A stretch of 64,000 nucleotides of DNA from Marinobacter sediminum (GTDB lineage Bacteria > Pseudomonadota > Gammaproteobacteria > Pseudomonadales > Oleiphilaceae), in the NCBI RefSeq assembly GCF_023657445.1, contig NZ_JAGTWY010000001.1:2232001-2296000 (forward strand), in the 5' to 3' direction. Position numbers and translations under genes: made by a program. Positions 1 to 64,000 of the stretch are shown here, in pieces. The notes under the pieces were generated by a model. It had not been told where the DNA came from. It did no database searches and saw nothing but the letters and a program-made list of their open reading frames with translations. The first letter of the stretch is position 1. Each line of letters starts with the position of its first letter.

Positions 1-98
1 CGATGATCTACAACACACGCATACAGTCGTTTCCGGACCTGATTCTGGCCAGACTGTTCCGGTTCCGGGCGGCGAAACAGTTCCCGACCGGGGACTGA
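1..98 (+). CDS. C-terminal end of a LemA-family protein (partial)
   Basis: The open frame beginning at base 3 encodes the last 31 residues of a protein whose start lies outside the window; the TGA is at 96-98. The peptide contains YNTRIQSFPD followed by ARLFRFR, which resembles the conserved C-terminal stretch of LemA-family proteins (YNT-x-IQ-x-FP, then LFGF). LemA proteins are membrane-anchored helical proteins of unclear function. The stop codon abuts the stop of the convergent crotonase gene with no gap. The assignment rests only on this short tail. Confidence 0.6.
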   Translation, partial: MIYNTRIQSFPDLILARLFRFRAAKQFPTGD

Positions 99-797
99 TT
101 AGCCGCTAAGACCGAGACTGGCGGCATCCTGCTCGATACAACGATCCAGCAGCGCCAGATATTCAGCCTTGGACTTGAGCTTGGTTTCCTTGTGCGCCCG
201 CATGTTCAGCTTACGGAATTGCTGCGCCAGCTCGTTTGCCCGCACCATCAGCTGTTCCGGAGCTACAACTTCGTCGAGGAAACCGGCTTCCACAGCACCC
301 TCGGGGCTATAGATTTCAGCATTCACGACTGAGCGATAGAAATGTGCGGGAGCCAGCCGGTGACGCGCGATCTCAATACCGGCATGGTGCATGGTCATGC
401 CGATGGCAACCTCGTTCAGGCCAAGTTTGAAACCGCCCTCAATGCCAATTCGGTGATCTACGGAGAGCATGATGAAAGCACCCTTGGCAATGGCGTGGCC
501 ACTGCAGGCGCCGATCACCGGGAACGGGAAGGCTGACAAACGGCGGGTCAGTTTTGAGCCCACACTTACCAGAGCAGACGCCTCATCCGGACCTTTCTGC
601 ATCTCTTTGAGGTCATAACCTCCGGAAAAAATACCCGGTTGCCCGGTCAGGATAACCACGGCCTCATCCCTCTCCGCGCGATCCAGCGCCGAGTTCAGCG
701 CCTCAAACACTTCATGGCTGAGGGCATTCGCCTTGCCGTTGGCAATAGTGATCGTCGCGACGCCGTCATTGAATTGGTAATCTACAAGGTCCGTCAC
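99..797 (-). CDS. Crotonase/enoyl-CoA hydratase-isomerase family protein
   Basis: A 232-residue protein of the crotonase superfamily, which acts on acyl-CoA thioesters in the cytoplasm. The first oxyanion-hole segment is visible as SGGYDLKEM (about residues 58-66), the second as CSGHAIAKGAF (about 98-108), and a glutamate of the hydratase type lies in LNEVAIGM. It is slightly shorter than typical enoyl-CoA hydratases (about 255-260). The substrate cannot be read from sequence; fatty-acid or branched-chain catabolism is likely. It is convergent with the LemA-like gene and upstream of another hydrolase on the same strand. Confidence 0.85.
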   Translation of the reverse strand: MTDLVDYQFNDGVATITIANGKANALSHEVFEALNSALDRAERDEAVVILTGQPGIFSGGYDLKEMQKGPDEASALVSVGSKLTRRLSAFPFPVIGACSGHAIAKGAFIMLSVDHRIGIEGGFKLGLNEVAIGMTMHHAGIEIARHRLAPAHFYRSVVNAEIYSPEGAVEAGFLDEVVAPEQLMVRANELAQQFRKLNMRAHKETKLKSKAEYLALLDRCIEQDAASLGLSG

Positions 798-863
798 CGG
801 CCTCTCCTTTCGTTCAGGTTATCGTAATTTTGCGGTGAACTTTGCCACCTTCTCAGCAGCTTC

Positions 864-1745
864 TCAATCCTGTTTTCCCACCGATGCAGGCTCAAAAAAA
901 GCATTCATATGCTCTGCAACCTCCTGAGGTTTCTCTTCCTGCAGAAAGTGCCCGGCCTTTACCTCTGCAACCCGGATGTCCGTGAAGCAGCTCTCGATGT
1001 GATTCAGGTACTCCGGGATGATCACATGGTCCCGATTGCCATAGATATAAATACTCGGCATCGGCCAGACGTGATCGGACAGGGTAGCCCAACGTTTGGC
1101 GTCGCTGTCGAAGGTACGGTAATAGTTGGCTGCGGCGGCCGGCGTGCCAGCGATCGCATACATACGCACGTACTCGGCAACGGAATCTTCCGGTACGGGC
1201 TGCTCCGCACCTCTCAGAAAATACCGGATCCAGACTTCCTCGTTTCCGGGAATCATCGCTTCCGCCATACCCGGCGCCTGCTGGAAGTGCTGATACCAGT
1301 ACGCTTTACCACTCCCCGAACGCACTTTTTCAACAACCTCCATGTTGCCCTTCAGGTTGTTAATAACGGCAATGTTCATGATCGCCAGCCTCGAAACCCG
1401 TTCCGGAATCGCCAGAGCAACTTCCTGCGCAACAACGCCGCCCCAGTCGTGCCCCACCAGCTGAAACCGGTTGATGCCGAGGGCATCCAGCATGCTGATC
1501 ACATCCTGCGCCAGTTCGGCCTTGTGGTAATGCTCCCTGCCGACCGTACGTTCACTGTCGCCCAGGCCGCGCAGGTCGGGCGCAATAATATGGAAGCCTG
1601 CATTCAGATAACGACCGACATGCTCCCAGCAATAGGAGCTTTCCGGCCAGCCATGAATCATCACCAGCGGTGTTCCGCTGCCGGCATCGCGGTAGGTAAA
1701 GGTGCCACGAGGTGTGGTCAGTGTCCTTGGATCGCTCAGAAACAT
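864..1745 (-). CDS. Alpha/beta-fold hydrolase (epoxide hydrolase/haloalkane dehalogenase-like)
   Basis: A 293-residue alpha/beta hydrolase. The oxyanion motif HGWPES and the nucleophile elbow VGHDWGG (Asp nucleophile) are both present, and the catalytic histidine is in AGHFLQEEKP near the C-terminus. An aspartate nucleophile points to the epoxide hydrolase and haloalkane dehalogenase group rather than serine esterases. I chose the ATG at 1745, which has a GGGAACGGA-like ribosome site; an upstream TTG at 1778 would add 11 residues. The natural substrate is unknown. Confidence 0.82.
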   Translation of the reverse strand: MFLSDPRTLTTPRGTFTYRDAGSGTPLVMIHGWPESSYCWEHVGRYLNAGFHIIAPDLRGLGDSERTVGREHYHKAELAQDVISMLDALGINRFQLVGHDWGGVVAQEVALAIPERVSRLAIMNIAVINNLKGNMEVVEKVRSGSGKAYWYQHFQQAPGMAEAMIPGNEEVWIRYFLRGAEQPVPEDSVAEYVRMYAIAGTPAAAANYYRTFDSDAKRWATLSDHVWPMPSIYIYGNRDHVIIPEYLNHIESCFTDIRVAEVKAGHFLQEEKPQEVAEHMNAFFEPASVGKQD

Positions 1746-1887
1746 TCGCCGGTCCGTTCCCTGTTTTGGATTATTCAATATGGTTGCATAACGAAACCCA
1801 ACTCTATTGTCGTGAGCCTCCCATGTCCAGACGGATAACAGCTACCCTTACAGGAGACTAAATTCAAAACCGCTGGAGCACCCGACC

Positions 1888-3381
1888 ATGAAACCTGAAC
1901 TCCCCCAAATGCCGGCACTGAAGCTGGACGTAGACCATCGCATACCGGCTTCCTGGGATTTCGACACCGGTGTGAGCCTTGTGCTCCTTGTGCCGGAGGG
2001 AAAACATAATGCCCTGGCGAAGACCCCCTGGGACGATTTCCTGAAACTGCGCCTCGCTGATTTCCCCGACGACACCAATCCGATACTGATTTCCGGCCCC
2101 AGAGGCACGCGCACCGCCATTGCCTTTGTCTCGGATGATGTCAGCGGATTCAAATCCCTTAGCCAGGCGCGCAAACTGATCGCACCACTGATGGCCGAGC
2201 ACTCCCAAAAGATCAATGTAATCTCCCTGCTTGATCAGTCACCTGCTGCCTGCATCATGGCCGAAGCCCTGGTCGCTGCGGCCTTCGCCGCCCTGTTCCC
2301 GCTACCCAAAATCTCTGACAAAGCCGCTGAAAAACCATCCCTGACAGCCATGAACTTCTTTGGCGCGTTTGAGGCGGCTGACTTTCGCTACGTCAAGGCG
2401 ACCGCCGAGGGCAACAATCTGGCCCGATGGCTAACCCACCTGCCGGGGAATTACCTGACACCGGGAATTTACCGCGAATACGCCGAAGCACTGGCACAGG
2501 CCGAAGGCTGGGAAGCTGAATTTTACGACCTGGAGCAACTGGAAGGCCTGGGGGCCGGCGCTTTTTTATCCGTGGTTAAGGCCAGCCCTGTCCGGGATGC
2601 CGGAATACTACGGCTGCGTTACCGACTGAAGGGCGCTGAAGATCGGCCGCTTGCCCTTATTGGCAAAGGCATATGCTTCGATACCGGTGGCAGCAGCCTC
2701 AAAGTGGGCGGCGGCATGCTGGGTATGCACGGCGATATGCAGGGCAGCGCCGTGGCGCTTGGAACCCTGCTAGCCCTGACGCGTCTCAATTTTTCCCAGC
2801 CTGTAGACTGTTGGCTTGCCCTGGCGGAAAACCACATCGGCTCACGGGCGGTCAAGTGCAATGATGTCATTACGGCACTGAATGGCACCACCATCGAATT
2901 GATCAATACGGATGCCGAGGGGCGCATGGTATTGGCTGACACCCTCGCCCTCGCCTGCCGACAAAAACCCCGCGCCATTCTGGATTACGCCACGCTCACC
3001 GGCGCAGTAGTCGCGAGCCTGGGCCAGCGCATGGCCGGCGCAATCACCAACCGGCGACATTGGGTTGAGCCCATCATCCAGACCGGCGAGCACTGTGGTG
3101 AACGGGTCTGGCCATTTCCGTACCAGGACGATTACGACGAAGACCTCAAGTCTGATGTCGCAGATACGCTTCAGTGCCGGACCGCAGGAGCCGGCGATCA
3201 TATCTACGCGGCAAGGTTTCTCGGGAAATTCGTGGATAAGGACGTTGACTGGGTTCACGTGGACATGGCTTCAACTGGCACTCACAAGGGCGGACTCGCG
3301 CACATACCTACCGACATTCAGGGATTCGGCGTGCGCTTTGGCGTCGAATGGTTCAAACGAATTGCCGGTGAGTCTCGGTAA
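1888..3381 (+). CDS. Leucyl aminopeptidase family protein (peptidase family M17)
   Basis: A 497-residue M17 aminopeptidase, a two-metal cytosolic enzyme that removes N-terminal residues from peptides. The metal and catalytic signature GKGICFDTGGSSLK spans about residues 259-272 (metal-binding Lys260, catalytic Lys272), and the family signature NTDAEGR is at about 340-346. Length and domain layout (N-terminal alpha/beta domain, C-terminal catalytic domain) are normal. A GGAG ribosome site precedes the ATG. It diverges from the alpha/beta hydrolase gene with a 142-base gap. It resembles the PepB/PepA-like paralogue found beside MDR genes rather than classical PepA. Confidence 0.9.
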   Translation: MKPELPQMPALKLDVDHRIPASWDFDTGVSLVLLVPEGKHNALAKTPWDDFLKLRLADFPDDTNPILISGPRGTRTAIAFVSDDVSGFKSLSQARKLIAPLMAEHSQKINVISLLDQSPAACIMAEALVAAAFAALFPLPKISDKAAEKPSLTAMNFFGAFEAADFRYVKATAEGNNLARWLTHLPGNYLTPGIYREYAEALAQAEGWEAEFYDLEQLEGLGAGAFLSVVKASPVRDAGILRLRYRLKGAEDRPLALIGKGICFDTGGSSLKVGGGMLGMHGDMQGSAVALGTLLALTRLNFSQPVDCWLALAENHIGSRAVKCNDVITALNGTTIELINTDAEGRMVLADTLALACRQKPRAILDYATLTGAVVASLGQRMAGAITNRRHWVEPIIQTGEHCGERVWPFPYQDDYDEDLKSDVADTLQCRTAGAGDHIYAARFLGKFVDKDVDWVHVDMASTGTHKGGLAHIPTDIQGFGVRFGVEWFKRIAGESR

Positions 3382-3463
3382 ACCCACAGGGCCGGATTAC
3401 CCATGAACCGAGTACCCTGATGCCCGTATAACGTCCAAACCAAGAATACTGGAGGCCATTGAT

Positions 3464-4471
3464 ATGAAACGCATTACTCTTTCCGAACCAGGCGGCCTCG
3501 AACAGCTGCACCTCGATAACGGCCCGGAACCAGGCGAACCGGGGCCCGGAGAAATTCGTGTGCGTCTTCACGCCAGCTCCCTCAACTTCCACGACTACGC
3601 GGTTGTTTCCGGAGCAATCCCGACCAAGAACGGTCGTATCCCCATGGCCGATGGTGCTGGTGTAGTGGAAGCCACAGGCGAGGGTGTCAGCGAATTCAAG
3701 GTCGGTGACCATGTGGTGTCGACCTTTTTTCCCCACTGGCTGGATGGCCCCGCACCCATTGATAATTTCAGCACCACCCCCGGTGACGGCCAGGATGGTT
3801 ACGCGCGAGAACAGGTGGTCCGCCCCACAAACTGGTTTACCCACGCGCCGAAAGGCTACAGCCACGCCGAAGCCGCCACGCTCACCACCGCAGGGCTGAC
3901 TGCCTGGCGGGCACTGGTCGTCGATGGTGGCCTGAAGGCAGGCGACACCGTGCTGACCCTGGGCACCGGTGGTGTGTCCATCTTTGCCCTGCAGTTTGCA
4001 AAAATGATGGGGGCGCGGGTGATTTCCACATCTTCCTCAGACGAAAAACTGGAGCGGCTTCTTGCCCTGGGCGCGGACCACATCATCAACTACACATCGA
4101 CACCGGCCTGGGGAGAGAAGGTCAAAGAGCTGACTGACGGTCAGGGCGTCGACCACGTTGTTGAGGTGGGCGGCCCCGGTACGCTGCCGGAATCCATTGA
4201 AGCCGTTCGCATTGGCGGGCACATCTCTCTGATCGGGGTTCTTACGGGCCGCGCCGGTGAAGTTCCCACGGCGAAACTCATGGCCAAACAGGCCCGCCTG
4301 CAGGGCTTGATCGTAGGCAGCCGGGCGCATCAGCACGAGATGATTCGCGCCATAGAGGCCAACAACATGCATCCGATCCTCGACCGGTCCTTTGCACTGG
4401 AAGAGATTGCCGACGCTTTCCGCCATGAGGAATCCGGCAAGCACTTCGGAAAGATCTGTCTGGAGTTTTGA
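3464..4471 (+). CDS. Zinc-type medium-chain alcohol dehydrogenase/quinone oxidoreductase family protein
   Basis: A 335-residue MDR-superfamily NAD(P)-dependent oxidoreductase. The N-terminal GroES-like domain includes SSLNFHDYAV and ADGAGVVEATG, and the Rossmann fold has LTLGTGGVSIFALQFAKMMG (about residues 163-182). Structural zinc cysteines are not visible, so it is closer to the zinc-independent quinone oxidoreductase branch. A strong GGAGG site lies 8 bases before the ATG. It lies 82 bases downstream of the aminopeptidase on the same strand, so co-transcription is plausible. Substrate unknown. Confidence 0.86.
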   Translation: MKRITLSEPGGLEQLHLDNGPEPGEPGPGEIRVRLHASSLNFHDYAVVSGAIPTKNGRIPMADGAGVVEATGEGVSEFKVGDHVVSTFFPHWLDGPAPIDNFSTTPGDGQDGYAREQVVRPTNWFTHAPKGYSHAEAATLTTAGLTAWRALVVDGGLKAGDTVLTLGTGGVSIFALQFAKMMGARVISTSSSDEKLERLLALGADHIINYTSTPAWGEKVKELTDGQGVDHVVEVGGPGTLPESIEAVRIGGHISLIGVLTGRAGEVPTAKLMAKQARLQGLIVGSRAHQHEMIRAIEANNMHPILDRSFALEEIADAFRHEESGKHFGKICLEF

Positions 4472-4528
4472 TCTCAAATCGCTGTGGGCCGCTTAACCGA
4501 CCGATTCCGGTCAATTAACGGTCACATT

Positions 4529-4558
4529 CCCTGAGCGCCTGGTTTCAGGCGCTCAGGG
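4529..4558. terminator. Perfect 13-bp hairpin between convergent genes
   Basis: The arms 4529-4541 (CCCTGAGCGCCTG) and 4546-4558 are perfect reverse complements around a GTTT loop. The hairpin lies 57 bases after the MDR stop and 65 bases after the convergent metallopeptidase stop, so it can serve both directions. There is no clear U tract on either side, which makes it a probable but not textbook intrinsic terminator. Confidence 0.7.
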
Positions 4559-4585
4559 CCACCTGTCCTTGTGTTGCCAACAAAG

Positions 4586-4594
4586 TTATCCACA
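4586..4594 (+). promoter_or_regulatory. Perfect consensus DnaA box
   Basis: TTATCCACA at 4586-4594 matches the DnaA-box consensus exactly. A degenerate copy (TGTGGGCAA) follows on the opposite strand at about 4600-4608, and GTTGCC/GGCAAC arms flank the pair. The site is in a non-coding convergent gap. A single box does not make an origin; it could titrate or bind DnaA. The match could also be chance. Confidence 0.45.
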
Positions 4595-4623
4595 GTTTCT
4601 GTGGGCAACTTATTGTTAACGTT

Positions 4624-5589
4624 TCAGCGTCCCTGAGCCCCCCGGCGCAGCCAGTCATGTACAAACGCCAGTTTACGCTGGGCAGTCTGCGACAACACAA
4701 AGGGATAGAGATCCGAGAGCCCCATGGACCGGTTAACGTGATTAACCCGTATCGCCAATGAGGCTGCCACGTTAATCAGACGGGCTGTGTCCGGTTCCGC
4801 ATACGGGTCCCAATGGGGGCCAGGCACTTCCGGTGACGACAGGCCCGCGGCAATAAAGCTGTCCGTAATGTCCGTCAGATGCAGCAGGTGCGCTGCCGTC
4901 TCGGCCCAGTCTTCGTGGGGGTGTGCAGACGCGTAGGAAGTCAGGTAAAACTGCTTCCATTCGGGCGGTGGCCCGTTGTGATAGTGGTACTGGAGCGCAG
5001 CCGGATAATCCCTGCGTTCATCACCGAATACCTCCCGGAATGCATCAAGAAAGTCGTCACGCAGGCTGAGGCGCCACCAGAGCATGTGAGAAATCTCATG
5101 GCGCATATGGCCGACCATTGTGCGGTATGGTTCCTGAAGAGCCTGACGCCGGGTTGCCCGCACTACCGGATCGGCTTCCGCGACACTGATGGTCACCACG
5201 CCATTAGCATGCCCCATGGCCACCGGCGTCAGTCCCTCGGCGAGCATGTGAAAAACGGGGCGCGTACCGGGGTCTTCCGGTCGGAACCAGTGCCAGCGCC
5301 CGAGATTGTCCAGTGTCCAGCGCTTTGCTGCTTCGGTTTCAGCCCAGTTAGGCATGGCGTTGAAAATATTCGGATCCGGTGCCAGTGCAGTCATCGCACA
5401 GGAGCGGCAGAAGGCGCCTTCCTTTGGCGCAATCCAGTTGCATCCGATGATTTCCCGATTTGCACAGAAAGGCCGCATGGGAAGAAAGGCTCGCGCCTGC
5501 GGATCGTAGGCGACGGGCATACCATCGGCGGTGGTCAGGTTATCGAACCAGAGTGAGCCCGAACCCAGGGGGTTAGAGAATACCAACAT
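4624..5589 (-). CDS. Putative zinc-binding metallopeptidase with N-terminal zinc ribbon
   Basis: A protein of about 321 residues. The N-terminal part holds cysteines suited to a zinc ribbon (CANREIIGC followed by FCRSC). The middle contains RHEISHMLWW, an HExxH zinc-protease motif, with a downstream HPHEDWAETAAH that can supply the third ligand. This matches the putative zinc-binding metallopeptidase family found in many proteobacteria, whose substrate is unknown. I prefer the ATG at 5589 because the protein then begins MLVFSNP, as relatives do; an upstream ATG at 5616 adds nine residues. Three inverted repeats lie just upstream. Confidence 0.8.
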   Translation of the reverse strand: MLVFSNPLGSGSLWFDNLTTADGMPVAYDPQARAFLPMRPFCANREIIGCNWIAPKEGAFCRSCAMTALAPDPNIFNAMPNWAETEAAKRWTLDNLGRWHWFRPEDPGTRPVFHMLAEGLTPVAMGHANGVVTISVAEADPVVRATRRQALQEPYRTMVGHMRHEISHMLWWRLSLRDDFLDAFREVFGDERRDYPAALQYHYHNGPPPEWKQFYLTSYASAHPHEDWAETAAHLLHLTDITDSFIAAGLSSPEVPGPHWDPYAEPDTARLINVAASLAIRVNHVNRSMGLSDLYPFVLSQTAQRKLAFVHDWLRRGAQGR

Positions 5590-5626
5590 GATGCAAGTGC
5601 TCCAGCTGAGCGACATGAGACGTGAG

Positions 5627-5680
5627 ACCGGGAATCATTCCCGGTACCGTAACCACTCACGGTACAGGCGTTTGGCAAAC
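5627..5680. repeat. Three adjacent inverted repeats upstream of the metallopeptidase gene
   Basis: Three perfect inverted repeats lie within 54 bases: ACCGGGAAT-c-ATTCCCGGT (5627-5645), GTACCGT-8 nt-ACGGTAC (5644-5665) and GTTTG-g-CAAAC (5670-5680). They lie 38-91 bases upstream of the minus-strand start at 5589, so they may be operators or a structured leader. The remaining intergenic sequence to 5876 shows no gene that I can support. Confidence 0.5.
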
Positions 5681-5876
5681 TCATTCAATGAATTAAAGAA
5701 CTCAATTAACTCTTCTCAGGGCCCGGTAAGGGTATTCCCTCCCCCTCAACCCGCTCAACAAGGCCGCTGTTCCGCTGCAATTCGATCCCACTGGTACCAT
5801 TCTGAAGCCCATGTGGGGGGGCTATGCGGCCATATAGGCGAACAGTTCAGCGGTACCGGGCCGGAGGTGAGCCGGC

Positions 5877-6260
5877 CTAGAAACTGGACAGCTCATCTTG
5901 CAGGTCGCGCTTCAGTTCTTCCGCCTCGGTTATCCAGAGAGTACTGTCGGCACCCGGAAATACGCCAATTTCCAGGCCGTCCCTGGTCAGACCCGGCACC
6001 CACTTCTTGAAGAAGTCAGGCAGGGAAATGCTTTTCGGCGAGAGATCGTCCGATCCTTTCGCGTACTCCGTCGCGAACGCGGCACTGGGCCAGACCGGTA
6101 AATGCGCCACACCGTCTTCTTCGGAAACAATCTTCAGAAAAAAGTTCTCGGCATTGACCAGTATCCAGATCTCGCGCTCCTCGAGCACTTCACTCAGAAA
6201 GTAGTCGTATCGATCTTCGCCATTCATTTCGAGTATTTGTGTCAACTGGTCACTGCTCAT
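5877..6260 (-). CDS. DUF2750 domain-containing protein
   Basis: A 127-residue acidic cytosolic protein. The segment with ILVNAENFFLKI and HLPVWPSAAFATEYA, followed by LPDFFKKWVPGL, matches the DUF2750 family pattern, whose function is unknown. There are no signal peptide or membrane segments. It stands alone between two gaps. A GGCCGG-7 nt-CCGGCC hairpin at 5859-5877 overlaps the stop codon and may slow or end transcription. Confidence 0.78.
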   Translation of the reverse strand: MSSDQLTQILEMNGEDRYDYFLSEVLEEREIWILVNAENFFLKIVSEEDGVAHLPVWPSAAFATEYAKGSDDLSPKSISLPDFFKKWVPGLTRDGLEIGVFPGADSTLWITEAEELKRDLQDELSSF

Positions 6261-6471
6261 AATGTTTCGCTACTCCGATGGATTGCTCTCAGAACCTGTA
6301 TGCCCGGGAGCCTATCACGTATTCCTCCGAAACCATTTAGCGTTTTCATGAAACACTGATGCAGCAGCCTGTACCAAACAGTGAACGAACCGTGACTCTT
6401 TTGTGATGAATGCCCCTGCGGCCTTTAGGGATACTAAACTGGAAATAATAACCCTGACAGGAGTCAGAATC

Positions 6472-7170
6472 ATGAAACGAGTCATCATCACACTGGCACT
6501 GGCTGCCGCGCCCATCCTCTCGCAGGCCGCCGAATTTGATGTAGAGATACACAATCCGACGCGCGGCCTGTACTTCACCCCGCTGCTGGTTACTGCCCAC
6601 CCTGCGGGTGTCACACTGTTTGAGACTGGCAGTGCAGCGTCCAGTGAGCTTCAGGCGATGGCAGAAGGTGGCGACATTTCCGGACTGGTCACGCTAATGA
6701 ATACGGCCGGAGCGACCACAGTCCAGGATCCGGCCGCTGGCCTGCTGATCCCAGGGGCTAGCGCGACCGCCACACTCAATACCGACAACGCCGCTGCCAA
6801 TACCCAGCTGTCGATTGTGGCAATGCTGTTGCCTACCAACGATGGCTTTCTGGCACTCAACAACCTGGAAGTACCCACCGAACCCGGCACCTACACCTAC
6901 AACCTGAACGCTTATGATGCCGGCACCGAAGCCAACGATGAGGTTCGCGGCAGTGGCACTCCCGGGCAGCCTGGTATGCCAGTACCTCCGCCGCTGGATC
7001 CCGTGTTGGGTAACAATGGCACAGGTGCCGCCAGCTCGGCTGAAGGTTATGTACACATCCACCGCGGCAATCTGGGCGATACCGATCTCACCGGTGGCAA
7101 CAGCGACATCGTCAGCACGCTGCACCGGTGGTTGAACCCGGTGGCCCGCGTGACCGTCACAGTGAAATAG
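6472..7170 (+). CDS. Spondin domain-containing exported protein (first of tandem pair)
   Basis: A 232-residue protein with a Sec signal peptide (cleavage expected near SQAAEF). The body fits the spondin_N family: IHNPTRGLYFTPLLVTAHP at the start, then a conserved YDAGTEANDE segment. These domains have a beta-sandwich fold and occur in secreted bacterial proteins of unknown role; in eukaryotes they mediate adhesion. I chose the ATG at 6472, after a GACAGGAG ribosome site, so that the signal peptide is intact. It lies 14 bases before a paralogue and is probably co-transcribed with it. Confidence 0.82.
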   Translation: MKRVIITLALAAAPILSQAAEFDVEIHNPTRGLYFTPLLVTAHPAGVTLFETGSAASSELQAMAEGGDISGLVTLMNTAGATTVQDPAAGLLIPGASATATLNTDNAAANTQLSIVAMLLPTNDGFLALNNLEVPTEPGTYTYNLNAYDAGTEANDEVRGSGTPGQPGMPVPPPLDPVLGNNGTGAASSAEGYVHIHRGNLGDTDLTGGNSDIVSTLHRWLNPVARVTVTVK

Positions 7171-7184
7171 ACAGGAGGTGCACC

Positions 7185-7904
7185 ATGCTTTTTCGCAAAC
7201 AGATGCTCGTACTCCTGCCTCTGGCTGCCTTGGTGGCCGGCTGTAGTTCTGACAACGACAACCCACTGACCAGTGCCCGGGAATATCGCTATCAGGTAAC
7301 CATCACCAACCTTACCGCAGGGCAACCGTTATCCCCCGCCGCCGTGGTTCTTCATCGTTCCGACTGGCAGGCCTTTACCCTGGGTGTACCTGCCTCGGTC
7401 GAGCTGGAGACATTGGCCGAAGGTGGAGACAACAGTGACTTCATAGCGGCAGCAGGTGCCGATAGCAATGTCCGATCCACCGCGTCCGGCCAGGGTGTTA
7501 TCGTCCCGGGTGCCTCTGAGCAAATTACGGCCTCGGCCTCGGTTAGCTCCGACGATGAGGTGCTGCTGAGCTGGGCCTCAATGCCTGTGAACACCAATGA
7601 TGGTGTGGCAGCAGTTCGCGGTGTGGATCTCAGCGGTTTGGCGGTCGGCGATAGCAAGACCTTCCTGGCCATCAGTTACGATGCCGGCACCGAAGCCAAC
7701 AGCGAATCTGCAGATACTGTACCCGGGCCCGCCGCCAGCGGACTGGCCGAGGGCTTTAACGCCGCCCGGGACGATGTGAGAGATGCCGTTTACATCCATG
7801 CCGGCGTAGTGACCCAGGACGATGGCCTCAGTACCTCTATGCTTGGGGGAAGTCAGCGCTGGGACAACCCGATTGCCAGTGTCCGGGTTGAAAGGCTGCA
7901 ATAG
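7185..7904 (+). CDS. Spondin domain-containing lipoprotein (second of tandem pair)
   Basis: A 239-residue paralogue of the preceding gene, sharing the YDAGTEAN segment and the domain layout, but with a lipoprotein signal (LVAGC lipobox near residue 20) instead of a soluble signal peptide. Residues after the cysteine are SSDND, compatible with outer-membrane sorting. The ATG at 7185 follows a strong AGGAGGTG site. The pair probably arose by duplication, giving one soluble and one anchored form. A terminator follows. Confidence 0.82.
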   Translation: MLFRKQMLVLLPLAALVAGCSSDNDNPLTSAREYRYQVTITNLTAGQPLSPAAVVLHRSDWQAFTLGVPASVELETLAEGGDNSDFIAAAGADSNVRSTASGQGVIVPGASEQITASASVSSDDEVLLSWASMPVNTNDGVAAVRGVDLSGLAVGDSKTFLAISYDAGTEANSESADTVPGPAASGLAEGFNAARDDVRDAVYIHAGVVTQDDGLSTSMLGGSQRWDNPIASVRVERLQ

Positions 7905-7927
7905 GCTTCTGAAAAAACCACAAACAG

Positions 7928-7958
7928 GAAGCGCCGCTCTCAACAGCGGCGCTTCTTT
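7928..7958. terminator. Intrinsic terminator after the spondin pair
   Basis: An 11-bp perfect stem (7928-7938 with 7945-7955, arm GAAGCGCCGCT) with a CTCAAC loop is followed by TTTCT on the plus strand. It ends the spondin operon and lies before the stop of the convergent regulator gene. Confidence 0.8.
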
Positions 7959-7992
7959 CTATCAACAGTTCGGCAGGCATACCCCCGGGGCG

Positions 7993-8757
7993 CTAACCGG
8001 GCCGGTACCCCAAATGCCGGGAAATCTCCTCCCCGGCCTTCCTCAACTCACCGATCCATTCATCTTTTCTCCGCTCGATGGGCGCAGACACTGACAGTCC
8101 AGCACTTACATTGCCTGACTGTTCAAAAAGCAGGACACCAATACAACCCACGCCAATCTCAGCTTCTTCGTTGTCCAGCGCATAGCCCTGTCGAACGCTG
8201 ATGAAACAGGCTTCTTCAAGCTTCTCCAGCGAAGACAGCGTATTGCGGGTGTAGGCAGGCAGGTTGGTTCGACGGGCGTAGCTCTCAATCGCGTCCTCCC
8301 CCGCAAGGCCCAGCATGAGCTTACCCACAGCGGTGACATGCAACGGAGCGCGACTGCCTACAATCTGGTTGACATGCATCATGCGATTTGGCGTGACCTT
8401 TTCAAAATAGATCACCACATCACCTTCCCGGATCGTGAGATTGATGGTTTCACCCAATCGATCACACAATTCCTGCATGTATGGGAGCGAGACAGCTCGC
8501 AGGTCAATATCCGAATGCAGACGGTTGCTCAGTTGCAGCAACCTCTGGCCCAAACGGTAATCCCCATTTGAGTCCCGCTCAACAAACCGGTTGCTGGTCA
8601 GTGACTGAAGAATCCGGTAGGCCGTTGACGGCGCCAGCCCGGTCTCTGCGCTCAGCGCTTTCAGCTTGACTGGCTTGGAATAACGGCCAATTGCATCCAT
8701 CAGCAACGCGGCCCGGTCAATTACCTGAATGCGTGGTTCGATCTTGGTATCAGTCAT
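7993..8757 (-). CDS. bhcR: IclR-family regulator of the beta-hydroxyaspartate cycle
   Basis: A 254-residue IclR-family regulator. The N-terminal winged helix contains LSAETGLAPSTAYRILQSL, and the C-terminal effector domain contains APLHVTAVGKLML and the GVGCIGVLLFE segment. It is divergent from the bhcABCD operon, as in characterised BHA-cycle clusters, where BhcR senses glyoxylate. The identification therefore leans on context as well as family. The ATG at 8757 is preferred over an upstream start at 8793 because the protein then begins MTDTKIEPRIQV directly before the HTH. Two matching palindromes lie in the divergent gap. Confidence 0.85.
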   Translation of the reverse strand: MTDTKIEPRIQVIDRAALLMDAIGRYSKPVKLKALSAETGLAPSTAYRILQSLTSNRFVERDSNGDYRLGQRLLQLSNRLHSDIDLRAVSLPYMQELCDRLGETINLTIREGDVVIYFEKVTPNRMMHVNQIVGSRAPLHVTAVGKLMLGLAGEDAIESYARRTNLPAYTRNTLSSLEKLEEACFISVRQGYALDNEEAEIGVGCIGVLLFEQSGNVSAGLSVSAPIERRKDEWIGELRKAGEEISRHLGYRPG

Positions 8758-8828
8758 CAGGCGCTCCGGATTAGAAGACCAGGTCAGGTTCAAGGTAAGT
8801 CTACGGTCATTTTATAATACGGATTACA

Positions 8829-8847
8829 CATTTCACAATGTGGAATT
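8829..8847. promoter_or_regulatory. Probable BhcR operator 1 (bhcR-proximal)
   Basis: CATTTCACA-A-TGTGGAATT is an imperfect palindrome with a right arm identical to operator 2. It lies 72-90 bases upstream of the bhcR start. A TATAAT hexamer lies at 8812-8817. The pair of sites in a divergent IclR-type gap supports autoregulation as well as control of bhcA. Confidence 0.6.
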
Positions 8848-8922
8848 TTTATTAATGACCAACAGAAATTTTTACTTCTTTAAAACCAACTGGTTAAAAA
8901 AACGGCGGCTATTCCGCTCAAT

Positions 8923-8941
8923 AATTCCACATTGTGGAATT
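8923..8941. promoter_or_regulatory. Probable BhcR operator 2 (bhcA-proximal)
   Basis: AATTCCACA-T-TGTGGAATT has perfect 9-base arms around one base. Its centre is 94 bases from that of operator 1, close to nine helical turns, so both sites would face the same side of the DNA. The spacing suits a tetrameric IclR protein. It lies about 114 bases upstream of the bhcA start codon. Confidence 0.68.
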
Positions 8942-9054
8942 TTCTCATATTGCGCAAAGATAACTCGGGAGCCTATCGTTAAGGCATGAAGCAGGAAAGG
9001 CAGCCACGGCGACGGGGCTTCCGGTAATGACAATAATGAAGGGAGTGCAACCTC

Positions 9055-10224
9055 ATGTCTGACCAGAACCCGATCTTTATTCCCGGGCCCACCAATATCC
9101 CCGACCGGCTGCGCCACGCAATGAATGTCCAAAGCAGCGACCACCGGTCACCGGACTTTGTTGAGACTCTCTCCCCCCTGCTGCAGGACTGCAAGAAAGT
9201 TTTCCGAACCCAGTCGGGCGAAGTCATCCTGTTTCCCGCCAGTGGCACCGGAGGCTGGGAAGCTGCCATCTGCAATACCCTGTCCCCCGGCGATAAGGTT
9301 CTGATAGCCCGCTACGGTATGTTTTCCCATCGCTGGATTGATATGTGCCAGCGGCACGGACTGGACGTTCAGATCATTGAATGCTCATGGGGCAGCGGTG
9401 CACCTGCGGATGAATTTCAGCGAGCCCTGAGCGCCGATACCCAGCAAGAGATCAAAGCGGTACTGGTAACCCATAACGAAACCGCGACCGGCGTAAAAAG
9501 TGACATCGGCGCCGTTCGCAAAGCGATGAACAGCAGCGCTCACCCTGCCCTGTTGCTGGTTGACTGCGTCAGCTCACTGGCCTCCATGCCTTTCGAAATG
9601 GACGACTGGGGCGTAGATATTGCCGTTTCGGGTTCCCAGAAGGGCTTCATGCTGATCACCGGCATGGCTATCCTCGCGGTCAGCCAGAAAGCACTGGCCG
9701 CAATGGAAAACGCCGGTCTGTCCCGTGCTTTCTTCGACTTCCGCGGGATGATGGCGGCCAACGCCCAGGGCGGATTCCCTTACACGCCGCCGTTGCAATT
9801 GATCTGCGGCCTGCGGGAAAGCCTGAAGATGCTGTTTGAGGAAGGGTTGGACAATGTTTACGCCCGTCACTTCCGGCTGGCAGAGGGCGCTCGCCAGGCG
9901 ATTAAGGCCTGGGGCCTGAACCTGTGCGCCCAGTCTCCCGAACTCTACTCCCATACCGTTAGCGCCATATACGTGCCCAAAGGTTTCGACAGCAACAAAC
10001 TGACGGACCACGCGTTCTCGAAGTACGGCGTTTCCTTCGGCATTGGCCTGGGTGAAATGCACGGCAAGGCATTCCGCATCGGCCACCTGGGATCCCTGAC
10101 AGACACCATGGTTCTGTCCGGGCTGGCAACCATCGAGATGGCCATGGCGGATCTCGACTACCCCATCGAACTGGGTGAAGGCGTTCGCGCCGCCCAATCC
10201 TATTTCCGCGCGACGGCCGCATAA
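9055..10224 (+). CDS. bhcA: Aspartate-glyoxylate aminotransferase (BhcA)
   Basis: A 389-residue class V PLP aminotransferase. The PLP lysine is in SGSQKGF (Lys196), the preceding aspartate is in LLVDCVSS, and the N-terminal FIPGPTNIPDRLRHAM is typical of the serine-glyoxylate/aspartate-glyoxylate group. In the BHA cycle this enzyme converts glyoxylate and aspartate to glycine and oxaloacetate. Order and neighbours (bhcB, bhcC, bhcD, divergent IclR) match the described cluster. Taken alone, serine-glyoxylate aminotransferase would be an alternative. Confidence 0.9.
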   Translation: MSDQNPIFIPGPTNIPDRLRHAMNVQSSDHRSPDFVETLSPLLQDCKKVFRTQSGEVILFPASGTGGWEAAICNTLSPGDKVLIARYGMFSHRWIDMCQRHGLDVQIIECSWGSGAPADEFQRALSADTQQEIKAVLVTHNETATGVKSDIGAVRKAMNSSAHPALLLVDCVSSLASMPFEMDDWGVDIAVSGSQKGFMLITGMAILAVSQKALAAMENAGLSRAFFDFRGMMAANAQGGFPYTPPLQLICGLRESLKMLFEEGLDNVYARHFRLAEGARQAIKAWGLNLCAQSPELYSHTVSAIYVPKGFDSNKLTDHAFSKYGVSFGIGLGEMHGKAFRIGHLGSLTDTMVLSGLATIEMAMADLDYPIELGEGVRAAQSYFRATAA

Positions 10225-10253
10225 CCGCTCGACGCTGACTGACGAGGTGAACC

Positions 10254-11216
10254 ATGAGCGATCAAAAGAGCCAAATACCGACGTTTGAAGATGTTCTGGA
10301 GGCCCATGAGCGGATCAAACCTTACATTCACCGGACGCCGGTACTGACATCCCGGTTCCTGAACGAGCTGACCGGAGCAGAACTGTTCTTCAAGTGTGAG
10401 AACTTTCAAAAGGCCGGCGCGTTCAAAGTGCGCGGCGCCTGCAATGCGGTGTTTGGCTTAAGTGCCGAGAAAGCCGCGATCGGCGTCGCTACCCACTCTT
10501 CCGGCAACCATGCCCTGTCGCTTTCCTACGCGGCGGGCAGGCGCGGCATCCCGGTAACAGTCGTCATGCCTCACACTGCGCCCCAGGCCAAGAAGGATGC
10601 AGTACGAGGCTATGGCGGCAAAATCGTGGAGTGTGAACCCTCCACCACTTCCCGCGAAGCTGTCTTTGCCGAGGTCGTGGCCGAATCCGGCGCAGAGTTT
10701 GTGCACCCTTACAACGACCCGAGGGTTATCGCCGGCCAGGCCACCTGCTCCCTGGAACTTCTGGACCAGGTGCCGGAGCTGGATGCGGTTATCGCGCCCA
10801 TCGGTGGCGGTGGCATGATTTCCGGAACCTGCCTGACCCTTTCAAACAAGGCTACGGGCGTGAAGATATATGCGGCCGAACCACTGAATGCCGACGATGC
10901 AGCCCGCTCCCTCAAGGCCGGTCACATCATTGCCGATGATGCGCCGAATACCGTGGCGGACGGTTTGAAAGTACCACTGAAAGAACTGACCTGGCATTTC
11001 GTGAGCAACTACGTCTCCGACATCTTCACCGCGACCGAGGAGGAAATCATCGACGCCATGAAACTGACCTGGAAGCGAATGAAGATTGTGATTGAGCCCA
11101 GCTGTGCGGTGCCGCTGGCCGCCATCCTTAAAAATCCTGAGGTCTTTCGGGGGAAACGAGTCGGCGTGATCATCACCGGCGGCAATGTGGATCTGGACGC
11201 ACTTCCCTGGAACTAA
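10254..11216 (+). CDS. bhcB: Beta-hydroxyaspartate dehydratase (BhcB)
   Basis: A 320-residue fold-type II PLP enzyme of the threonine dehydratase/serine racemase family. The PLP lysine is in KAGAFKVRGA (Lys58), with SSGNHALSLSYAA and the phosphate-binding GGGGMISG loop. It lacks a C-terminal regulatory ACT domain, as expected for BhcB. The reaction in the cycle is erythro-3-hydroxyaspartate to iminosuccinate plus water. It begins 29 bases after bhcA. Without context it could be called a serine/threonine dehydratase. Confidence 0.9.
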   Translation: MSDQKSQIPTFEDVLEAHERIKPYIHRTPVLTSRFLNELTGAELFFKCENFQKAGAFKVRGACNAVFGLSAEKAAIGVATHSSGNHALSLSYAAGRRGIPVTVVMPHTAPQAKKDAVRGYGGKIVECEPSTTSREAVFAEVVAESGAEFVHPYNDPRVIAGQATCSLELLDQVPELDAVIAPIGGGGMISGTCLTLSNKATGVKIYAAEPLNADDAARSLKAGHIIADDAPNTVADGLKVPLKELTWHFVSNYVSDIFTATEEEIIDAMKLTWKRMKIVIEPSCAVPLAAILKNPEVFRGKRVGVIITGGNVDLDALPWN

Positions 11217-11242
11217 AACAACATCTGATTAGGAGACATATC

Positions 11243-12406
11243 ATGACAGCCTTTATACGCCCCGAAGAACTGGAAGTTGGTTACGACATCCCCGCCGCCA
11301 TCGGCATGGATGAAAGCGAAATTCAGACGCCTTGTCTGATCCTCGATCTGGACGCACTGGAGGGCAACATCAAGAAAATGGGCGACTATGCCAAGGCGCA
11401 TGGAATGCGACACCGGGTACACGGCAAGATGCACAAGTCCGTTGATGTCGCCAGATTGCAGGAAAAACTGGGTGGCGCTATTGGCGTTTGCTGCCAGAAG
11501 CCCTCTGAAGCCGAAGTATTCGCCCGGGCTGGCATCAAGGACGTCCTGGTTTCCAACCAGGTACGCGATCCGCTGAAAATCGACCGCCTCGCCCGACTGC
11601 CCAAACATGGCGGGCGGATCATCGTTTGCGTTGACGACATCGAAAACGTTGCGGACTTATCGGCGGCCGCCCAGAAGCATGGCACCGAACTGCATTGCTT
11701 TGTGGAGATTGACTGTGGTGCAGGACGTTGCGGCGTCAACTCCACTTCGGAGGTTGTCACCATCGCGCAAGCCATTGATGCTGCCACCAACCTTAAATTT
11801 ACCGGCATCCAGGCCTACCAGGGCGCGATGCAGCACATGGCATCCTACGACGAGCGCAAGGCAAAACTCGATGCCGCCATCGCCATGGTGCAGGACGCGG
11901 TGGATGCCTTGAAAGCAGTCGGCCTGGAGCCGGAACTCGTCTCAGGCGGCGGTACCGGCTCATACTATTTCGAGAGCAACTCTGGCGTTTACAACGAACT
12001 GCAATGTGGCTCCTACGCCTTCATGGACGCCGATTACGGCCGCATCCTCGACAAGGAAGGTAAGCGTATCGACCAGGGCGAATGGGAAAACGCCCTTTTT
12101 ATCCTGACCAATGTCATGAGCCACACCAAGGCCGACAAGGCCATTTGCGATGCCGGCCTCAAGGCCCAGTCGGTCGACAGCGGCCTACCGTTTATCTATG
12201 GGCGGGACGACGTGGAGTACATCAAGTGCTCAGACGAGCACGGCGTGATCAGTGACCCCCAGGGCGTTCTCAAGGTGAACGATAAACTCAAGCTGGTGCC
12301 CGGGCACTGCGACCCGACCTGCAATGTCCACGACTGGTACGTTGGTGTTCGCAACGGCAAGGTCGAGGCCCTCTGGCCCATCAGCGCCCGCGGCAAAGTG
12401 TTCTGA
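11243..12406 (+). CDS. bhcC: Beta-hydroxyaspartate aldolase (BhcC)
   Basis: A 387-residue fold-type III PLP enzyme related to D-threonine aldolase. The motif RVHGKMHKS carries the PLP lysine (about Lys62). The metal site of this family is seen in VPGHCDPTCN near the C-terminus (His and Cys ligands). It condenses glycine with glyoxylate to give beta-hydroxyaspartate, the carbon-carbon bond-forming step of the cycle. An AGGAG site precedes the ATG, 26 bases after bhcB. Confidence 0.9.
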   Translation: MTAFIRPEELEVGYDIPAAIGMDESEIQTPCLILDLDALEGNIKKMGDYAKAHGMRHRVHGKMHKSVDVARLQEKLGGAIGVCCQKPSEAEVFARAGIKDVLVSNQVRDPLKIDRLARLPKHGGRIIVCVDDIENVADLSAAAQKHGTELHCFVEIDCGAGRCGVNSTSEVVTIAQAIDAATNLKFTGIQAYQGAMQHMASYDERKAKLDAAIAMVQDAVDALKAVGLEPELVSGGGTGSYYFESNSGVYNELQCGSYAFMDADYGRILDKEGKRIDQGEWENALFILTNVMSHTKADKAICDAGLKAQSVDSGLPFIYGRDDVEYIKCSDEHGVISDPQGVLKVNDKLKLVPGHCDPTCNVHDWYVGVRNGKVEALWPISARGKVF

Positions 12407-12472
12407 TCCAGGCTTCTGAGTCCCCCGGCCCCCGAGCGGGGTGGGCTGACTGATACCCGAAGGAGAATAACG

Positions 12473-13477
12473 ATGGAAACCTCATCCAGAGAACCGTCCC
12501 AGCTGCATCAGATTCTGATCGTGAACGAAGACGCCTGCCGGGAAGTTATTGGGCGCCGTGAAGCCTTTCAGGCGGTCGAAGCCGTGTTCGCATCCATGGC
12601 CCGAGGGGGCGCCTATAATTTTCCCGTTGTCCGTGAAGCGATCGGCCATGCCGACGCGCTCTACGGCTTTAAATCCGGATTTGACCGCGAAGCACTGGTT
12701 CTGGGCGTAAAGTCCGGCGGATACTGGCCAGGCAACGCCGCCAGAGGACTCACCAACCACCAGTCCACTGTCGTGCTTTTCGATCCGGACACCGGAAGAC
12801 TCAAGGCACTTGTGGGCGGCAACTACCTGACCGCCGTCCGCACCGCGGCATCCTCCGCCGTATCCATTGCCCACCTTGCCCGCAGGGATGCAAAAGTGCT
12901 GGGAATGGTCGGTGCCGGCTATCAGTCAACGTTTCAGCTGCAAGCAGCACTTGAACAGCGGGCCTTTGAAAAAGTAGTGGCATGGAACGCCCACCCCGAG
13001 CACCTCGCCCGGCTGGCCGCCATTTGCGAGGAGAAAGGCATTCCCTTCGAAGGGGTGTCCCAAAAGGAACTGGGAGCGCAGTCGGACGTAATCATTACCA
13101 TCACCTCCGCCTTTGAGCCGCTCTTGGAGGCTGACTGGATAAAGCCGGGCACTCACCTGGCGTGCATGGGTACGGATACCAGGGGCAAGCAGGAAGTTGA
13201 TCACAGGCTTCTGGCACAGGCGACGGTTTTCACCGATGAGGTTGCCCAGTCAATCAGTATCGGTGAGGCCCAGCATGCGGTGGCCGCAAAAATCCTGTCT
13301 GCGGATCAGATCACGCCGATCGGAGAAGTGATCAACGGTACAAGCCCCGGCCGCCAATCAGAGGAAGACATTACCCTGTTCGATGGCACCGGCGTCGGTC
13401 TGCAAGACCTGGCCGTGGCATCAGAGGCTGCGAGGCTGGCCGAAGCCGGCGGGCTTGCCCAGAGGGTCACACTATAA
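12473..13477 (+). CDS. bhcD: Iminosuccinate reductase (BhcD)
   Basis: A 334-residue member of the ornithine cyclodeaminase/mu-crystallin family. The N-terminal substrate domain is followed by a Rossmann NAD(P) site with GMVGAGYQSTFQLQAAL (about residues 144-160); the conserved GGNYLTAVRTAASSAVS precedes it. In this context it reduces iminosuccinate to aspartate, closing the cycle. It is the last gene of bhcABCD. The stop lies 16 bases from the stop of the convergent hypE, with no clear terminator between. Confidence 0.9.
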   Translation: METSSREPSQLHQILIVNEDACREVIGRREAFQAVEAVFASMARGGAYNFPVVREAIGHADALYGFKSGFDREALVLGVKSGGYWPGNAARGLTNHQSTVVLFDPDTGRLKALVGGNYLTAVRTAASSAVSIAHLARRDAKVLGMVGAGYQSTFQLQAALEQRAFEKVVAWNAHPEHLARLAAICEEKGIPFEGVSQKELGAQSDVIITITSAFEPLLEADWIKPGTHLACMGTDTRGKQEVDHRLLAQATVFTDEVAQSISIGEAQHAVAAKILSADQITPIGEVINGTSPGRQSEEDITLFDGTGVGLQDLAVASEAARLAEAGGLAQRVTL

Positions 13478-13493
13478 GGCAGGCTTTATACCG

Positions 13494-14540
13494 CTAGCAG
13501 ATGCGGGGCAGCTGTTCACCAGAAAGCCGGTCGACAACACGGGAGCCGCCAATAAGGCTTTGCGCGGTGACCAACCCCGCGTTTCCCTCCAGAAACAGGC
13601 CGATATCGACGGTCGCTTCGCTCACACTATGACGCCTGAGGATGTCGATAGCCCGATCAACATCTTCAGGCGCTACGACTGCCATAAAGCGGCCCTCATT
13701 AGCCACATGCAAAGGGTCCAGGCCCAGCAGCTCGCAGACCGCAGAAACATCTTCCCGCACCGGGATATCCGCTTCCCGGATCTGGGCCGCCAGGCCCGCG
13801 GTTTCAGCCACTTCCACCAATGCACTGGCGAGGCCGCCACGGGTGAGATCCCGAAGGCAGCGTATGGCTATGCCCTCATTGAGCAGCGCCAGAACCGGCG
13901 GCGCAATCGACGCACAATCACTCTCAATCGCCGATTCCAGGTCAAGTTTCTCCCGTGCAGCCATCACCGCAATGCCGTGCCGGCCGATATCGCCACTGAG
14001 CAATAGCCGGTCCCCTGGCTTCACCTGACCGGGCTCAATCGGGTGGGGTGCCACCACCCGGCCCACTCCGGCGGTATTGATATAAAGACCGTCTGCCTTG
14101 CCACGTTCCACTACCTTCAGGTCACCGGTGACTATCCGCACACCCGTTTCTCTGGCAGCGGCGGCCATGGAACCGACAACACGCCGCAGGATGGCCAACG
14201 GCAAGCCTTCCTCCAGGATAAAACCCGCGCTCAGATACTGCGGCTCTGCCCCACACATGGCAATATCGTTCACCGTGCCGTGGACTGCCATTGCGCCGAT
14301 ATCCGAGCCCGGGAAAAATAGTGGCCTGACCACATAGGAGTCGGTCGTGAATGCGATGGCTCCGGCCATGTCCAGCACCGCGCCGTCATGCTGGCGCTCC
14401 AGCCAGGGATTATCAAATGCCGGACGAAAGAGACTGTCGAGCAACTGGGCCATCGCCCGTCCGCCGCCACCGTGGGCCATTTTCACAACCTCCTGGTCAT
14501 CGTTGGCCAGTGGGCAGTGATCCCCGCTGCCTTCATTCAT
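13494..14540 (-). CDS. hypE: Hydrogenase maturation protein HypE
   Basis: A 348-residue HypE, which dehydrates a thiocarboxamide on its own C-terminal cysteine to thiocyanate, supplying the CN ligands of the [NiFe] site. The C-terminus ends in PRIC, the conserved cysteine terminus. The ATP-binding AIR-synthase-like core includes [12 protein letters not shown] and [14 protein letters not shown] moved the start to the ATG at 14540; the longer frame to 14720 only overlaps hypD and has no HypE similarity. It then overlaps hypD by 8 bases. It is the last gene of the hyd-hyp operon. Confidence 0.94.
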
Positions 14541-15639
14541 GCGACGGACCTCCGGACTGTCTGCGATAGCGGTAATAGGCGGCACAGGCACCCTCTTCAG
14601 ACACCATAGTAACGCCCAGGGGATGTTCGGGCGTGCAGCGGGTACCGAAGGCCGGGCACTGGTCGGGGCGGATTTCGCCGCGCAAAACCGCACCACTGGA
14701 GCACTCCCCCCGGCCCTCATCCTGGCCGGTTACCGCACCAAAGCGCGTTTCAGCGTCAAAGGCTCGATAAGCCGGCGATAACCCGAGGCCGCTCTCGGGG
14801 ATCTCCCCCATCCCGCGCCACTGCCTGGGAACCACCTCAAACACAGCCTGCATCACCTGCTGGGCCGGCTTGTTGCCGGGGCGGCGAACTGCCCGGCTAT
14901 ACTGATTCTCAACAGAGCTCTCGCCCCGCTCCAGCTGGCGCACGCAGAGATAAACCCCTTCCAGGATATCCAGCGGTTCAAATCCGGTCACCACGATCGG
15001 CACCCGGTGCCGGCGCGCAATCGGCTCATACTCTTCGTATCCGGTAATTGCGCAGACATGGCCCGCCGCCAGAAAGCCCTGAATGCGGTTACCGGGACGT
15101 TCCAGAAGGTTGCGTATCGCCGGTGGCACGAGCACTTGCGAGACCAGTACCGAAAAATTCTCGAGCCCTTCCCGCTCGGCCTGGTAGACAGCCATGGCAT
15201 TGGCCGGAGCCGTGGTTTCAAATCCGACCGCGAAGAAAACCACGTCGTGACCCGGATGCTGGCGAGCCACCGCGAGCGCCTCGATCGGCGAATAAACCAC
15301 CCGGACATCGGCGCCCCGGGCGCGGGCGGCGGCCAGATCCGAGTGCGTTCCGGGCACACGCAGCATATCGCCAAAGGTGCAGAGAATGACGCCCGGTGTG
15401 CCGGCGATTTCCAGAGCCTTGTCGATGTAATCGATGGGGGTCACACAGACCGGGCAACCCGGACCATGGATAAGGGAGATCTCTTGCGGTAGCAGCTGGT
15501 CAATCCCGAAGCGCATGATGGCGTTGGTCTGTCCGCCACACACCTCCATTAACGTCCATGGGCGTGTGGTGATGCGGGCAATGGCATCCGCATAAGCCCG
15601 GGCCGCCTCAGGCGTGCGGTATTCGTCGCGGTATTTCAT
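14533..15639 (-). CDS. hypD: Hydrogenase maturation protein HypD
   Basis: A 368-residue [4Fe-4S] scaffold on which the Fe(CN)2CO unit is built together with HypC. Signatures include [15 protein letters not shown] (about residues 32-46), [24 protein letters not shown] and [23 protein letters not shown]. The C-terminal cysteine cluster ([23 protein letters not shown]) can hold the iron-sulfur cluster. It overlaps hypC by 4 bases (ATGA), which implies translational coupling. Confidence 0.95.
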
Positions 15640-15863
15640 TGTTCCAGTATTTCCAGGTACTCGAAAACCCGTTCAGCCTCGCGCGGATCTACGACCGTGA
15701 TGGCGAAACCCACATGCACCAATACATAATCGTCGGGCTGCACTTCCGGAACGTAGGCCAGATTAACCGACTTGACGACACCGCCGAAATCCACCCGTCC
15801 CTGACGAGTGAGCGGGTCATCACCGTCAATGCTGATCACGCGTCCCGGTACGGCCAGGCACAT
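15636..15863 (-). CDS. hypC: Hydrogenase maturation chaperone HypC/HybG family
   Basis: A 75-residue protein beginning MCLAVPGRV, the HypC signature; the cysteine at position 2 after Met is essential for carrying the Fe(CN)2CO group to the large subunit. [11 protein letters not shown] follows, as in the family. It overlaps hypF by 28 bases and hypD by 4. Confidence 0.95.
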
Positions 15864-18172
15864 GGCGCCTCCCTGTCTTGATTCAATCGGCTAGCCCAGG
15901 CCAGCTGGCCCAAAGCCAGACCGCCATCATTGGCCGGTACCTGGCACGACCAGAAAGCCTGAAAACCCGCGGCCTTCAGGGCCAGTATGGTGGACTCCAA
16001 CAGGTAGCTGTTCTGAAAACACCCACCTGCCAAAACAATACAGGATAACTGCGACTGTTTCGCCATGCTGACAATGACGTTCACCAGCCCTCCGTGAAAG
16101 GCCGCGGAAATCTCGGACACCGATGCGCCACGGGCAATGTCCGCCAGCACGCCCTCTATCACCGGCGCCCAGTCCACCTGCCAGGGGCGATCGGTGTCTG
16201 GAGCTGACAGGTCAAACCTGTATGGCTGCGGTGTGCTCTCACGATCCAGCACCGCTTCCAGCTCAGCCGCCGCCTGGCCCTCGTAACTGGCCTTCTGGCA
16301 GATTCCTGCAAGCGCGGCCACGGCGTCAAACAGCCGGCCAACACTGGAGGTTTCCGGAGCGTTAAGTCCCGCCTTGAGGGCCTGCAACAGCAGCTTTCTC
16401 TCGGCACGGGTAAAGTCGCTCACCGGCGGCAAGGCCTCACACTCCGTGAGTTCCTCGCCGATCAACGCGTATAACAGACCGAAGGCTGAACGGCGGGGTT
16501 CGCGCATGGCTGCTTCGCCACCGGGCAGGCGAAACCGCCTCAGGTGCGCCATGCGCTGGTAGCCTTGAGGACCCACACACAGGAATTCCCCGCCCCATAC
16601 CGTGTGATCGTCACCGAAACCACTGCCATCCCACGCCACGCCCAGTACCGGCTCACTGAGCCCGTGCTCAGCCATAACCGCGGCAACATGAGCCACATGG
16701 TGCTGGACAGCGCAATGCAACGGACCCAGTTCCAGCGCCTGATGTGTTGTGTAGTAATCCGGGTGGCCGTCGTGAGCCCAGCACCGGGGCCGTGTAGCAA
16801 ACATTCTTTGCAGGCTGTCCACCGTGCGGTCGAAGCCCTCCCGGCCCAGGGCGTTGTCCATATCCCCCAGATGCTGGCTCAACACCACCCCACTGTCAGT
16901 ACTCAGGGCCACCGTGGTTTTAAGGTGGCCACCGGTGGCTCCCCACCCTGGAGGCACAGGGAGAGGCAAAGCCAGGTTCGGCGAGTAGCCACGCGCTCGG
17001 CGGAGCAGTTGCGGGCACCCAGCCGCCACGCGGGCCACGGAATCATCCAGTGGACGTAAAATCGGGCGATCATGAACCAGAAAACCATCAGCGATATCGA
17101 CCAGACGTGCCCGTGCTTCATCGTTATCGATCGCAATCGGTTCACCGTTCCTGTTGCCGCTTGTGGCGACAACAGGGAATCCCAGATCCCGCAGCAACAG
17201 CTCATGTAACGGAGTAGAGGGCAACATCACCCCCAGGTCCGACCTGCCCGGGGCGAGGTTGTCTGCCAGACCGTGGTTGCGTGTGTGCAACAGAACAATC
17301 GGCCGTTCCGGACCGGTGAGCAACTGGCGTTCCTGCGCCGATACCGGGCAAACCCCTTGCAGCGACTCCAGCGAACCGAACATAACCGCGAGGGGCTTGT
17401 CGGGCCGCCCTTTACGCTCCCGCAGCATTCGAACCGATTGCACGTTGCGGGCATCGACCAGAAGCTGAAACCCACCCAGTCCCTTGAAGGCAATGATCTC
17501 CCCCGCTGCCAGACGGCCAGCCGCTTCATCCAGTGCCGCCTCATCCTGCGCAAGGATGTCACCATCACTTGGGAAAAAAGCCAGGCGCGGACCACAGTCC
17601 GCGCAGGCCGTAGCCTCGGCATGGAACCGGCGGCTGGCCGGGTCATGGTATTCCGCCAGACAACGACCACACATCTGAAAATGTCTCATCGCAGTATTCG
17701 CACGATCATAGGGCAACGCCTCAATCAGGCTGTAACGGGGGCCGCAATCCGTGCAATTGATAAAGGGATACCGGTAGCGTCGGTTATCGGGGTCATACAA
17801 CTCCTGCAGACATTGCTGACACGTGGCCCAGTCTGCAGGCAACTGCGCGGAGGCCTCCCCCCGCTTTTCGCTCTCCCGGATGCTGAATTCCCGAAACGCC
17901 CCGGGGTGGGCAACGGGTTCTGTGTGAACATCGTCAATGCGGGCATTGGCCGGAGCATGCTGTATCAACGCGGAGACCAACTGTTCCAACACCACCGGAT
18001 GACCTTCAGCCTCAATCTCCACACCCTCGGGTGAGTTTCCAACCCATCCTGTGAGCCCCAGCTCCGTAGCCTGACGATAGACGAAGGGGCGAAAACCCAC
18101 GCCCTGGACAACGCCTCGAACACAGACCCGCCAACGAGTCAGGAGTGTTTCGGCGGTGCTATCCTGCGTCAC
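15836..18172 (-). CDS. hypF: Carbamoyltransferase HypF
   Basis: A 778-residue multidomain enzyme that makes the carbamoyl-AMP precursor of the cyanide ligands and transfers the carbamoyl group to HypE. Domains in order: acylphosphatase (VRGVVQGVGFRPFVY, about residues 18-32), two zinc-finger-like CxxC pairs (from about 113, with CTDCGPRYS and CADCGPRL), a YrdC-like domain (about 200-390), and a Kae1-like carbamoyltransferase with HHVAHVAAVMAEHG. Length is normal. It overlaps hypA by 4 bases. Confidence 0.95.
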   Translation of the reverse strand: MTQDSTAETLLTRWRVCVRGVVQGVGFRPFVYRQATELGLTGWVGNSPEGVEIEAEGHPVVLEQLVSALIQHAPANARIDDVHTEPVAHPGAFREFSIRESEKRGEASAQLPADWATCQQCLQELYDPDNRRYRYPFINCTDCGPRYSLIEALPYDRANTAMRHFQMCGRCLAEYHDPASRRFHAEATACADCGPRLAFFPSDGDILAQDEAALDEAAGRLAAGEIIAFKGLGGFQLLVDARNVQSVRMLRERKGRPDKPLAVMFGSLESLQGVCPVSAQERQLLTGPERPIVLLHTRNHGLADNLAPGRSDLGVMLPSTPLHELLLRDLGFPVVATSGNRNGEPIAIDNDEARARLVDIADGFLVHDRPILRPLDDSVARVAAGCPQLLRRARGYSPNLALPLPVPPGWGATGGHLKTTVALSTDSGVVLSQHLGDMDNALGREGFDRTVDSLQRMFATRPRCWAHDGHPDYYTTHQALELGPLHCAVQHHVAHVAAVMAEHGLSEPVLGVAWDGSGFGDDHTVWGGEFLCVGPQGYQRMAHLRRFRLPGGEAAMREPRRSAFGLLYALIGEELTECEALPPVSDFTRAERKLLLQALKAGLNAPETSSVGRLFDAVAALAGICQKASYEGQAAAELEAVLDRESTPQPYRFDLSAPDTDRPWQVDWAPVIEGVLADIARGASVSEISAAFHGGLVNVIVSMAKQSQLSCIVLAGGCFQNSYLLESTILALKAAGFQAFWSCQVPANDGGLALGQLAWASRLNQDREAPCAWPYRDA

Positions 18173-18450
18173 TGCAGCGCCTCGTCGTCCGTCTCCAGCT
18201 CCAGGCTTTGCAACAGGACATCCTGAGCATTGGCGTGGTTGATATCGTCAGAGGTCTCAATCTGCAAGCGGGCCCGCTCAGCACAAGTACCTGCTGCTTC
18301 CTGTCGAAAGTGGTCGCTGAAGTGATCCGGCGACATGTGGCAAAGCGCCCCCAACCAGACCGCGATGTCCACAACCCGGTCTGCTCCCTCCTCGGCGCAA
18401 ATCGCCTGAAGCTTATGGATCAGGTTCTTGACCAGCGCCGTCTCATGCAT
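18169..18450 (-). CDS. hypA: HypA-like nickel chaperone lacking the zinc ribbon
   Basis: A 93-residue protein starting [14 protein letters not shown]; His2 is the family's nickel ligand, and a perfect AGGAGG site lies 6 bases before this ATG (18450). The alpha/beta domain is normal, through AAGTCAERARLQIE. The usual zinc ribbon (two CxxC pairs, about 30 residues) is missing: the sequence goes from DDINHANAQD straight to VLLQSLELE, the family's last strand. With hypB also absent, nickel delivery here may differ from the textbook route. It overlaps the protease gene by 8 bases. Confidence 0.85.
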   Translation of the reverse strand: MHETALVKNLIHKLQAICAEEGADRVVDIAVWLGALCHMSPDHFSDHFRQEAAGTCAERARLQIETSDDINHANAQDVLLQSLELETDDEALQ

Positions 18451-18922
18451 GTCCATCCTCCTGTGCAATGGCATCGAGCAAGGCTTGAGTTACCTCGGGA
18501 ATGGCCGCATCAACGGGCACCGATAGCCCCTCACCCGCTTCAAACGTGGCGGCCTCCACTGCAAAAACGCGGCACACCGGGGGCAGCAGGTCCAGGGCCC
18601 GCGCCAGCTCAACAGCCTCGGACAGCCCCAACGCATGAGACGAATACGCACCACCCAGTGACGGTAAGGGCTTGTTGCTGGCATCGAAAGCCCGAAGGCT
18701 GCCAGGCTCCAGCCCCATTGCTGCGGCATCAACCAGATACACAGCCTCGGCTCCGTCCATACAATCCATCAGCCCCGCAACTTCACCATTGTGTTCAAAG
18801 GCACTGACGGATTCCGGCAGCCGGCCCTGCAGCGCCTGCACCACCGCCGGCCCGACCGCATCGTCTCCCCGATCCATATTACCAATGCCAATGATCCTGA
18901 CAGGCTTCAAGGATTCATTCAT
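18443..18922 (-). CDS. Hydrogenase maturation protease (HycI/HoxW family)
   Basis: A protein of about 159 residues of the M52 endopeptidase family, which removes the C-terminal peptide of the hydrogenase large subunit after nickel insertion. The signature [14 protein letters not shown] carries the first nickel-sensing acid, and LVDAA and SSHALGL segments follow. The gene sits directly after the large subunit. ATGs at 18931 and 18922 are both possible; both overlap the large-subunit stop. Confidence 0.9.
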
Positions 18923-20204
18923 GTCGAACATCCAGCTTTAAAAAATGCGTTGCACAGGAGATACAGGGGTCATAGTTCCGAATGGTCTGCTCACAGCGTT
19001 CGCGCAGAGCATCGGCCGGCAAATGGAGCCAGCCGCCTACCAGTTCCTTCAGGTCGGCTTCGATGCTGGGCTGATTCTGCGATGTGGGCGGCACAATTTG
19101 CGCCTCCAGGATTCGGCCTTCCGCATCCAGCTGATAGCGGTGGAACAGCAGCCCCCTCGGCGCCTCGGTGCACCCAAAGCCCTCAGAGGCCTTCGGCTCA
19201 TGTGGTACAAAAGGCTGTTCGGGTTCCTCGTAGGAAGCTATCAGGCGCAGCGCTTCATCGCAGGCGTACAGCACTTCAATGCTGCGCACCACAATGCTTT
19301 GAAATGGGTTGTTACAGGTGGCACCCAGACCCGCTTCTTTAGCGGCCTCCCGGGCCAGGGGGGAGAGCTTGTCAAAATTGAGGCTGTAGCGCGCCAGGGG
19401 TCCGACCAGGTAGCAATCGTGCTCTCGCAGGTGCGAATGCAACGCCGTCGAACGTTGGACGTGGGACTCCACGAAGTGCTGATTGTAATCCTCAACGGCG
19501 ATATCCAGACCACGACTGGAAATGATTCGCCCGGCATTCATGGGGTACTCATCCGGATGGTGCAGCGCCACCAGATGGTAGTCACGTTCGGCTTCCGGAA
19601 TGTCCAGGGTGGCCGTCCAGCGCACCGTTGCCAATGCATCCTCGCGGGCCTGCTTCAAGGTTTCAGCCAGAGGCGCCAGTTCCTTGCGGGTCGGGGTACG
19701 ATAGAAGCCACCCACACGCACATTGATAGGATGGATTTCGCGGCCACCCACCAGCGCCATGATGGCATTACCCGCTTTTTTCAGGGCCAGGCCCCGTTTG
19801 ACGATGTCGGGATAATCCCGGGCCATGTCCACCGCCCCGGCGTAACCCAGAAAATCCGGTGCATGCAGCATGTAGATGTGCAGAGCATGGCTTTCAATCC
19901 ATTCACCGCAATACAGCAACCGTCGCAATGCCCGCAGCGGCCCGCCCACTTCGATACCCAGTGCGTTTTCCATCGCATGTACAGAGCTCATCTGGTAGGC
20001 CACCGGGCAGATACCGCAGATGCGGGCGGTGACATCAGGCGCCTCTGAATAATCCCGACCGCGCAACAGCGCCTCGAAAAAGCGCGGCGGTTCGAAAATC
20101 TGCAATTCGGCGCTACTGACCTGACCATCCCGAACCGTCACATTGAGGGCACCCTCGCCCTCAACCCGCGCCAGATAGTTCACTTTTATGGTCTTACGAG
20201 TCAT
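18915..20204 (-). CDS. [NiFe] hydrogenase large (alpha) subunit, group 3-like
   Basis: A 429-residue catalytic subunit. The N-terminal nickel ligands are in [11 protein letters not shown] (residues 61-70), and the C-terminal pair in DPCISCATH (412-420), followed by a 9-residue peptide that the adjacent protease should remove. Length and partners (FAD/NAD subunit, dicluster ferredoxin-like beta subunit) fit cytoplasmic NAD(P)-linked bidirectional enzymes, subgroup 3b. I chose the ATG at 20204, which overlaps the small-subunit gene by 11 bases, over an upstream ATG at 20243. Confidence 0.93.
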
Positions 20205-20976
20205 GACGTTCGCTCTCTTCCCGGAAAGGATCGGCCCATGCATTAAAGGTCCGATAAAAGCGCAGGCGCTCGTCCTGATTCATCCCCAGTTGATCCAGAC
20301 GCTCACTCAGGGCCGGCGCATTCGGATTTTCCTTGGGTCCATAGCAACCGTAACAGCCACGATTGTACGACGGGCACAGGGCATCGCAGCCAGCGTGAGT
20401 CACGGGCCCCAGGCAAGGCGTGCCATGAGCTACCGTCACGCAGACATTGCCCTTGAGTTTGCAGTCCAGGCATACGCTGTGTGCCGGTGTAACGGGTCGC
20501 CGGCCACGCAGGAACGCGGAGACGACTTCCAGTAACTGCGACTTGCTGATCGGACAACCACGCAATTCAAAGTCCACGGCCACGTGATCGGAAATTGGCG
20601 TGGATGTGGACAGGGTTTCAATGTATTCAGGGTGCGCATAGACGGCAGCAAGGAAATCGTCGATGTCGGCAAAGTTACGCAATGCCTGGATTCCGCCGGC
20701 GGTGGCGCAGGCGCCGATCGTGATCAGGGTTCGCGAGCGCCGCCGCACCTCCTGGATACGCTCGGCATCATGGGCAGTGGTGATCGAGCCCTCTACCAGC
20801 GAAAGATCGTAAGTGCCCCGAATACTGCTGCGGGTCGCTTCCGGGAAATAGGCGATGTCGATCACTCCGGCAACGCGCAGCAGTTCATCCTCACAATCGA
20901 GCAAACTCAGCTGGCAACCATCGCATGAGGCAAATTTCCAGACACCGAGGCGTGGTTTGTGATCAGTGACGGGCAT
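20194..20976 (-). CDS. [NiFe] hydrogenase small (delta) subunit
   Basis: A 260-residue iron-sulfur subunit without a Tat signal, so it is cytoplasmic. The proximal cluster motif [15 protein letters not shown] (Cys18, Cys21) begins near the N-terminus. [21 protein letters not shown] and the later cysteines ([28 protein letters not shown]) complete the three-cluster set. It transfers electrons from the NiFe site to the flavin subunit. It lies one base after the flavin subunit gene. Confidence 0.93.
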
Positions 20977-20977
20977 A

Positions 20978-21802
20978 TCAGAACTCCTTGAGACTCAGCA
21001 GCCCACGGACCTTACTAAATGGGAGCACCGGGCCATCCTTGCAGACAAACGTCGATCCGAACTGGCAATGACCACAGTGTCCCAGGGCGCACTTCATGTT
21101 CCGCTCCATGGACAGATAAATCGCTTCATCTTCAACGCCGGCATCGCGCAAAGCGCTCGCGGTGAACCGCATCATGATTTCCGGACCGCATACCATGGCC
21201 ACCGTGTCTTCCGGATCGAACGCCAACGTCGGAATCAACGTGGGGACCACCCCTACCTTGCCCTGCCAATCGCTACCGGCGTGATCAACCGTAATGTGGA
21301 CGTCGAAGTCCGGGAGCCTGCTCCATTCCTCCAGTTGATCGCGATAGAGGATATCGTCGGGGCTGCGCGTTCCATAAAGCAACACAACACGACCGTAACG
21401 TTCCCGATTGCGCAACACGTGGTAGATGGCGGGCCTCAGTGGTGCCAGCCCCAACCCACCGGCAATCAACAGCAAATCCGACCCTTCCGCAGCAGCCATC
21501 GGCCATCCTGTACCAAAGGGACCGCGTAAACCCACGGCCGCCATCGGCTGCATAGCCGCGAGCTGGCTTGAGACCGGACCTACCGCCCGAATCGTATGAA
21601 CCAGGCTCTCTGTCAGGCTGGTGTCGCCACTGAGGCTGATAGGCACTTCACCCACGCCGAAGACATACAGCATGTTGAACTGCCCCGGCAGAAAAGACCG
21701 CTTGCCGACCTGCTCCAGTTCCAGAGTCCAGGTGCTCTCCAACTCCTGCTTTCGGCTCAGAACCCGGACCGGCTCGGGCACCCAAAGGTCCTGTGAGGTC
21801 AT
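20978..21802 (-). CDS. Hydrogenase FAD/NAD(P)-binding (gamma) subunit
   Basis: A 274-residue ferredoxin-NADP reductase-like protein. The FAD region includes [17 protein letters not shown], the NAD(P) region [15 protein letters not shown] and [15 protein letters not shown], and the C-terminus a [2Fe-2S] site of the dihydroorotate dehydrogenase electron-transfer type ([10 protein letters not shown], later FVC). It connects the hydrogenase to the NAD(P)(H) pool. The true start is the ATG at 21802, overlapping the upstream gene by ATGA; the longer frame to 21997 is not supported. Confidence 0.92.
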
Positions 21803-22269
21803 TGAGGCTGCTCCGGAGCGCCGTAAACATCCAGAATTTGCATCTGTGTTGCGTGAAGCCGGCTTGTCAGGATCGGAAGTAATCGCTTCATGACTGCATA
21901 GCCCAAAGCCGGGTCCTCGTCGCATTTTTTCCGCAAGCAATGAGCGTCCAACGCAATGGCCCGTGTCAAACTCATAGCACGGGCATCCGAGGCCCAATGA
22001 TAGGGGGGCAGGACCCAGGATACGCCCACCACGTCGCCGTCATGGAGCGTCTGAAAACTGACCGGCGCTTTTCCCGGCACCGCAAGTTCAAGTGCCACCT
22101 GGCCGTGGCGAACCAGGTACAGGTAATCCGCATCTTCGCCCTGATGAAAAAGATATTCCCCCGGATTGAAGCGGACGTTTCGGGCGCACCCGCACATGAG
22201 GTCACAAAACTCGCTGTTCAGGCCTTCGAAGAACGGGTGTTCACATACAATCTGAGCGATGTTTTTCAT
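21799..22269 (-). CDS. Cyclic-nucleotide-binding-domain protein within the hydrogenase operon
   Basis: A 156-residue protein with a single cNMP-binding beta-roll: FFEGLNSEFCDLMCGCARNVRFNPGEYLFHQGEDADYLYLVRHGQV is a Crp-type start. It has no C-terminal HTH, so it is not a transcription factor. The usual phosphate-binding RSA-type cassette is not evident, and the protein may not bind a nucleotide. Four-base overlaps on both sides fix it between the beta and gamma subunits, which suggests a stoichiometric partner or regulatory subunit of the hydrogenase. Confidence 0.85.
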   Translation of the reverse strand: MKNIAQIVCEHPFFEGLNSEFCDLMCGCARNVRFNPGEYLFHQGEDADYLYLVRHGQVALELAVPGKAPVSFQTLHDGDVVGVSWVLPPYHWASDARAMSLTRAIALDAHCLRKKCDEDPALGYAVMKRLLPILTSRLHATQMQILDVYGAPEQPQ

Positions 22270-23399
22270 GTCTGTTCTCCTGGCGGGATATCACCCTGAA
22301 TGGCGCGCACCTCTTCGGTGATATCTATGCCCACAGGACACCAGGTGACGCATCGGCCGCATCCGACGCAGCCCGACGTACCGAACTGCTCCACCCAGGT
22401 GGCCAGTTTGTGGGTCATCCACTGACGGTAACGGGACCGGGTCGAGTTGCGAACACTCCCGCCATGAATGTAAGAAAAATCGGCATTGAAACAGGAATCC
22501 CAGCGTCGACTGCTCTCGGCGGTGACGCCCTCCAGATCAGAGGTATCTTCTACCGTGGTGCAAAAACAGGTTGGGCAAACCATGGTGCAGTTAGAGCAAC
22601 TCAAACAACGCTCGGCGACATCGTCCCAGCGAGGATGTTCCAGGTTGTCCATCAACAGCGCAGGAATGGCCGTTTGCGGCATACTGCGACCCATGTTTCG
22701 ACGAGTTCTCTCTACCACGCCTCTGGCGGCCGCAAGATGGGCCTCGGTTGCCGGCTCTTTTGGCAATTCAGCCAGGATAGCAGCACCTTCTTCTGAACCT
22801 GACTGAATCAGGAAACCGTGGGATTCCTCCCCCAGCAATTCTGTGAGCACCAGATCGTATCCGCTTTTGACATCCGGCCCCGTGTTCATCGAATCGCAAA
22901 AGCAGGTACCACCAGCCTCGGAACAATTCAGGGCGACGAGAAAGGCCTGTTCCCGGCGACTGCGATAATGGGGATCGGCGTTATCCCCCATCAACACTCG
23001 GTCCTGAATGGCTATGGCTGCGAGTTCGCAGGCGCGCACACCCAGAAATGCATAACGCGGCGGGTCGTCCCGAACAGGCGCAAAGTGCAATTGGTCTTCA
23101 TTGATGGTCGCCTGCCACAGGGAAACACGGGGTGGGTGCAGAAAACGTTTCCAGCTGTGAGGCCCCACTGCATAGCCAAAAAGCGCGTTATCTGCGCGTT
23201 GTTTCAGCCGGTAGTGACCGCCGTCCTGTTCATCGGTCCAGCCGGAGGGGAGATCTTCAATGCGGGAGAGTTCTTCATAAACGATGGCCTGGTCGCGGAC
23301 CCTCGGCCCGACGACCTCATAACCTCGCTCGGTCAATACATCCAGCAGACACTGTAAGCCGTCCAGAGTGATAACCGAATAATCGCCCTTATCGTCCAT
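22266..23399 (-). CDS. Hydrogenase [4Fe-4S] dicluster (beta) subunit
   Basis: A 377-residue iron-sulfur protein. Two ferredoxin-type motifs lie in the C-terminal half: [16 protein letters not shown] and [16 protein letters not shown]. The N-terminal part ([22 protein letters not shown]) matches the beta subunit of sulfhydrogenase-type group 3b enzymes. It relays electrons between the hydrogenase clusters and the flavin subunit. The start at 23399 follows GGAAGG; an upstream start at 23432 would add 11 residues. It is the first gene of the operon. Confidence 0.9.
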
Positions 23400-23513
23400 G
23401 CCCCAACCTTCCATCGCTGGCGATGAAGACATCGCCCATCAAGTCATTGCCTGAGACAAGCTTTAGCTCAGAGGGGATTTCTGTCAATGCCTGCAGACGT
23501 TAAAAGATACGGG

Positions 23514-23837
23514 TCAGCCAAAGTAATCCTGCATCCAGTCAAACAGGGTTCCAGCACTGACATCCGCCAAAACCATACTCTGGAAGTTGTCGCCAACTTC
23601 GTCTTCCATGGTCACGAACTGATAGAGCAACGTGCCGGGCTGTTCATCATGCAGAATCAGGGTAATGCGCCGGCGGGTGCGCAGGCAGTCGAGGGTCATG
23701 ACATCGGCGGGAATGCCGGCATCGCGCATGCCGCGGCGCACTTCAACCACCGGATTGATGTTTTCGTGGGTGGCCTGGATGCGCGCGTGGGCATCGCTGG
23801 CCATGTCGGACAAGGTTTTGAGGGGATCTTCAGACAT
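23514..23837 (-). CDS. Conserved hypothetical protein (DUF5076-like)
   Basis: A 107-residue cytosolic protein with the segments NPVVEVRRGMRDAGIPADVMTLD and RRRITLILHDEQPG, ending in TLFDWMQDYFG. I recognise the pattern as a small proteobacterial family of unknown function (probably DUF5076) but cannot assign a role. It lies 114 bases upstream of the hydrogenase operon on the same strand, so promoter or read-through effects on that operon are possible. Confidence 0.7.
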   Translation of the reverse strand: MSEDPLKTLSDMASDAHARIQATHENINPVVEVRRGMRDAGIPADVMTLDCLRTRRRITLILHDEQPGTLLYQFVTMEDEVGDNFQSMVLADVSAGTLFDWMQDYFG

Positions 23838-24059
23838 TCGGCGCGACCTGTTTTGAAAGACACAAGCAAGACATCGTGGATTATGGAGAATTCCCAGCCC
23901 TTTTGACGCTGATCAGACAGACGTCAGCCTGCCCATGGTACAACCTGAAACAATGAATCAGTCCGGGTCAGAAGCGCGTGCGAGTTCAGCGCCGAAAGCC
24001 GGTCGCTGTATAAGCGCGTCAATTGTCACCAGAGAAAGCTCTCCAGGAAGGAAACTACC

Positions 24060-26081
24060 ATGACACACGACAGTACCCCAAAAATCGACAGCTCCCGCCT
24101 GAAAACCCACATTGACGCCATGGCGGAACAACACGTGGACGTAACCCCGGACGCCTCATCCCGGCATTTACACAATGGTGTCGACACGCCACTCCCGCCT
24201 GCGGACTTGCACGGCAGCTATGTCAATCACCGCCCCCTGCCGACCGAAGGCGTTAACGATCGCAATGCCTACATCATTGGCAGTGGCATCGGAGGCCTGT
24301 CCGCGGCCTTCTTCCTGATCCGTGACGGTCATATGCCCGCGGGCAACATTACGATTATCGAAGAGCAGAAGATTGAGGGCGGCGCGCTGGATGGTGCCGG
24401 TAATGCCGAGGATGGCTACATCGTTCGTGGCGGCCGCGAGATGGAGATGACCTATCAGAATTTCTGGGATGTGTTCTCGGAAATACCCGCTCTGGAACTA
24501 CCCGAGCCTTTCACCGTGCTCGACGAGTACCGGATCGTAAATGATGCGGACAAGAACTGGTCAAAAGCCCGGCTTCTGGAAAAACAGGGCCAGATCCGGG
24601 ACTTTTCAACCATGGGGCTTAGCCGGCTTCAGCAGCTGGAGCTCATGCGGCTGTTTCTGGCGCGGAAAGAAGACCTGAATGACATCACGGTGCAAGACTG
24701 GTTCAGCGAAGGTTTTCTTAACAGCAACTTCTACACCTTCTGGCGCACCATGTTTGCCTTCCAGAACTGGCATTCGGTGCTGGAAATGAAGCTGTACATG
24801 CATCGCTTCCTGCATCTGATGGACGGACTGAACGACATGACGTCGCTCGTCTTTCCCAAATACAACCAGTACGACAGCTTCATTCGCCCATTAATGGCCT
24901 GGTTGAAGGACAAGGGTGTCAGGGTCCAGTACGACACAATCGTGTCTGACCTGGAGATGGATGTCAGCGGCGAAACCAAAACCACCACTGCAATCCAGTG
25001 TCACACCAGCAATGGCGACAAGACGATCACCGTCCATCCGCAGGATCTGGTGTTCGTGACTGTCGGCTCCATTGTCGAGGACACGGCCTACGGCGATGAT
25101 GACACGGCGCCCGAACTGAATGTGAACACCCCAGACCCGCAGGTTGGCTCAAGCTGGCAACTCTGGAAGAATCTGGCCCGGAAATCCCCCGTCTTTGGCC
25201 GACCCGAGAAATTCTGCGCCGACGTACCCGCTTCAACATGGGAGTCGGCAACACTGACCTGCAAACCCTCACCGCTGACAGAAAAGCTGAAGGAACTGGC
25301 GGTCAACGATCCCTATTCTGGCAAAACGGTCACCGGCGGCATCGTCACGTTCACCGACTCGGCCTGGTTAATGAGTTTAACCGTGAACCGCCAACCACAC
25401 TTTCCGGACCAGCCTGATGACGTCCTTGTGCCCTGGGTGTATGCCTTACTGGTGGACAAACCCGGCGATTATGTGAAAAAGCCAATGCCAGAATGCACTG
25501 GCAAGGAAATACTGACCGAGCTGTGTTACCAGCTCGGCCTTATCGATCAGGTGGACGAAGTGATTGCAGCCACCAAAGTCCGCACCGCGCTGATGCCTTA
25601 CATCACAGCCCAGTTCATGCCCCGCGCCAGCGGAGATCGCCCGTGGGCAGTTCCGGAGGGGTCAACCAACCTCGCCTGCCTGGGTCAGTTTGTCGAAACC
25701 CACAACGACGTCGTGTTCACACTGGAGAGTTCAGTTCGCACGGCTCGTACCGGGGTTTATAGCCTGCTTGGAATCAAGAAACAGGTGCCCGACATCTACC
25801 CCGGCCAATACGATATCCGCCGTCTGTTAAGGGCAACACGAACGCTGAACAACAACGAGGCGTTTCTGGGCGAAGGCATCCTTCGTCGCATTCTGGGGGG
25901 AACTTATCTGGAAAACATCCTGCCCCTTGGCCCCGACGAGACCCCCTCTGACCTGCGCACGCACGGACTGTTCGAGCAGCAACTGGACACCCTGCGCGGC
26001 CTGATTGAGGAAAGCCACACGCTGGACACTGCTAAAAAATGGGTTCAGGGGGCAATAGACAACCTGCGCCGACGTCGCTGA
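24060..26081 (+). CDS. ohyA: Oleate hydratase
   Basis: A 673-residue flavoprotein that adds water to the cis-9 double bond of oleate and related fatty acids to give 10-hydroxy acids. The FAD-binding motif YIIGSGIGGLSAAFFL is at about residues 72-87, followed by EEQKIEGGALDGAGN and RGGREMEMTYQNFWD, all typical of the family. A 60-residue N-terminal extension precedes the core. AGGAAGGAAA lies before the ATG. It stands alone between two gaps and ends at a terminator. Roles proposed for the family are detoxification and use of unsaturated fatty acids. Confidence 0.93.
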   Translation: MTHDSTPKIDSSRLKTHIDAMAEQHVDVTPDASSRHLHNGVDTPLPPADLHGSYVNHRPLPTEGVNDRNAYIIGSGIGGLSAAFFLIRDGHMPAGNITIIEEQKIEGGALDGAGNAEDGYIVRGGREMEMTYQNFWDVFSEIPALELPEPFTVLDEYRIVNDADKNWSKARLLEKQGQIRDFSTMGLSRLQQLELMRLFLARKEDLNDITVQDWFSEGFLNSNFYTFWRTMFAFQNWHSVLEMKLYMHRFLHLMDGLNDMTSLVFPKYNQYDSFIRPLMAWLKDKGVRVQYDTIVSDLEMDVSGETKTTTAIQCHTSNGDKTITVHPQDLVFVTVGSIVEDTAYGDDDTAPELNVNTPDPQVGSSWQLWKNLARKSPVFGRPEKFCADVPASTWESATLTCKPSPLTEKLKELAVNDPYSGKTVTGGIVTFTDSAWLMSLTVNRQPHFPDQPDDVLVPWVYALLVDKPGDYVKKPMPECTGKEILTELCYQLGLIDQVDEVIAATKVRTALMPYITAQFMPRASGDRPWAVPEGSTNLACLGQFVETHNDVVFTLESSVRTARTGVYSLLGIKKQVPDIYPGQYDIRRLLRATRTLNNNEAFLGEGILRRILGGTYLENILPLGPDETPSDLRTHGLFEQQLDTLRGLIEESHTLDTAKKWVQGAIDNLRRRR

Positions 26082-26095
26082 GAGGTCAGGTCAGA

Positions 26096-26126
26096 GGTCA
26101 GGCCCCGTTGTTACACGGGGCTGACC
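26096..26126. terminator. Bidirectional hairpin between ohyA and the SpoIIAA-like gene
   Basis: GGTCAG-g-CCCCGT pairs with ACGGGGCTGACC around a short TGTTAC loop, giving a stem of about 12 bp with one bulged G. It lies between convergent genes. A strong U tract is lacking. Confidence 0.6.
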
Positions 26127-26147
26127 TCCGCAGATTCCCCCGGAAGC

Positions 26148-26528
26148 TCATTCTTTCAGCCAGTTAACAGCATCGGCCTCATGTTCGAAAAACTTCAGGT
26201 CGCCCGCCATAAACCAGTTACCGACCTTCGCGATGTTGTCCTGCCAGACCTTGTGACCAAAAACCGCGATTTTATCGACTTGCAGGCCGTGTTTTAACGA
26301 CAGGTTGAAATCATCCCAGGCCGCGCGGACCTCCCACCCCTCGAGTTCTGTCACATCAAACAGAACTTTCACCTTTCTCTTTTTAATCCCACTCAGGGCA
26401 CCATCAATCATCGGGCTGATCGTGCCAAAGTCATCGTGGGTCAGCTTTCCCCGTGCCTTGAAGGACAAAAACACATTGTCATCGACTCTCTCAATGCCAA
26501 TGGACACGCCATGCCGCTTTATACTCAT
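26148..26528 (-). CDS. SpoIIAA-like STAS/CRAL-TRIO-type domain protein
   Basis: A 126-residue protein of the SpoIIAA-like family (formerly DUF3478). Signs are KARGKLTHDDFGTISPMID, KVLFDVTELEGWEVRAAWDDF and KIAVFGHKVWQDNIAKVGNWF, ending in FFEHEADAVNWLKE. The fold resembles STAS domains; the cellular role in Gram-negative bacteria is unknown, with a membrane-stress link often supposed. It is monocistronic. Confidence 0.85.
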   Translation of the reverse strand: MSIKRHGVSIGIERVDDNVFLSFKARGKLTHDDFGTISPMIDGALSGIKKRKVKVLFDVTELEGWEVRAAWDDFNLSLKHGLQVDKIAVFGHKVWQDNIAKVGNWFMAGDLKFFEHEADAVNWLKE

Positions 26529-26626
26529 CTCCAGATCCTCCTTCCTGAGTCCCTTGTTCCCAAATCAGTGTACAGTTAACTATTGTAGATCCGGAACAGT
26601 CCAGATTTGCCCACGGCTGTCGGGTA

Positions 26627-27772
26627 ATGTTGATTGGTGAGCGCGTGAAGAAACTTTTCATAATTTGTGGCCTGGCCCTGATACTGGCGACTGTTTTCAG
26701 TGTGTTCGCCCGTCCGGTTCCTATCGAGCACAAACTGATACAGATCCAGGCCGGCGATATGCTGGAAGATTTCCCCGGCATCGAACAAGAGCCGGTCGGG
26801 ATTCAGGCGATACTGCTGGACATGGCCGACGATCCGCTGCTGCTCCTGAAGGCGCAGGCTGCATTTATTCGCTATCCGGACATGGCCCGCAAAGTGTTTT
26901 CGCTCTATGGCACGGAGCCGGAATTTCAGGAAATTCTGCGGCGTTATGGGGAGATGATTCTGCCACCGATCCATCATTTTCTGACACGGCCTATCGGCAC
27001 CATTGAGCTGATGAACCAGACTGCCCAGCGCTACCAGGCAATCAAACAATTCTTTTCCGGCAATGAGGATAACGGCAACACCGCAAACGGAGCGCCTGGC
27101 CAGTACCAGGAGCTTTCCCCGGAAGAACGGGGCTGGTACGCCGTCAATTTCATTGAGAGTGAGGGCCATGATTTCCTCGGCCAGTTCATTGTGGATGCCC
27201 AGGGTGAAACCCAGTGGATCGTCACGGAACGCATGCTGGAAGGACTGAACCAGTTTTTCACCAGTGGCATACGCGGCCTGGAAACCAGCTACCGCTCAGG
27301 TGAAGAGCTTACCGCTGGCGATATTGGCTGGGCATCGGTCGACGTGCTGGTATTCGCCAGTGCGGTGAAAGTTCTCCGCGTGGGACGTGCCGCAGCAGTG
27401 ACCACCAGGAACGCCAGCCGCGGCACACGGTCGGCGGCCTTTGCAGCCCGGGTAAGCCAGGGTGGGCGTATGGTTCTGAACAGCGCCCGCTACGCGAAGT
27501 GGCCCGTGGTTATCGGTGCCGGTTACCTCGTGATTACCCACCCCAGCCTTATCAGCGACGTGTTTGCAGGCATTGCGGATGTGCTGGGCTATCCCGTGCT
27601 GGCTGTTCAGTTTGCGGGCTGGTTTTTGCTATTGGTTCCGGTCATTTATCTCAGTAGCTGGCTGATTTGGCTTTTGGGCCCGCTGTTTATGGGGTTGTTG
27701 CGCGCAGCTCACTTTACGCTGGCCAGGCTTAGTGGCAGGGGACGTCGTGCTTCCGGGTACGGGGAGCTATGA
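26627..27772 (+). CDS. Hypothetical membrane protein
   Basis: A 381-residue protein of no family I can name with certainty. It has one N-terminal membrane helix (about residues 9-28), a long soluble middle region with a polar linker (NEDNGNTANGAPGQ, about 147-160), and two hydrophobic segments near the C-terminus (about 289-307 and 324-365). The middle has an Arg/Ser/Ala-rich stretch (about 256-280). The topology suggests an inner-membrane protein with a periplasmic domain. The start is the ATG at 26627; a GTG at 26645 is an alternative. Confidence 0.7.
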   Translation: MLIGERVKKLFIICGLALILATVFSVFARPVPIEHKLIQIQAGDMLEDFPGIEQEPVGIQAILLDMADDPLLLLKAQAAFIRYPDMARKVFSLYGTEPEFQEILRRYGEMILPPIHHFLTRPIGTIELMNQTAQRYQAIKQFFSGNEDNGNTANGAPGQYQELSPEERGWYAVNFIESEGHDFLGQFIVDAQGETQWIVTERMLEGLNQFFTSGIRGLETSYRSGEELTAGDIGWASVDVLVFASAVKVLRVGRAAAVTTRNASRGTRSAAFAARVSQGGRMVLNSARYAKWPVVIGAGYLVITHPSLISDVFAGIADVLGYPVLAVQFAGWFLLLVPVIYLSSWLIWLLGPLFMGLLRAAHFTLARLSGRGRRASGYGEL

Positions 27773-27794
27773 CGCAAAGAAGCAAGGTGAGTGG

Positions 27795-28169
27795 CTAGTC
27801 AATCAGCCCGGATTGCTGAACCAGGCAACCCATCATCGTTATCGAGACATCCCGGAAAACAGCATCGGACGCGACAATACTTGGGAACCTGTCAGCCATG
27901 GCCCGACGGCAGGCAGGCTCTCGCGCCTCGCTGTTTTTAACGCACGCAGAAAACTCTTCGCTGCCTCTGGAGTGGCCGGTAGCTTCCTCACAGAGGGCAG
28001 GAACCTGGCCAGTCAGGTAACCCAGGACAACACTGAGCTCCACCGGATCCGAGGCCAGGTGCGTGAAGCGACTGGCGTCGACAGATTCTGGCTGTTCCCG
28101 GGTTTGTTCCCAAACCACGAAAATCAGTGCCGCTGAAACAAGAGTGACGGTAACCGCAGGGAACTTCAT
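27795..28169 (-). CDS. Small exported or membrane-anchored hypothetical protein
   Basis: A 124-residue protein starting MKFPAVTVTLVSAALIFVVW, a hydrophobic N-terminus that could be an uncleaved signal anchor. The rest is soluble, with four cysteines (ALCEEA, FSACVKN, PACRRA, MGCLVQQ) suited to disulfide pairing in the periplasm. Family unknown. The ATG at 28169 follows a purine-rich CCTCC-complement site; the longer frame adds a poorly hydrophobic extension. It converges with the membrane protein upstream. Confidence 0.6.
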   Translation of the reverse strand: MKFPAVTVTLVSAALIFVVWEQTREQPESVDASRFTHLASDPVELSVVLGYLTGQVPALCEEATGHSRGSEEFSACVKNSEAREPACRRAMADRFPSIVASDAVFRDVSITMMGCLVQQSGLID

Positions 28170-28346
28170 GGGAGGCTGTCCGGGTTGTTGACGTGAGCCG
28201 GCGATGATAAAGACTCTGCAGCGCCACGCCAAGCGGGCGCGTTCTCACAATTCACTCTCAATGCCCTTGCCGAGTACCCTGTCTGCTGTCAAGCTTCCCA
28301 GTACTTTCAAACAGATGCCCAACTTAACTCTACAAGGAACCTTTCA

Positions 28347-28550
28347 ATGGGAAGCTCAAAACTCGTCGGTGTCGTTCTACTCGTGGTTGGTGTTGCCCTG
28401 CTCTACTTCGGTTACCAATCCACGCAGTCCGTTGGCAACCAGCTAACCGAGACCGTCACAGGCCGCTTTACCGATGAAACCATGTGGTACCTGATTGGCG
28501 GCGCCGCAGCTGCCGCAGCCGGCGCCTTCCTCACCCTCTTCAAAAAATAA
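28347..28550 (+). CDS. DUF3185 family small membrane protein
   Basis: A 67-residue protein with two predicted membrane helices (about residues 5-22 and 46-63) separated by SVGNQLTETVTGRFTDETMWY, which is the recognisable DUF3185 pattern. Function unknown. An AAGGAA site lies 9 bases before the ATG. The stop is 7 bases from the stop of the convergent LysR gene. Confidence 0.85.
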   Translation: MGSSKLVGVVLLVVGVALLYFGYQSTQSVGNQLTETVTGRFTDETMWYLIGGAAAAAAGAFLTLFKK

Positions 28551-28557
28551 AGGGGCG

Positions 28558-29412
28558 TTACTGCAGGCTCTCAAACGCGCTTTTCACATGGCTCGCGAGA
28601 GCATTGTTTAGACGGTTGGATCCTCGGCGGACCAGAGCCAGCTGATAGGAGCCGATCTCGGGCAAATTGTCGCTGACAACCTGCTTCAGCGGCGGGCGCA
28701 CGAGACTTAGGGGAAACGGTGCAACGGCAAGGTCCGCCAACATGGCGGCCTCCTGGCCAGAACAGTGCTCACAGGTGTATGCAATCCGGTACGGTGTACT
28801 GGCCCGATCAAGTGCCCGTAACGTCATCCGGCGCCAGGAACACCCCTCATGCGCCACGGCAACCGGGAGTGGCGTCCGCTGGAACGCGGAGGCTCCTTCC
28901 CGGGCAGCCCAGACCAGAGGCTCCTCATGCACGACTTGACCACGAATTTTTTTGACCCCATCGGCAACAGTGACCAGCGCCATATCGAGTTCTCCCGCAT
29001 CCAGGCGCTCCAGATTTTGCTTGCTTGATCCGACAACAACATTCACCAGCACGGCCGGATACGAGCGGGCAAATTGTGCAAGCACTTCAGGCAGAATTCG
29101 GGTGCCGACGTCGTCCGATGTGCCGATACCCACCTTACCCTCAAGCGTAGGCGCAACGAAATGCTGGACCGCCTCCTCGTTGAGGCTCAACAACCGACGG
29201 CTGTAGCCCAGCAACACCTCACCTTCTGTGGTTAACCGGACCTGCCGAGGCTCACGAATAAAAAGAGTCTTGCCCAGGTTCTGCTCCAGTTGCTTGATCT
29301 GCATACTCAGAGCCGAAGGCGTCCGGTGAACCATCTTTGCCGCACTGGTAAACGTTCCGCATTCTGCAATCGCGACAAAGGTTCTCAACACGTCATTATC
29401 GAGCAGCGGCAT
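28558..29412 (-). CDS. LysR-family transcriptional regulator
   Basis: A 284-residue LysR regulator. The winged HTH is in FVAIAECGTFTSAAKMVHRTPSALSMQIKQLEQ (about residues 11-43, quoted in part by its ends), followed by the substrate-binding domain starting near GKVGIGTSDDVGTRILPEV. It diverges from a DUF1127 gene, its most likely target. The gap of about 200 bases is AT-rich and should hold both promoters. A GTG at 29418, better spaced from GGGAAGG, would add two residues. Confidence 0.9.
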   Translation of the reverse strand: MPLLDNDVLRTFVAIAECGTFTSAAKMVHRTPSALSMQIKQLEQNLGKTLFIREPRQVRLTTEGEVLLGYSRRLLSLNEEAVQHFVAPTLEGKVGIGTSDDVGTRILPEVLAQFARSYPAVLVNVVVGSSKQNLERLDAGELDMALVTVADGVKKIRGQVVHEEPLVWAAREGASAFQRTPLPVAVAHEGCSWRRMTLRALDRASTPYRIAYTCEHCSGQEAAMLADLAVAPFPLSLVRPPLKQVVSDNLPEIGSYQLALVRRGSNRLNNALASHVKSAFESLQ

Positions 29413-29609
29413 AGTCACTTGAACGAACCTTCCCTAAAAATAAACCATCAAACTTCACTTAAGCATAACTGAAAGCAGAGTTAAATTCTTTTCGTTTGAT
29501 TGAAGGCATAAAAATCTCCATTCTAATGTCAAGAAGCCTTGGTTAATCGCTTTGCTCGACTCAACCGGGTGCAATTAAATTCAGACACTATCAAAGAGAG
29601 GTGACGACA

Positions 29610-29855
29610 ATGCTGGCTCATAGAAGCAATCATCACACCACCGGGCTGCGGCCTCTCTCCTCATGGATGGAGAACTATTCCCGTCGCCAGCAATTCCGGC
29701 GTATCGCATCAACACTCCTGGGGGAGCGTGATGAGATTATTTCCGACCTCGGATACTCACGGCAGGAACTCCTCGGCGCACTCGGCCTTCCCATGAAAAC
29801 TGACGCATTAGCCTACGTGGAGCAACGTCGTTCAAAGCGAAGGCTCAGAGATTAG
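29610..29855 (+). CDS. DUF1127-family small protein
   Basis: An 81-residue basic protein. The C-terminal half (FRRIASTLLGERDEIISDLGYSRQELLGALGLP) fits the DUF1127 (YjiS-like) pattern. Such short arginine-rich proteins have been linked to phosphate, C1 metabolism and RNA interaction in alphaproteobacteria; the role here is unknown. The ATG at 29610 follows AGAGAGGTG; a GTG at 29601 is possible. It diverges from the LysR gene and overlaps the convergent methyltransferase gene by 11 bases. Confidence 0.75.
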   Translation: MLAHRSNHHTTGLRPLSSWMENYSRRQQFRRIASTLLGERDEIISDLGYSRQELLGALGLPMKTDALAYVEQRRSKRRLRD

Positions 29856-30807
29856 AACCATCCGGGAGAGGCGGGAGTCTTAACTCCCCCCCTCCTTTCC
29901 CGTCGGTCTGACCCAGCTGGGAAAACCGAATAAACGCAAATTCCCCGGCGAATGTGTCTGTAATGTGCTGGATATGCCCAGGCGTGATCTCACAGCAGCC
30001 GCCAACCACACTCGCACCATCCGCTAGCCAGCTTCGCAGATGCTCTACATAGACTGCCGGCGAGACATCATTCCGCGCTTCCAGGGCATCGACTAATCCA
30101 CCAGTCGCCACCGCCTCAACAGACTTGAAAGCATTGGCATAACCACCGACGACCGGGTACAGACCCACCAGTTCAGGCATCGCGGCAGAAATCAGCTCCG
30201 GATCGCAGCAGTTCAACATGATCGCGGTTGGCCCGTAGGGAGAAACCGCCGCAACCGCCTCAGCCAGGGTTTCACCGGATTTGAGCTTGCCATCCGCTTC
30301 CAGGCGAAACGCCACACCGTAGGGTTTGCCCAGATCCCTGACTGCTGCACACGCAGCCCGCGCTTCAAGGCTGTTAGTTATGGTTTCAATGAGAAACACA
30401 TCCGCAGCGGCCTGCAGCCGGACTAGCGTTGAGTACTCATCGCGTAAATCGTCAAAGGACCTCTCGGGCTGACGCCGATAACTTCCGGTTAAGGGCGGCA
30501 GGCACCCGGCAATATCCACCTCAGCACCCGTGTTCCTGATCGCCTGCCCCAATACGTCAAAGGCTTGCTGATGAATGGTCGCCAGTTGGTCCAGCAGGCC
30601 CTGCTCGCGCAAGCGGGTCGGCGTTGCAGCGTAGGTATTCAGCGACAGGGTTTTTGCCCCTGCCCGAATAAAGTCGGCGTGCACCGCTGTTACTACCTCG
30701 GGTTGTTCCTGCATCACCGCGACGGACCAAAGCGGAGAACTGACGCTTCGGGCGCGCCGGTATATTTCCTGGCCGAGACCACCATCGAGAAGCACAACGG
30801 ATCGCAT
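29845..30807 (-). CDS. Homocysteine S-methyltransferase family protein
   Basis: A 320-residue zinc-dependent methyltransferase of the Hcy-binding family. The N-terminal LLDGGLGQEIYRR motif and the zinc cysteines (MLNCCDPEL in the middle and VVGGCCEITPGHI near residue 280) are present. These enzymes methylate homocysteine from S-methylmethionine, SAM or betaine. An AAGGAA site precedes the ATG. It is followed upstream by a broken pseudoazurin gene. Confidence 0.88.
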   Translation of the reverse strand: MRSVVLLDGGLGQEIYRRARSVSSPLWSVAVMQEQPEVVTAVHADFIRAGAKTLSLNTYAATPTRLREQGLLDQLATIHQQAFDVLGQAIRNTGAEVDIAGCLPPLTGSYRRQPERSFDDLRDEYSTLVRLQAAADVFLIETITNSLEARAACAAVRDLGKPYGVAFRLEADGKLKSGETLAEAVAAVSPYGPTAIMLNCCDPELISAAMPELVGLYPVVGGYANAFKSVEAVATGGLVDALEARNDVSPAVYVEHLRSWLADGASVVGGCCEITPGHIQHITDTFAGEFAFIRFSQLGQTDGKGGGELRLPPLPDGSNL

Positions 30808-30822
30808 AGCGCTTTCATTTCC

Positions 30823-31055
30823 TTAAGCATTTGATTGAAGATGGCCGCTTACCACGCAGCTATTGAGAGCCGCATGAGGCGAGCATTTATAGACATACGC
30901 ACTTTCTTTGTCGAGGGTAACAGTAATTTCCTGATTGATGGTGCCCTGCCAGCCCCGGCGTTTTTCATCTCGGCAATGTGCGCGGCTGCAAACGCGACGC
31001 TTGAAAGGGCTGTCAGAGTATACGCAGCGATGACTTGTCTGAACGTAACTCGCAT
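30823..31055 (-). pseudogene. Pseudoazurin (blue copper protein) remnant with internal deletion and frameshift
   Basis: The reading frame from 31055 gives a signal peptide (MRVTFRQVIAAYTLTALSS, then VAFAAAHIAEMKNAGAG), matching pseudoazurin N-termini. The frame then shifts near GCTGGC, and the next frame reads GWQGTINQEITVTLDKESAY followed by VYKCSPHAALNSC, which resembles the pseudoazurin C-terminal half including the copper Cys and His. Roughly the middle 50 residues, with the first copper His, are missing, and the Met ligand region is scrambled. It cannot encode a working cupredoxin. Confidence 0.72.
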
Positions 31056-31186
31056 AATGGCCTCAACTGTTTTGGTTGGTTGCGTATAACCCGAGAGAGG
31101 TTAAGCCGGCCCACCTGGCCGGGATTGCCGACCACATAAAGGGCATGTGCTTGTGGGAATTAGCCAGCAGCCAATTAGGAGCTCCT

Positions 31187-31747
31187 TTGAACAACACAAA
31201 ACGCATCTACCTGGCCGGCCCGGAAGTATTCTTCTCACGTGAAGAACATGGCGCCATTGTTGCCGAGAAAAAGCGAATACTCCGGGAACACGGTTTCGAG
31301 GGAGTAGACCCGCTGGACACGGATCTGACATTAGCGGAGCATGAATCGAAACAGGATCACGGGTTTCGGATTTACCGGGCAAACCGCGAACTGATGGACA
31401 GCTGCGACGCCATTATCGCCAACCTCACACCGTTCAGGGGCATTAGTGCAGACCCCGGCACCGTGTTCGAGGTGGGGTATATTATCGGCCAGGGCAAACC
31501 AGCCTTTGGCTTCACCCTGGATAACCGGAATTACCGGGAGCGCGCAGGTTCAAATCCCAAAGACCCGCTCGGATATATGATTGAAGACTTTGAGCTGGGT
31601 GATAACCTGATGATTGACTGCGGGATTGCCGAATCTGGCGGCCAGATTTTTGCGGTTCAAGCCGGAGCCGAGCATAGCTATTTTTCCAGTGATGTTTTTC
31701 AATGCTGCGTTGAGGCACTGAAAGCCGCCAGCCTCAAACTGATGTGA
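31187..31747 (+). CDS. Nucleoside 2-deoxyribosyltransferase
   Basis: A 186-residue enzyme of the family that exchanges the base on 2'-deoxyribonucleosides (nucleotide salvage) or hydrolyses the bond. The N-terminal RIYLAGPEVFF and the active-site SADPGTVFEVGYIIGQGKPAFG (nucleophilic Glu in FEVGY) are typical. I chose the TTG at 31187, with AGGAG 5 bases upstream, because the upstream frame to 31076 has no homology and overlaps the promoter region. Confidence 0.87.
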   Translation: MNNTKRIYLAGPEVFFSREEHGAIVAEKKRILREHGFEGVDPLDTDLTLAEHESKQDHGFRIYRANRELMDSCDAIIANLTPFRGISADPGTVFEVGYIIGQGKPAFGFTLDNRNYRERAGSNPKDPLGYMIEDFELGDNLMIDCGIAESGGQIFAVQAGAEHSYFSSDVFQCCVEALKAASLKLM

Positions 31748-31805
31748 ACGCGCACTGGATAGCCATCGTATCCAACCTGACGATAAACCTTTTGAGGAAC
31801 GTTTT

Positions 31806-32426
31806 ATGCCAGACGATATCCACTTTTACGAACCCGCCAATGGCCACGGGCTGGCTCATGACCCCTTCAATGCCCTGGTAGCTCCTCGTCCGATTGGGTG
31901 GATATCCTCCAAGAGCCGTGACGGTGTGCTTAACCTCGCCCCATACAGTTTCTTCAACGCTTTTAACTACCACCCGCCCATCGTCGGATTCTCCAGCATC
32001 GGCTACAAGGATTCCGTTCGTAATGCTGAGGAAACCGGCGAGTTCTGCTGGAACCTTGTAACGCGCCCACTCGGTGAGGCCATGAACCAAACCTGTGCCC
32101 CTGTCGGGCCGGACGTTGATGAATTTGCCCTCTCGGGCCTGACACCGGCGCCATCGCGGGTTATCTCAGTGCCACATGTAGCGGAAAGCCCGGTAACCCT
32201 GGAGTGTCGGGTTTCCCAGGTACTCCAGCTTGCGGGCGCCGACGGGCAGAACGTGGATACCTGGATGGTTTTCGGTGAGGTCGTTGGTGTACATATCGCG
32301 CAACACCTGCTTCGGGATGGCGTTTACGACACGGCAGCGGCCGAACCGATACTGCGTGGTGGCGGGCCAGCGGACTACTTCACAGTGACTGAATCACAAA
32401 AGTTTCAGATGCATCGGCCGAAATAG
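31806..32426 (+). CDS. Flavin reductase-like FMN-binding protein
   Basis: A 206-residue protein of the DIM6/NTAB flavin reductase-like family (split-barrel fold). Signs are NALVAPRPIGWISSKSRDGVLNLAPYSFFNAF and PPIVGFSS followed by KDSVRNAEETGEFCWNLV. It probably binds FMN and reduces it with NAD(P)H or serves as an oxygenase partner. Its neighbour encodes a small 2OG-oxygenase-like protein, but flavin reductases do not normally serve that class. Confidence 0.88.
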   Translation: MPDDIHFYEPANGHGLAHDPFNALVAPRPIGWISSKSRDGVLNLAPYSFFNAFNYHPPIVGFSSIGYKDSVRNAEETGEFCWNLVTRPLGEAMNQTCAPVGPDVDEFALSGLTPAPSRVISVPHVAESPVTLECRVSQVLQLAGADGQNVDTWMVFGEVVGVHIAQHLLRDGVYDTAAAEPILRGGGPADYFTVTESQKFQMHRPK

Positions 32427-32486
32427 AACCACCGGTAGTTCAGGACCTGGCTGCGAAAGCTGAACGAATATGCGAACATTGTCATT

Positions 32487-32789
32487 ATGACAGCGAACGT
32501 AAAAACACGAATTCTCTTCCGGTCAAAGCGCCTTAATATCTATCTGGTGCGTTATCCGGAAGGCCACAAAGTGGGTCCTCATCTGGACATGATCTCCCAT
32601 GGGAGCTTGTACAAGCTTAACTGTGTGCTTGCACAGCCCAAATCAGGAGGCGAGTTTGTGTGTGAGAAAAACATCTTCAACCTGTTCGGGCGGGTCGTCC
32701 TGTTTCGCCCCGACTTATACCAGCACCAGGTCTCGAGAATTGAACGAGGGAACCGGTGGCTGCTCAGTTTTGCGCTGACTACCCCCTAA
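32487..32789 (+). CDS. Minimal 2-oxoglutarate/Fe(II)-oxygenase-like protein
   Basis: A 100-residue protein comprising almost only a double-stranded beta-helix core. HLDMISHG supplies a HxD metal pair (His43, Asp45), LYQHQVSRI the distal His, and GNRWLLSF a likely 2OG-binding Arg. Known 2OG oxygenases are much longer, so this is a very compact version. It may act on a small substrate or be non-catalytic. It lies 60 bases after the flavin reductase gene on the same strand. Confidence 0.65.
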   Translation: MTANVKTRILFRSKRLNIYLVRYPEGHKVGPHLDMISHGSLYKLNCVLAQPKSGGEFVCEKNIFNLFGRVVLFRPDLYQHQVSRIERGNRWLLSFALTTP

Positions 32790-32975
32790 CCAGTTTGCAC
32801 CAGCATGAAACATGCTCACCCTGCTTTTGCCTTCTTTTGAGGCGCACCATTCTGATATCCATGAAATAGCACGACGCTGCCCCTTCAGATCTGATCTGCA
32901 AGCCCTTGTCCACAAAGCCATTCTCCGACTGCCATAGCGTTTTGGCACAGATTCCGCTTTACAGAAAGTGACGGA

Positions 32976-32997
32976 GGAAACCCGATGCCCGGGTTCC
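32976..32997 (+). terminator. Hairpin upstream of the guanidine-II riboswitch
   Basis: GGAA-a-CCCG pairs with CGGGTTCC (one bulged A) around a short ATGCC loop. It lies 10 bases before the first riboswitch hairpin and could insulate the operon from transcription upstream, or be part of the leader. There is only a short T run (TTTTG at 33001). Confidence 0.4.
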
Positions 32998-33007
32998 TGC
33001 TTTTGCT

Positions 33008-33061
33008 TCCGGGACGACCCGGACGGCTCTGACAGCCGCCTTACTGTCTGGACGACCAGAT
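33008..33061 (+). promoter_or_regulatory. Guanidine-II (mini-ykkC) riboswitch
   Basis: Two hairpins share the loop ACGA: 33008-33023 (stem TCCGGG/CCCGGA) and 33046-33061 (stem TCTGG/CCAGA, plus a G-U pair). This is the defining layout of guanidine-II: paired stem-loops with ACGR loops joined by a short linker. The 22-nt linker contains its own small stem (CGGCT/AGCCG, 33024-33038). Immediately after hairpin 2, ACCT (33063-33066) can pair with AGGT of the ribosome site (33079-33082), giving a simple translation-off state that guanidine binding could relieve. The controlled gene starts at 33090. Confidence 0.88.
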
Positions 33062-33089
33062 GACCTTTTGACACAGCGAGGTTATCGAG

Positions 33090-34142
33090 ATGTCAGTAAC
33101 AACCCCCGAGCCCACGGGCCATAGTGCGTTCCAGTCATTACCTGTCGTGGACGTGTCCGGGCTCCAGTCACCCGACCCCAAGGTGCGCCAGTCCAGTGCA
33201 GAGGCGTTGGGTGAGGCAGCCCGCGATGCGGGGTTTCTTTACATCACCGGGCATGGCGTTCCATCTGATCTGGTTGATCGCTTCCGGTCGAGGGTCCGCG
33301 AGTACTTCCGGCAGAGCCACGACGAAAAAATGCGCCAGTATATCGGGCGCTCGGAAAACCACAGTGGTTATGTCCCCGAGGGCGAGGAGCAGTTCTACGG
33401 GGCTGCGATGCCGGACCGGAAAGAAGCGTACGATGTCAATTTCGACATGCTCGAGCCAGAGCATGCCCGCCCAATGCTTGGCCCCAACCAATGGCCCGAG
33501 ATGGCCGGTTTCAAGACTGACATCAAGGCCTATTACGATGCCGTCTTCGAGCTGGGCAACCTGCTTTTCCGCGGTTTTGCCCTGGCCCTGGGGCTTCCCG
33601 AGGACAGTTTCACCCGACACATTAACCGACCGCCCAGCCAGCTGCGCCTGATTCACTACCCCTATAACCCCGATATTCCGACGGATGCGCCCGGCATCGG
33701 GGCTCATACGGACTACGAGTGCTTCACCATCCTCAGGCCGACAGCCCCAGGGCTGGAGGTGATGAATGGGGCCGGAGAATGGATCGATGTTCCGGTGTTA
33801 GAAGACGCTTTTGTGATCAACATCGGCGATATGATGGAGATCCTCAGCAACGGCCTGTTCATCGCGACCTCACACCGGGTGCGCAAGGTCGCTGAAGAGC
33901 GCTATGCCTTCCCCATGTTCTGCAACCTGGATTACGACACTCGAATTGAACCGCTGCCGCAATTGGTCAGCGAAGAGCGCCCTGCCCGTTATGAGCCCCA
34001 GGTCTGTGGCGAGCACCTTTTTGCCCAGACAGCCCAGACCTTCCAATACCTGAAAAAACGCCTGGAAAGTGGCGAACTGGAATTGCCGAAAGGCAGCAAG
34101 GGGCTGTCATCCTTCGGCCGGGAAGCCGGAGGCCAGCGATGA
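33090..34142 (+). CDS. Isopenicillin N synthase-like 2-oxoglutarate/Fe(II) dioxygenase
   Basis: A 350-residue non-haem iron oxygenase, first gene of the riboswitch operon. The N-terminal DIOX_N region contains DAGFLYITGHGVP; the Fe-binding HxD is in IGAHTDYECFTIL (about residues 206-218), the distal His in IATSHRVRKV (about 265-274), and RYAFPMF supplies the 2OG-binding Arg. Relatives hydroxylate or desaturate small molecules, and some act on guanidino amino acids to release free guanidine. The start ATG has GAGG 8 bases upstream. It overlaps the next gene by ATGA. Substrate unknown; context suggests a guanidino compound. Confidence 0.9.
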   Translation: MSVTTPEPTGHSAFQSLPVVDVSGLQSPDPKVRQSSAEALGEAARDAGFLYITGHGVPSDLVDRFRSRVREYFRQSHDEKMRQYIGRSENHSGYVPEGEEQFYGAAMPDRKEAYDVNFDMLEPEHARPMLGPNQWPEMAGFKTDIKAYYDAVFELGNLLFRGFALALGLPEDSFTRHINRPPSQLRLIHYPYNPDIPTDAPGIGAHTDYECFTILRPTAPGLEVMNGAGEWIDVPVLEDAFVINIGDMMEILSNGLFIATSHRVRKVAEERYAFPMFCNLDYDTRIEPLPQLVSEERPARYEPQVCGEHLFAQTAQTFQYLKKRLESGELELPKGSKGLSSFGREAGGQR

Positions 34143-35080
34143 GCCTGCAAGCACTGGTCGACCAATTCACGTATTCGCCGAGCCACAGCGTGCCGGACTG
34201 GATGTTGGGTTGCTTCCGACGCCGCTGCATCAGCTTCGCCAACGGTGAGTCAGATAACCAGACCATCGTGTTCTGGTTTCAGAGCCGGAACTTCACGATC
34301 GACCTGCGTCTGCCCCTTGGGGTCGAGCAGGTACGTGCAGCGGAACTGGAGGATTACAGCGCGACCGAACTGGCGGTGCTGGCAAATTATGAAGGCTGGG
34401 TCGCGTCCTGTGACTGGACCGACGAAAAGATGTCCTGGCACGGCGGCACGGCGCTGCAGACCACAGACCGCTGGCCGGAACCGGCCGAGCTGCACCGCAT
34501 TGGCAACTGCATGATCGAGTTCGCGCCCAGTGGCGCCTACGTGGAGGACTGGCGCCTGCAGCCGTCGGAGTCTGGACCACTGATTGGCCTTCGACTGGTG
34601 GAAGAGTATGACCCGGATACAGGGCAACGATTTCCCCGCGACGGAGGCCTGATCATCTGTGGTGATCACGCCGCCTGGGTGCTGGGACGGTCCGGGCCCA
34701 TCGCCGATACCACTTCGTCTTTGCCAGAGCGGGCGGCCGGCGCCGTCGGAGACCGGGAGCGCCTGCAGCCGCTGTTCGACTTTGAAACGTCCGTGGCATC
34801 GGGGTCACTGGCGCAGGGATACACGGTACTTCATTCCACCCGGCCCGGCCGCGTGGGCCAACCGCTGCTCCCAGCAGGCAAGTTCGACTGGATCGAAGAC
34901 ACCAGGCGCGTGGAACAGACCTTCTCTCTCGACGGGCAGGACCGGGTTCGGGTGTTTGAGGTGGACGTTATCGAACCAAGCCATGGGTTTGCCCTGGAGA
35001 CGCCATCCAGCGAGGAGGCCGACGGATGGTTCCAGCGCGAGTCCAACACACTTGGCCGCTACACCGAGGTACTGTTATGA
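34139..35080 (+). CDS. Hypothetical protein of unknown family in the guanidine operon
   Basis: A 313-residue soluble protein that I do not recognise. It is rich in Trp and aromatic residues in its first half (FWFQSRNFTIDLRLP, NYEGWVASCDWT, VEDWRLQPSES), predicted mostly beta, and might form a calycin- or cupin-like barrel, but no metal motif is evident. There is no signal peptide. Four-base overlaps on both sides tie it to the oxygenase and the GNAT-like gene, so it likely works in the same step. Confidence 0.8.
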   Translation: MSLQALVDQFTYSPSHSVPDWMLGCFRRRCISFANGESDNQTIVFWFQSRNFTIDLRLPLGVEQVRAAELEDYSATELAVLANYEGWVASCDWTDEKMSWHGGTALQTTDRWPEPAELHRIGNCMIEFAPSGAYVEDWRLQPSESGPLIGLRLVEEYDPDTGQRFPRDGGLIICGDHAAWVLGRSGPIADTTSSLPERAAGAVGDRERLQPLFDFETSVASGSLAQGYTVLHSTRPGRVGQPLLPAGKFDWIEDTRRVEQTFSLDGQDRVRVFEVDVIEPSHGFALETPSSEEADGWFQRESNTLGRYTEVLL

Positions 35081-35646
35081 CTGCCCTCGCCTTACGGGAC
35101 GAAGGTTTCCGACCACTACCGATCAATGATTTTCCGGTCCCGGCGATGTGGCGTGGCGAGTGGGCCCTGCTGGTTCCCGCCGCCCCCGAATGGGTCGAAC
35201 TGGACTACGCGGCGGTGATCGAAAGCCGCAGCAAACTCAAGCATATCTTCGGCCCCCGGGACGACTGGCCACCCGATGATCTCGACGCTGACATGGACGA
35301 GGCCGACCTGGCCTGGCATGCACGGGAATTCTCAAGCCGCAGCTCATTCGCCTATCACCTGCTGAGCCACGACCGGCAACGCTGCCTGGGCTGTCTTTAC
35401 CTGTATCCAACGGCCAGCAGAAACCATGATGCCGAAGCCTATCTCTGGACCCATATCGGACTCACTGCCTCTCAGGCAAACCTGATCGAAGACGAAGTCA
35501 TTGGCTGGGTCAGCCGGGACTGGCCCTTCAGATCCGTTGCATGGCCGGGGCGATTCATACCTTTCACGCAATGGGAGAAAGCCGACATACCCAATTACTA
35601 CGCCAGCATCCGGATGATCGCAGATCCATCCGCTACCGGGGACTGA
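35077..35646 (+). CDS. GNAT-fold-like protein in the guanidine operon
   Basis: A 189-residue protein. The region SFAYHLLSHDRQRCLGCLYLYPTAS and AEAYLWTHIGLTASQANLIEDEVIGWV resembles the GNAT acetyltransferase core (strands 4-5), but the pyrophosphate-binding R/Q-x-x-G-x-G/A signature is not obvious. It may be a degenerate or unusual acyltransferase. ATG at 35077 overlaps the preceding stop; the longer frame to 35026 is rejected for that reason. It is followed by a small hairpin and then the binding-protein gene. Confidence 0.72.
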   Translation: MTALALRDEGFRPLPINDFPVPAMWRGEWALLVPAAPEWVELDYAAVIESRSKLKHIFGPRDDWPPDDLDADMDEADLAWHAREFSSRSSFAYHLLSHDRQRCLGCLYLYPTASRNHDAEAYLWTHIGLTASQANLIEDEVIGWVSRDWPFRSVAWPGRFIPFTQWEKADIPNYYASIRMIADPSATGD

Positions 35647-35659
35647 CATGAACCTACCT

Positions 35660-35675
35660 CGAGCGCACGCGCTCG
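35660..35675 (+). terminator. Possible attenuator between enzymes and binding-protein gene
   Basis: CGAGCG-CACG-CGCTCG followed by GGCCTTTTGCTTT lies in the 67-base gap after the GNAT-like gene. It is a short stem with a short T run, compatible with a partial terminator that would set a lower or higher level for the downstream half of the operon. It could also simply stabilise an mRNA end. Confidence 0.35.
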
Positions 35676-35713
35676 GCCTTTTGCTTTATCGACTCGAAAC
35701 CAGGAGTTCAACT

Positions 35714-36787
35714 ATGAAATTAATGAACCGAACCATCACCGCTACAGTTCTCTCCGCGCTATTTGTACTTGGCGCTTCATCCGCCCAGGCCGAGGAGGAC
35801 CGGAAACAGTTCTCTCTCGCATGGTCGATCTATGTTGGCTTTATGCCATGGGCCTATATGGATGAGTCCGGCATCATGGACAAGTGGGCCGACAAGTACG
35901 ACATTGAAGTCGATCTTGTTAAGGTCAACGACTACATCGAAGCCATCAACCTCTACACCGCCGGGGAGTTCGATGGGGCCACCATGACCAACATGGACAT
36001 GCTGACCATTCCGTCGGCATCAGGCGTTGATACCACCGCGCTGATCACCGGTGACTTTTCCGACGGCAATGATGCTGTTGTTCTGAAAGGCCGTGACAGC
36101 ATGGAAGACATCAAGGGTATGGATGTTTACCTGCTCGAGCTTTCCGTATCCCACTACGCACTGGCCCGCGCCCTGGAGATGGCCGGTCTGAGTGAGCGCG
36201 ACATCAACGTGGTCAACACCTCGGATGCCGACATTGCCACCGCTTTCACGACCGACGACGTGCAAGCTGCCACTCTCTGGAACCCACAACTCCAGACCGC
36301 AATGCAGGAACCCGATGCCGTCAAGGTATTCGACTCTACCCAGATCCCCGGTGAAATCCTCGACATCATGGGCGTTAACTCTGAAACCCTGAAGAAGTAT
36401 CCGGAGCTGGGCAAGGCGGTGACTGGAGCCTGGTTCGAGGCCATGAGCGTCATGCATGGCGACAGCGAGCAGGCCATCGCCGCCAAAACCTACATGGGCG
36501 ATGCGTCCGGAACCGATCTGGACGGCTTCGAATTGCAACTGGCCGCCACTCACATGTTCGAGACCCCTCAGGAGAAACTCGACTTCCTGACCACCAAGCG
36601 GGTGCGCGAAACCATGGACTTCGTGACCAAGTTCTCCTTCAAGCACGGGTTGCTGGGCGCCGGTGCCCAATCACCGGACGCCATCGGTATCGAGTTGCCT
36701 GATGGCTCCATCTGGGGCAACGAAGACAACGTCAAAATGCGCTTCGACCACCAGTTCGTAAAAATGGCGGCCGAAGGGAAGCTGTAA
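35714..36787 (+). CDS. ABC transporter periplasmic binding protein, urea-carboxylase-associated type
   Basis: A 357-residue exported protein with a Sec signal peptide (MKLMNRTITATVLSALFVLG, cleavage near AQA-EED). The mature part has SIYVGFMPWAYMDESGIMDKW and DGATMTNMDMLTIPSA, features of the nitrate/taurine-type binding proteins found beside urea carboxylase and guanidine genes. The ATG at 35714 follows CAGGAG; the longer frame to 35648 is not supported. No permease or ATPase gene is in the window. Context suggests a guanidino ligand. Confidence 0.88.
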   Translation: MKLMNRTITATVLSALFVLGASSAQAEEDRKQFSLAWSIYVGFMPWAYMDESGIMDKWADKYDIEVDLVKVNDYIEAINLYTAGEFDGATMTNMDMLTIPSASGVDTTALITGDFSDGNDAVVLKGRDSMEDIKGMDVYLLELSVSHYALARALEMAGLSERDINVVNTSDADIATAFTTDDVQAATLWNPQLQTAMQEPDAVKVFDSTQIPGEILDIMGVNSETLKKYPELGKAVTGAWFEAMSVMHGDSEQAIAAKTYMGDASGTDLDGFELQLAATHMFETPQEKLDFLTTKRVRETMDFVTKFSFKHGLLGAGAQSPDAIGIELPDGSIWGNEDNVKMRFDHQFVKMAAEGKL

Positions 36788-36790
36788 ACC

Positions 36791-37627
36791 ATGTATTCGG
36801 GCTACTACCAGCGCGCGGCCGACTTGGCCGGCGCTGACCCAGTTGTCTGGGAACGTCTGACCTGGAGCGGCTTGCAGCAGCTTCGCGAACAGGGTGAGGA
36901 ACTGGTTGTCCTGCCCGTGGGTGCGACCGAGCAGCATGGCCCCCATCTGCCGGTCTCAACCGACACGGCCATTGCCACCGCAGTCTGCGCCTATGGCTCG
37001 GCCCGGGCCCGTGTGCCGGTGTTGCCGACCCTGTCCTACGGGGTGTCGGTCGGACACACGGAACAATGGCCTGGCACGGTCTCCCTCCTGCACGAGACGC
37101 TCGCTCTGAGCGTCCGGGAGATGGTGGGCTGGCTGGTAGCCCAGGGCTGGCGCCGGATCATTCTGGTTAACTCGCATTTTGGTAACCACGCCACCTTGTC
37201 TGTGGCAGTGGACCGCCTGCGGTTCGACTACCGGGAACTCATCCAGATTGGCCTGGTAAATTCCTACGCCCTGACCCGGGAGATTGAAGACTATTTCACC
37301 TGCGACGGCGAGGACATCCACGCCAACCGGGCCGAAACCGACCTGATGCTGTACCTGGACCCGGAGGCCTGCGACATGGCATCCGTTCAGGACGATCCGG
37401 ATCGCACGGAGGGCACGGTATTCAGCTACCTGGTGCCGGCCACCAGCAAAAACGGCGTCACCGGACGACCCAGTGAAGGCACGGCCGAACGTGGACGAGA
37501 ACTGTTGCGGGAGATGGGAGAGGCTCTCACGTCGCTGCTGATAAAAGCCCGGACCGAGACTGCACCGCTCGAGACTCAGTCCGCCGGTCACCCCACCGTC
37601 TATCCCTTTTCGGGCAGTCGTCCCTGA
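36791..37627 (+). CDS. Creatininase-family amidohydrolase
   Basis: A 278-residue creatininase-family protein, 3 bases after the binding-protein stop. The metal site is visible: LPVGATEQHGPHLPVSTDT (about residues 40-58; Glu, His, Asp), LVNSHFGNHA (His), and NRAETDLMLYLDPE (Glu). Creatininase opens cyclic creatinine; other members hydrolyse formamides and similar amides. In a guanidine-regulated operon, hydrolysis of a cyclic or acylated guanidino compound is plausible but unproved. Confidence 0.9.
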   Translation: MYSGYYQRAADLAGADPVVWERLTWSGLQQLREQGEELVVLPVGATEQHGPHLPVSTDTAIATAVCAYGSARARVPVLPTLSYGVSVGHTEQWPGTVSLLHETLALSVREMVGWLVAQGWRRIILVNSHFGNHATLSVAVDRLRFDYRELIQIGLVNSYALTREIEDYFTCDGEDIHANRAETDLMLYLDPEACDMASVQDDPDRTEGTVFSYLVPATSKNGVTGRPSEGTAERGRELLREMGEALTSLLIKARTETAPLETQSAGHPTVYPFSGSRP

Positions 37628-37656
37628 CGCTGCCCACCTGATACTGGAATAATCCC

Positions 37657-39102
37657 ATGTCTGAAAGTTCGCCTAAGAACCGTTTGATCGACGCCGGCAG
37701 CCCGTCTCCCGGTGTCGGTCCCGATCTGGAAATCGATCACGGCCGTGTCGCGGCCATGAAAAAGACCTTGATGGACGCTGGTGTGCAGTACTGCTACGCC
37801 TCCTTCGTCGATGTGCATGGCGTTCCCAAAGCCAAATGCACGCCCATCGAAAAATTCGAGAAGATGTGTGCCGGCTCTGAGTTGTTCACCGTCGGCGCCC
37901 TGGAAGGTATGGGGCTGACCGGCCCCCAGGAAGACGAGTGCGCAGCAGTGCCGGACCTGGATACCTGCACCATCTTCCCCTGGGACAAAACCCAGGCCTG
38001 GTTCACGGGTGAGCTCTACTATCATGGCAAGCCCTATCCGAATGACAGCCGCAGTATTCTCAAGCGCATGGTTGCGAAGGCGGAGGCGCGCGGGTACCGC
38101 GTGAATCTGGGTATCGAACCCGAGTTCTACCTTCTTCGCCGGGATGAAGACGGCAACCTGACGCCACTCGGTTCAGACTTCAAGGGCGTCTGCCCGGCTT
38201 ACGACCTGAATCAAACCACGGAAGTGCTCGATACGCTGAATCAACTCGCCCAGTATATGGACGAGTTGGGCTGGAACCTCTACTCCTTCGATCAGGAAGG
38301 CGGCCGGGGCCAGTACGAGTTCGATTTTGGTTACACCGATGTACTCTCCAGCAGTGATCAGTTGATCTTTCTGAGGCTGATGCTCAAGCGGCTGGCCCAT
38401 GACAATGATGCCGTGGCCACGTTTATGCCCAAGCCATTTGCCGATGACTTCCGCAGCGGCGCGCATTTCAATATCTCACTGGAGGAAATCGAGACCGGCA
38501 AGAACATCTTTGCGCCCGGCCCGGACGGCCCCGGCGAGCTCGGCGAGCGTTACGGACTGAGCTTCGCCGACAAGGCCCTGCACTTTACCGCCGGCCTGCT
38601 CAAACACGCACCGGCACTGACCGCGCTGACCTGCCCCACCTACAACAGCTATCAGGGCCTGATTGCCCAGGGCGATATGGCCGATATGAGCTGGGCACCG
38701 GTGCTGATGTCCTATGGCCAGAACAACCGCTCGGCCATGTTGCGACTGCCGGCCAACCGCTACTGTGTTGAGAACCGCGTGCCGGACATGAGCTGCAACC
38801 CCTATCTGGCGGCTGCATTTCACATTGCCGCTGGCCTTGAGGGTATCGATCAGGCCATGGACCCCGGAGCGCCGCACAACGAGAACGCCTACACCCTGGG
38901 CAACACACTGCGGGAAAAACGCCAGCACCTGCTGCCCCGTACTTTGCTTCATGCCCTGGAAGCCTTCGATGACGATCCGCTCGTGGAAGAGATTTTCGGC
39001 GACTTCAAGGAGATTTACCTGAAGCAAAAACTGGGTGAATGGGAGTCCGCGTTCTACACCATCAACGAGGAACACCGGGAACAGAAGCTGACGCACATCT
39101 GA
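37657..39102 (+). CDS. Type III glutamine synthetase-like ligase (GlnT/GMAS family)
   Basis: A 481-residue glutamine-synthetase-fold ligase of the GlnT type, which includes gamma-glutamylmethylamide synthetase. Motifs include VNLGIEPEFYLLRRDEDG, DQEGGRGQYEFDFGYTDVL, GAHFNISL and NNRSAMLRLPANRYCVENRVPD. It should join an amine to glutamate using ATP. As it lies in a riboswitch operon rather than with glnK or amtB, the amine may be a catabolic product such as methylamine or ammonia. It lies 29 bases after the creatininase gene. Confidence 0.88.
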   Translation: MSESSPKNRLIDAGSPSPGVGPDLEIDHGRVAAMKKTLMDAGVQYCYASFVDVHGVPKAKCTPIEKFEKMCAGSELFTVGALEGMGLTGPQEDECAAVPDLDTCTIFPWDKTQAWFTGELYYHGKPYPNDSRSILKRMVAKAEARGYRVNLGIEPEFYLLRRDEDGNLTPLGSDFKGVCPAYDLNQTTEVLDTLNQLAQYMDELGWNLYSFDQEGGRGQYEFDFGYTDVLSSSDQLIFLRLMLKRLAHDNDAVATFMPKPFADDFRSGAHFNISLEEIETGKNIFAPGPDGPGELGERYGLSFADKALHFTAGLLKHAPALTALTCPTYNSYQGLIAQGDMADMSWAPVLMSYGQNNRSAMLRLPANRYCVENRVPDMSCNPYLAAAFHIAAGLEGIDQAMDPGAPHNENAYTLGNTLREKRQHLLPRTLLHALEAFDDDPLVEEIFGDFKEIYLKQKLGEWESAFYTINEEHREQKLTHI

Positions 39103-39129
39103 TCCAATAAACCTGGCGGAACACTATTC

Positions 39130-40017
39130 ATGTCCTCAACCATAGCCACCGAAAACTGGCACAACTGGGAAGCGTTCTATCAGGCCCAGCGGGAGACCGA
39201 GCTGCCCGCTGGTTCTGTGGCCCATGTTCCGGTGAAGATTCGCTATATCGATGCTGGCACAGCCAACGACAAAACCGTCGTTCTGCTACACGGCATCCCC
39301 ACCTGGGGCTACCTGTTTCACGAGGCCATCCCGGCTCTGGTGGATGCCGGGTTCAGGGTGATTGCTCCCGACCTTCTGGGCCATGGCTTTTCCGACCGGC
39401 GCGACTGCTTTGACCGCTCCTTTCAGGATCAGGCGCGCATGGTCGTGGCGCTGCTCTCGGACCTGGGGCTCACCAGTGTCGACCTGGTGGGGCATGACAC
39501 CGGCGGGGCTGCAGGTCTGATCCTGGCCATAGAGCACCGCCACCTGATCGACCGGCTGGTGATCTGCAATTCGGTCTGTTACGACCGCTTTGACGATGAC
39601 ATGCTCGACTTCGGCCATCCCATGCGCTGGAAGCCACGGCCAGTCTCAGACCTGATGGAAGCTCTGGAGGAAAGCCTCGCGATGGGCTTATCGGATTCAA
39701 CCCGGCTGACCCCGGAATTCCGCGCCGGCATCCTGGCGCCCTGGTCCAGCGAAGAAGGTAAGCTCAGCCTGATCCGCAATGCCTCTGCGCTTAATGCCAA
39801 CCAGACCATGGCACTGGTGGATCGCCACGGCACCATCGAAGCGCCCACCCTCGTGCTCTGGGGCATGGATGACCCCTGGCAGAGCGCCGAGGACGGCCAG
39901 CAACTGGCCCGGGAGATTCCCGGCGCACGATTTCAGGCGGTCAATGGTGCATCCCACTGGTTGCCGCAGGATGCGCCTGACGCCTTCAACACAGCCGTGA
40001 TGAATTTTCTGATGTGA
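39130..40017 (+). CDS. Haloalkane dehalogenase-like alpha/beta hydrolase
   Basis: A 295-residue alpha/beta hydrolase. The oxyanion motif HGIPTWGYLFHE and the nucleophile elbow VGHDTGGAAG (Asp nucleophile) are present, with the acid in LWGMDDPWQ and the catalytic His in GASHWLPQDAP. An Asp nucleophile places it in the epoxide hydrolase/haloalkane dehalogenase group. It lies 27 bases after the ligase gene in the riboswitch operon. Its substrate is unknown. Confidence 0.85.
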   Translation: MSSTIATENWHNWEAFYQAQRETELPAGSVAHVPVKIRYIDAGTANDKTVVLLHGIPTWGYLFHEAIPALVDAGFRVIAPDLLGHGFSDRRDCFDRSFQDQARMVVALLSDLGLTSVDLVGHDTGGAAGLILAIEHRHLIDRLVICNSVCYDRFDDDMLDFGHPMRWKPRPVSDLMEALEESLAMGLSDSTRLTPEFRAGILAPWSSEEGKLSLIRNASALNANQTMALVDRHGTIEAPTLVLWGMDDPWQSAEDGQQLAREIPGARFQAVNGASHWLPQDAPDAFNTAVMNFLM

Positions 40018-40026
40018 GGAGCAAAA

Positions 40027-40788
40027 ATGCGCATTGCCGACCGATGGTTTGAAACAAAACGCGTAGACGATCGAATCACATTACTATGGGAGCCCCACGT
40101 TGCCCGACTGGACCAGTGCAACATGTGGCACGTTCGCGGCCGCGATGCGGACCTTTTGGTGGACGCGGGAATGGGTATCAGCAGTCTGAAAGAGGCGATG
40201 GCCGAACTTCTAGATAAGCCGCTCATTGCTGTTGCAACGCACAGTCACACAGACCATGTGGGCAGCCTGCATGAATTCGATCATCGCCTTATTCACCCGC
40301 TGGAAGCCGAACAGTTAAACCAGCCGGACACCTTTCCCGTGCTCTGCAGCTGCCATTGGCCAGCCGGCCTGCGCGAGTCTATCCAAAGCCAGGGTTATGA
40401 AGTGCCGGATCTCATGATCGACGCATACCCCCACGAAGGCTTCGATCCCATGGCCTTTAGCGCAACAAAGACCGAGCCGACCAAACTTATCGATGAAGGC
40501 GACGTGCTGGATCTCGGCAACAGTGCCTTTGAAGTCCTGCACCTGCCAGGACACTCCCCTGGCAGCATCGGCCTGTGGGAGAAAGCCACCGGAACCCTGT
40601 TTTCCGGTGACGCGATCTACGACGGCCCATTGCTGGATGACATCGAGGGCGCCGACCGGCAGGCATACAGAAGAACCATGGAACGATTGCGGAAACTCCC
40701 CGTCAACGTGGTTCACGGCGGCCACGATCCCAGCTTTGGCAAGGCGCGCCTGCAGGAACTGGTTGATCAGTACCTGCATAGCCGCTGA
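40027..40788 (+). CDS. Metallo-beta-lactamase-fold hydrolase
   Basis: A 253-residue MBL-fold protein. The metal motif HSHTDHVG (HxHxDH), the later HLPGHSPGS and GDAIYDG segments, and HGGHDPSFG near the C-terminus fit a two-zinc hydrolase. It is 9 bases after the alpha/beta hydrolase and is the last plus-strand gene of the operon. Relatives hydrolyse lactones, thioesters or amides. Substrate unknown. Confidence 0.88.
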   Translation: MRIADRWFETKRVDDRITLLWEPHVARLDQCNMWHVRGRDADLLVDAGMGISSLKEAMAELLDKPLIAVATHSHTDHVGSLHEFDHRLIHPLEAEQLNQPDTFPVLCSCHWPAGLRESIQSQGYEVPDLMIDAYPHEGFDPMAFSATKTEPTKLIDEGDVLDLGNSAFEVLHLPGHSPGSIGLWEKATGTLFSGDAIYDGPLLDDIEGADRQAYRRTMERLRKLPVNVVHGGHDPSFGKARLQELVDQYLHSR

Positions 40789-40792
40789 AACG

Positions 40793-40810
40793 GCCGGTCA
40801 GTTGACCGGC
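40793..40810. terminator. Hairpin at the convergent end of the guanidine operon
   Basis: GCCGGTC-AGTT-GACCGGC is a perfect 7-bp stem lying between the MBL stop and the end of the convergent lipoprotein gene. There is no T tract, so it is a weak terminator at best. Confidence 0.45.
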
Positions 40811-41106
40811 TGACAACCACGAACGGCGAGCGCAATATTTGCACTGGCCTTGATCTGTTCGTAGTACTTGGACGCCGAGTTGACACCCATCTCGGCATAG
40901 CTGCCAGCAGCGGGACTTACGAGCCTGCTCAGCTGCGCCAATGCATCCGCAGATTGCCGGTCCCGCTGATACGCATCAAACGCCTGGTAAATCTCACTGC
41001 AGGTGACACCATCACCGTCCGTCGCTGCGGAGCTCATGTAGGTGGATGTCTGGCAGCCAGACAGGAGTGTGGCAGTTGCAATGACAAACAGAAAAGAACA
41101 CTTCAC
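40798..41106 (-). CDS. Small hypothetical lipoprotein
   Basis: A lipoprotein of about 102 residues. The N-terminus MKCSFLFVIATATLLSGCQ has a clear lipobox (LLSGC). The mature part has two further cysteines (VTCSEIY and VRGCQPVN) that may form a disulfide. It probably sits in the outer membrane. Start is uncertain: the GTG at 41106, 10 bases after GGAG, gives the best signal peptide; TTG codons at 41112 and 41115 are alternatives. Family unknown. Confidence 0.72.
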   Translation of the reverse strand: MKCSFLFVIATATLLSGCQTSTYMSSAATDGDGVTCSEIYQAFDAYQRDRQSADALAQLSRLVSPAAGSYAEMGVNSASKYYEQIKASANIALAVRGCQPVN

Positions 41107-41240
41107 AGGCAACAATCTCCAGGATTAAAACAACAAGGATAAGCTTTTCAGAATACTACCAGTCTCAGCACCGCGCATGCCCGACAATTCCGGGAATTGC
41201 CGGTGATTGGCACTGGCATTGTGGCCAGTGTGATCACTAC

Positions 41241-43343
41241 TCAGGCTGATTGACTACGCCCCACGCCTCCATGCCGGGGGCTTTCGCCTATTGCCTCGGC
41301 CGCCGTTCGCGCGGTCCTCTCAAACGTCAGGGCCAGCCGTTCGAACATCCCCTCAATAATGACCGTTTTCTGATCCGGTTCCCTGTAAGCATGAATTGCC
41401 TGAAGCAGCCTGGCACTGGCCTCCCGGAACACCGGGTTGACCTCACCCCGGGAGCTCATCAGGTAGGTGTCCGCCAGGGCCTGCTGCCACTCCTGCAGAA
41501 GTGCATCAACCGCCGGGCTGCGATGATCCTGGATCAGCTTGCGCAGGCGAATGGACAGGTGCCCGATGTTGAGCCCGGTGAAACCAAGATCCGTCATATA
41601 ACGATCGCTGCGCCCGGAACTCTGATCATAATTGGCGAGCCGCAGCAGGCGCTCACCCATACGACCATTGAACCAGCTTTCCGGCCTCTCGTGATCGTCA
41701 ATCGCCGTCAGATCGCGGGCCGTCGATGTCAGCAGACGACGCTGCATAAACCGGCTGTCCGGCGGGGTAATGAGTTTGAACACCCAATAGAGAATACTGA
41801 GTCCAACAAACAGGCCCAGCGCAATATTAACCGCGTTCTCGGCATCGAATGTCATGCTGTTGCTGGGCTGCGTGATCAGGGTGAAGGGAATACAGAAGCC
41901 CAGACCGTAAGGCAACGTGGGACGACTGGCGAGGGCGAGCAAGCCGATGAAATAAGGCCCTGCCAGAATTAGAACCAGGAGCTCAAAATCACCGCTACTT
42001 TGCGATAATAGCCCCAGCCCGAAGAACAGGGCTACAGGAATGGCCACCGTCGCGCCGACGAGCACCCGGCGCATAATAAGCGTCAGCGCAGCCAGCGAGA
42101 ACCGGGCGAACATCACGGAAAACACAACGGGCATGATCATGATCATCAAGGCCGCCGCGCTCGCCGTCTGGACCCAGATCACTGCCCCGATCATAAACAT
42201 CATGGCCGTACGAAAGCCATTGATCAGGGCGACCAAAGGATCACGGTGGGTTTCCAGCTTGGATGCCTTGAGCAGCGTCCGGTCGCGACTCTCCAGCGCG
42301 TTATAAGCCCGTAGTACCACTACCAGATCGCCTACCAGTTCCAGTGCTGTTTTGGTCAGGCGGGTGACAATGGCGGACTCATTGGTGTATCCGGCCCGCT
42401 GATCCAGCAGGGACCGCCGCAGCGCATGGGCAAGGCGGTAACCCTCCTCGTAGCTGTTGGCTTCCGCGATTTCCCTGAAGTAGCGGCGCATCTGGCTCAA
42501 CACCTCACTGAAGGCGGGTGACACCAGATTTTCATGATTCCGGTGAAAGCGCCCCATAATCTGGGTAACCGCCAGCAGCGACATCACTCTATTACACAAC
42601 AAATTGGCCGCCCTGCTACGGCCAGGGCCTTCCGGGCCTTCATAGGTGACGGCGCTGGAGTCGTCATTGAGCGCCACCAGGTTTTCGAGAATCTCGTCAG
42701 CGTGCTGGTGGCGCTGCTCGTGGGAACTGCCTGGCTCCAGCTCCAGGGTGAGGTATTCCAGCGTTTTGTTGATCACCATGCGGGCATTCACCCGCAGGCC
42801 ATCCTTTACCGTCACCGGCCATAGCAAACGGCTGACGAGCATGGCGCAAACAGAACCGGTCGCGATCTCGCTGATCCGGGCCTGGGCGATGGCAAAAACC
42901 GACTGGCTGCTGGTTGTGCTGGCATCCGCCATCACCAGAATAACGACCAACCCTGCAGTCATCCCGGCCATTGCGAAGGCGTAGATATAGTTGTTGTTGT
43001 GAACCATGGAAGAGGCCGCCGAGTTCAGGCCGACCCACAGGGTTAAAAAGCCCAGTGCCAGAAGGGGGTAAGGGGTCAGGAACGCCAGCACCAGAATACC
43101 GAAGCCGCCTCCAATCACCGAACCCGCAATCTGGCACAACGCCTTTTCGATCACCAGCCCGCTTTCGGGGCGAAGCTGAAGAAAGACCGCCGAAACCACC
43201 GCCCAATAGGGGCGGTCAAGTTGCAGAAACATCGACACCAACAACGCCAGCGCCATAGAAATCACGCCTTTGATGGCAAAGATCAAGGCGTACCGGCCAG
43301 GCATCAGGAGTTGTGGCAGTAACGGATGGGGAGGCATAGGCAC
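41241..43343 (-). CDS. FUSC/AaeB-family efflux transporter
   Basis: A 700-residue inner-membrane protein with two membrane blocks (about residues 14-165 and 370-520) separated by a cytoplasmic domain, the FUSC layout. RPYWAVVSAVFLQLRPESG and VGLNSAASSMVHNNNYIYAF mark the first block. AaeB, a characterised member, exports p-hydroxybenzoate and other aromatic acids. It is the last gene of a three-gene set with HlyD and DUF1656 proteins, spaced by 7 and 9 bases. Confidence 0.88.
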   Translation of the reverse strand: MPMPPHPLLPQLLMPGRYALIFAIKGVISMALALLVSMFLQLDRPYWAVVSAVFLQLRPESGLVIEKALCQIAGSVIGGGFGILVLAFLTPYPLLALGFLTLWVGLNSAASSMVHNNNYIYAFAMAGMTAGLVVILVMADASTTSSQSVFAIAQARISEIATGSVCAMLVSRLLWPVTVKDGLRVNARMVINKTLEYLTLELEPGSSHEQRHQHADEILENLVALNDDSSAVTYEGPEGPGRSRAANLLCNRVMSLLAVTQIMGRFHRNHENLVSPAFSEVLSQMRRYFREIAEANSYEEGYRLAHALRRSLLDQRAGYTNESAIVTRLTKTALELVGDLVVVLRAYNALESRDRTLLKASKLETHRDPLVALINGFRTAMMFMIGAVIWVQTASAAALMIMIMPVVFSVMFARFSLAALTLIMRRVLVGATVAIPVALFFGLGLLSQSSGDFELLVLILAGPYFIGLLALASRPTLPYGLGFCIPFTLITQPSNSMTFDAENAVNIALGLFVGLSILYWVFKLITPPDSRFMQRRLLTSTARDLTAIDDHERPESWFNGRMGERLLRLANYDQSSGRSDRYMTDLGFTGLNIGHLSIRLRKLIQDHRSPAVDALLQEWQQALADTYLMSSRGEVNPVFREASARLLQAIHAYREPDQKTVIIEGMFERLALTFERTARTAAEAIGESPRHGGVGRSQSA

Positions 43344-43350
43344 TGGCCCG

Positions 43351-44211
43351 CTACTCGGCGTCCAGATAAATCGAAACCGTCATCCCGGCACTCAGATGTA
43401 TATCCTCAGGCACTGAGTCCAGCCTAATATCCACCGGAATCCGCTGAGCCAGACGCACCCAGTTGAATGTCTGTTGCACCTGGGGAAGCATCTGCTCGTT
43501 GCTGCTGGTGTTGGTATCGGCAATCCCGCGGGCGATGCTGACGACCTCGCCGGTAAGCTCACGGCCCCCGCCCATCAGCGTCATCCGGGCAGACTGCCCC
43601 ACATGAACCAGCTGCAGCTTGGTTTCTTCAAAGTACCCGGTGACATAAAACGAATCGTCTTTCACCAGCGACAGTACCGCCGCCCCCTGGGTGACGTAAT
43701 TGCCCTGGCGCAGATGGAGATTGCTGATGGTACCGTCTTCCGGCGCCACTACTTGCGTGCGTTCCAGATCAATTCGTGCCGTCGCCAGTGCTGCCCTGGC
43801 GAGTTCATAACTGGCCTTCGCAGACTCCATGTTAATGCGGTAGGTTACCTGATCTTCCTCACTGATGGCCGGGCTGTCAGACAGTCCCTGCCGGCGCTGA
43901 TATTGGTGCGTGGCCAGTTCCCAGGCGCTGCGTTCTTGCGCCACCTTGGCCTCGGCCTCCGCAAGCGCAGCCTTATAGCGCGTATCATCGATGGTAAAGA
44001 GGAGCTCTCCCTGGCTCACAGCCTGGTGGTTCTCCACGTTAAATTGCGTGACCCAGCCGGAAACGTCCGGCGCAACCGTGATCACCTCGGCGCGTATCCG
44101 CCCATCGCGGGTCCAGGGCGAGTACAGGTAATAGTTCCAGACCCAACTACCGGCAACAATCGCAACCGCAACCACCAGCAACGTAATACCTACACGCAGT
44201 AGCTTTGCCAT
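43351..44211 (-). CDS. HlyD/AaeA-family periplasmic adaptor protein
   Basis: A 286-residue adaptor with an N-terminal membrane anchor (about residues 7-30), a split biotinyl-lipoyl domain (APDVSGWVTQFNVENHQAVSQGELL and VAPEDGTISNLHLRQGNYVTQGA) and an alpha-hairpin between (about 75-145). It bridges the inner-membrane FUSC pump to the outer membrane. It lies 7 bases before the FUSC gene. Confidence 0.9.
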   Translation of the reverse strand: MAKLLRVGITLLVVAVAIVAGSWVWNYYLYSPWTRDGRIRAEVITVAPDVSGWVTQFNVENHQAVSQGELLFTIDDTRYKAALAEAEAKVAQERSAWELATHQYQRRQGLSDSPAISEEDQVTYRINMESAKASYELARAALATARIDLERTQVVAPEDGTISNLHLRQGNYVTQGAAVLSLVKDDSFYVTGYFEETKLQLVHVGQSARMTLMGGGRELTGEVVSIARGIADTNTSSNEQMLPQVQQTFNWVRLAQRIPVDIRLDSVPEDIHLSAGMTVSIYLDAE

Positions 44212-44220
44212 CAGGCTTTC

Positions 44221-44421
44221 CTAATCTCCAAACAGGTAAATAATCACCGCCAGGTAGCACACGAACACGGCAACATCGAACCAGGCTTCCTTCCAGATGT
44301 AACGACGCAGACCCAGGTAATGCGTAGCCAGCCGGGTGACGGCAGTCAAAATAAACGCCATCGGCATCAGCACCACCAATGGACTGAACAGTATTCCGCC
44401 AAAACCCAGCTCGTGAAGCAT
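44221..44421 (-). CDS. DUF1656 family (AaeX-like) small membrane protein
   Basis: A 66-residue protein with two membrane helices. MLHELGFGGILFSPLVVLMP is the typical start of DUF1656 proteins, and the sequence ends LAVIIYLFGD. It forms the first gene of the aae-type efflux set. Function within the pump is unknown. Confidence 0.88.
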   Translation of the reverse strand: MLHELGFGGILFSPLVVLMPMAFILTAVTRLATHYLGLRRYIWKEAWFDVAVFVCYLAVIIYLFGD

Positions 44422-44599
44422 GCATTCCTTGTTGTCAGATGGTGACTTGACGAATCAAGATGTTGAAAGAAAGGATAGTCAAATTGGCAGCATACCGGGG
44501 AAAACTTCCGTATCCCCCTTACAATCGGCATTTTCTGACGACCACTGAGGCTGCAAGACCCCGGACTGTTTCTCTAACCGGTGGCAGGCCAGACAGTAG

Positions 44600-45031
44600 C
44601 TATTTCGCCATGTGCCCCACATAGGCTGAGGTAAAGGCTGTCTCCTGAAACACCTTCAAACCGGTCTCGGCAAAAGGGATGGGCAGCGGGTTTGCGGCCA
44701 GCGTGGACTTGATGAGCGCCGGCGAGATCAGGGCAACATCCAGTTCGATACCGGAAATGAGCTGAATGGCTGCCTCCAGCTTGAAACTGATAGCGCCACC
44801 GGCAAACTTTCCTTTCGGCATCCGTTCCTTGATCACGACCTTTTTAACGCCGTATTCGGCCATCAGTTCGGCAAAAGATGCCTGAAACTGCAACAGGTCT
44901 TCACGTGTGTGATTCTTCTTGAGTGACAGCTTGCGTACCTTGCACTCCGGGAGACTGAACTGGCCCTGATCCAGGTTCAGCAAACACACAACGGCATCGC
45001 TGCCGGTCAGTTCAACACCGCAAATGATCAT
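44600..45031 (-). CDS. DUF3010 family protein
   Basis: A 143-residue soluble protein beginning MIICGVELTGSDAVVCLL, with KVVIKERMPKGKFAGGAISFKLEAAIQL in the middle, the pattern of DUF3010. The N-terminal strand pair and acidic residue resemble RNase H-like folds, but function is unknown. It is 12 bases downstream of the SEC-C protein gene and may share its transcript. Confidence 0.82.
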   Translation of the reverse strand: MIICGVELTGSDAVVCLLNLDQGQFSLPECKVRKLSLKKNHTREDLLQFQASFAELMAEYGVKKVVIKERMPKGKFAGGAISFKLEAAIQLISGIELDVALISPALIKSTLAANPLPIPFAETGLKVFQETAFTSAYVGHMAK

Positions 45032-45043
45032 GTAAATGCCTCT

Positions 45044-45388
45044 CTAGCCACAGCACTTCTTGAATTTAAGGCCGCTACCGCAACTGCATGGATCGTTACG
45101 TGACGGAACCTTGGCCTGCTTGACGGTCTCCCCCTTGTTCAGCAGTGCGGTCAGCTCCGAAATGGATTCCACTGCCCCGTCTCGGGTATCAAGGGTAATG
45201 TCCGCATACAGCTTTGCCTCCGCAACCTGTGCTTCGATCTCCTGCCTGCGGGCTTCACTGGTAACCACAAGCGTTAACGGATACTTCTTGCTGCCACTCT
45301 TTTTACTGGCACTGGTCTGGAAGCCGCCATAGGTCGTGTGATGCTGGCGTGCATCCTGCCGGCCTTTGTAGAAAAATTTGTCTGACAT
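45044..45388 (-). CDS. SEC-C motif metal-binding protein (PBPRA1643 family)
   Basis: A 114-residue protein ending in PSRNDPCSCGSGLKFKKCCG, a SEC-C zinc motif (C-x-C-8-C-C). The N-terminus MSDKFFYKGRQDARQHHTTYGG matches the PBPRA1643 group. The motif resembles the SecA C-terminus and may mediate ribosome or protein contact; the role is unknown. The ATG at 45388 is used; the longer frame to 45736 overlaps an antisense remnant and lacks homology. Confidence 0.88.
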   Translation of the reverse strand: MSDKFFYKGRQDARQHHTTYGGFQTSASKKSGSKKYPLTLVVTSEARRQEIEAQVAEAKLYADITLDTRDGAVESISELTALLNKGETVKQAKVPSRNDPCSCGSGLKFKKCCG

Positions 45389-45533
45389 AGTGAAACCCTG
45401 ATGGCTTAAGGAGGAAAACGGGCTCTCACGGAAACGCTGGCTGCCGTTGAAGCGGACATCTTTTAGCATGCTTACGGGATAGGTTATATAGCAAGGTGTG
45501 AAAAAACTGATGCCTGCATTGAACAAGTCAAAA

Positions 45534-45896
45534 TCACTGACGCATCCGGAACGGCAACGAGAAGCCGAGCTGCACGTCCGGCGAATCCACGGTGACACCG
45601 ACGCCGATGGAAACGTCCATTGAGACGGAGTCACTGAATACATAAGAGCTGCCTGCTGAGAGCACGCCGGTGGTGAGGTAAGAGCCCGGCACTGGCCGGC
45701 TGTTAACCGACGACCGCCGGGTGAATTGATGATCATAGGCGAACGATAGCGAGCTGTTCAGGTTCAGTGCGATGGCCATCCCGAGGGAAAAGCCGATGCT
45801 GTCACCCGGATCAAACCTGCCGAAGGCCTCATCGGTGGCCAGGTTCAGGCTGTTTGGTTCGGCCGCCGCGGGAGCAGTTGTAATGCCGGTCACCAA
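45534..45896 (-). pseudogene. C-terminal fragment of an outer-membrane beta-barrel protein
   Basis: About 120 residues of alternating strands (SIGFSLGMAIALNLNSSLSFAYDHQFTRRS, SAGSSYVFSDSVSMDVSIGVGV) ending in a phenylalanine-rich terminal strand (LGFSLPFRMRQ), like the last four strands of a transporter-type barrel (COG4313-like). There is no signal peptide, and only 109 bases separate its first codon from the next gene, so the N-terminal two-thirds is missing. I infer a truncated remnant. Confidence 0.5.
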
Positions 45897-46005
45897 ACAA
45901 CCTCTTCTTCAGAGAGGCATCCTGCCCGCCGCTCACGTATCATATCGATTCCCCATTACGTGGTCGTAAAGCCGGCCTGTTCCGATAACAACTGAGGAAA
46001 CCACC

Positions 46006-46449
46006 ATGATCTGGACTGTCTATCTATCTGGCGAAATTCATACCGACTGGCGTGAGCAGATTCAGGCCGGGGCGGAAGCTGCTGACTTGCCCGTGGAATT
46101 CACCGCGCCGGTCACCAACCACGAGGCCAGCGATGCCGCCGGGGACGTACTGGGCGAGCCGGACGTGTCTTTCTGGCGTGATCACCAGTCATCCAAGGTT
46201 AACGGCATTCGCACCAAGACCATGCTGGAGCAATGCGACCTGGCCGTGATCCGCTTCGGTGACAAATACAAGCAATGGAACGCGGCCTTTGATGCGGGCT
46301 ACTGCGCTGCAATGGGCACCCCCTATGTCACGCTCCATAATGACGACATCGTCCACCCTCTCAAGGAAGTAGACGCTGCCGCCATGGCCTGGGCACAGAC
46401 GCCGGAGCAGGTTGTTGAGGTATTGAAATACGTCACGACCGCCAAATAG
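46006..46449 (+). CDS. YtoQ family protein
   Basis: A 147-residue protein of the YtoQ family. The start MIWTVYLSGEIHTDWREQI and the NAAFDAGYCAAMGTPYVTLH segment resemble a nucleoside deoxyribosyltransferase-like fold. Function is unknown. GAGGAAACC precedes the ATG. Confidence 0.85.
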   Translation: MIWTVYLSGEIHTDWREQIQAGAEAADLPVEFTAPVTNHEASDAAGDVLGEPDVSFWRDHQSSKVNGIRTKTMLEQCDLAVIRFGDKYKQWNAAFDAGYCAAMGTPYVTLHNDDIVHPLKEVDAAAMAWAQTPEQVVEVLKYVTTAK

Positions 46450-46533
46450 GAAGGTTCCCGCAGCAAGCCCTCGCGGACAGCTCTGGCACCAGGCGTTTGC
46501 CAATCCTAAACAAGCAGTATTCAGGAGTAATTA

Positions 46534-46962
46534 ATGAGCCTTTCACCATTTCATCTGGCGATCCCGGTCTACGACCTTGCTGCGGCCCGAAATTTCTACG
46601 GCGAAGTGTTCGGACTCGAAGAGGGCCGGTCCAGTGAGCAGTGGGTGGACTTCAATTTCTATGGCCACCAGTTGGTCATTCACGAACACCCAAAAACCGC
46701 CTCACAGGAAAGCGCGCACAGCAATTCCGTGGATGGCCACGATGTGCCCGTGCCCCACTTCGGTGTTGTACTGGACTGGGACCAGTGGGAAGCACTTGCA
46801 GAGCGACTGAAATCACTGGGGACTGAATTTGTGATCGAGCCCTATGTGCGATTCCAGGGCCAGGTTGGCGAACAGGCCACCATGTTTCTGTTCGACCCGT
46901 GTGGCAACGCGCTCGAATTCAAAGCGTTCAAGGATATGAGCCAGCTGTTTGCAAAGGACTGA
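46534..46962 (+). CDS. VOC-family (glyoxalase/bleomycin-resistance-like) protein
   Basis: A 142-residue vicinal oxygen chelate protein. The paired beta-alpha-beta-beta modules begin [27 protein letters not shown] and end [25 protein letters not shown]; His7 and Glu131 are typical metal ligands. Substrate unknown. It follows the YtoQ gene by 84 bases. Confidence 0.88.
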
Positions 46963-47035
46963 GTTTGAAAGGCCTGCGGGGGCAGTGCAGATTATTGCTG
47001 TCCGGCACCCTAAATGTGCTAGTGTATTTTTGACG

Positions 47036-47059
47036 GTGCCTCCGGAAATACCGGAGCAC
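47036..47059 (+). other. Leader hairpin upstream of phaZ
   Basis: GTG-c-CTCCGG pairs with CCGGAG-CAC around AAATA (9 bp with one bulged C). It begins a GC-rich leader of about 120 bases before the phaZ start at 47180. I do not recognise a riboswitch class. An AT-rich segment (TGTATTTTTG) just upstream could hold the promoter. Confidence 0.4.
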
Positions 47060-47179
47060 AGGCGTTATTCCAGCGGCAGTGCTATCGGAGCCACGCCGGG
47101 GAAATAGCAGTCAGGTGGCGACTGAGGCAAGGGACCTGCTCGACGATGCCGCAACCCAGAACTCAAGCAGGACAATACC

Positions 47180-48397
47180 ATGATGTACTTTGCCCATGAG
47201 ATGAGCCGCGCCGCGCTAATGCCTATACGCATGCTGACTGGTGCTCAGAGTAAGCTGCTCCGACATCCACTAAGCCCCTTGTCCCGCCTTCCCGGGGCGC
47301 GCAGCATTGCTTCGGCCTACGGAGTGTTTGGAGACCTCACCCGCCGCTACCCGAAGCCAGCTTTCAATCTGCACACAACCATCTGTGATGGCGAGCAGGT
47401 CGGCGTCAGTGAAGCCATTGTCAAACGCAAACCGTTTGCTCAGCTCAAACACTTTGAGCGCAGTGTGGAGCGGCCCGATGACCCGAAACTGCTGATCGTG
47501 GCACCGCTGTCCGGGCACTTTGCCTCGCTGCTGCGCGGCACCGTAGAGGCCATGCTGCCAGAACACGACGTGTACATTACCGATTGGCGCGATGCCTGCC
47601 AGGTGCCACTGTCAGCTGGTGATTTTGGCCTCGACGATTACATCGACTACGTCATTGATTTCATCGACCACCTGGGCCCCGACACTCACGTGCTGGCAGT
47701 CTGTCAGCCAGTAGTGCCCGTGCTCGCAGCCACCGCCATCATGGCCGAAGACGGCCACCCTGCGACCCCTCGCTCACTGGCTCTGATGAGTGGCCCCATT
47801 GACGGCCGGGTCGATCCAACCACGCCCTGTGAACTGGCGACCAAGCACAAGCTGGCATGGTTCAAACGCAACCTGGTTCACCCGGTGCCCGCGCCCTATC
47901 CGGGAGCCATGCGCAAGGTTTACCCAGGGTTTCTGCAGCTGGCCGGATTTATGAACATGAATCTCGACCGCCACATTGGTGCCTATCGCGGCCTGTTCAA
48001 ATCCTTTCGCGATAAAAAGACCGACAAGATCACCCGCCATCGTGAATTCTACAACGAATATCTGGCGGTGATGGATCTGCCGGCAACGTATTACCTGGAT
48101 ACCATCCAGCGAGTCTTCCAGGAGTTCCACCTGGCGCGGGGCTGTTTCAGGCATCGTGGACGCCTGGTGAATCCGGCCGCCATCCACAACACCGCGCTGA
48201 TGACAATCGAAGGTGAAAAGGACGATATTTCCAGTCCCGGACAGACCCGGGCCGCCCAGGACCTTTGTGTCAATATTCCGGAATCCCGGCGCCTGCATCA
48301 CCTGCAGCCGGGTGTTGGCCATTACGGTGTATTTAACGGCAGCCAATGGCGTGAATCCATTTCGCCGCGCTTAAGGGATTTCATCCGCGCGGCCTGA
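47180..48397 (+). CDS. phaZ: Intracellular polyhydroxyalkanoate depolymerase
   Basis: A 405-residue alpha/beta hydrolase of the intracellular PHB depolymerase family, which degrades stored polymer to hydroxyalkanoate units. The nucleophile is in HVLAVCQPVVPVLAA (Cys about 176), with the acid in DISSPGQTRAAQD and the His in GVGHYGVFNG. DVYITDWRDACQVPL is a family signature. It lies upstream of phaB and phaC on the same strand, with its own leader. Confidence 0.9.
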   Translation: MMYFAHEMSRAALMPIRMLTGAQSKLLRHPLSPLSRLPGARSIASAYGVFGDLTRRYPKPAFNLHTTICDGEQVGVSEAIVKRKPFAQLKHFERSVERPDDPKLLIVAPLSGHFASLLRGTVEAMLPEHDVYITDWRDACQVPLSAGDFGLDDYIDYVIDFIDHLGPDTHVLAVCQPVVPVLAATAIMAEDGHPATPRSLALMSGPIDGRVDPTTPCELATKHKLAWFKRNLVHPVPAPYPGAMRKVYPGFLQLAGFMNMNLDRHIGAYRGLFKSFRDKKTDKITRHREFYNEYLAVMDLPATYYLDTIQRVFQEFHLARGCFRHRGRLVNPAAIHNTALMTIEGEKDDISSPGQTRAAQDLCVNIPESRRLHHLQPGVGHYGVFNGSQWRESISPRLRDFIRAA

Positions 48398-48521
48398 CCG
48401 GCTGCTTTGCGCTGATTTCTTGTGAGGTTGTGGGGGCTCTGCTAGCTTCAAGTGTGACGTTTTAAATGAGCAAAAATAATCAACCAAAACTCCGTCTCAA
48501 TACAATTTTAAGGAGAGTGTC

Positions 48522-49265
48522 ATGCAAGACCTCAAAGGCAAGGTAGCCATTGTCACCGGCGCCTCTCGTGGCATTGGCCGGCATATCGCGCTTCAGCTTG
48601 CACAGCGCGGCGCCGATGTCGCAATCAACTACCGCTCGCGTCAGTCCGACGCAGACGCGGTCCTCAAGGAGATCGAGGCAACCGGCGTTAGGGCGCTGGC
48701 CTTCCAGGCGGATCTGTCCAAGATGCCAGAGGCCCGCAACCTGATACGTCAGGTCCATGATCAGTGGGGGCGCATCGATATACTGGTGAACAACGCCGGC
48801 ATCACCCGCGACAAGTCGATGAAAAAGCTCACCGACGACGATTGGAACGAAGTGCTCGATACCAACCTGGGAAGCGTGTACGCAACCTGTTCCGAAGTGT
48901 TGAAATTCATGATGGAGCAGCAGTTCGGTCGCATCATCAACATCACTTCGTTCGTCGGCCAGGCTGGCAACTTCGGGCAGGCTAACTACGCAGCCAGTAA
49001 GGGTGGCATCATTGCGTTCACCAAAACCATGGCACTGGAAATGGCTAAAAACAACATTACCGTCAATGCCATTGCCCCGGGCTTTACCGAGACCGAAATG
49101 CTGGCCCAGGTACCTGAGAATATCCGCGAAAAGATCATTGCTCGAGTGCCAATGGGACGGTTTGGTCAACCCGAGGAAATCGCCCGGGCGGTTGTGTTCC
49201 TGGCAGCCGAAGGCGACTACATCACTGGCCAGCAGATTAATGTTAACGGCGGCGTGTATATGTAA
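48522..49265 (+). CDS. phaB: Acetoacetyl-CoA reductase/3-oxoacyl-ACP reductase (SDR)
   Basis: A 247-residue short-chain dehydrogenase. TGASRGIGRHIALQLA holds the cofactor glycine motif, NNAGITRD follows, and the catalytic Ser, Tyr and Lys are in ITSFVG and YAASKGG. Near phaC and phaZ it is likely to reduce acetoacetyl-CoA to 3-hydroxybutyryl-CoA for PHB, although FabG is nearly identical in sequence. TAAGGAGAG precedes the ATG. Confidence 0.82.
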   Translation: MQDLKGKVAIVTGASRGIGRHIALQLAQRGADVAINYRSRQSDADAVLKEIEATGVRALAFQADLSKMPEARNLIRQVHDQWGRIDILVNNAGITRDKSMKKLTDDDWNEVLDTNLGSVYATCSEVLKFMMEQQFGRIINITSFVGQAGNFGQANYAASKGGIIAFTKTMALEMAKNNITVNAIAPGFTETEMLAQVPENIREKIIARVPMGRFGQPEEIARAVVFLAAEGDYITGQQINVNGGVYM

Positions 49266-49359
49266 CGCCATGTCGCGGATAGACGCATAGAACACATGCG
49301 TCCTTCGCCGTTTCTGAAAGACTCGCGGTCGTAGTGGCCGCGTAGTGGAGACTGTGTAA

Positions 49360-51258
49360 ATGTCTGAAAAACCGGTTAAAATCACGCCTCCTCCTGAATT
49401 CGAGCCCAACGTCGTGCCCAAGTCCCTGATGCGCGCAGGCGTGCATGGAAGCCATCTTCTGAAGCGCTCGATTATGCGGAGGCTGCGTGGGGGCGAGCCC
49501 AACCCGGTCAGTGTAAAGAGCATGACCAAACCCTTTGTTTCCCTGACCGGCAAGCTCGCAACCCAGCCCGACACCGTGATCTTCGCCCAGATGCGTCTGA
49601 TCAAGGACAGCACCAGATTCTGGGCGGGCCTGCTGACCAGCGGCATCAGCAATAAGCCACTGGCCGTGGCAGAACCAGAGCCGGGCGACGGGCGCTTCCG
49701 CGACCAGGCCTGGAATGAGGTAATGGCGTTCAATGTCATCAAGCAGGCCTACCTGCTGTCGAATCGCTGGATCATGGACACCATCGAAGATGTGCGTGGC
49801 CTGGACGATCACAACAGACGCAAGCTGCGGTTTTTCACCAGCCAGATGACCGACGCCCTGGCACCGAGCAACTTCATCCTGAGCAATCCCGAAGTGCTGC
49901 GCACGACGATCCAGACCCGGGGCAGGAACCTGCTGCGCGGCATGGCCAACCTGCTGCGTGATCTGGATGAAGGCAAGGGGCCCATGCCCTTTCGCATGTC
50001 CGACCCGGACGCCTTTACGGTTGGTGACAATCTGGCCAACACCCCGGGCGACGTGATTTACCAGAACGAGCTGATGCAGCTCATTCAGTACCGGCCAACC
50101 ACCGAAACCGTGCACCGGCGGCCGTTGCTGGTGATCCCGCCGTGGATCAACAAGTACTACATTCTCGACCTGGGTGAGAAAAAGTCGTTCATCCGCTATT
50201 GGGTAGAACAAGGCCATACAGTGTTCGTAGTCTCCTGGGTGAATCCGGGAGCGGAGCTGGCACACAAGAGCTTTGAAGACTACATGCTGGAAGGGCCTGT
50301 CGCCGCCATGGACGCCATCGAAGAAGCCACGGGCGAGCGTGAGCTCAATACCGTCGGCTACTGTATTGGCGGCACCCTGCTTGGCTGCACTCTGGCCTGG
50401 CTGGCGGCCCGCGGCGATGACCGGGTCAAGAGCGCGACCTTCCTTAACAGCCTGATGGACTTCTCCGAGGTCGGCGACCTGGAAGTGTTCATTGATGAAG
50501 ACGCCGTTAGCAAGCTTGAGAAAGCCATGAACAAACAGGGCTATCTCGAGGGTGCGTCCATGGCGACCGCCTTTAACATGCTTCGGGCCAACAGCCTGAT
50601 ATGGTCCTTCTTCGTCAACAATTACCTGCTCGGGCGCGATAGCGCGCCCTTCGACCTGCTGTACTGGAACGCGGACGCCACCCGCATGCCTGCGGCCATG
50701 CACAGTTTCTATTTACGTAACATGTACCTGCACAACAGGCTGCGTGAGCCCGGCGGTATTGAACTGGCGGGCACGCCGATCGACCTGGGTAAGGTCAAGG
50801 TGCCGAGTTACTTTGCATCGGCCATCGAGGACCACATCGCCCCCTGGATATCCTGTTATCAGGGTTCCCGCAATCTGGGCGGCCCGGTACGCTTTATCCT
50901 CGGCGGCTCGGGGCACATAGCTGGCATCATCAACCCCCCCGAACGGAAGAAGTACGGCTACCGTGTAAACGAGGACAGCAATCTGGATCCGGATGCCTGG
51001 CTACAGGGCGCTGAACAGTTCGAAGGCTCCTGGTGGCCCGACTGGGTCGCCTGGGCTGAACAGTTTGGTGGTGGCGAGGTGGAAGCCCGCTCTGCCGAAA
51101 AAGGGGCACTCCCGGTGATCGAGCCGGCTCCCGGAGCCTATGTGCGAAATGAACCGGCGCCACCGACTCCGACAGTGAGCAAGCGCCGGCAAACTCCGCG
51201 TCAGAAAACAGCGACACGGAAACGGAAACCGGCGCCTGCGAAAGTCACAAGTACTTAG
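49360..51258 (+). CDS. phaC: Class I polyhydroxyalkanoate synthase
   Basis: A 632-residue PHA synthase. The lipase-like box VGYCIGG has the catalytic Cys at 335; RPLLVIPPWINKYYILDL, WNADATRMP and GGSGHIAGIINPP are conserved. It differs from many class I enzymes by a basic C-terminal tail (about 606-632; KRRQTPRQK and RKRKPAPAK) that could bind DNA or the granule surface. No phaA, phasin or phaR is adjacent. The stop overlaps the convergent oxidoreductase gene by 4 bases. Confidence 0.93.
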   Translation: MSEKPVKITPPPEFEPNVVPKSLMRAGVHGSHLLKRSIMRRLRGGEPNPVSVKSMTKPFVSLTGKLATQPDTVIFAQMRLIKDSTRFWAGLLTSGISNKPLAVAEPEPGDGRFRDQAWNEVMAFNVIKQAYLLSNRWIMDTIEDVRGLDDHNRRKLRFFTSQMTDALAPSNFILSNPEVLRTTIQTRGRNLLRGMANLLRDLDEGKGPMPFRMSDPDAFTVGDNLANTPGDVIYQNELMQLIQYRPTTETVHRRPLLVIPPWINKYYILDLGEKKSFIRYWVEQGHTVFVVSWVNPGAELAHKSFEDYMLEGPVAAMDAIEEATGERELNTVGYCIGGTLLGCTLAWLAARGDDRVKSATFLNSLMDFSEVGDLEVFIDEDAVSKLEKAMNKQGYLEGASMATAFNMLRANSLIWSFFVNNYLLGRDSAPFDLLYWNADATRMPAAMHSFYLRNMYLHNRLREPGGIELAGTPIDLGKVKVPSYFASAIEDHIAPWISCYQGSRNLGGPVRFILGGSGHIAGIINPPERKKYGYRVNEDSNLDPDAWLQGAEQFEGSWWPDWVAWAEQFGGGEVEARSAEKGALPVIEPAPGAYVRNEPAPPTPTVSKRRQTPRQKTATRKRKPAPAKVTST

Positions 51259-52250
51259 AGCTTCACCATCAACTTACCCTTGTTCTCACCGGAGAGGAAC
51301 AGGGTAAGACCGCTCATGGCCGACTCCAGCCCCTCCAGAACGTGGGCCCGATATTTAATATGCCCGTTCTGGACATAGGGGGCGAGCTTGGCCATCAGCT
51401 CCTGCGTCCGGTGCAGGTGATCTGGCATGGTGAACCCCTGGATCGACAGGCGTTTCTTGATGATACGCATCCAGTTGGGGCCGGGGCGCGGGTTGGCGGA
51501 GGTATAATCGGCAATCATTCCGCATACCACGATACGGCCGTGAGCATTCATCCGCTCGAACACAAAGTCCTGAATCGGGCCGCCGGTGTTCTCGAAATAA
51601 ACGTCGATGCCATCCGGCGCCAATTCATCCAGCTTCGCGCCCAGGTCGTCGGTCTTGTAGTTCACGGCGCCATCGAAGCCCAGATCGTTGACAATCCAGT
51701 CCGCCTTCTCATCGCTGCCCACCACACCAATGACCCGCAGGCCATCGGCCTTGGCCAACTGGCCTACGATTGAGCCGACAGAGCCGGCCGCACCGGACAC
51801 CACCAGCGTTTCACCCGCCTTGGGATGACCACAGCCATACAGGCCCTGGGTGGCTGTAAGCCCCGGGAGCGCGAATACCGACAGCGCCATTTCCGGCGGC
51901 AGGTTTTTGTCCAGCTTGTTCACGCCCGTGCCATCCGACAGAGCCATCTCCTGCCAGCCAAACATCCCCATGACCTGATCGCCCACGGCAAAATCCGGGT
52001 GATTGGAGGCAACCACCTCGCCGATGCCCGACGAGCGCATAACTGAGCCAAGCTCCACTGGCGGAATATAGCTGTCGGTATCGGAGCTCATCCAGCCCAT
52101 CATGGCGGGGTCGAGGGACATATAGGTCTGCCTGACCACAAACTCGCCTTCGGCGGGTTCCGGAACCGTTTTTTCCACAACCTCGAAAAGCTCCGGCCCT
52201 ATATTCGCCTCAGGCCGCTTTATCAGGTTAATCGCTTTATAGGTACTCAT
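51255..52250 (-). CDS. NADP-dependent MDR oxidoreductase (CurA/YncB-like)
   Basis: A 331-residue medium-chain reductase of the leukotriene B4 dehydrogenase-like group. TYMSLDPAMMGWMS, VSGAAGSVGSIVGQLAKADGLRVIG (Rossmann) and YFENTGGPIQDFVFERM are family features. It probably reduces 2-alkenals or similar enones with NADPH. The ATG at 52250 gives the usual MSTYKAINLIKRPE start; the longer frame to 52403 is not supported. Confidence 0.9.
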   Translation of the reverse strand: MSTYKAINLIKRPEANIGPELFEVVEKTVPEPAEGEFVVRQTYMSLDPAMMGWMSSDTDSYIPPVELGSVMRSSGIGEVVASNHPDFAVGDQVMGMFGWQEMALSDGTGVNKLDKNLPPEMALSVFALPGLTATQGLYGCGHPKAGETLVVSGAAGSVGSIVGQLAKADGLRVIGVVGSDEKADWIVNDLGFDGAVNYKTDDLGAKLDELAPDGIDVYFENTGGPIQDFVFERMNAHGRIVVCGMIADYTSANPRPGPNWMRIIKKRLSIQGFTMPDHLHRTQELMAKLAPYVQNGHIKYRAHVLEGLESAMSGLTLFLSGENKGKLMVKL

Positions 52251-52428
52251 AGAGACATTTCTCCTTTCGTGATTGATGGAACCTTTAGTGGCCAGTGATA
52301 CGGTTAGGTTCATAGTAGCACTCACGCCAAACCGGGAAATAACCGTGCTCCTGCCGCCGTTGGCCCACAGGTTACAGGTAAGAAACGACAGGCAACCAAA
52401 CACCCTGCACCGGTGTTTCGGCGGGGGC

Positions 52429-52884
52429 TTACAGAACGAGCGTCAGCCCACCCGTAATAACGGCAAACAGAATGGACAACCCGATCAGAGTCTTCCAGGG
52501 AAACGCTGGCGAAGGCGGCTCCACCGCGAGCTGTTTTTCGAGATAGTTTCTCAGCAACCGGGTATTACGGGTATTGGCCTTGTAGATGGCATCAAAGCCA
52601 TCCCCCACCACTGGCAGCAGTCCACCAAGAAAATCAATGCCCATATTGCGCAGCATCCGCAGCTTCACATCCTTGCTGGCACCCGCTCGTTGCGCTTCGA
52701 TAAGTACATAGCCAGACAACACCAGTCCGGCGAAATCGCCTACCACTGGCAGCAAGCCAATAATGGCCTCTACGCCAATTGTGACTCGGGTGAAAGGAAT
52801 GCTGATGCTGCTGTCGGTAAACCGGCTGAACTTATCCAGCCGCTCGAGGATCGCCAGTTGCTGGGCTTCCGTAGGCTTCACCAT
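52429..52884 (-). CDS. DUF4112 family membrane protein
   Basis: A 151-residue protein. FTRVTIGVEAIIGLLPVVGDFAGLVLSGYV and GIDFLGGLLPVVGDGFDAIYKANTRN are the paired glycine-rich repeats of DUF4112, with a C-terminal membrane helix. Function unknown. The ATG at 52884 follows GGAG; a frame from 52908 is possible. Confidence 0.85.
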   Translation of the reverse strand: MVKPTEAQQLAILERLDKFSRFTDSSISIPFTRVTIGVEAIIGLLPVVGDFAGLVLSGYVLIEAQRAGASKDVKLRMLRNMGIDFLGGLLPVVGDGFDAIYKANTRNTRLLRNYLEKQLAVEPPSPAFPWKTLIGLSILFAVITGGLTLVL

Positions 52885-53010
52885 TACATCTCCAGACAGT
52901 ACAACCAATGGGCAGAATCGAAGGATGCCGCCAATATCCCACTCAACACACTCTCCATAGTGGGTGGAGTAATTCAGAATTAAAGTCCGTCCCGGTCTCT
53001 CAACAAAAAA

Positions 53011-53883
53011 TCAGTTGTGGATGAACAGCCCTTCGATATTCGTTAGTGCATCGTGAAGAAAACCGTGATGTTCCATTAATGGCTCTGTGCTCAGCAAACC
53101 CGTCAGTACAAGAATCGGAACCGGCGATATGGCAATCGCCAGGGTTAAAACAAAGGCGCGCAAGCTGAACTGCCTGCTCACGCCGCAAAGCAACGCAACT
53201 CCGCCGCCCCCGCCAAGCGCGGCATTGCCCGGAAAATTAAGGCAAACAGCCAGTGCCAGATGGCGGTGATTGACCAAAGTGCCGGATACCATCCCATCGC
53301 GAGGCACAACAACACCAATGCGTTCCAGCAACTTCGCAACAACCTGCTCGGGAAGCGCTCGCCCCACCGCATAGGCCAGTATCAGTCCGCCAAGAGTCGC
53401 CGCGTACGCCGCCAAAGCGCCAGCAGGACCGAATACGGCCATGATGAGCAGGCCCAATTCGACGCCCGGGAGAAAAGGCATCGCGAGCACCACCCCATAC
53501 ACAATCACAAGCAATACTATCGAAGCGGGGCCAAGTACCTCACGCATCGAGAACAGCATGGACTGCGCATCGTGGAACCCCATATGCGACAGGGAGTGCC
53601 CGAGAACGAGGAGCGCCACCCACACAAAGATCATGCAAACGCTGCGAAACCCAGGGTTTGGCACCCACGGCAAGCTGATGGCAATGAAATACACCAAAGC
53701 GCTAATAAGCAACGTTGTCGCTGCGATCCGGAACGCCGGGAGGTTCAGGATTTCAACTATGTCCGATTGGTACGCATGTGCCAGCCGGTGAATGAAAGCA
53801 ACGAGAAGGAGCCAGGCCACTACCGTTGCCGTTACCCTGAGCCAGACAAAAACGCCCGGCACTGCCCGACGCTTGTTTGTCAT
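53011..53883 (-). CDS. VTT/TVP38-like multi-pass membrane protein
   Basis: A 290-residue membrane protein with about six hydrophobic segments. FPGNAALGGGGGVALLCGVSRQF and the PFLPGVELGLLIMAVFGPAG region resemble the VTT (SNARE-associated/DedA-related) family, which may scramble or transport lipids. The N-terminal extension (about 90 residues) is longer than usual. Function unknown. Confidence 0.72.
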   Translation of the reverse strand: MTNKRRAVPGVFVWLRVTATVVAWLLLVAFIHRLAHAYQSDIVEILNLPAFRIAATTLLISALVYFIAISLPWVPNPGFRSVCMIFVWVALLVLGHSLSHMGFHDAQSMLFSMREVLGPASIVLLVIVYGVVLAMPFLPGVELGLLIMAVFGPAGALAAYAATLGGLILAYAVGRALPEQVVAKLLERIGVVVPRDGMVSGTLVNHRHLALAVCLNFPGNAALGGGGGVALLCGVSRQFSLRAFVLTLAIAISPVPILVLTGLLSTEPLMEHHGFLHDALTNIEGLFIHN

Positions 53884-54183
53884 GTCGCCCTCCAGTTCCC
53901 CGGAGACCAGCTGACTGCGACGGGTTTCGCTCGTCGCCTGCCGGAAATCCTGGGCCTTGCATGAGGCCAGCGCATAGCGTTGCGTAAAACCGGGAGGCGC
54001 GCAGCGGTGGAGTAGGTTTCCAGTAACGATGTCTTATCAGGTCATCGACACGGAGCGGACTTGCCTTTGAAGTATAGTCTGCGGTTTACGGTTTCGATTC
54101 CCTAAAACCTGTGAGGCGCAAAGTTAACCGGAAAATCACGGGCCCTCCCTGGCCCTGGTCGAACACAAGACTTGCACCCGGGA
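53884..54183. other. 300-base gap with no supported gene
   Basis: I see no ORF with homology. A 6-bp hairpin (GCGACG/CGTCGC, 53917-53937) lies just upstream of the minus-strand VTT gene and may belong to its leader. The remainder contains the end region of the esterase transcript. Confidence 0.4.
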
Positions 54184-56097
54184 TCACATGCCGCCTTCCA
54201 GCACGCCCTCCAATACCGGCACCTGTACCGTTCCCTCAAGGTTGACGTAGGGCACCAGCGCATCCCGTGACCAGCTCGCGGGGTACTGTGGGTGGAATCC
54301 GTAAACCAGCAACGCAAGCTCATCGCCGGGGGCCAGAGCTTCTGCCACACCGACCAGCTCGACCACCGCCTTTTCCTTGAGGCCCCGTACCGGCTTCACC
54401 TGATCATCAATCAATTGCCATCGGCTTTCTCCCGAAATGCGCTTGCCGAGGCCGACGAACACAATCGGGTCACAGCCCGCCGCATAGGGATCCAGCGCCT
54501 CCTCGCAGTGTGAACGTCCTGCCAGGTCGGACACCGTGAGCCTGGCAGTGGGAATACCGCCCAAGGTGATGCCACCCGCCCCGGCCTGCCCGAGGACCAG
54601 CGCTGCCGGCGGGTTGGCTGCGGTTGCTACCGCTTCGTACCCGGAACCAACCGGCAGCTCGCTGGCCACGGCACGTTCGACCACGGCTGCGCCCTGAAGT
54701 ACCCCGCCCTTCAGGTCCGGCGCTGGAAAGGTATCCATGGGCACGCTGACTGACTGACCATCCGCCAATGACAGGCAGACGTTCGTGTCGGTTCCATCAA
54801 AGTAGCCGGCAAGCGGCTTACCCTGCAGGTGATGTTCCAGCCAATTCAACGTTGCATCTGAAATCGAGAGGTTGCCACAGGCAAACTGACCAGCCGCCCC
54901 CTGAAACCCCGGTATTTCCAGCAAGCCTGCGGTCGGATCCACATATTCCGCTGGCTGCAACTCCTCTGGCGCCTCAACGGGCAGTACATGGCCGGTCTGG
55001 TGGGTCAGCAGACGTACATCACCCCCACGGGCTTTAAGGCATTCGAAGTTCCGCCAGGCTTCATTGAAGTTGAAGAGCGTGTCCTTCATGCCCTGCGTGA
55101 ACAGCACATCCACCTCCGGGTAGGACGTTGGCTGAACATCGAATGCAGGCGGATTGATCTGGTAGCTCAGCAGACCGGGCGCATCAGAGACCTGAACCGG
55201 CTCGCCGGTGCAGCGATACGCCGGGCTGTGATAGTAAAAGAAGTCGAGGCCGGCTTCCGGGAAGCGGTTTATTGTTGCTCCCTGGGTGAGGATTTCGCGG
55301 ATGATCGGATCCAGACCCTCATTACCCTTGCCGGTGGAGCCTGCTTCGCCTCCGGCCGCCAGCACAAGATCCCATCCCGTCTTGATGACATTACCGGGAT
55401 TAAGGCTGTACCGCAGGTCATACCAGGTGATATCCGGCACCATGGCATCGAGTCTCTGGCGCGGATCCTGGCCGTGCAGAAGGAGCTGGAACCCACCGCC
55501 ATAACTGCCACCAATTGCGCCCGCCACAAGATTGGGGTTCAGGGCCTCAGGCAGGGTGGGTTCATTGCGGTACTGCAGGTAATCCAGGTTCGCCTCGGCC
55601 CAATCAAGAATCTGGATCAGGTCGCGGCCCTCGAACTCGGGATCCATCACCCGGACCGAACCGGTGCTTTCACCGAACCCCCGCTGGTCGATGGAGATGA
55701 CCACAAAGCCCGCTTCGCGATAGCGCTCGAACCCCTCCGTATTCCGTGATCCACCAAAACCGTGACCATGCAGGACCAGCGGGTGACCCTGCGCACAGTC
55801 GACGCCACCAATCGGCTCAAGCACCTGGAACGCAATGGTTTCACCGCTGGCCGACGTGAGCATTACCGGATAGCTGCGACCACCCCCGGTGGAGGTATCG
55901 CCAGAACAGGACACGGGCGGGGCCGTTTTGCATTGGGGAGGCGCACCCGCCCCCGGATTCTCACAAGCCTGTTCAGCGGCGCCGGCTTGAGGCGCGCTTT
56001 GTTCAGAGTTCGTTTCCACGCACCCGGCAGCCGCCAGGGCCAGAGCAAATGGAATCAAGAGGTGACGGTATAACGTAAAGCGTGTGCGGTAAGGCAT
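54184..56097 (-). CDS. Exported alpha/beta-hydrolase lipoprotein (X-Pro dipeptidyl-peptidase/CocE-like)
   Basis: A 637-residue protein with a lipobox near residue 26 (ALAAAGC). The catalytic domain has HGHGFGGSRN, the nucleophile elbow GAIGGSYGGGFQ (Ser), the acid in VDVLFTQGMKDTLF and a His in LLTHQTGHVLP. A C-terminal beta-sandwich follows, as in CocE/NonD and X-Pro peptidases. It is likely an outer-membrane esterase or peptidase. The substrate is unknown. Cys pairs in the N-terminal linker (CENPGAGAPPQC) may form a disulfide. Confidence 0.84.
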   Translation of the reverse strand: MPYRTRFTLYRHLLIPFALALAAAGCVETNSEQSAPQAGAAEQACENPGAGAPPQCKTAPPVSCSGDTSTGGGRSYPVMLTSASGETIAFQVLEPIGGVDCAQGHPLVLHGHGFGGSRNTEGFERYREAGFVVISIDQRGFGESTGSVRVMDPEFEGRDLIQILDWAEANLDYLQYRNEPTLPEALNPNLVAGAIGGSYGGGFQLLLHGQDPRQRLDAMVPDITWYDLRYSLNPGNVIKTGWDLVLAAGGEAGSTGKGNEGLDPIIREILTQGATINRFPEAGLDFFYYHSPAYRCTGEPVQVSDAPGLLSYQINPPAFDVQPTSYPEVDVLFTQGMKDTLFNFNEAWRNFECLKARGGDVRLLTHQTGHVLPVEAPEELQPAEYVDPTAGLLEIPGFQGAAGQFACGNLSISDATLNWLEHHLQGKPLAGYFDGTDTNVCLSLADGQSVSVPMDTFPAPDLKGGVLQGAAVVERAVASELPVGSGYEAVATAANPPAALVLGQAGAGGITLGGIPTARLTVSDLAGRSHCEEALDPYAAGCDPIVFVGLGKRISGESRWQLIDDQVKPVRGLKEKAVVELVGVAEALAPGDELALLVYGFHPQYPASWSRDALVPYVNLEGTVQVPVLEGVLEGGM

Positions 56098-56260
56098 CGG
56101 TTGTTCTCCTTGTTGTTTTGCAAAGAAACCAACCGGGATTCACGTGCCTTACTCAAATAATGTTCCGTTGCGCTTCGACAATGGCCCGAAAAGACAGCAG
56201 ATCCGCATGATCTGCCCGTCAGCGTTGTGGCGCATGAGGCCTTTGCTCAAAGGCGGCTGC

Positions 56261-56695
56261 CTAGAGTCGCTCAACAGCCTTGAGCAGAGAATTGAAGACC
56301 TTGGTAAAACTGCGCTCGGCGACCTTGTCCAGCAGCCGACCAAGCAATGGGGTCTGCATGCGGCCTTCGGATATCCAGATCACCCGTGTTCGCTCACCAT
56401 CAGGCTGTAAAGTGATCTCACCCCTGGTATGCAGGACAGAAAACGGGCTCGATTTTTCAATGCGATAATGCATGGTCGTCGGCCGCTCAAACTGTGTAAT
56501 GCGCTCGGTCAGTTCAAGCGGTCCTGATCCGATAATCCGCAGCGCCCCGGTGCCGTTCTTCTCATCCCTGCCCTCTTCAACCAGGACGGACTTATCTACT
56601 CCCGGAAACCGGTCGTAACGACCATGGTCGGAGATAGCTTCAAAAACAGTGTCGATGTCCTTGGCGAGGGTGCGCTCAACGTGAATGTGAAACAT
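56261..56695 (-). CDS. SRPBCC-family polyketide cyclase/START-like protein
   Basis: A 144-residue protein of the SRPBCC fold: HVERTLAKDIDTVFEAISDHGRYDRFPGVDKS at the start and a C-terminal helix (LLGRLLDKVAERSFTKVFNSLLKAVE). It would bind a hydrophobic ligand in its cavity. No specific function can be assigned. Confidence 0.85.
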   Translation of the reverse strand: MFHIHVERTLAKDIDTVFEAISDHGRYDRFPGVDKSVLVEEGRDEKNGTGALRIIGSGPLELTERITQFERPTTMHYRIEKSSPFSVLHTRGEITLQPDGERTRVIWISEGRMQTPLLGRLLDKVAERSFTKVFNSLLKAVERL

Positions 56696-56806
56696 GAGGG
56701 GTCCTTAATAAATGGCACAGAAAGCGTGCCCGTGCGATAGAAGCCTAGTCTAGCGGATTGCGGAGGCCGTGTTGGGATTACACACCTGCCATCAGAGCAA
56801 AAACTC

Positions 56807-58327
56807 CTATTCAATAACGCGCAGTCCCCGCACATTGATCTCCGCCCGATCCCGGCCCTGCGCTTTGGCCCGGTAAAGGGCATCGTCAGCCTCTGACACC
56901 AATTTATCAAAGCTGGCGTGGTGCCACTCAGCAACACCAATGGATACCGTCATGTCTATCTGGTCGTCACCAACCGTCACTACCACAGCCCGGATACACC
57001 TCAGGAGCTTGTCGCTGAGGCGTACCAGGTCTACGTGATCCGAGTCCGGCACGACAATTATGAACTCCTCACCGCCCCAACGACCAAAACGATCGATCGA
57101 CCTCAGGGATGGTGCAATGGCCCGGACAAAGGCTTTCAGGCACTCGTCGCCCACAGCGTGTCCGTAACGGTCATTGACCTGTTTGAAATGATCGATATCC
57201 AGCAGGATAACGCTGAAAGGCCGCTCGCTGCGCTCACTGCGTTTTGCTTCCTCTTCACCCAGCGCTTTCATCCGCCTTCGATTGGGAATGCCAGTCAGCT
57301 CGTCAGTTAACGCCAGTGTTTGCAGCTGCTGGTTGGTATCAAACAACTCCTGGGTACGCTGGCGGACCCGTTCTTCCAATTCGTGATTCAAATGCCTGAC
57401 CTTCACCAGAGCCTCGTGAAGCTCGCCCGATTTTCGACGGTTTTGGTGCACAAACGCGGCAACGAACAACACCGTTGCAATAAACACTACCGTGAATTCC
57501 TGCGTCAGCAGGGCGCTATGGTCTTGCTGCTCACGAACAAATGGGCCCAGCCCTGAGGCCGTGGCAAAAGCTACGAAGAGCGCAACCGCAGTCGCCAGAG
57601 ACGAACCTGCCAGCGTGCCAAAACGAATGGCCACCCATATGGGCACGGCGACGACGGCCAGCGGAGACAGGGCCAGATACTTCTCAAAATGCAGGTCCAG
57701 GACGAAGATCACGTAGCAGGCTATCAGGCTGACCACCCATGCCCCGGCCAGCTCCAGGCGACATGGCCACGTGCCCCCGGCCATTCGTTGCAGCAGGCCC
57801 GGGCTGAATGCCATATGCAGCAAAGGCGTCAGGATAATCAACCCGGTTGCATCACCAATCCACCACAGCCGCCAGAACGTGAGGAAGGGTGTGTCGCTGG
57901 TTAACAGGAATGAATAGACCGACGCACCGCCAAGGGCGGCAATGGGAGAGGCGATAAAAAACACGGTGACCAGAAAAAGACTGAGGTCTTTAGGCTCGTG
58001 CCAGCCCACCTCCCGTTCCAGGAAGAAACGAATGAGGCTGGCAGCCAGCAGGCACTCCGTGATGTTAATTGCACCGAACAGCAGAGCCTGAGTAACGGTA
58101 AACACCGGAATGTCTGCAGCAACTTCCGAGGCCAGGACAACCACTAACAGAGGCCACCAGCGACGGGGAGGCTGGCTCAGAAGAGCGGCTAACAGAACGG
58201 CATTCGGTGGCCAAAGGATAACAATTCCGCTCTCCAGGGCCGCAAAATGGACCCCAACCCACGCACCCAGATAATAGAGCAGGCCAATGACGAGCGGAAA
58301 AACAACGGCGTGGCGATGGCTTTGCAA
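56807..58327 (-). CDS. MASE1-domain diguanylate cyclase
   Basis: A 506-residue protein with an N-terminal MASE1 membrane sensor (about residues 1-300, eight or so hydrophobic segments), a coiled coil (VKVRHLNHELEERVRQRTQELFD) and a C-terminal GGDEF domain. The active site is GGEEF, with an RSID inhibitory site five residues upstream, so it should make c-di-GMP and be product-inhibited. Confidence 0.92.
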   Translation of the reverse strand: MQSHRHAVVFPLVIGLLYYLGAWVGVHFAALESGIVILWPPNAVLLAALLSQPPRRWWPLLVVVLASEVAADIPVFTVTQALLFGAINITECLLAASLIRFFLEREVGWHEPKDLSLFLVTVFFIASPIAALGGASVYSFLLTSDTPFLTFWRLWWIGDATGLIILTPLLHMAFSPGLLQRMAGGTWPCRLELAGAWVVSLIACYVIFVLDLHFEKYLALSPLAVVAVPIWVAIRFGTLAGSSLATAVALFVAFATASGLGPFVREQQDHSALLTQEFTVVFIATVLFVAAFVHQNRRKSGELHEALVKVRHLNHELEERVRQRTQELFDTNQQLQTLALTDELTGIPNRRRMKALGEEEAKRSERSERPFSVILLDIDHFKQVNDRYGHAVGDECLKAFVRAIAPSLRSIDRFGRWGGEEFIIVVPDSDHVDLVRLSDKLLRCIRAVVVTVGDDQIDMTVSIGVAEWHHASFDKLVSEADDALYRAKAQGRDRAEINVRGLRVIE

Positions 58328-58622
58328 GGCAACGTTCTCTAAGACAATCCCTGTACCGTTAATGGAAAGAGCCGGACAGTTCCTGCAAGGCCCTCAATAA
58401 ATCCAGCGTAGGTAGGTAAATGCTCCCCCATAATGAAACTCTATCCCAACTGAGGTGCTTCGCAAGAAAATAGTGTCCAAAACTGCGACAGATCAAAATT
58501 CAGTTGCTGACACGGTCCCATGGAGTGAGTAACCCTTATCTGAGCCAATGAGTATCTCCCTGCAAAACCTTGCAACAGCCATGGGCGCGGGCATGGCATT
58601 CAGCAATAACGGCCACCCCGGA
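58328..58622. other. 295-base gap with no supported gene
   Basis: This holds the promoter region of the MASE1-GGDEF gene and the 3' end of the NADAR transcript. Apart from a small TGCAAAACCTTGCA inverted repeat at about 58560-58575, I see no feature. Confidence 0.4.
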
Positions 58623-59105
58623 TCAAGTCGGGTCCGCCTCCTGTTCTTCCCGCAGCTTGGCCCGGACGTTCATCAGCACTTTTCCATAGCAGTTATCGCC
58701 CCGGCGATCACGGCCACAACCCCAGAAGTAATCGAAGTTGCTGTTTTCTACAATTCTCTGTTCGCCGGTGTTGAGCAGTTCTTCCGCGAGCTCGGGGTGG
58801 GTGCGACAGCGAACGTATACACCCCGCGTCATGATGGTTTCACGCACCTGCTTCCAGTCACGCCGCAGGCTCTTGTGGCGCTTGCGGCCCAGCTTTCTCG
58901 CCTGCGCGGGTGTGGCCGCCGTTCGTACCTGTTCCTGCCGGGTTTCATCGGTGAACTTCATACCCTGGAAGTAGTGTTCCACGGTGGGCCAGCCCTTGCC
59001 CTCCAGCTCAAAGCTGAAGGCTGCGTAGGTGCCAAATGGGTTCTCTGGATCGGTTCGTGAAAGGTAAAGATCATTCTCGCCGTTGTCGGCCGGAAAAAGA
59101 GACAT
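58623..59105 (-). CDS. NADAR family protein (riboflavin-intermediate or ADP-ribose N-glycosidase)
   Basis: A 160-residue NADAR (YbiA-like, DUF1768) protein. FGTYAAFSFELEGKGWPTVEHYFQGMKF is the N-terminal signature, with WGCGRDRRGDNCYGKVLMNVR at the C-terminus. Members hydrolyse the N-glycosidic bond of riboflavin biosynthesis intermediates, and others remove ADP-ribose from guanine in DNA in defence contexts. No toxin partner (DarT) is visible here, so a housekeeping role is more likely. Confidence 0.88.
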   Translation of the reverse strand: MSLFPADNGENDLYLSRTDPENPFGTYAAFSFELEGKGWPTVEHYFQGMKFTDETRQEQVRTAATPAQARKLGRKRHKSLRRDWKQVRETIMTRGVYVRCRTHPELAEELLNTGEQRIVENSNFDYFWGCGRDRRGDNCYGKVLMNVRAKLREEQEADPT

Positions 59106-59195
59106 AGTTGCGATCGCCCGGAAAGTGTGTGGACAGTTTAACCAAACCCCTCATTCAGATCACTCGGGTCCGGCCAATCTAATACCGACGTGAGT

Positions 59196-59330
59196 GAAAC
59201 AGGTACTTGGCAAGTCACTGGTAAAGGAGATGCCCGATAGCTTTACCGGGGGCTTGCCAGCTCATGAGACCAGGAAACTGGCCTGTCTCCTATTTCCTTC
59301 CATCATTTATTTTCATGAGGCACCTGTTTC
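59196..59330 (+). ncRNA. Candidate structured RNA or cruciform with three-way junction
   Basis: A 9-bp outer stem (59196-59204 GAAACAGGT with 59322-59330) encloses two branches. Branch 1 pairs 59208-59214 with 59253-59259, then 59218-59226 (CTGGTAAAG) with 59241-59249. Branch 2 pairs CTCATGA (59261-59267) with TCATGAG (59313-59319) and holds a CCAG-GAAA-CTGG tetraloop hairpin (59270-59281). The GNRA loop favours the plus strand. I cannot match it to a known family. The rest of the 344-base gap has only the terminator below. Confidence 0.5.
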
Positions 59331-59404
59331 GTAAGAAGTGCTGACCTGCCTTTGAACTACAACGATTAAAGACCGGGCTATCCCGCATTTCGAGTGTTTA
59401 AGAA

Positions 59405-59439
59405 AAGAAGGGGCCAAGCCGATAGCTTGGCCCCTTCTT
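59405..59439 (-). terminator. Strong intrinsic terminator of the exported lipase-like gene
   Basis: A perfect 15-bp stem (59405-59419, arm AAGAAGGGGCCAAGC, with 59425-59439) around a 5-base loop. On the minus strand it is followed by TTTTCTT, so it ends transcription of the gene that stops at 59450. Confidence 0.88.
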
Positions 59440-59449
59440 AGCATGAAAC

Positions 59450-60778
59450 CTACCTGATTATGGCTTCAAACTCGCCAGTTTCACTGTCTTCCGTTACGTC
59501 CACATCGAACATCATGTGCGACGGTGTATCGGCCGTTGGTGAGCCAAGCGTTACGTTACGGGTGCCAAGGGCTCCATCCCGAAATGACGCAATTTGCAAA
59601 GTGGCCGTTCTGCCATCGGCACGATCATAGTTCGCAATCCCAACCTGGTAAGTCCCAGTTTGAAGCTTTTCGGCTTCACAGGAAGCAAAGTAATGCTCCG
59701 GCCCGTTAGCTACCGTATTGTCGACATCCAGATATCCAGACATGCCCGTCATCGTTCGATAGAAAACATGGGATCCAGAGGGTTCATAAACATGGAGATC
59801 CACATCGCCTTCCCCACTCCATGTCAGAGTTGCCGTAAAGAAACCTGTTTCTGCTTCGGGCTCTGTTTCAGGTGGTTCTAAGCTCGCCAATTCAGCTTCG
59901 ATATCCTGAACCACGGCATCACCAAGAGTCAGGAACGGATTCAGATATATCTGGAGAAGGCCGTGGCCAAGAATATCTGTCTGGCCATTGAGGCCAGCAG
60001 GCCGATCCGCATAGCCTGGTATGACGTTAGTGATATTGGCCACGCCACCAGTGGCCCGCAAGGCATTGATAACGAGGTCTTTATCGGCCAGCCGATGGGG
60101 TCCGTTAGTCGTTGCTGACGCTGGCGCTATGTGGACCAGTTTCAGTGCCCCGGTATCGGTCTTTTCGCGCGCATAACTGTAAGCTGAGTTTGCAAACAGA
60201 TTGCCCTGTGAGTGCGCCACCATCAGAATCTGTTTACCCTCTACGATCCATGTATCTAGCCGAGACTGGTGCTCAGCGTAGTTGGTGATCGTAGGAGGGC
60301 TAGCTGCCAGCGAGGTCAGTGACTGAATAATCTCTGCCCGATACCAGTCCATGAATCCGTCACGTAACGAGGGAAGCGAGGTGGCCAGCTGGGCGAGTTC
60401 TTCCCACCAAGCGCCGCCGCCATTGATTATCTCCAGGGCAAGTTCGAACCTGTCTTGGAGCACCTGTTCCTGTTCGAGAACACGCTGCTCAAAGGTCTCT
60501 ACAAAATCTTCGAGACCATTGGTGTAGTTATACATCACCTCATACCGAATGTTCTCGCCGTCGGCTCGTTCGTCACCATGAATCCGGCGAAATTCATTCA
60601 TCGCCCGGCTTGCCTCTCCAATGGTGGTCTGTACGCCATTGAAAAAAGCAAAGATGATTCCCGAATCCCGACAAAGGTTTCGTGGCTCGACCGACTGAGC
60701 AAAGGCTTGCAAAGGTGTTGTCAGACTAATCAGTAAAGAAACGGTAAAACTCACAAACATCCGTGTTTGTTTACTCAC
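59450..60778 (-). CDS. Exported lipase-like protein with C-terminal DUF2135-type domain
   Basis: A 442-residue protein with a signal peptide (cleavage near AFAQS). A long helical N-terminal region is followed by a lipase-like elbow ILMVAHSQGNLFANSAYS (Ser). The C-terminal domain (ATLTWSGEGDVDLHVYEPSG; YLDVDNTVANGPEHY) resembles DUF2135/YfaP beta-sandwiches seen in exported proteins. The start is the GTG at 60778, with GGAGG upstream, overlapping the previous stop by 8 bases. Translationally coupled to the upstream lipoprotein. Substrate unknown. Confidence 0.8.
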   Translation of the reverse strand: MSKQTRMFVSFTVSLLISLTTPLQAFAQSVEPRNLCRDSGIIFAFFNGVQTTIGEASRAMNEFRRIHGDERADGENIRYEVMYNYTNGLEDFVETFEQRVLEQEQVLQDRFELALEIINGGGAWWEELAQLATSLPSLRDGFMDWYRAEIIQSLTSLAASPPTITNYAEHQSRLDTWIVEGKQILMVAHSQGNLFANSAYSYAREKTDTGALKLVHIAPASATTNGPHRLADKDLVINALRATGGVANITNVIPGYADRPAGLNGQTDILGHGLLQIYLNPFLTLGDAVVQDIEAELASLEPPETEPEAETGFFTATLTWSGEGDVDLHVYEPSGSHVFYRTMTGMSGYLDVDNTVANGPEHYFASCEAEKLQTGTYQVGIANYDRADGRTATLQIASFRDGALGTRNVTLGSPTADTPSHMMFDVDVTEDSETGEFEAIIR

Positions 60779-61310
60779 AACTACTTCCCTCCGGTAGTGA
60801 CCAAGAAGCTCCATCCAGCGCCTTATTGAACTCCATGTATTGCTTCAGGCGCTCGGAAGTATTGAAGGTAATAGCCTCAAGGTTCCTTGAGACTGTGGCG
60901 GGCTCAGTTCCCGATGCTGTAGCTCCAAACACCTCATAAATACAAGCCGTGGCGCGGGAGATCTCTTGATTGGTTTGCCGAACCGCGGTTGTGTCCAGCA
61001 GGTCAGTACCAAGCACTGCCTGGTTTGCTCTGGCAGCCTGGCTGGCAGCACCAACCTTATGTTCACCCGAAAAATGGTCTGCAATATAGCGGTCTACATC
61101 ATCCCGAATACCGTTGTTATCGGCATCGGTTCCCGTCAGACCCACACTGCGGTCAAGCTTGGGGATTTCCCCAGCGTTTTCCAGGTCCTGAACCGTGCTT
61201 GGCGTATTGTCAGTTAGAGGCGGGGTTGAGGTGTCGTTTTTGCTGCTGTCATCATCCACACAAGCAGCCAACGCGAGTACCAATGGTAGGTACGCAAGTT
61301 CCTTTTTCAT
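60771..61310 (-). CDS. Hypothetical lipoprotein coupled to lipase-like gene
   Basis: A 179-residue lipoprotein (LALAACVDDDSS lipobox; Asp after Cys allows inner-membrane retention). GTDADNNGIRDDVDRYIA resembles a calcium-binding dockerin/thrombospondin-3-type loop. The rest is helical with unknown family. The ATG at 61310 is used; the longer frame to 61406 is not supported. GTGAGTAA overlap couples it to the lipase-like gene, so it may be a chaperone or anchor. Confidence 0.78.
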   Translation of the reverse strand: MKKELAYLPLVLALAACVDDDSSKNDTSTPPLTDNTPSTVQDLENAGEIPKLDRSVGLTGTDADNNGIRDDVDRYIADHFSGEHKVGAASQAARANQAVLGTDLLDTTAVRQTNQEISRATACIYEVFGATASGTEPATVSRNLEAITFNTSERLKQYMEFNKALDGASWSLPEGSSCE

Positions 61311-61703
61311 TATCAGCTCCATTGAATTGTCAGGGTTCCTCTTGAACCCGGCATGATCGTACACATTTTTCGTGGCTACACTCAAGGCTAACGGGGAGGG
61401 GATCACCGGGAAGGCATCGCCGAGAACCCTGCGTCACGGCAAAGGTTCGGGAAAAAAGAGTGCTGGTCACAAGGGAGGACTGGAGGAGACTGAGGCGGTT
61501 ACTGCCATCGACGCTGAGACTAGTGGATCGCCGGAACTCTACTCCCTCAGTTGTTAAAAACCGCTGGAGTTCGAACCGGGTCTGGAAACGGGTGACTGAA
61601 TCAACCGCCTGTGAGGTGCATCCGGATCAGGTTGCCAGGCAAGTATCAGAGGCACGGACCATTAACTGAACCTTCCCGGCCTCCGGATGCTATGCCCGTG
61701 GCA
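61311..61703. other. 393-base gap with no recognised gene
   Basis: Short frames exist (for example 61 codons from 61372) but have no homology that I can recognise and no good ribosome site. A 9-base inverted repeat (GCATCCGGA 61618-61626, TCCGGATGC 61682-61690) and a TTGCC-a-GGCAA palindrome inside it might form a structure downstream of the stress-protein gene on the minus strand. Confidence 0.4.
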
Positions 61704-62144
61704 TCACTCCTCCACAACCGTCACCGGCCCAGTGGCGTGCCTGACAATCTTTTCGCTGACACTGCCAAGGGTAAGGCTGCGCACCACCGAATGACCGCGC
61801 CGACCCAGTACCAGGTGGGTGCCCGAATGGGTGTGTATGTACTCAAGGATTTCATGCGCCGGATCACCAGCCAGGAGAACCTCTTCCGCAACATTCGCTC
61901 GCCCTTGAATGGCCTCTTTCGCCTTTTCGAAAACTTCGCGACCGTACTTCTGCTTCTCCTCCTCGATTTTGCTGTGTTCGACACCGGCGACCACTAATGT
62001 CGACGACTTCGAGTAGGGATAGACGGACAACAGCTTGAGGGGCTGGCCCATGGCCTGAGCCAGCTCTGCGGCCATTTTCGCCGCGTGCAATGACTGATCA
62101 GAACCATCACAGGCGACTGCGATATTTGGAGAACCCTTATCCAT
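61704..62144 (-). CDS. Universal stress protein family protein
   Basis: A 146-residue single UspA domain. IAVACDGSDQSLHAAKMAAELA starts it, and the ATP-binding GRRGHSVVRSLTLGSVSEKIVRHATGPVTVV closes it (G-2x-G-9x-G-S type). It acts in stress survival, likely as a nucleotide-binding regulator. The ATG at 62144 follows GAGGTC; the longer frame to 62186 adds an unlikely N-terminus. Confidence 0.9.
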   Translation of the reverse strand: MDKGSPNIAVACDGSDQSLHAAKMAAELAQAMGQPLKLLSVYPYSKSSTLVVAGVEHSKIEEEKQKYGREVFEKAKEAIQGRANVAEEVLLAGDPAHEILEYIHTHSGTHLVLGRRGHSVVRSLTLGSVSEKIVRHATGPVTVVEE

Positions 62145-62306
62145 GACGAGACCTCGTTTAAAGGATGTGTGTTCTCTGATTATCACCGCTTCAGCCCTGG
62201 CGGGCTTGATTCATGTCAACACTGCGGGGTATGGCTAACCTGGTTTGGCGGCAGACGGATGCAGGATGCGCGGCAAATTTCATCAAGCTCTCACCCTGCC
62301 ATGTCT

Positions 62307-63098
62307 TTACCGCGCCCTTACCATCCGGAACAACGCCTCCGGTGACACCCGCTTGATCCAGAGCGCGGACATTTCCTTGCCCTTGCCAACTGGAATCTCC
62401 CGCTTTCTGGCCGTGAGGCCTTTGAAGACCACCTCGGCGCACTCAGTGACATCCATACCACCGGCAATATTCTTATCCAGCTTGCCAAACGTCGAACCGT
62501 CACCGGCGAGGGCATTGCGGGAGATATCGGTGCGGATAAAGCCCGGCACGATGGTGGAAACATCCAGCCCCTGCCCTTCTACCTCCGCACGCAGGGCGTC
62601 AAAAAAGCCCATCACCGCATGCTTGGCTGCACAGTAACCGGTTCGCAGGGGCGCGCCGACCTTGCCAGCGACACTGGCCGTGACCGCAAGGTGCCCGGCA
62701 CCGCGCTCCAGCATATGAGGCAGTACCGCCTTGGTCAGTGCGATCTGGCCCATCACATCCACATCCATCAGTTTCTGGTAGACCGCCATATCGGTGTCTT
62801 TGCACAGTGAACGCTGTGAAACACCGGCGTTGTTAATCAGCAGGTTGATGACACCAAAATGATCCAAAACGGCCTGCACGGCCCCGGGCAATGACTCCCA
62901 GTCCGTCACATCCAGCGGCAATACCAGCACCTGCTCAGCCGGAAGCCCCGCCTCACGGCAAAGACCGGCAACGCGCTCCAACTCACTCTCACGACGGGCA
63001 GAGAGGACAAGGCGGGCACCATCCTGGGCAAAACGTACGGCAAGTGCTTCGCCGATGCCGGCTGAAGCGCCGGTAATCCAGACAGTTTTCGTGGGCAT
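62307..63098 (-). CDS. SDR-family oxidoreductase
   Basis: A 263-residue short-chain dehydrogenase. TGASAGIGEALAVRFAQDGA holds the nucleotide site (residues 10-29), NNAGVSQRS follows, and Ser, Tyr, Lys are in TASVAGKVG and YCAAKHAVMG. Closest to the DHRS7/YqjQ-like group. Substrate unknown. It lies 162 bases upstream of the stress-protein gene on the same strand. Confidence 0.88.
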   Translation of the reverse strand: MPTKTVWITGASAGIGEALAVRFAQDGARLVLSARRESELERVAGLCREAGLPAEQVLVLPLDVTDWESLPGAVQAVLDHFGVINLLINNAGVSQRSLCKDTDMAVYQKLMDVDVMGQIALTKAVLPHMLERGAGHLAVTASVAGKVGAPLRTGYCAAKHAVMGFFDALRAEVEGQGLDVSTIVPGFIRTDISRNALAGDGSTFGKLDKNIAGGMDVTECAEVVFKGLTARKREIPVGKGKEMSALWIKRVSPEALFRMVRAR

Positions 63099-63242
63099 GA
63101 CTGCTCCTCGTGAATTTTACGACTTTCAACCAGCCAATCTTCCAGACGCAGCGAGTCAGCCGGACAGTGGTTCTGGATGAAGGTTAGCAGAAAATAGAAC
63201 CGGCCCATGGGGGGTGGGCTAGGTATTTGGCAACTCAGAACG

Positions 63243-63264
63243 TATAATAATGAACATATGTTCA
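63243..63264 (+). promoter_or_regulatory. -10 element and overlapping palindrome before the PAS-GGDEF gene
   Basis: TATAAT at 63243-63248 is followed by the perfect 14-base palindrome TGAACATATGTTCA (63251-63264), 28 bases before the start codon. The position just after the -10 suits a repressor site. The core GAACATATGTTC resembles the Gram-positive LexA box, which is not the usual gammaproteobacterial form, so the binding protein is open. Confidence 0.5.
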
Positions 63265-63292
63265 CGAATTCCCTCTCGGGGTCTCCCTGACT

Positions 63293-64000
63293 ATGCCCGT
63301 ACAGAAAAATACCGATAAACTCGTTACGACTTCCACAAATTTGTTGCCGTTTATTGAGTCCCTGCCTGATGCCGTCGTAATCGTTAATACCGACCACAAG
63401 ATCGTACTGGTTAACTCCTGTGCCGAAGAAATGTTCGGTTATCCTGCAGACGCCCTGGAAGGCTCGGACCTGCAAATGATCATCCCCGAGCTCCATCGGG
63501 GTGGGCACAGGCAGAGTGTAAATAACTATTTCCAGATGCCTTACGCCCGACCCATGAGTGCGGAAAAACGATTCTCCGGAGTGCGTGCAGATGGCACGGA
63601 GGTCCCGGTCGATATAATGATCAACATAATTACGTTGGATGGGGTCAGTGCTGCCATGGCACTTGTCCGGGATGTCACCTACCAGAGGGACCTGGAAGAC
63701 CGACTGACCCTGGAATCCCTGACTGACGAAATGACCGGTTTCTACAACCGGAAATACTTCAAGACGCAGCTCGAGGCGCAGTTCTCCGGCTTTATCCGCT
63801 CGGGCCTGCCCACTTCCGTAATCATGCTCGATTATGATTACTTCAAGACCATCAATGATCAATATGGCCATGCAGCCGGTGACCTTGTACTGATCGATGC
63901 CGCAAAGATGATTCAGGAGGAACTGCGTCCATTGGATGTGGGGTGCCGTGTTGGCGGAGAAGAGTTTGCCATCATCCTGCCCAATACAAAGTTGCAGGAT
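63293..64000 (+). CDS. PAS-GGDEF diguanylate cyclase (partial, runs off the window)
   Basis: The first 236 residues of a sensor protein. The PAS domain spans about residues 15-125 (FIESLPDAVVIVNTDHKIVLVNSCAEEMFGY; RADGTEVPVDIMIN), followed by a GGDEF domain from about 140 (DEMTGFYNRKYF; LDYDYFKTINDQYGHAAGD). The active site is GGEEF with the I-site RPLD five residues before it, so it should be an active, product-inhibited c-di-GMP synthase. No stop occurs before base 64000. Confidence 0.92.
   Translation, partial: MPVQKNTDKLVTTSTNLLPFIESLPDAVVIVNTDHKIVLVNSCAEEMFGYPADALEGSDLQMIIPELHRGGHRQSVNNYFQMPYARPMSAEKRFSGVRADGTEVPVDIMINIITLDGVSAAMALVRDVTYQRDLEDRLTLESLTDEMTGFYNRKYFKTQLEAQFSGFIRSGLPTSVIMLDYDYFKTINDQYGHAAGDLVLIDAAKMIQEELRPLDVGCRVGGEEFAIILPNTKLQD

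Follow-up and report, generated by a model that had tools for sequence, protein, structure and literature searches.

An initial annotation of the 64,000-nucleotide stretch of Marinobacter sediminum DNA analysed here (the window) placed a guanidine-II riboswitch ahead of an operon without known guanidine enzymes, and took it to mark a candidate new guanidine-linked pathway. Is the element a riboswitch, and what would the operon under it do? The sequence comparisons described below make it very probable that this is a guanidine-II riboswitch in the leader of a Marinobacter operon for the use of methylguanidine as nitrogen, the functions of RNA and enzymes being predicted ones.

The twin-hairpin element

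The two stem-loops with ACGA loops described in the initial annotation were located on the forward strand. P1 spans 33008-33023 (pairs 33008-33013/33018-33023, TCCGGG-ACGA-CCCGGA, loop 33014-33017) and P2 spans 33045-33062 (pairs 33045-33051/33056-33062, loop 33052-33055). P2 has seven pairs, two of them G-U, and ends 27 nt 5' of the ATG at 33090. Both loops are of the ACGR type and both are closed by G-C pairs. The gap between the stems, previously given as 22 bases, is 21-23 nt, the exact value varying with the number of P2 pairs included.

The 8-mer GGACGACC is by itself unremarkable, with five copies in the window against 2.45 expected. When both strands were scanned for pairs of G-C closed ACGR hairpins (stems of at least 5 pairs, 5-60 nt apart), a single site was found in the 64 kb, and none in 100 dinucleotide shuffles. 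The Rfam model RF01068 could be aligned from end to end (1-48) to 33006-33060, scoring 25.4 bits (E 0.0063 in the 701 bases searched). The covariance-model search proposed with the original claim was thus positive in its end-to-end alignment and negative in its score, which stayed below the gathering threshold of 32 bits (set in curation, and not a structural feature); a comparison of the whole window with Rfam at gathering score gave no match. The alignment carries seven inserted bases within the linker, which are a likely cause of the low score.

The element has in common with the RF01068 class the two G-C closed ACGR stem-loops at this distance, their position directly before the ribosome site, and a guanidine-related gene context. 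It differs from the model in its longer linker, which is able to form a third hairpin behind P1, and from the usual members in preceding mgdH instead of gca or sugE.

Conservation and covariation of the leader

Relatives of the first gene, which is mgdH-like, are encoded at 79 loci, of which 66 could be assessed for twin hairpins upstream. These were present within 300 nt in 25 of the 66, in Marinobacter, Haliea, Pseudomonas (13), a Burkholderiales MAG, Colwellia (2), Psychromonas, Thalassolituus, Psychrobacter (2), Acinetobacter (2) and a Cellvibrionaceae strain. Among the 41 homologues without a guanidine-II element within this distance, 23 sit no more than 400 nt behind a gene on the same strand for a substrate-binding protein (SBP, 10), an MgdL-like protein (3) or gca (10), and 18 are not accounted for in this way. 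By-eye inspection of 250-base stretches at L121-L123, three loci added by a class-wide search (see below), revealed no guanidine-II element; the gene at L121 is on the minus strand, and its stretch came from the wrong side. A rule that mgdH always stands under a guanidine-II switch was rejected, as mgdH clusters are found behind guanidine-I switches in Hyphomicrobium and in a Rhodopseudomonas MAG.

In M. segnicrescens (NZ_FOHZ01000020.1) the P1 and P2 hairpins are identical letter for letter to those of the window, against a background of divergence farther upstream. The Rfam model was run on the genomes that carry 50 of the 79 loci, and by contig position its matches lie directly upstream in 12 (L041, L042, L045-L049, L051-L053, L055 and L056). 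Eleven of these scored 22.6-24.9 bits, and the orthologous leader of Pseudomonas mandelii RIT-562 (L056) reached 33.0 bits, which is above the gathering score. A shorter match lies upstream at L043. At E 1e-100 only four of the 369 class genomes, that of M. sediminum included, have mgdH relatives. An exact-pattern scan of the 369 genomes gave no matches; the 60-nt linker of the reference genome itself exceeded the range of the pattern.

Covariation in P1 and P2 was tested with 15 of 26 leaders (180 cells, 500 shuffles). Standard pairs occupy 93.9% of the cells, and 11 cells have double changes. The paired percentage, the number of double-change cells and the covariation score were each reached by none of the shuffles. 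Two weaker measures, pairs changed on both sides and further pair types, were reached by 5 and 74 of the 500, respectively. Both stems covary among the orthologous leaders.

A chance pair of hairpins, or a different control element upstream of the oxygenase gene such as an attenuator or a protein site, would fit an Rfam score under gathering. Against this stand the empty shuffles, the recurrence of the same element ahead of more than a third of the assessed homologues, the covariation of both stems and the presence of a guanidine regulon in the genome (see below), and we regard such an origin as scarcely credible. The guanidine-II claim, for which the Rfam score alone is sub-threshold, finds its support in the conservation of the leader, in the covariation and in the gene context. 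Judged by its structure, covariation and orthology, the element at 33008-33062 is a genuine guanidine-II (mini-ykkC) riboswitch, for which ligand binding is predicted.

The linker hairpin

Directly behind P1 the linker can form a hairpin, CGGCU/AGCCG (33024-33038), which like the sigma54-type element described below is absent from the initial annotation. A helix of at least four pairs that starts no more than one base away from P1, with a 6-9 nt tail behind it, occurs in 13 of 14 non-redundant leaders, compared to a mean of 2.2 and a maximum of 7 of 14 in 2000 shuffled linker sets; the limits were set after the data had been seen and individual leaders often do little better than chance (eg L043, L047), so that the figure is optimistic. 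The sequences of the helix vary widely between genera, and in M. segnicrescens both sides have changed, to CGGCG/CGCCG.

As a control, 20 regions around other guanidine-II matches of the same genomes were inspected, their genes being named by eye from the N-termini, and a linker could be parsed in 18. Fifteen of these linkers are 14-20 nt long and have no helix (before gca, cgd, other genes and one sugE). The remaining three, in Pseudomonas sugE leaders (L124-L126), are 20-21 nt long and have a helix of five pairs. Because these sugE leaders share the helix, the hairpin was rejected as a hallmark of mgdH switches; it goes with longer linkers, not with mgdH.

Expression signals

A Shine-Dalgarno sequence (SD), GAGG, is located at 33078-33081, 8 nt before the ATG. 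The pairing against the ribosome site that the initial annotation had thought possible was found: AUGACCU (33060-33066) can pair with AGGUUAU (33079-33085), which overlaps part of GAGG. Nucleotides 33060-33062 are common to this pairing and P2, and the putative SD-masking helix (33060-33085), proposed from sequence and folding, would exclude the full P2. From P2 to the start codon, the fold of the window's leader has -15.0 kcal/mol with P2 and -11.9 kcal/mol when the 5' side of P2 is blocked, ie the P2 fold is the more stable state. The leader of M. segnicrescens folds better without P2 (-13.9 kcal/mol) than with it (-13.0 kcal/mol). The 3' side of P2 finds an alternative partner at or beside the SD in seven of the 12 leaders folded, and the other five are ambiguous. 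Since the ribosome site or the start codon is still partly paired in several of the folds with P2 forced, that of the window included, the direction of gene control that we propose is taken from the riboswitch class.

Upstream of P1, at 32943-32957 on the forward strand, is TGGCACAGATTCCGC (GG-N10-GC), which we take to be a sigma54-type promoter element. The start of a sigma54 transcript is expected about 12 nt beyond the element. The pattern TGGCAY-N7-GC is present in 17 of the 26 leaders, compared to 0.29 expected from shuffles, a pattern picked after being noticed and having nine matches on both strands of the whole window. It is absent in nine leaders, and in two it lies 139 nt from P1. 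An element of this type would tie expression of the operon to nitrogen limitation. No report linking guanidine, sigma54 and a riboswitch was found among the matches listed in a literature search covering a minority of subscription papers. Scans for sigma70 promoters (3 vs 2.2 expected) and terminators (6 vs 6.7 expected) gave numbers at about the chance level. A terminator-like stem at 35659-35676 falls between the gene for a 189-aa protein and the likely SBP start, in a region where such sites occur at chance frequency.

The oxygenase and predicted lyase genes

The first gene (33090-34142, forward strand, as are all the operon genes below) encodes a 350-aa protein with DIOX_N and 2OG-FeII_Oxy matches. 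A methylguanidine oxygenase pathway was published in 2025 (PMC12508155). That paper names Vreelandella and Salinisphaera; in a term search of it Marinobacter was absent and Pseudomonas appeared in the references only. MgdH of V. boliviensis hydroxylates methylguanidine, and MgdL, the gene for which directly follows mgdH, splits N-(hydroxymethyl)guanidine and requires D49 and R51 (PMC12508155). On account of the strain, the gene order behind gca and the presence of D49 and R51, we infer that the proteins encoded at L096:9965-11026 and L096:11026-11778 in V. boliviensis LC1 are the MgdH and MgdL of that report.

The first gene product is 53% identical (179 of 335 aligned residues) to the oxygenase of V. 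boliviensis LC1. In an alignment of seven rows H206, D208, H262 and R271 are invariant, and these are presumably the Fe/2OG residues. The RxS motif serves in 2OG binding; at 33900-33908 the window's protein has R271-Y272-A273, where the six other rows have R-Y-S. On this evidence the first gene is an mgdH orthologue, with hydroxylation of methylguanidine (2OG/Fe(II)-dependent) as its predicted activity.

The second gene (34139-35080) encodes a 313-aa protein, compared to 250 aa for the lyase of V. boliviensis. Its identity to MgdL of L096 is 25% (pairwise E 3e-5), with D55 and R57 aligned to D49 and R51; a profile comparison matched MgdL at 97.3% with an E value of 2e-11. Intermediate sequences from L063, L066, L100 and L104 connect the two proteins. 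The aspartate and the arginine are conserved in all 41 loci whose relative aligns over that stretch. An AlphaFold2 model of the 313-aa protein is strand-rich with a mean pLDDT of 82.3. MgdL itself has been modelled as a beta-barrel (PMC12508155). A profile search of the PDB with the MgdL-like protein found nothing. The second gene product is a remote, long-form relative of MgdL which keeps both catalytic residues, and it is predicted to be an N-(hydroxymethyl)guanidine lyase.

An identity of 53% is no proof of the same substrate, and the change from RxS to RxA may be added to this, so that the switch could stand before an oxygenase that releases guanidine from another compound, eg homoarginine, arginine or another alkylguanidine. 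The nearest solved chain is that of an ethylene/succinate-forming enzyme, and the superfamily includes guanidine-releasing plant enzymes as well as ethylene-forming enzymes (PMC12508155). However, the window, like many homologous loci, encodes an MgdL relative directly next to the oxygenase, and the same operon contains a guanidine-type SBP. We therefore consider a different substrate quite improbable, and methylguanidine is retained as the predicted one.

The substrate-binding protein and the guanidine regulon

A 189-aa protein without a Pfam match is encoded at 35077-35646. M. segnicrescens and Haliea have its gene at the corresponding position, and only in these two among the 79 compared loci does a protein of this kind lie between mgdL and the SBP. 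The next gene (35714-36787; longest reading frame from 35648, start set by comparison with L041) encodes an ABC SBP of family TIGR03427, the urea/guanidine-carboxylase SBP family, with 493.3 bits against a curated cut-off of 333.9. It is the sole relative of its kind in the 3.88 Mb genome (E 1e-8).

Elsewhere in the genome a guanidine-I switch precedes cgdA-cgdB-gca, and a second one, about 1.4 kb behind gca, precedes genes for an ABC permease and ATPase. A search of this gca/permease/ATPase region for an SBP gave none, and in another Marinobacter (L212) and in M. segnicrescens (L211) an SBP is located behind gca. Because no SBP was found at the permease/ATPase locus and the genome has a single one, the permease and ATPase, encoded about 0.43 Mb away, probably work with the SBP of the mgd operon.

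The operon was previously described as being without known guanidine enzymes, a description contradicted by the MgdH orthologue, the MgdL relative and the TIGR03427 SBP; nor is the oxygenase pathway a new one, having been published already (PMC12508155). The window shares with mgdH-mgdL of V. boliviensis LC1 the adjacent lyase relative with its active-site aspartate and arginine, and an SBP of the same family. In V. boliviensis, however, mgdHL lies behind gca in one large operon with a guanidine-I switch at its head and a guanidine-II switch before gca (PMC12508155), whereas in the window mgdHL heads its own operon directly behind the guanidine-II switch and gca is elsewhere. What is new, apart from the genes discussed in the next section, is this stand-alone arrangement of mgdHL under a guanidine-II switch; neither the switch nor the first two enzymes represent a new kind.

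The creatininase-like/glutamine-synthetase-like pair

The new part of the operon, not mentioned in the initial annotation, is a pair of genes behind the SBP. The first (36791-37627) encodes a creatininase-like amidohydrolase (Pfam Creatininase, 4.8e-61), which at 123.2 bits misses the TIGR04448 creatininase cut-off of 235 bits and is assigned to the wider amidohydrolase family only. The second (37657-39102) encodes a ligase like the type-III glutamine synthetases (GS), whose 442.1 bits just miss the TIGR03105 cut-off of 469.6; the homologue in L177 scores 650.8. They are followed by an alpha/beta hydrolase gene (39130-40017), probably also an operon member, and a gene for a hydrolase of the metallo-beta-lactamase fold (40027-40788), which is the probable operon end: the next sizeable reading frame (40798-41115) is on the opposite strand.

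Relatives of the amidohydrolase (E 1e-40) were found in eight of the 369 class genomes besides that of M. sediminum, and a relative of the GS-like gene adjoins in all eight. All eight homologous regions, of 8-17 kb each, were examined. Six have a guanidine-I or guanidine-II switch at gathering score (none in L175 and L176), and seven contain cgd and/or gca genes (not L175). The order SBP-permease-ATPase-creatininase-GS-cgdA-cgdB-gca is seen in six regions; extra genes are interspersed in L177 and L178, and in L180 the SBP and permease lie beyond the contig stretch. In a Rhodopseudomonas MAG (L104) a guanidine-I switch is followed by SBP-mgdL-mgdH-permease-ATPase-creatininase-GS. The gca/cgdAB clusters (L173, L174, L176-L178 and L180, with L179 in part) thus share the pair and the SBP with the window, and guanidine riboswitches are found in most of them, as in the window. 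The pair follows the ABC transporter in those clusters, whereas in the window it follows mgdHL and a lone SBP.

In L177 (3581-5395) genes for a fatty-acid-desaturase-like and a xylose-isomerase-like (AP_endonuc_2) protein are flanked by a guanidine-II switch on one side and a guanidine-I switch on the other, another possible guanidine-linked pair. A gene pair similar by eye occurs in L175 (6470-7483 and 8300-9142), with no guanidine switch at gathering score.

It is conceivable that the operon functionally ends after the SBP and that the creatininase-like, GS-like and hydrolase genes, inserted in this strain, have nothing to do with it: the operon of M. segnicrescens and Haliea stops there, with an opposite-strand gene next, and the four later genes are missing. 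Only 3 nt separate the SBP gene from the creatininase-like gene in the window, however, and there is no change of strand up to 40788; the neighbouring gca and cgd genes in the other regions and the position of the pair behind mgdL-mgdH in L104 likewise make an insertion unlikely. Because of its recurrence beside cgd and gca genes and the arrangement in L104, the pair is, as far as gene neighbourhood can tell, a guanidine-linked module.

On a plain reading the GS-like ligase would capture released ammonia, which leaves the amidohydrolase unexplained. A tentative alternative, possible although we would not call it probable, is that the pair is an undescribed dedicated step of (methyl)guanidine use, with the work in the genome split between guanidine-I and guanidine-II switches. 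As such a step the pair may set methylguanidine or guanidine free from a precursor resembling creatinine, or alternatively it may form a gamma-glutamyl intermediate and then split it. The origin of methylguanidine in nature has been called elusive, apart from abiotic formation from creatinine (PMC12508155). Were the pair a dedicated step, it would provide methylguanidine with the biological source that is missing, or with a side branch; the guanidine-I switches would read guanidine (carboxylase, permease/ATPase), and the guanidine-II switch guanidine and methylguanidine (demethylase, SBP).

In a literature search covering a minority of subscription papers, no publication was found that ties creatininase to guanidine riboswitches, or that joins guanidine carboxylase, glutamine synthetase and a riboswitch. 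For ykkC together with creatinine amidohydrolase there was none among the matches listed. By term counts, creatinin- and glutamine synthetase are absent from PMC12186494, PMC7266159 and PMC11410670.

Guanidine-II elements before efflux genes

A second guanidine-II-like element in the genome (L001, G000:C1:279120-279169, minus strand; 28.6 bits, below the cut-off) stands directly before two genes for transporters of the PACE family (BTP, 'chlorhexidine efflux'). Guanidine-II matches (E 0.02) are present in 68 of the 163 family genomes. Among the best 30 loci (L181-L210), the gene behind the match is gca in 11, SugE-like in six and a PACE homologue in 13, and because of these 13 the PACE proteins are candidate guanidine exporters. 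A link between guanidine-II and PACE was reported neither in the publications listed by a search covering a minority of subscription papers nor in the passages of PMC10149990 consulted.

A proposed model for the operon

Under nitrogen limitation the transcript would be made from the sigma54-type promoter. Without ligand the 3' side of P2 may pair with the region of the ribosome site, to which the folding lends weak support, and translation would be low. With guanidinium or methylguanidinium, by analogy with the class, P1 and P2 would dock loop to loop, P2 would be held and the ribosome site would open, allowing MgdH, MgdL and the SBP to be produced. The guanidine-II switch of V. boliviensis binds guanidine and methylguanidine alike, and its guanidine-I switch only guanidine (PMC12508155). 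MgdH would then hydroxylate methylguanidine and MgdL would split the hemiaminal to guanidine and formaldehyde, reactions which were shown for the Vreelandella enzymes (PMC12508155). The guanidine would pass to CgdAB and guanidine carboxylase, encoded elsewhere under the guanidine-I switch.

In Marinobacter, Pseudomonas and other bacteria, predicted methylguanidine demethylation would thus be separate from the gca operon and have a guanidine-II switch to itself. This arrangement allows a clear test of whether guanidine-II switches are methylguanidine sensors. It also brings to light an unexplained enzyme pair that recurs in guanidine clusters, and this while the origin of methylguanidine in nature is called elusive (PMC12508155).
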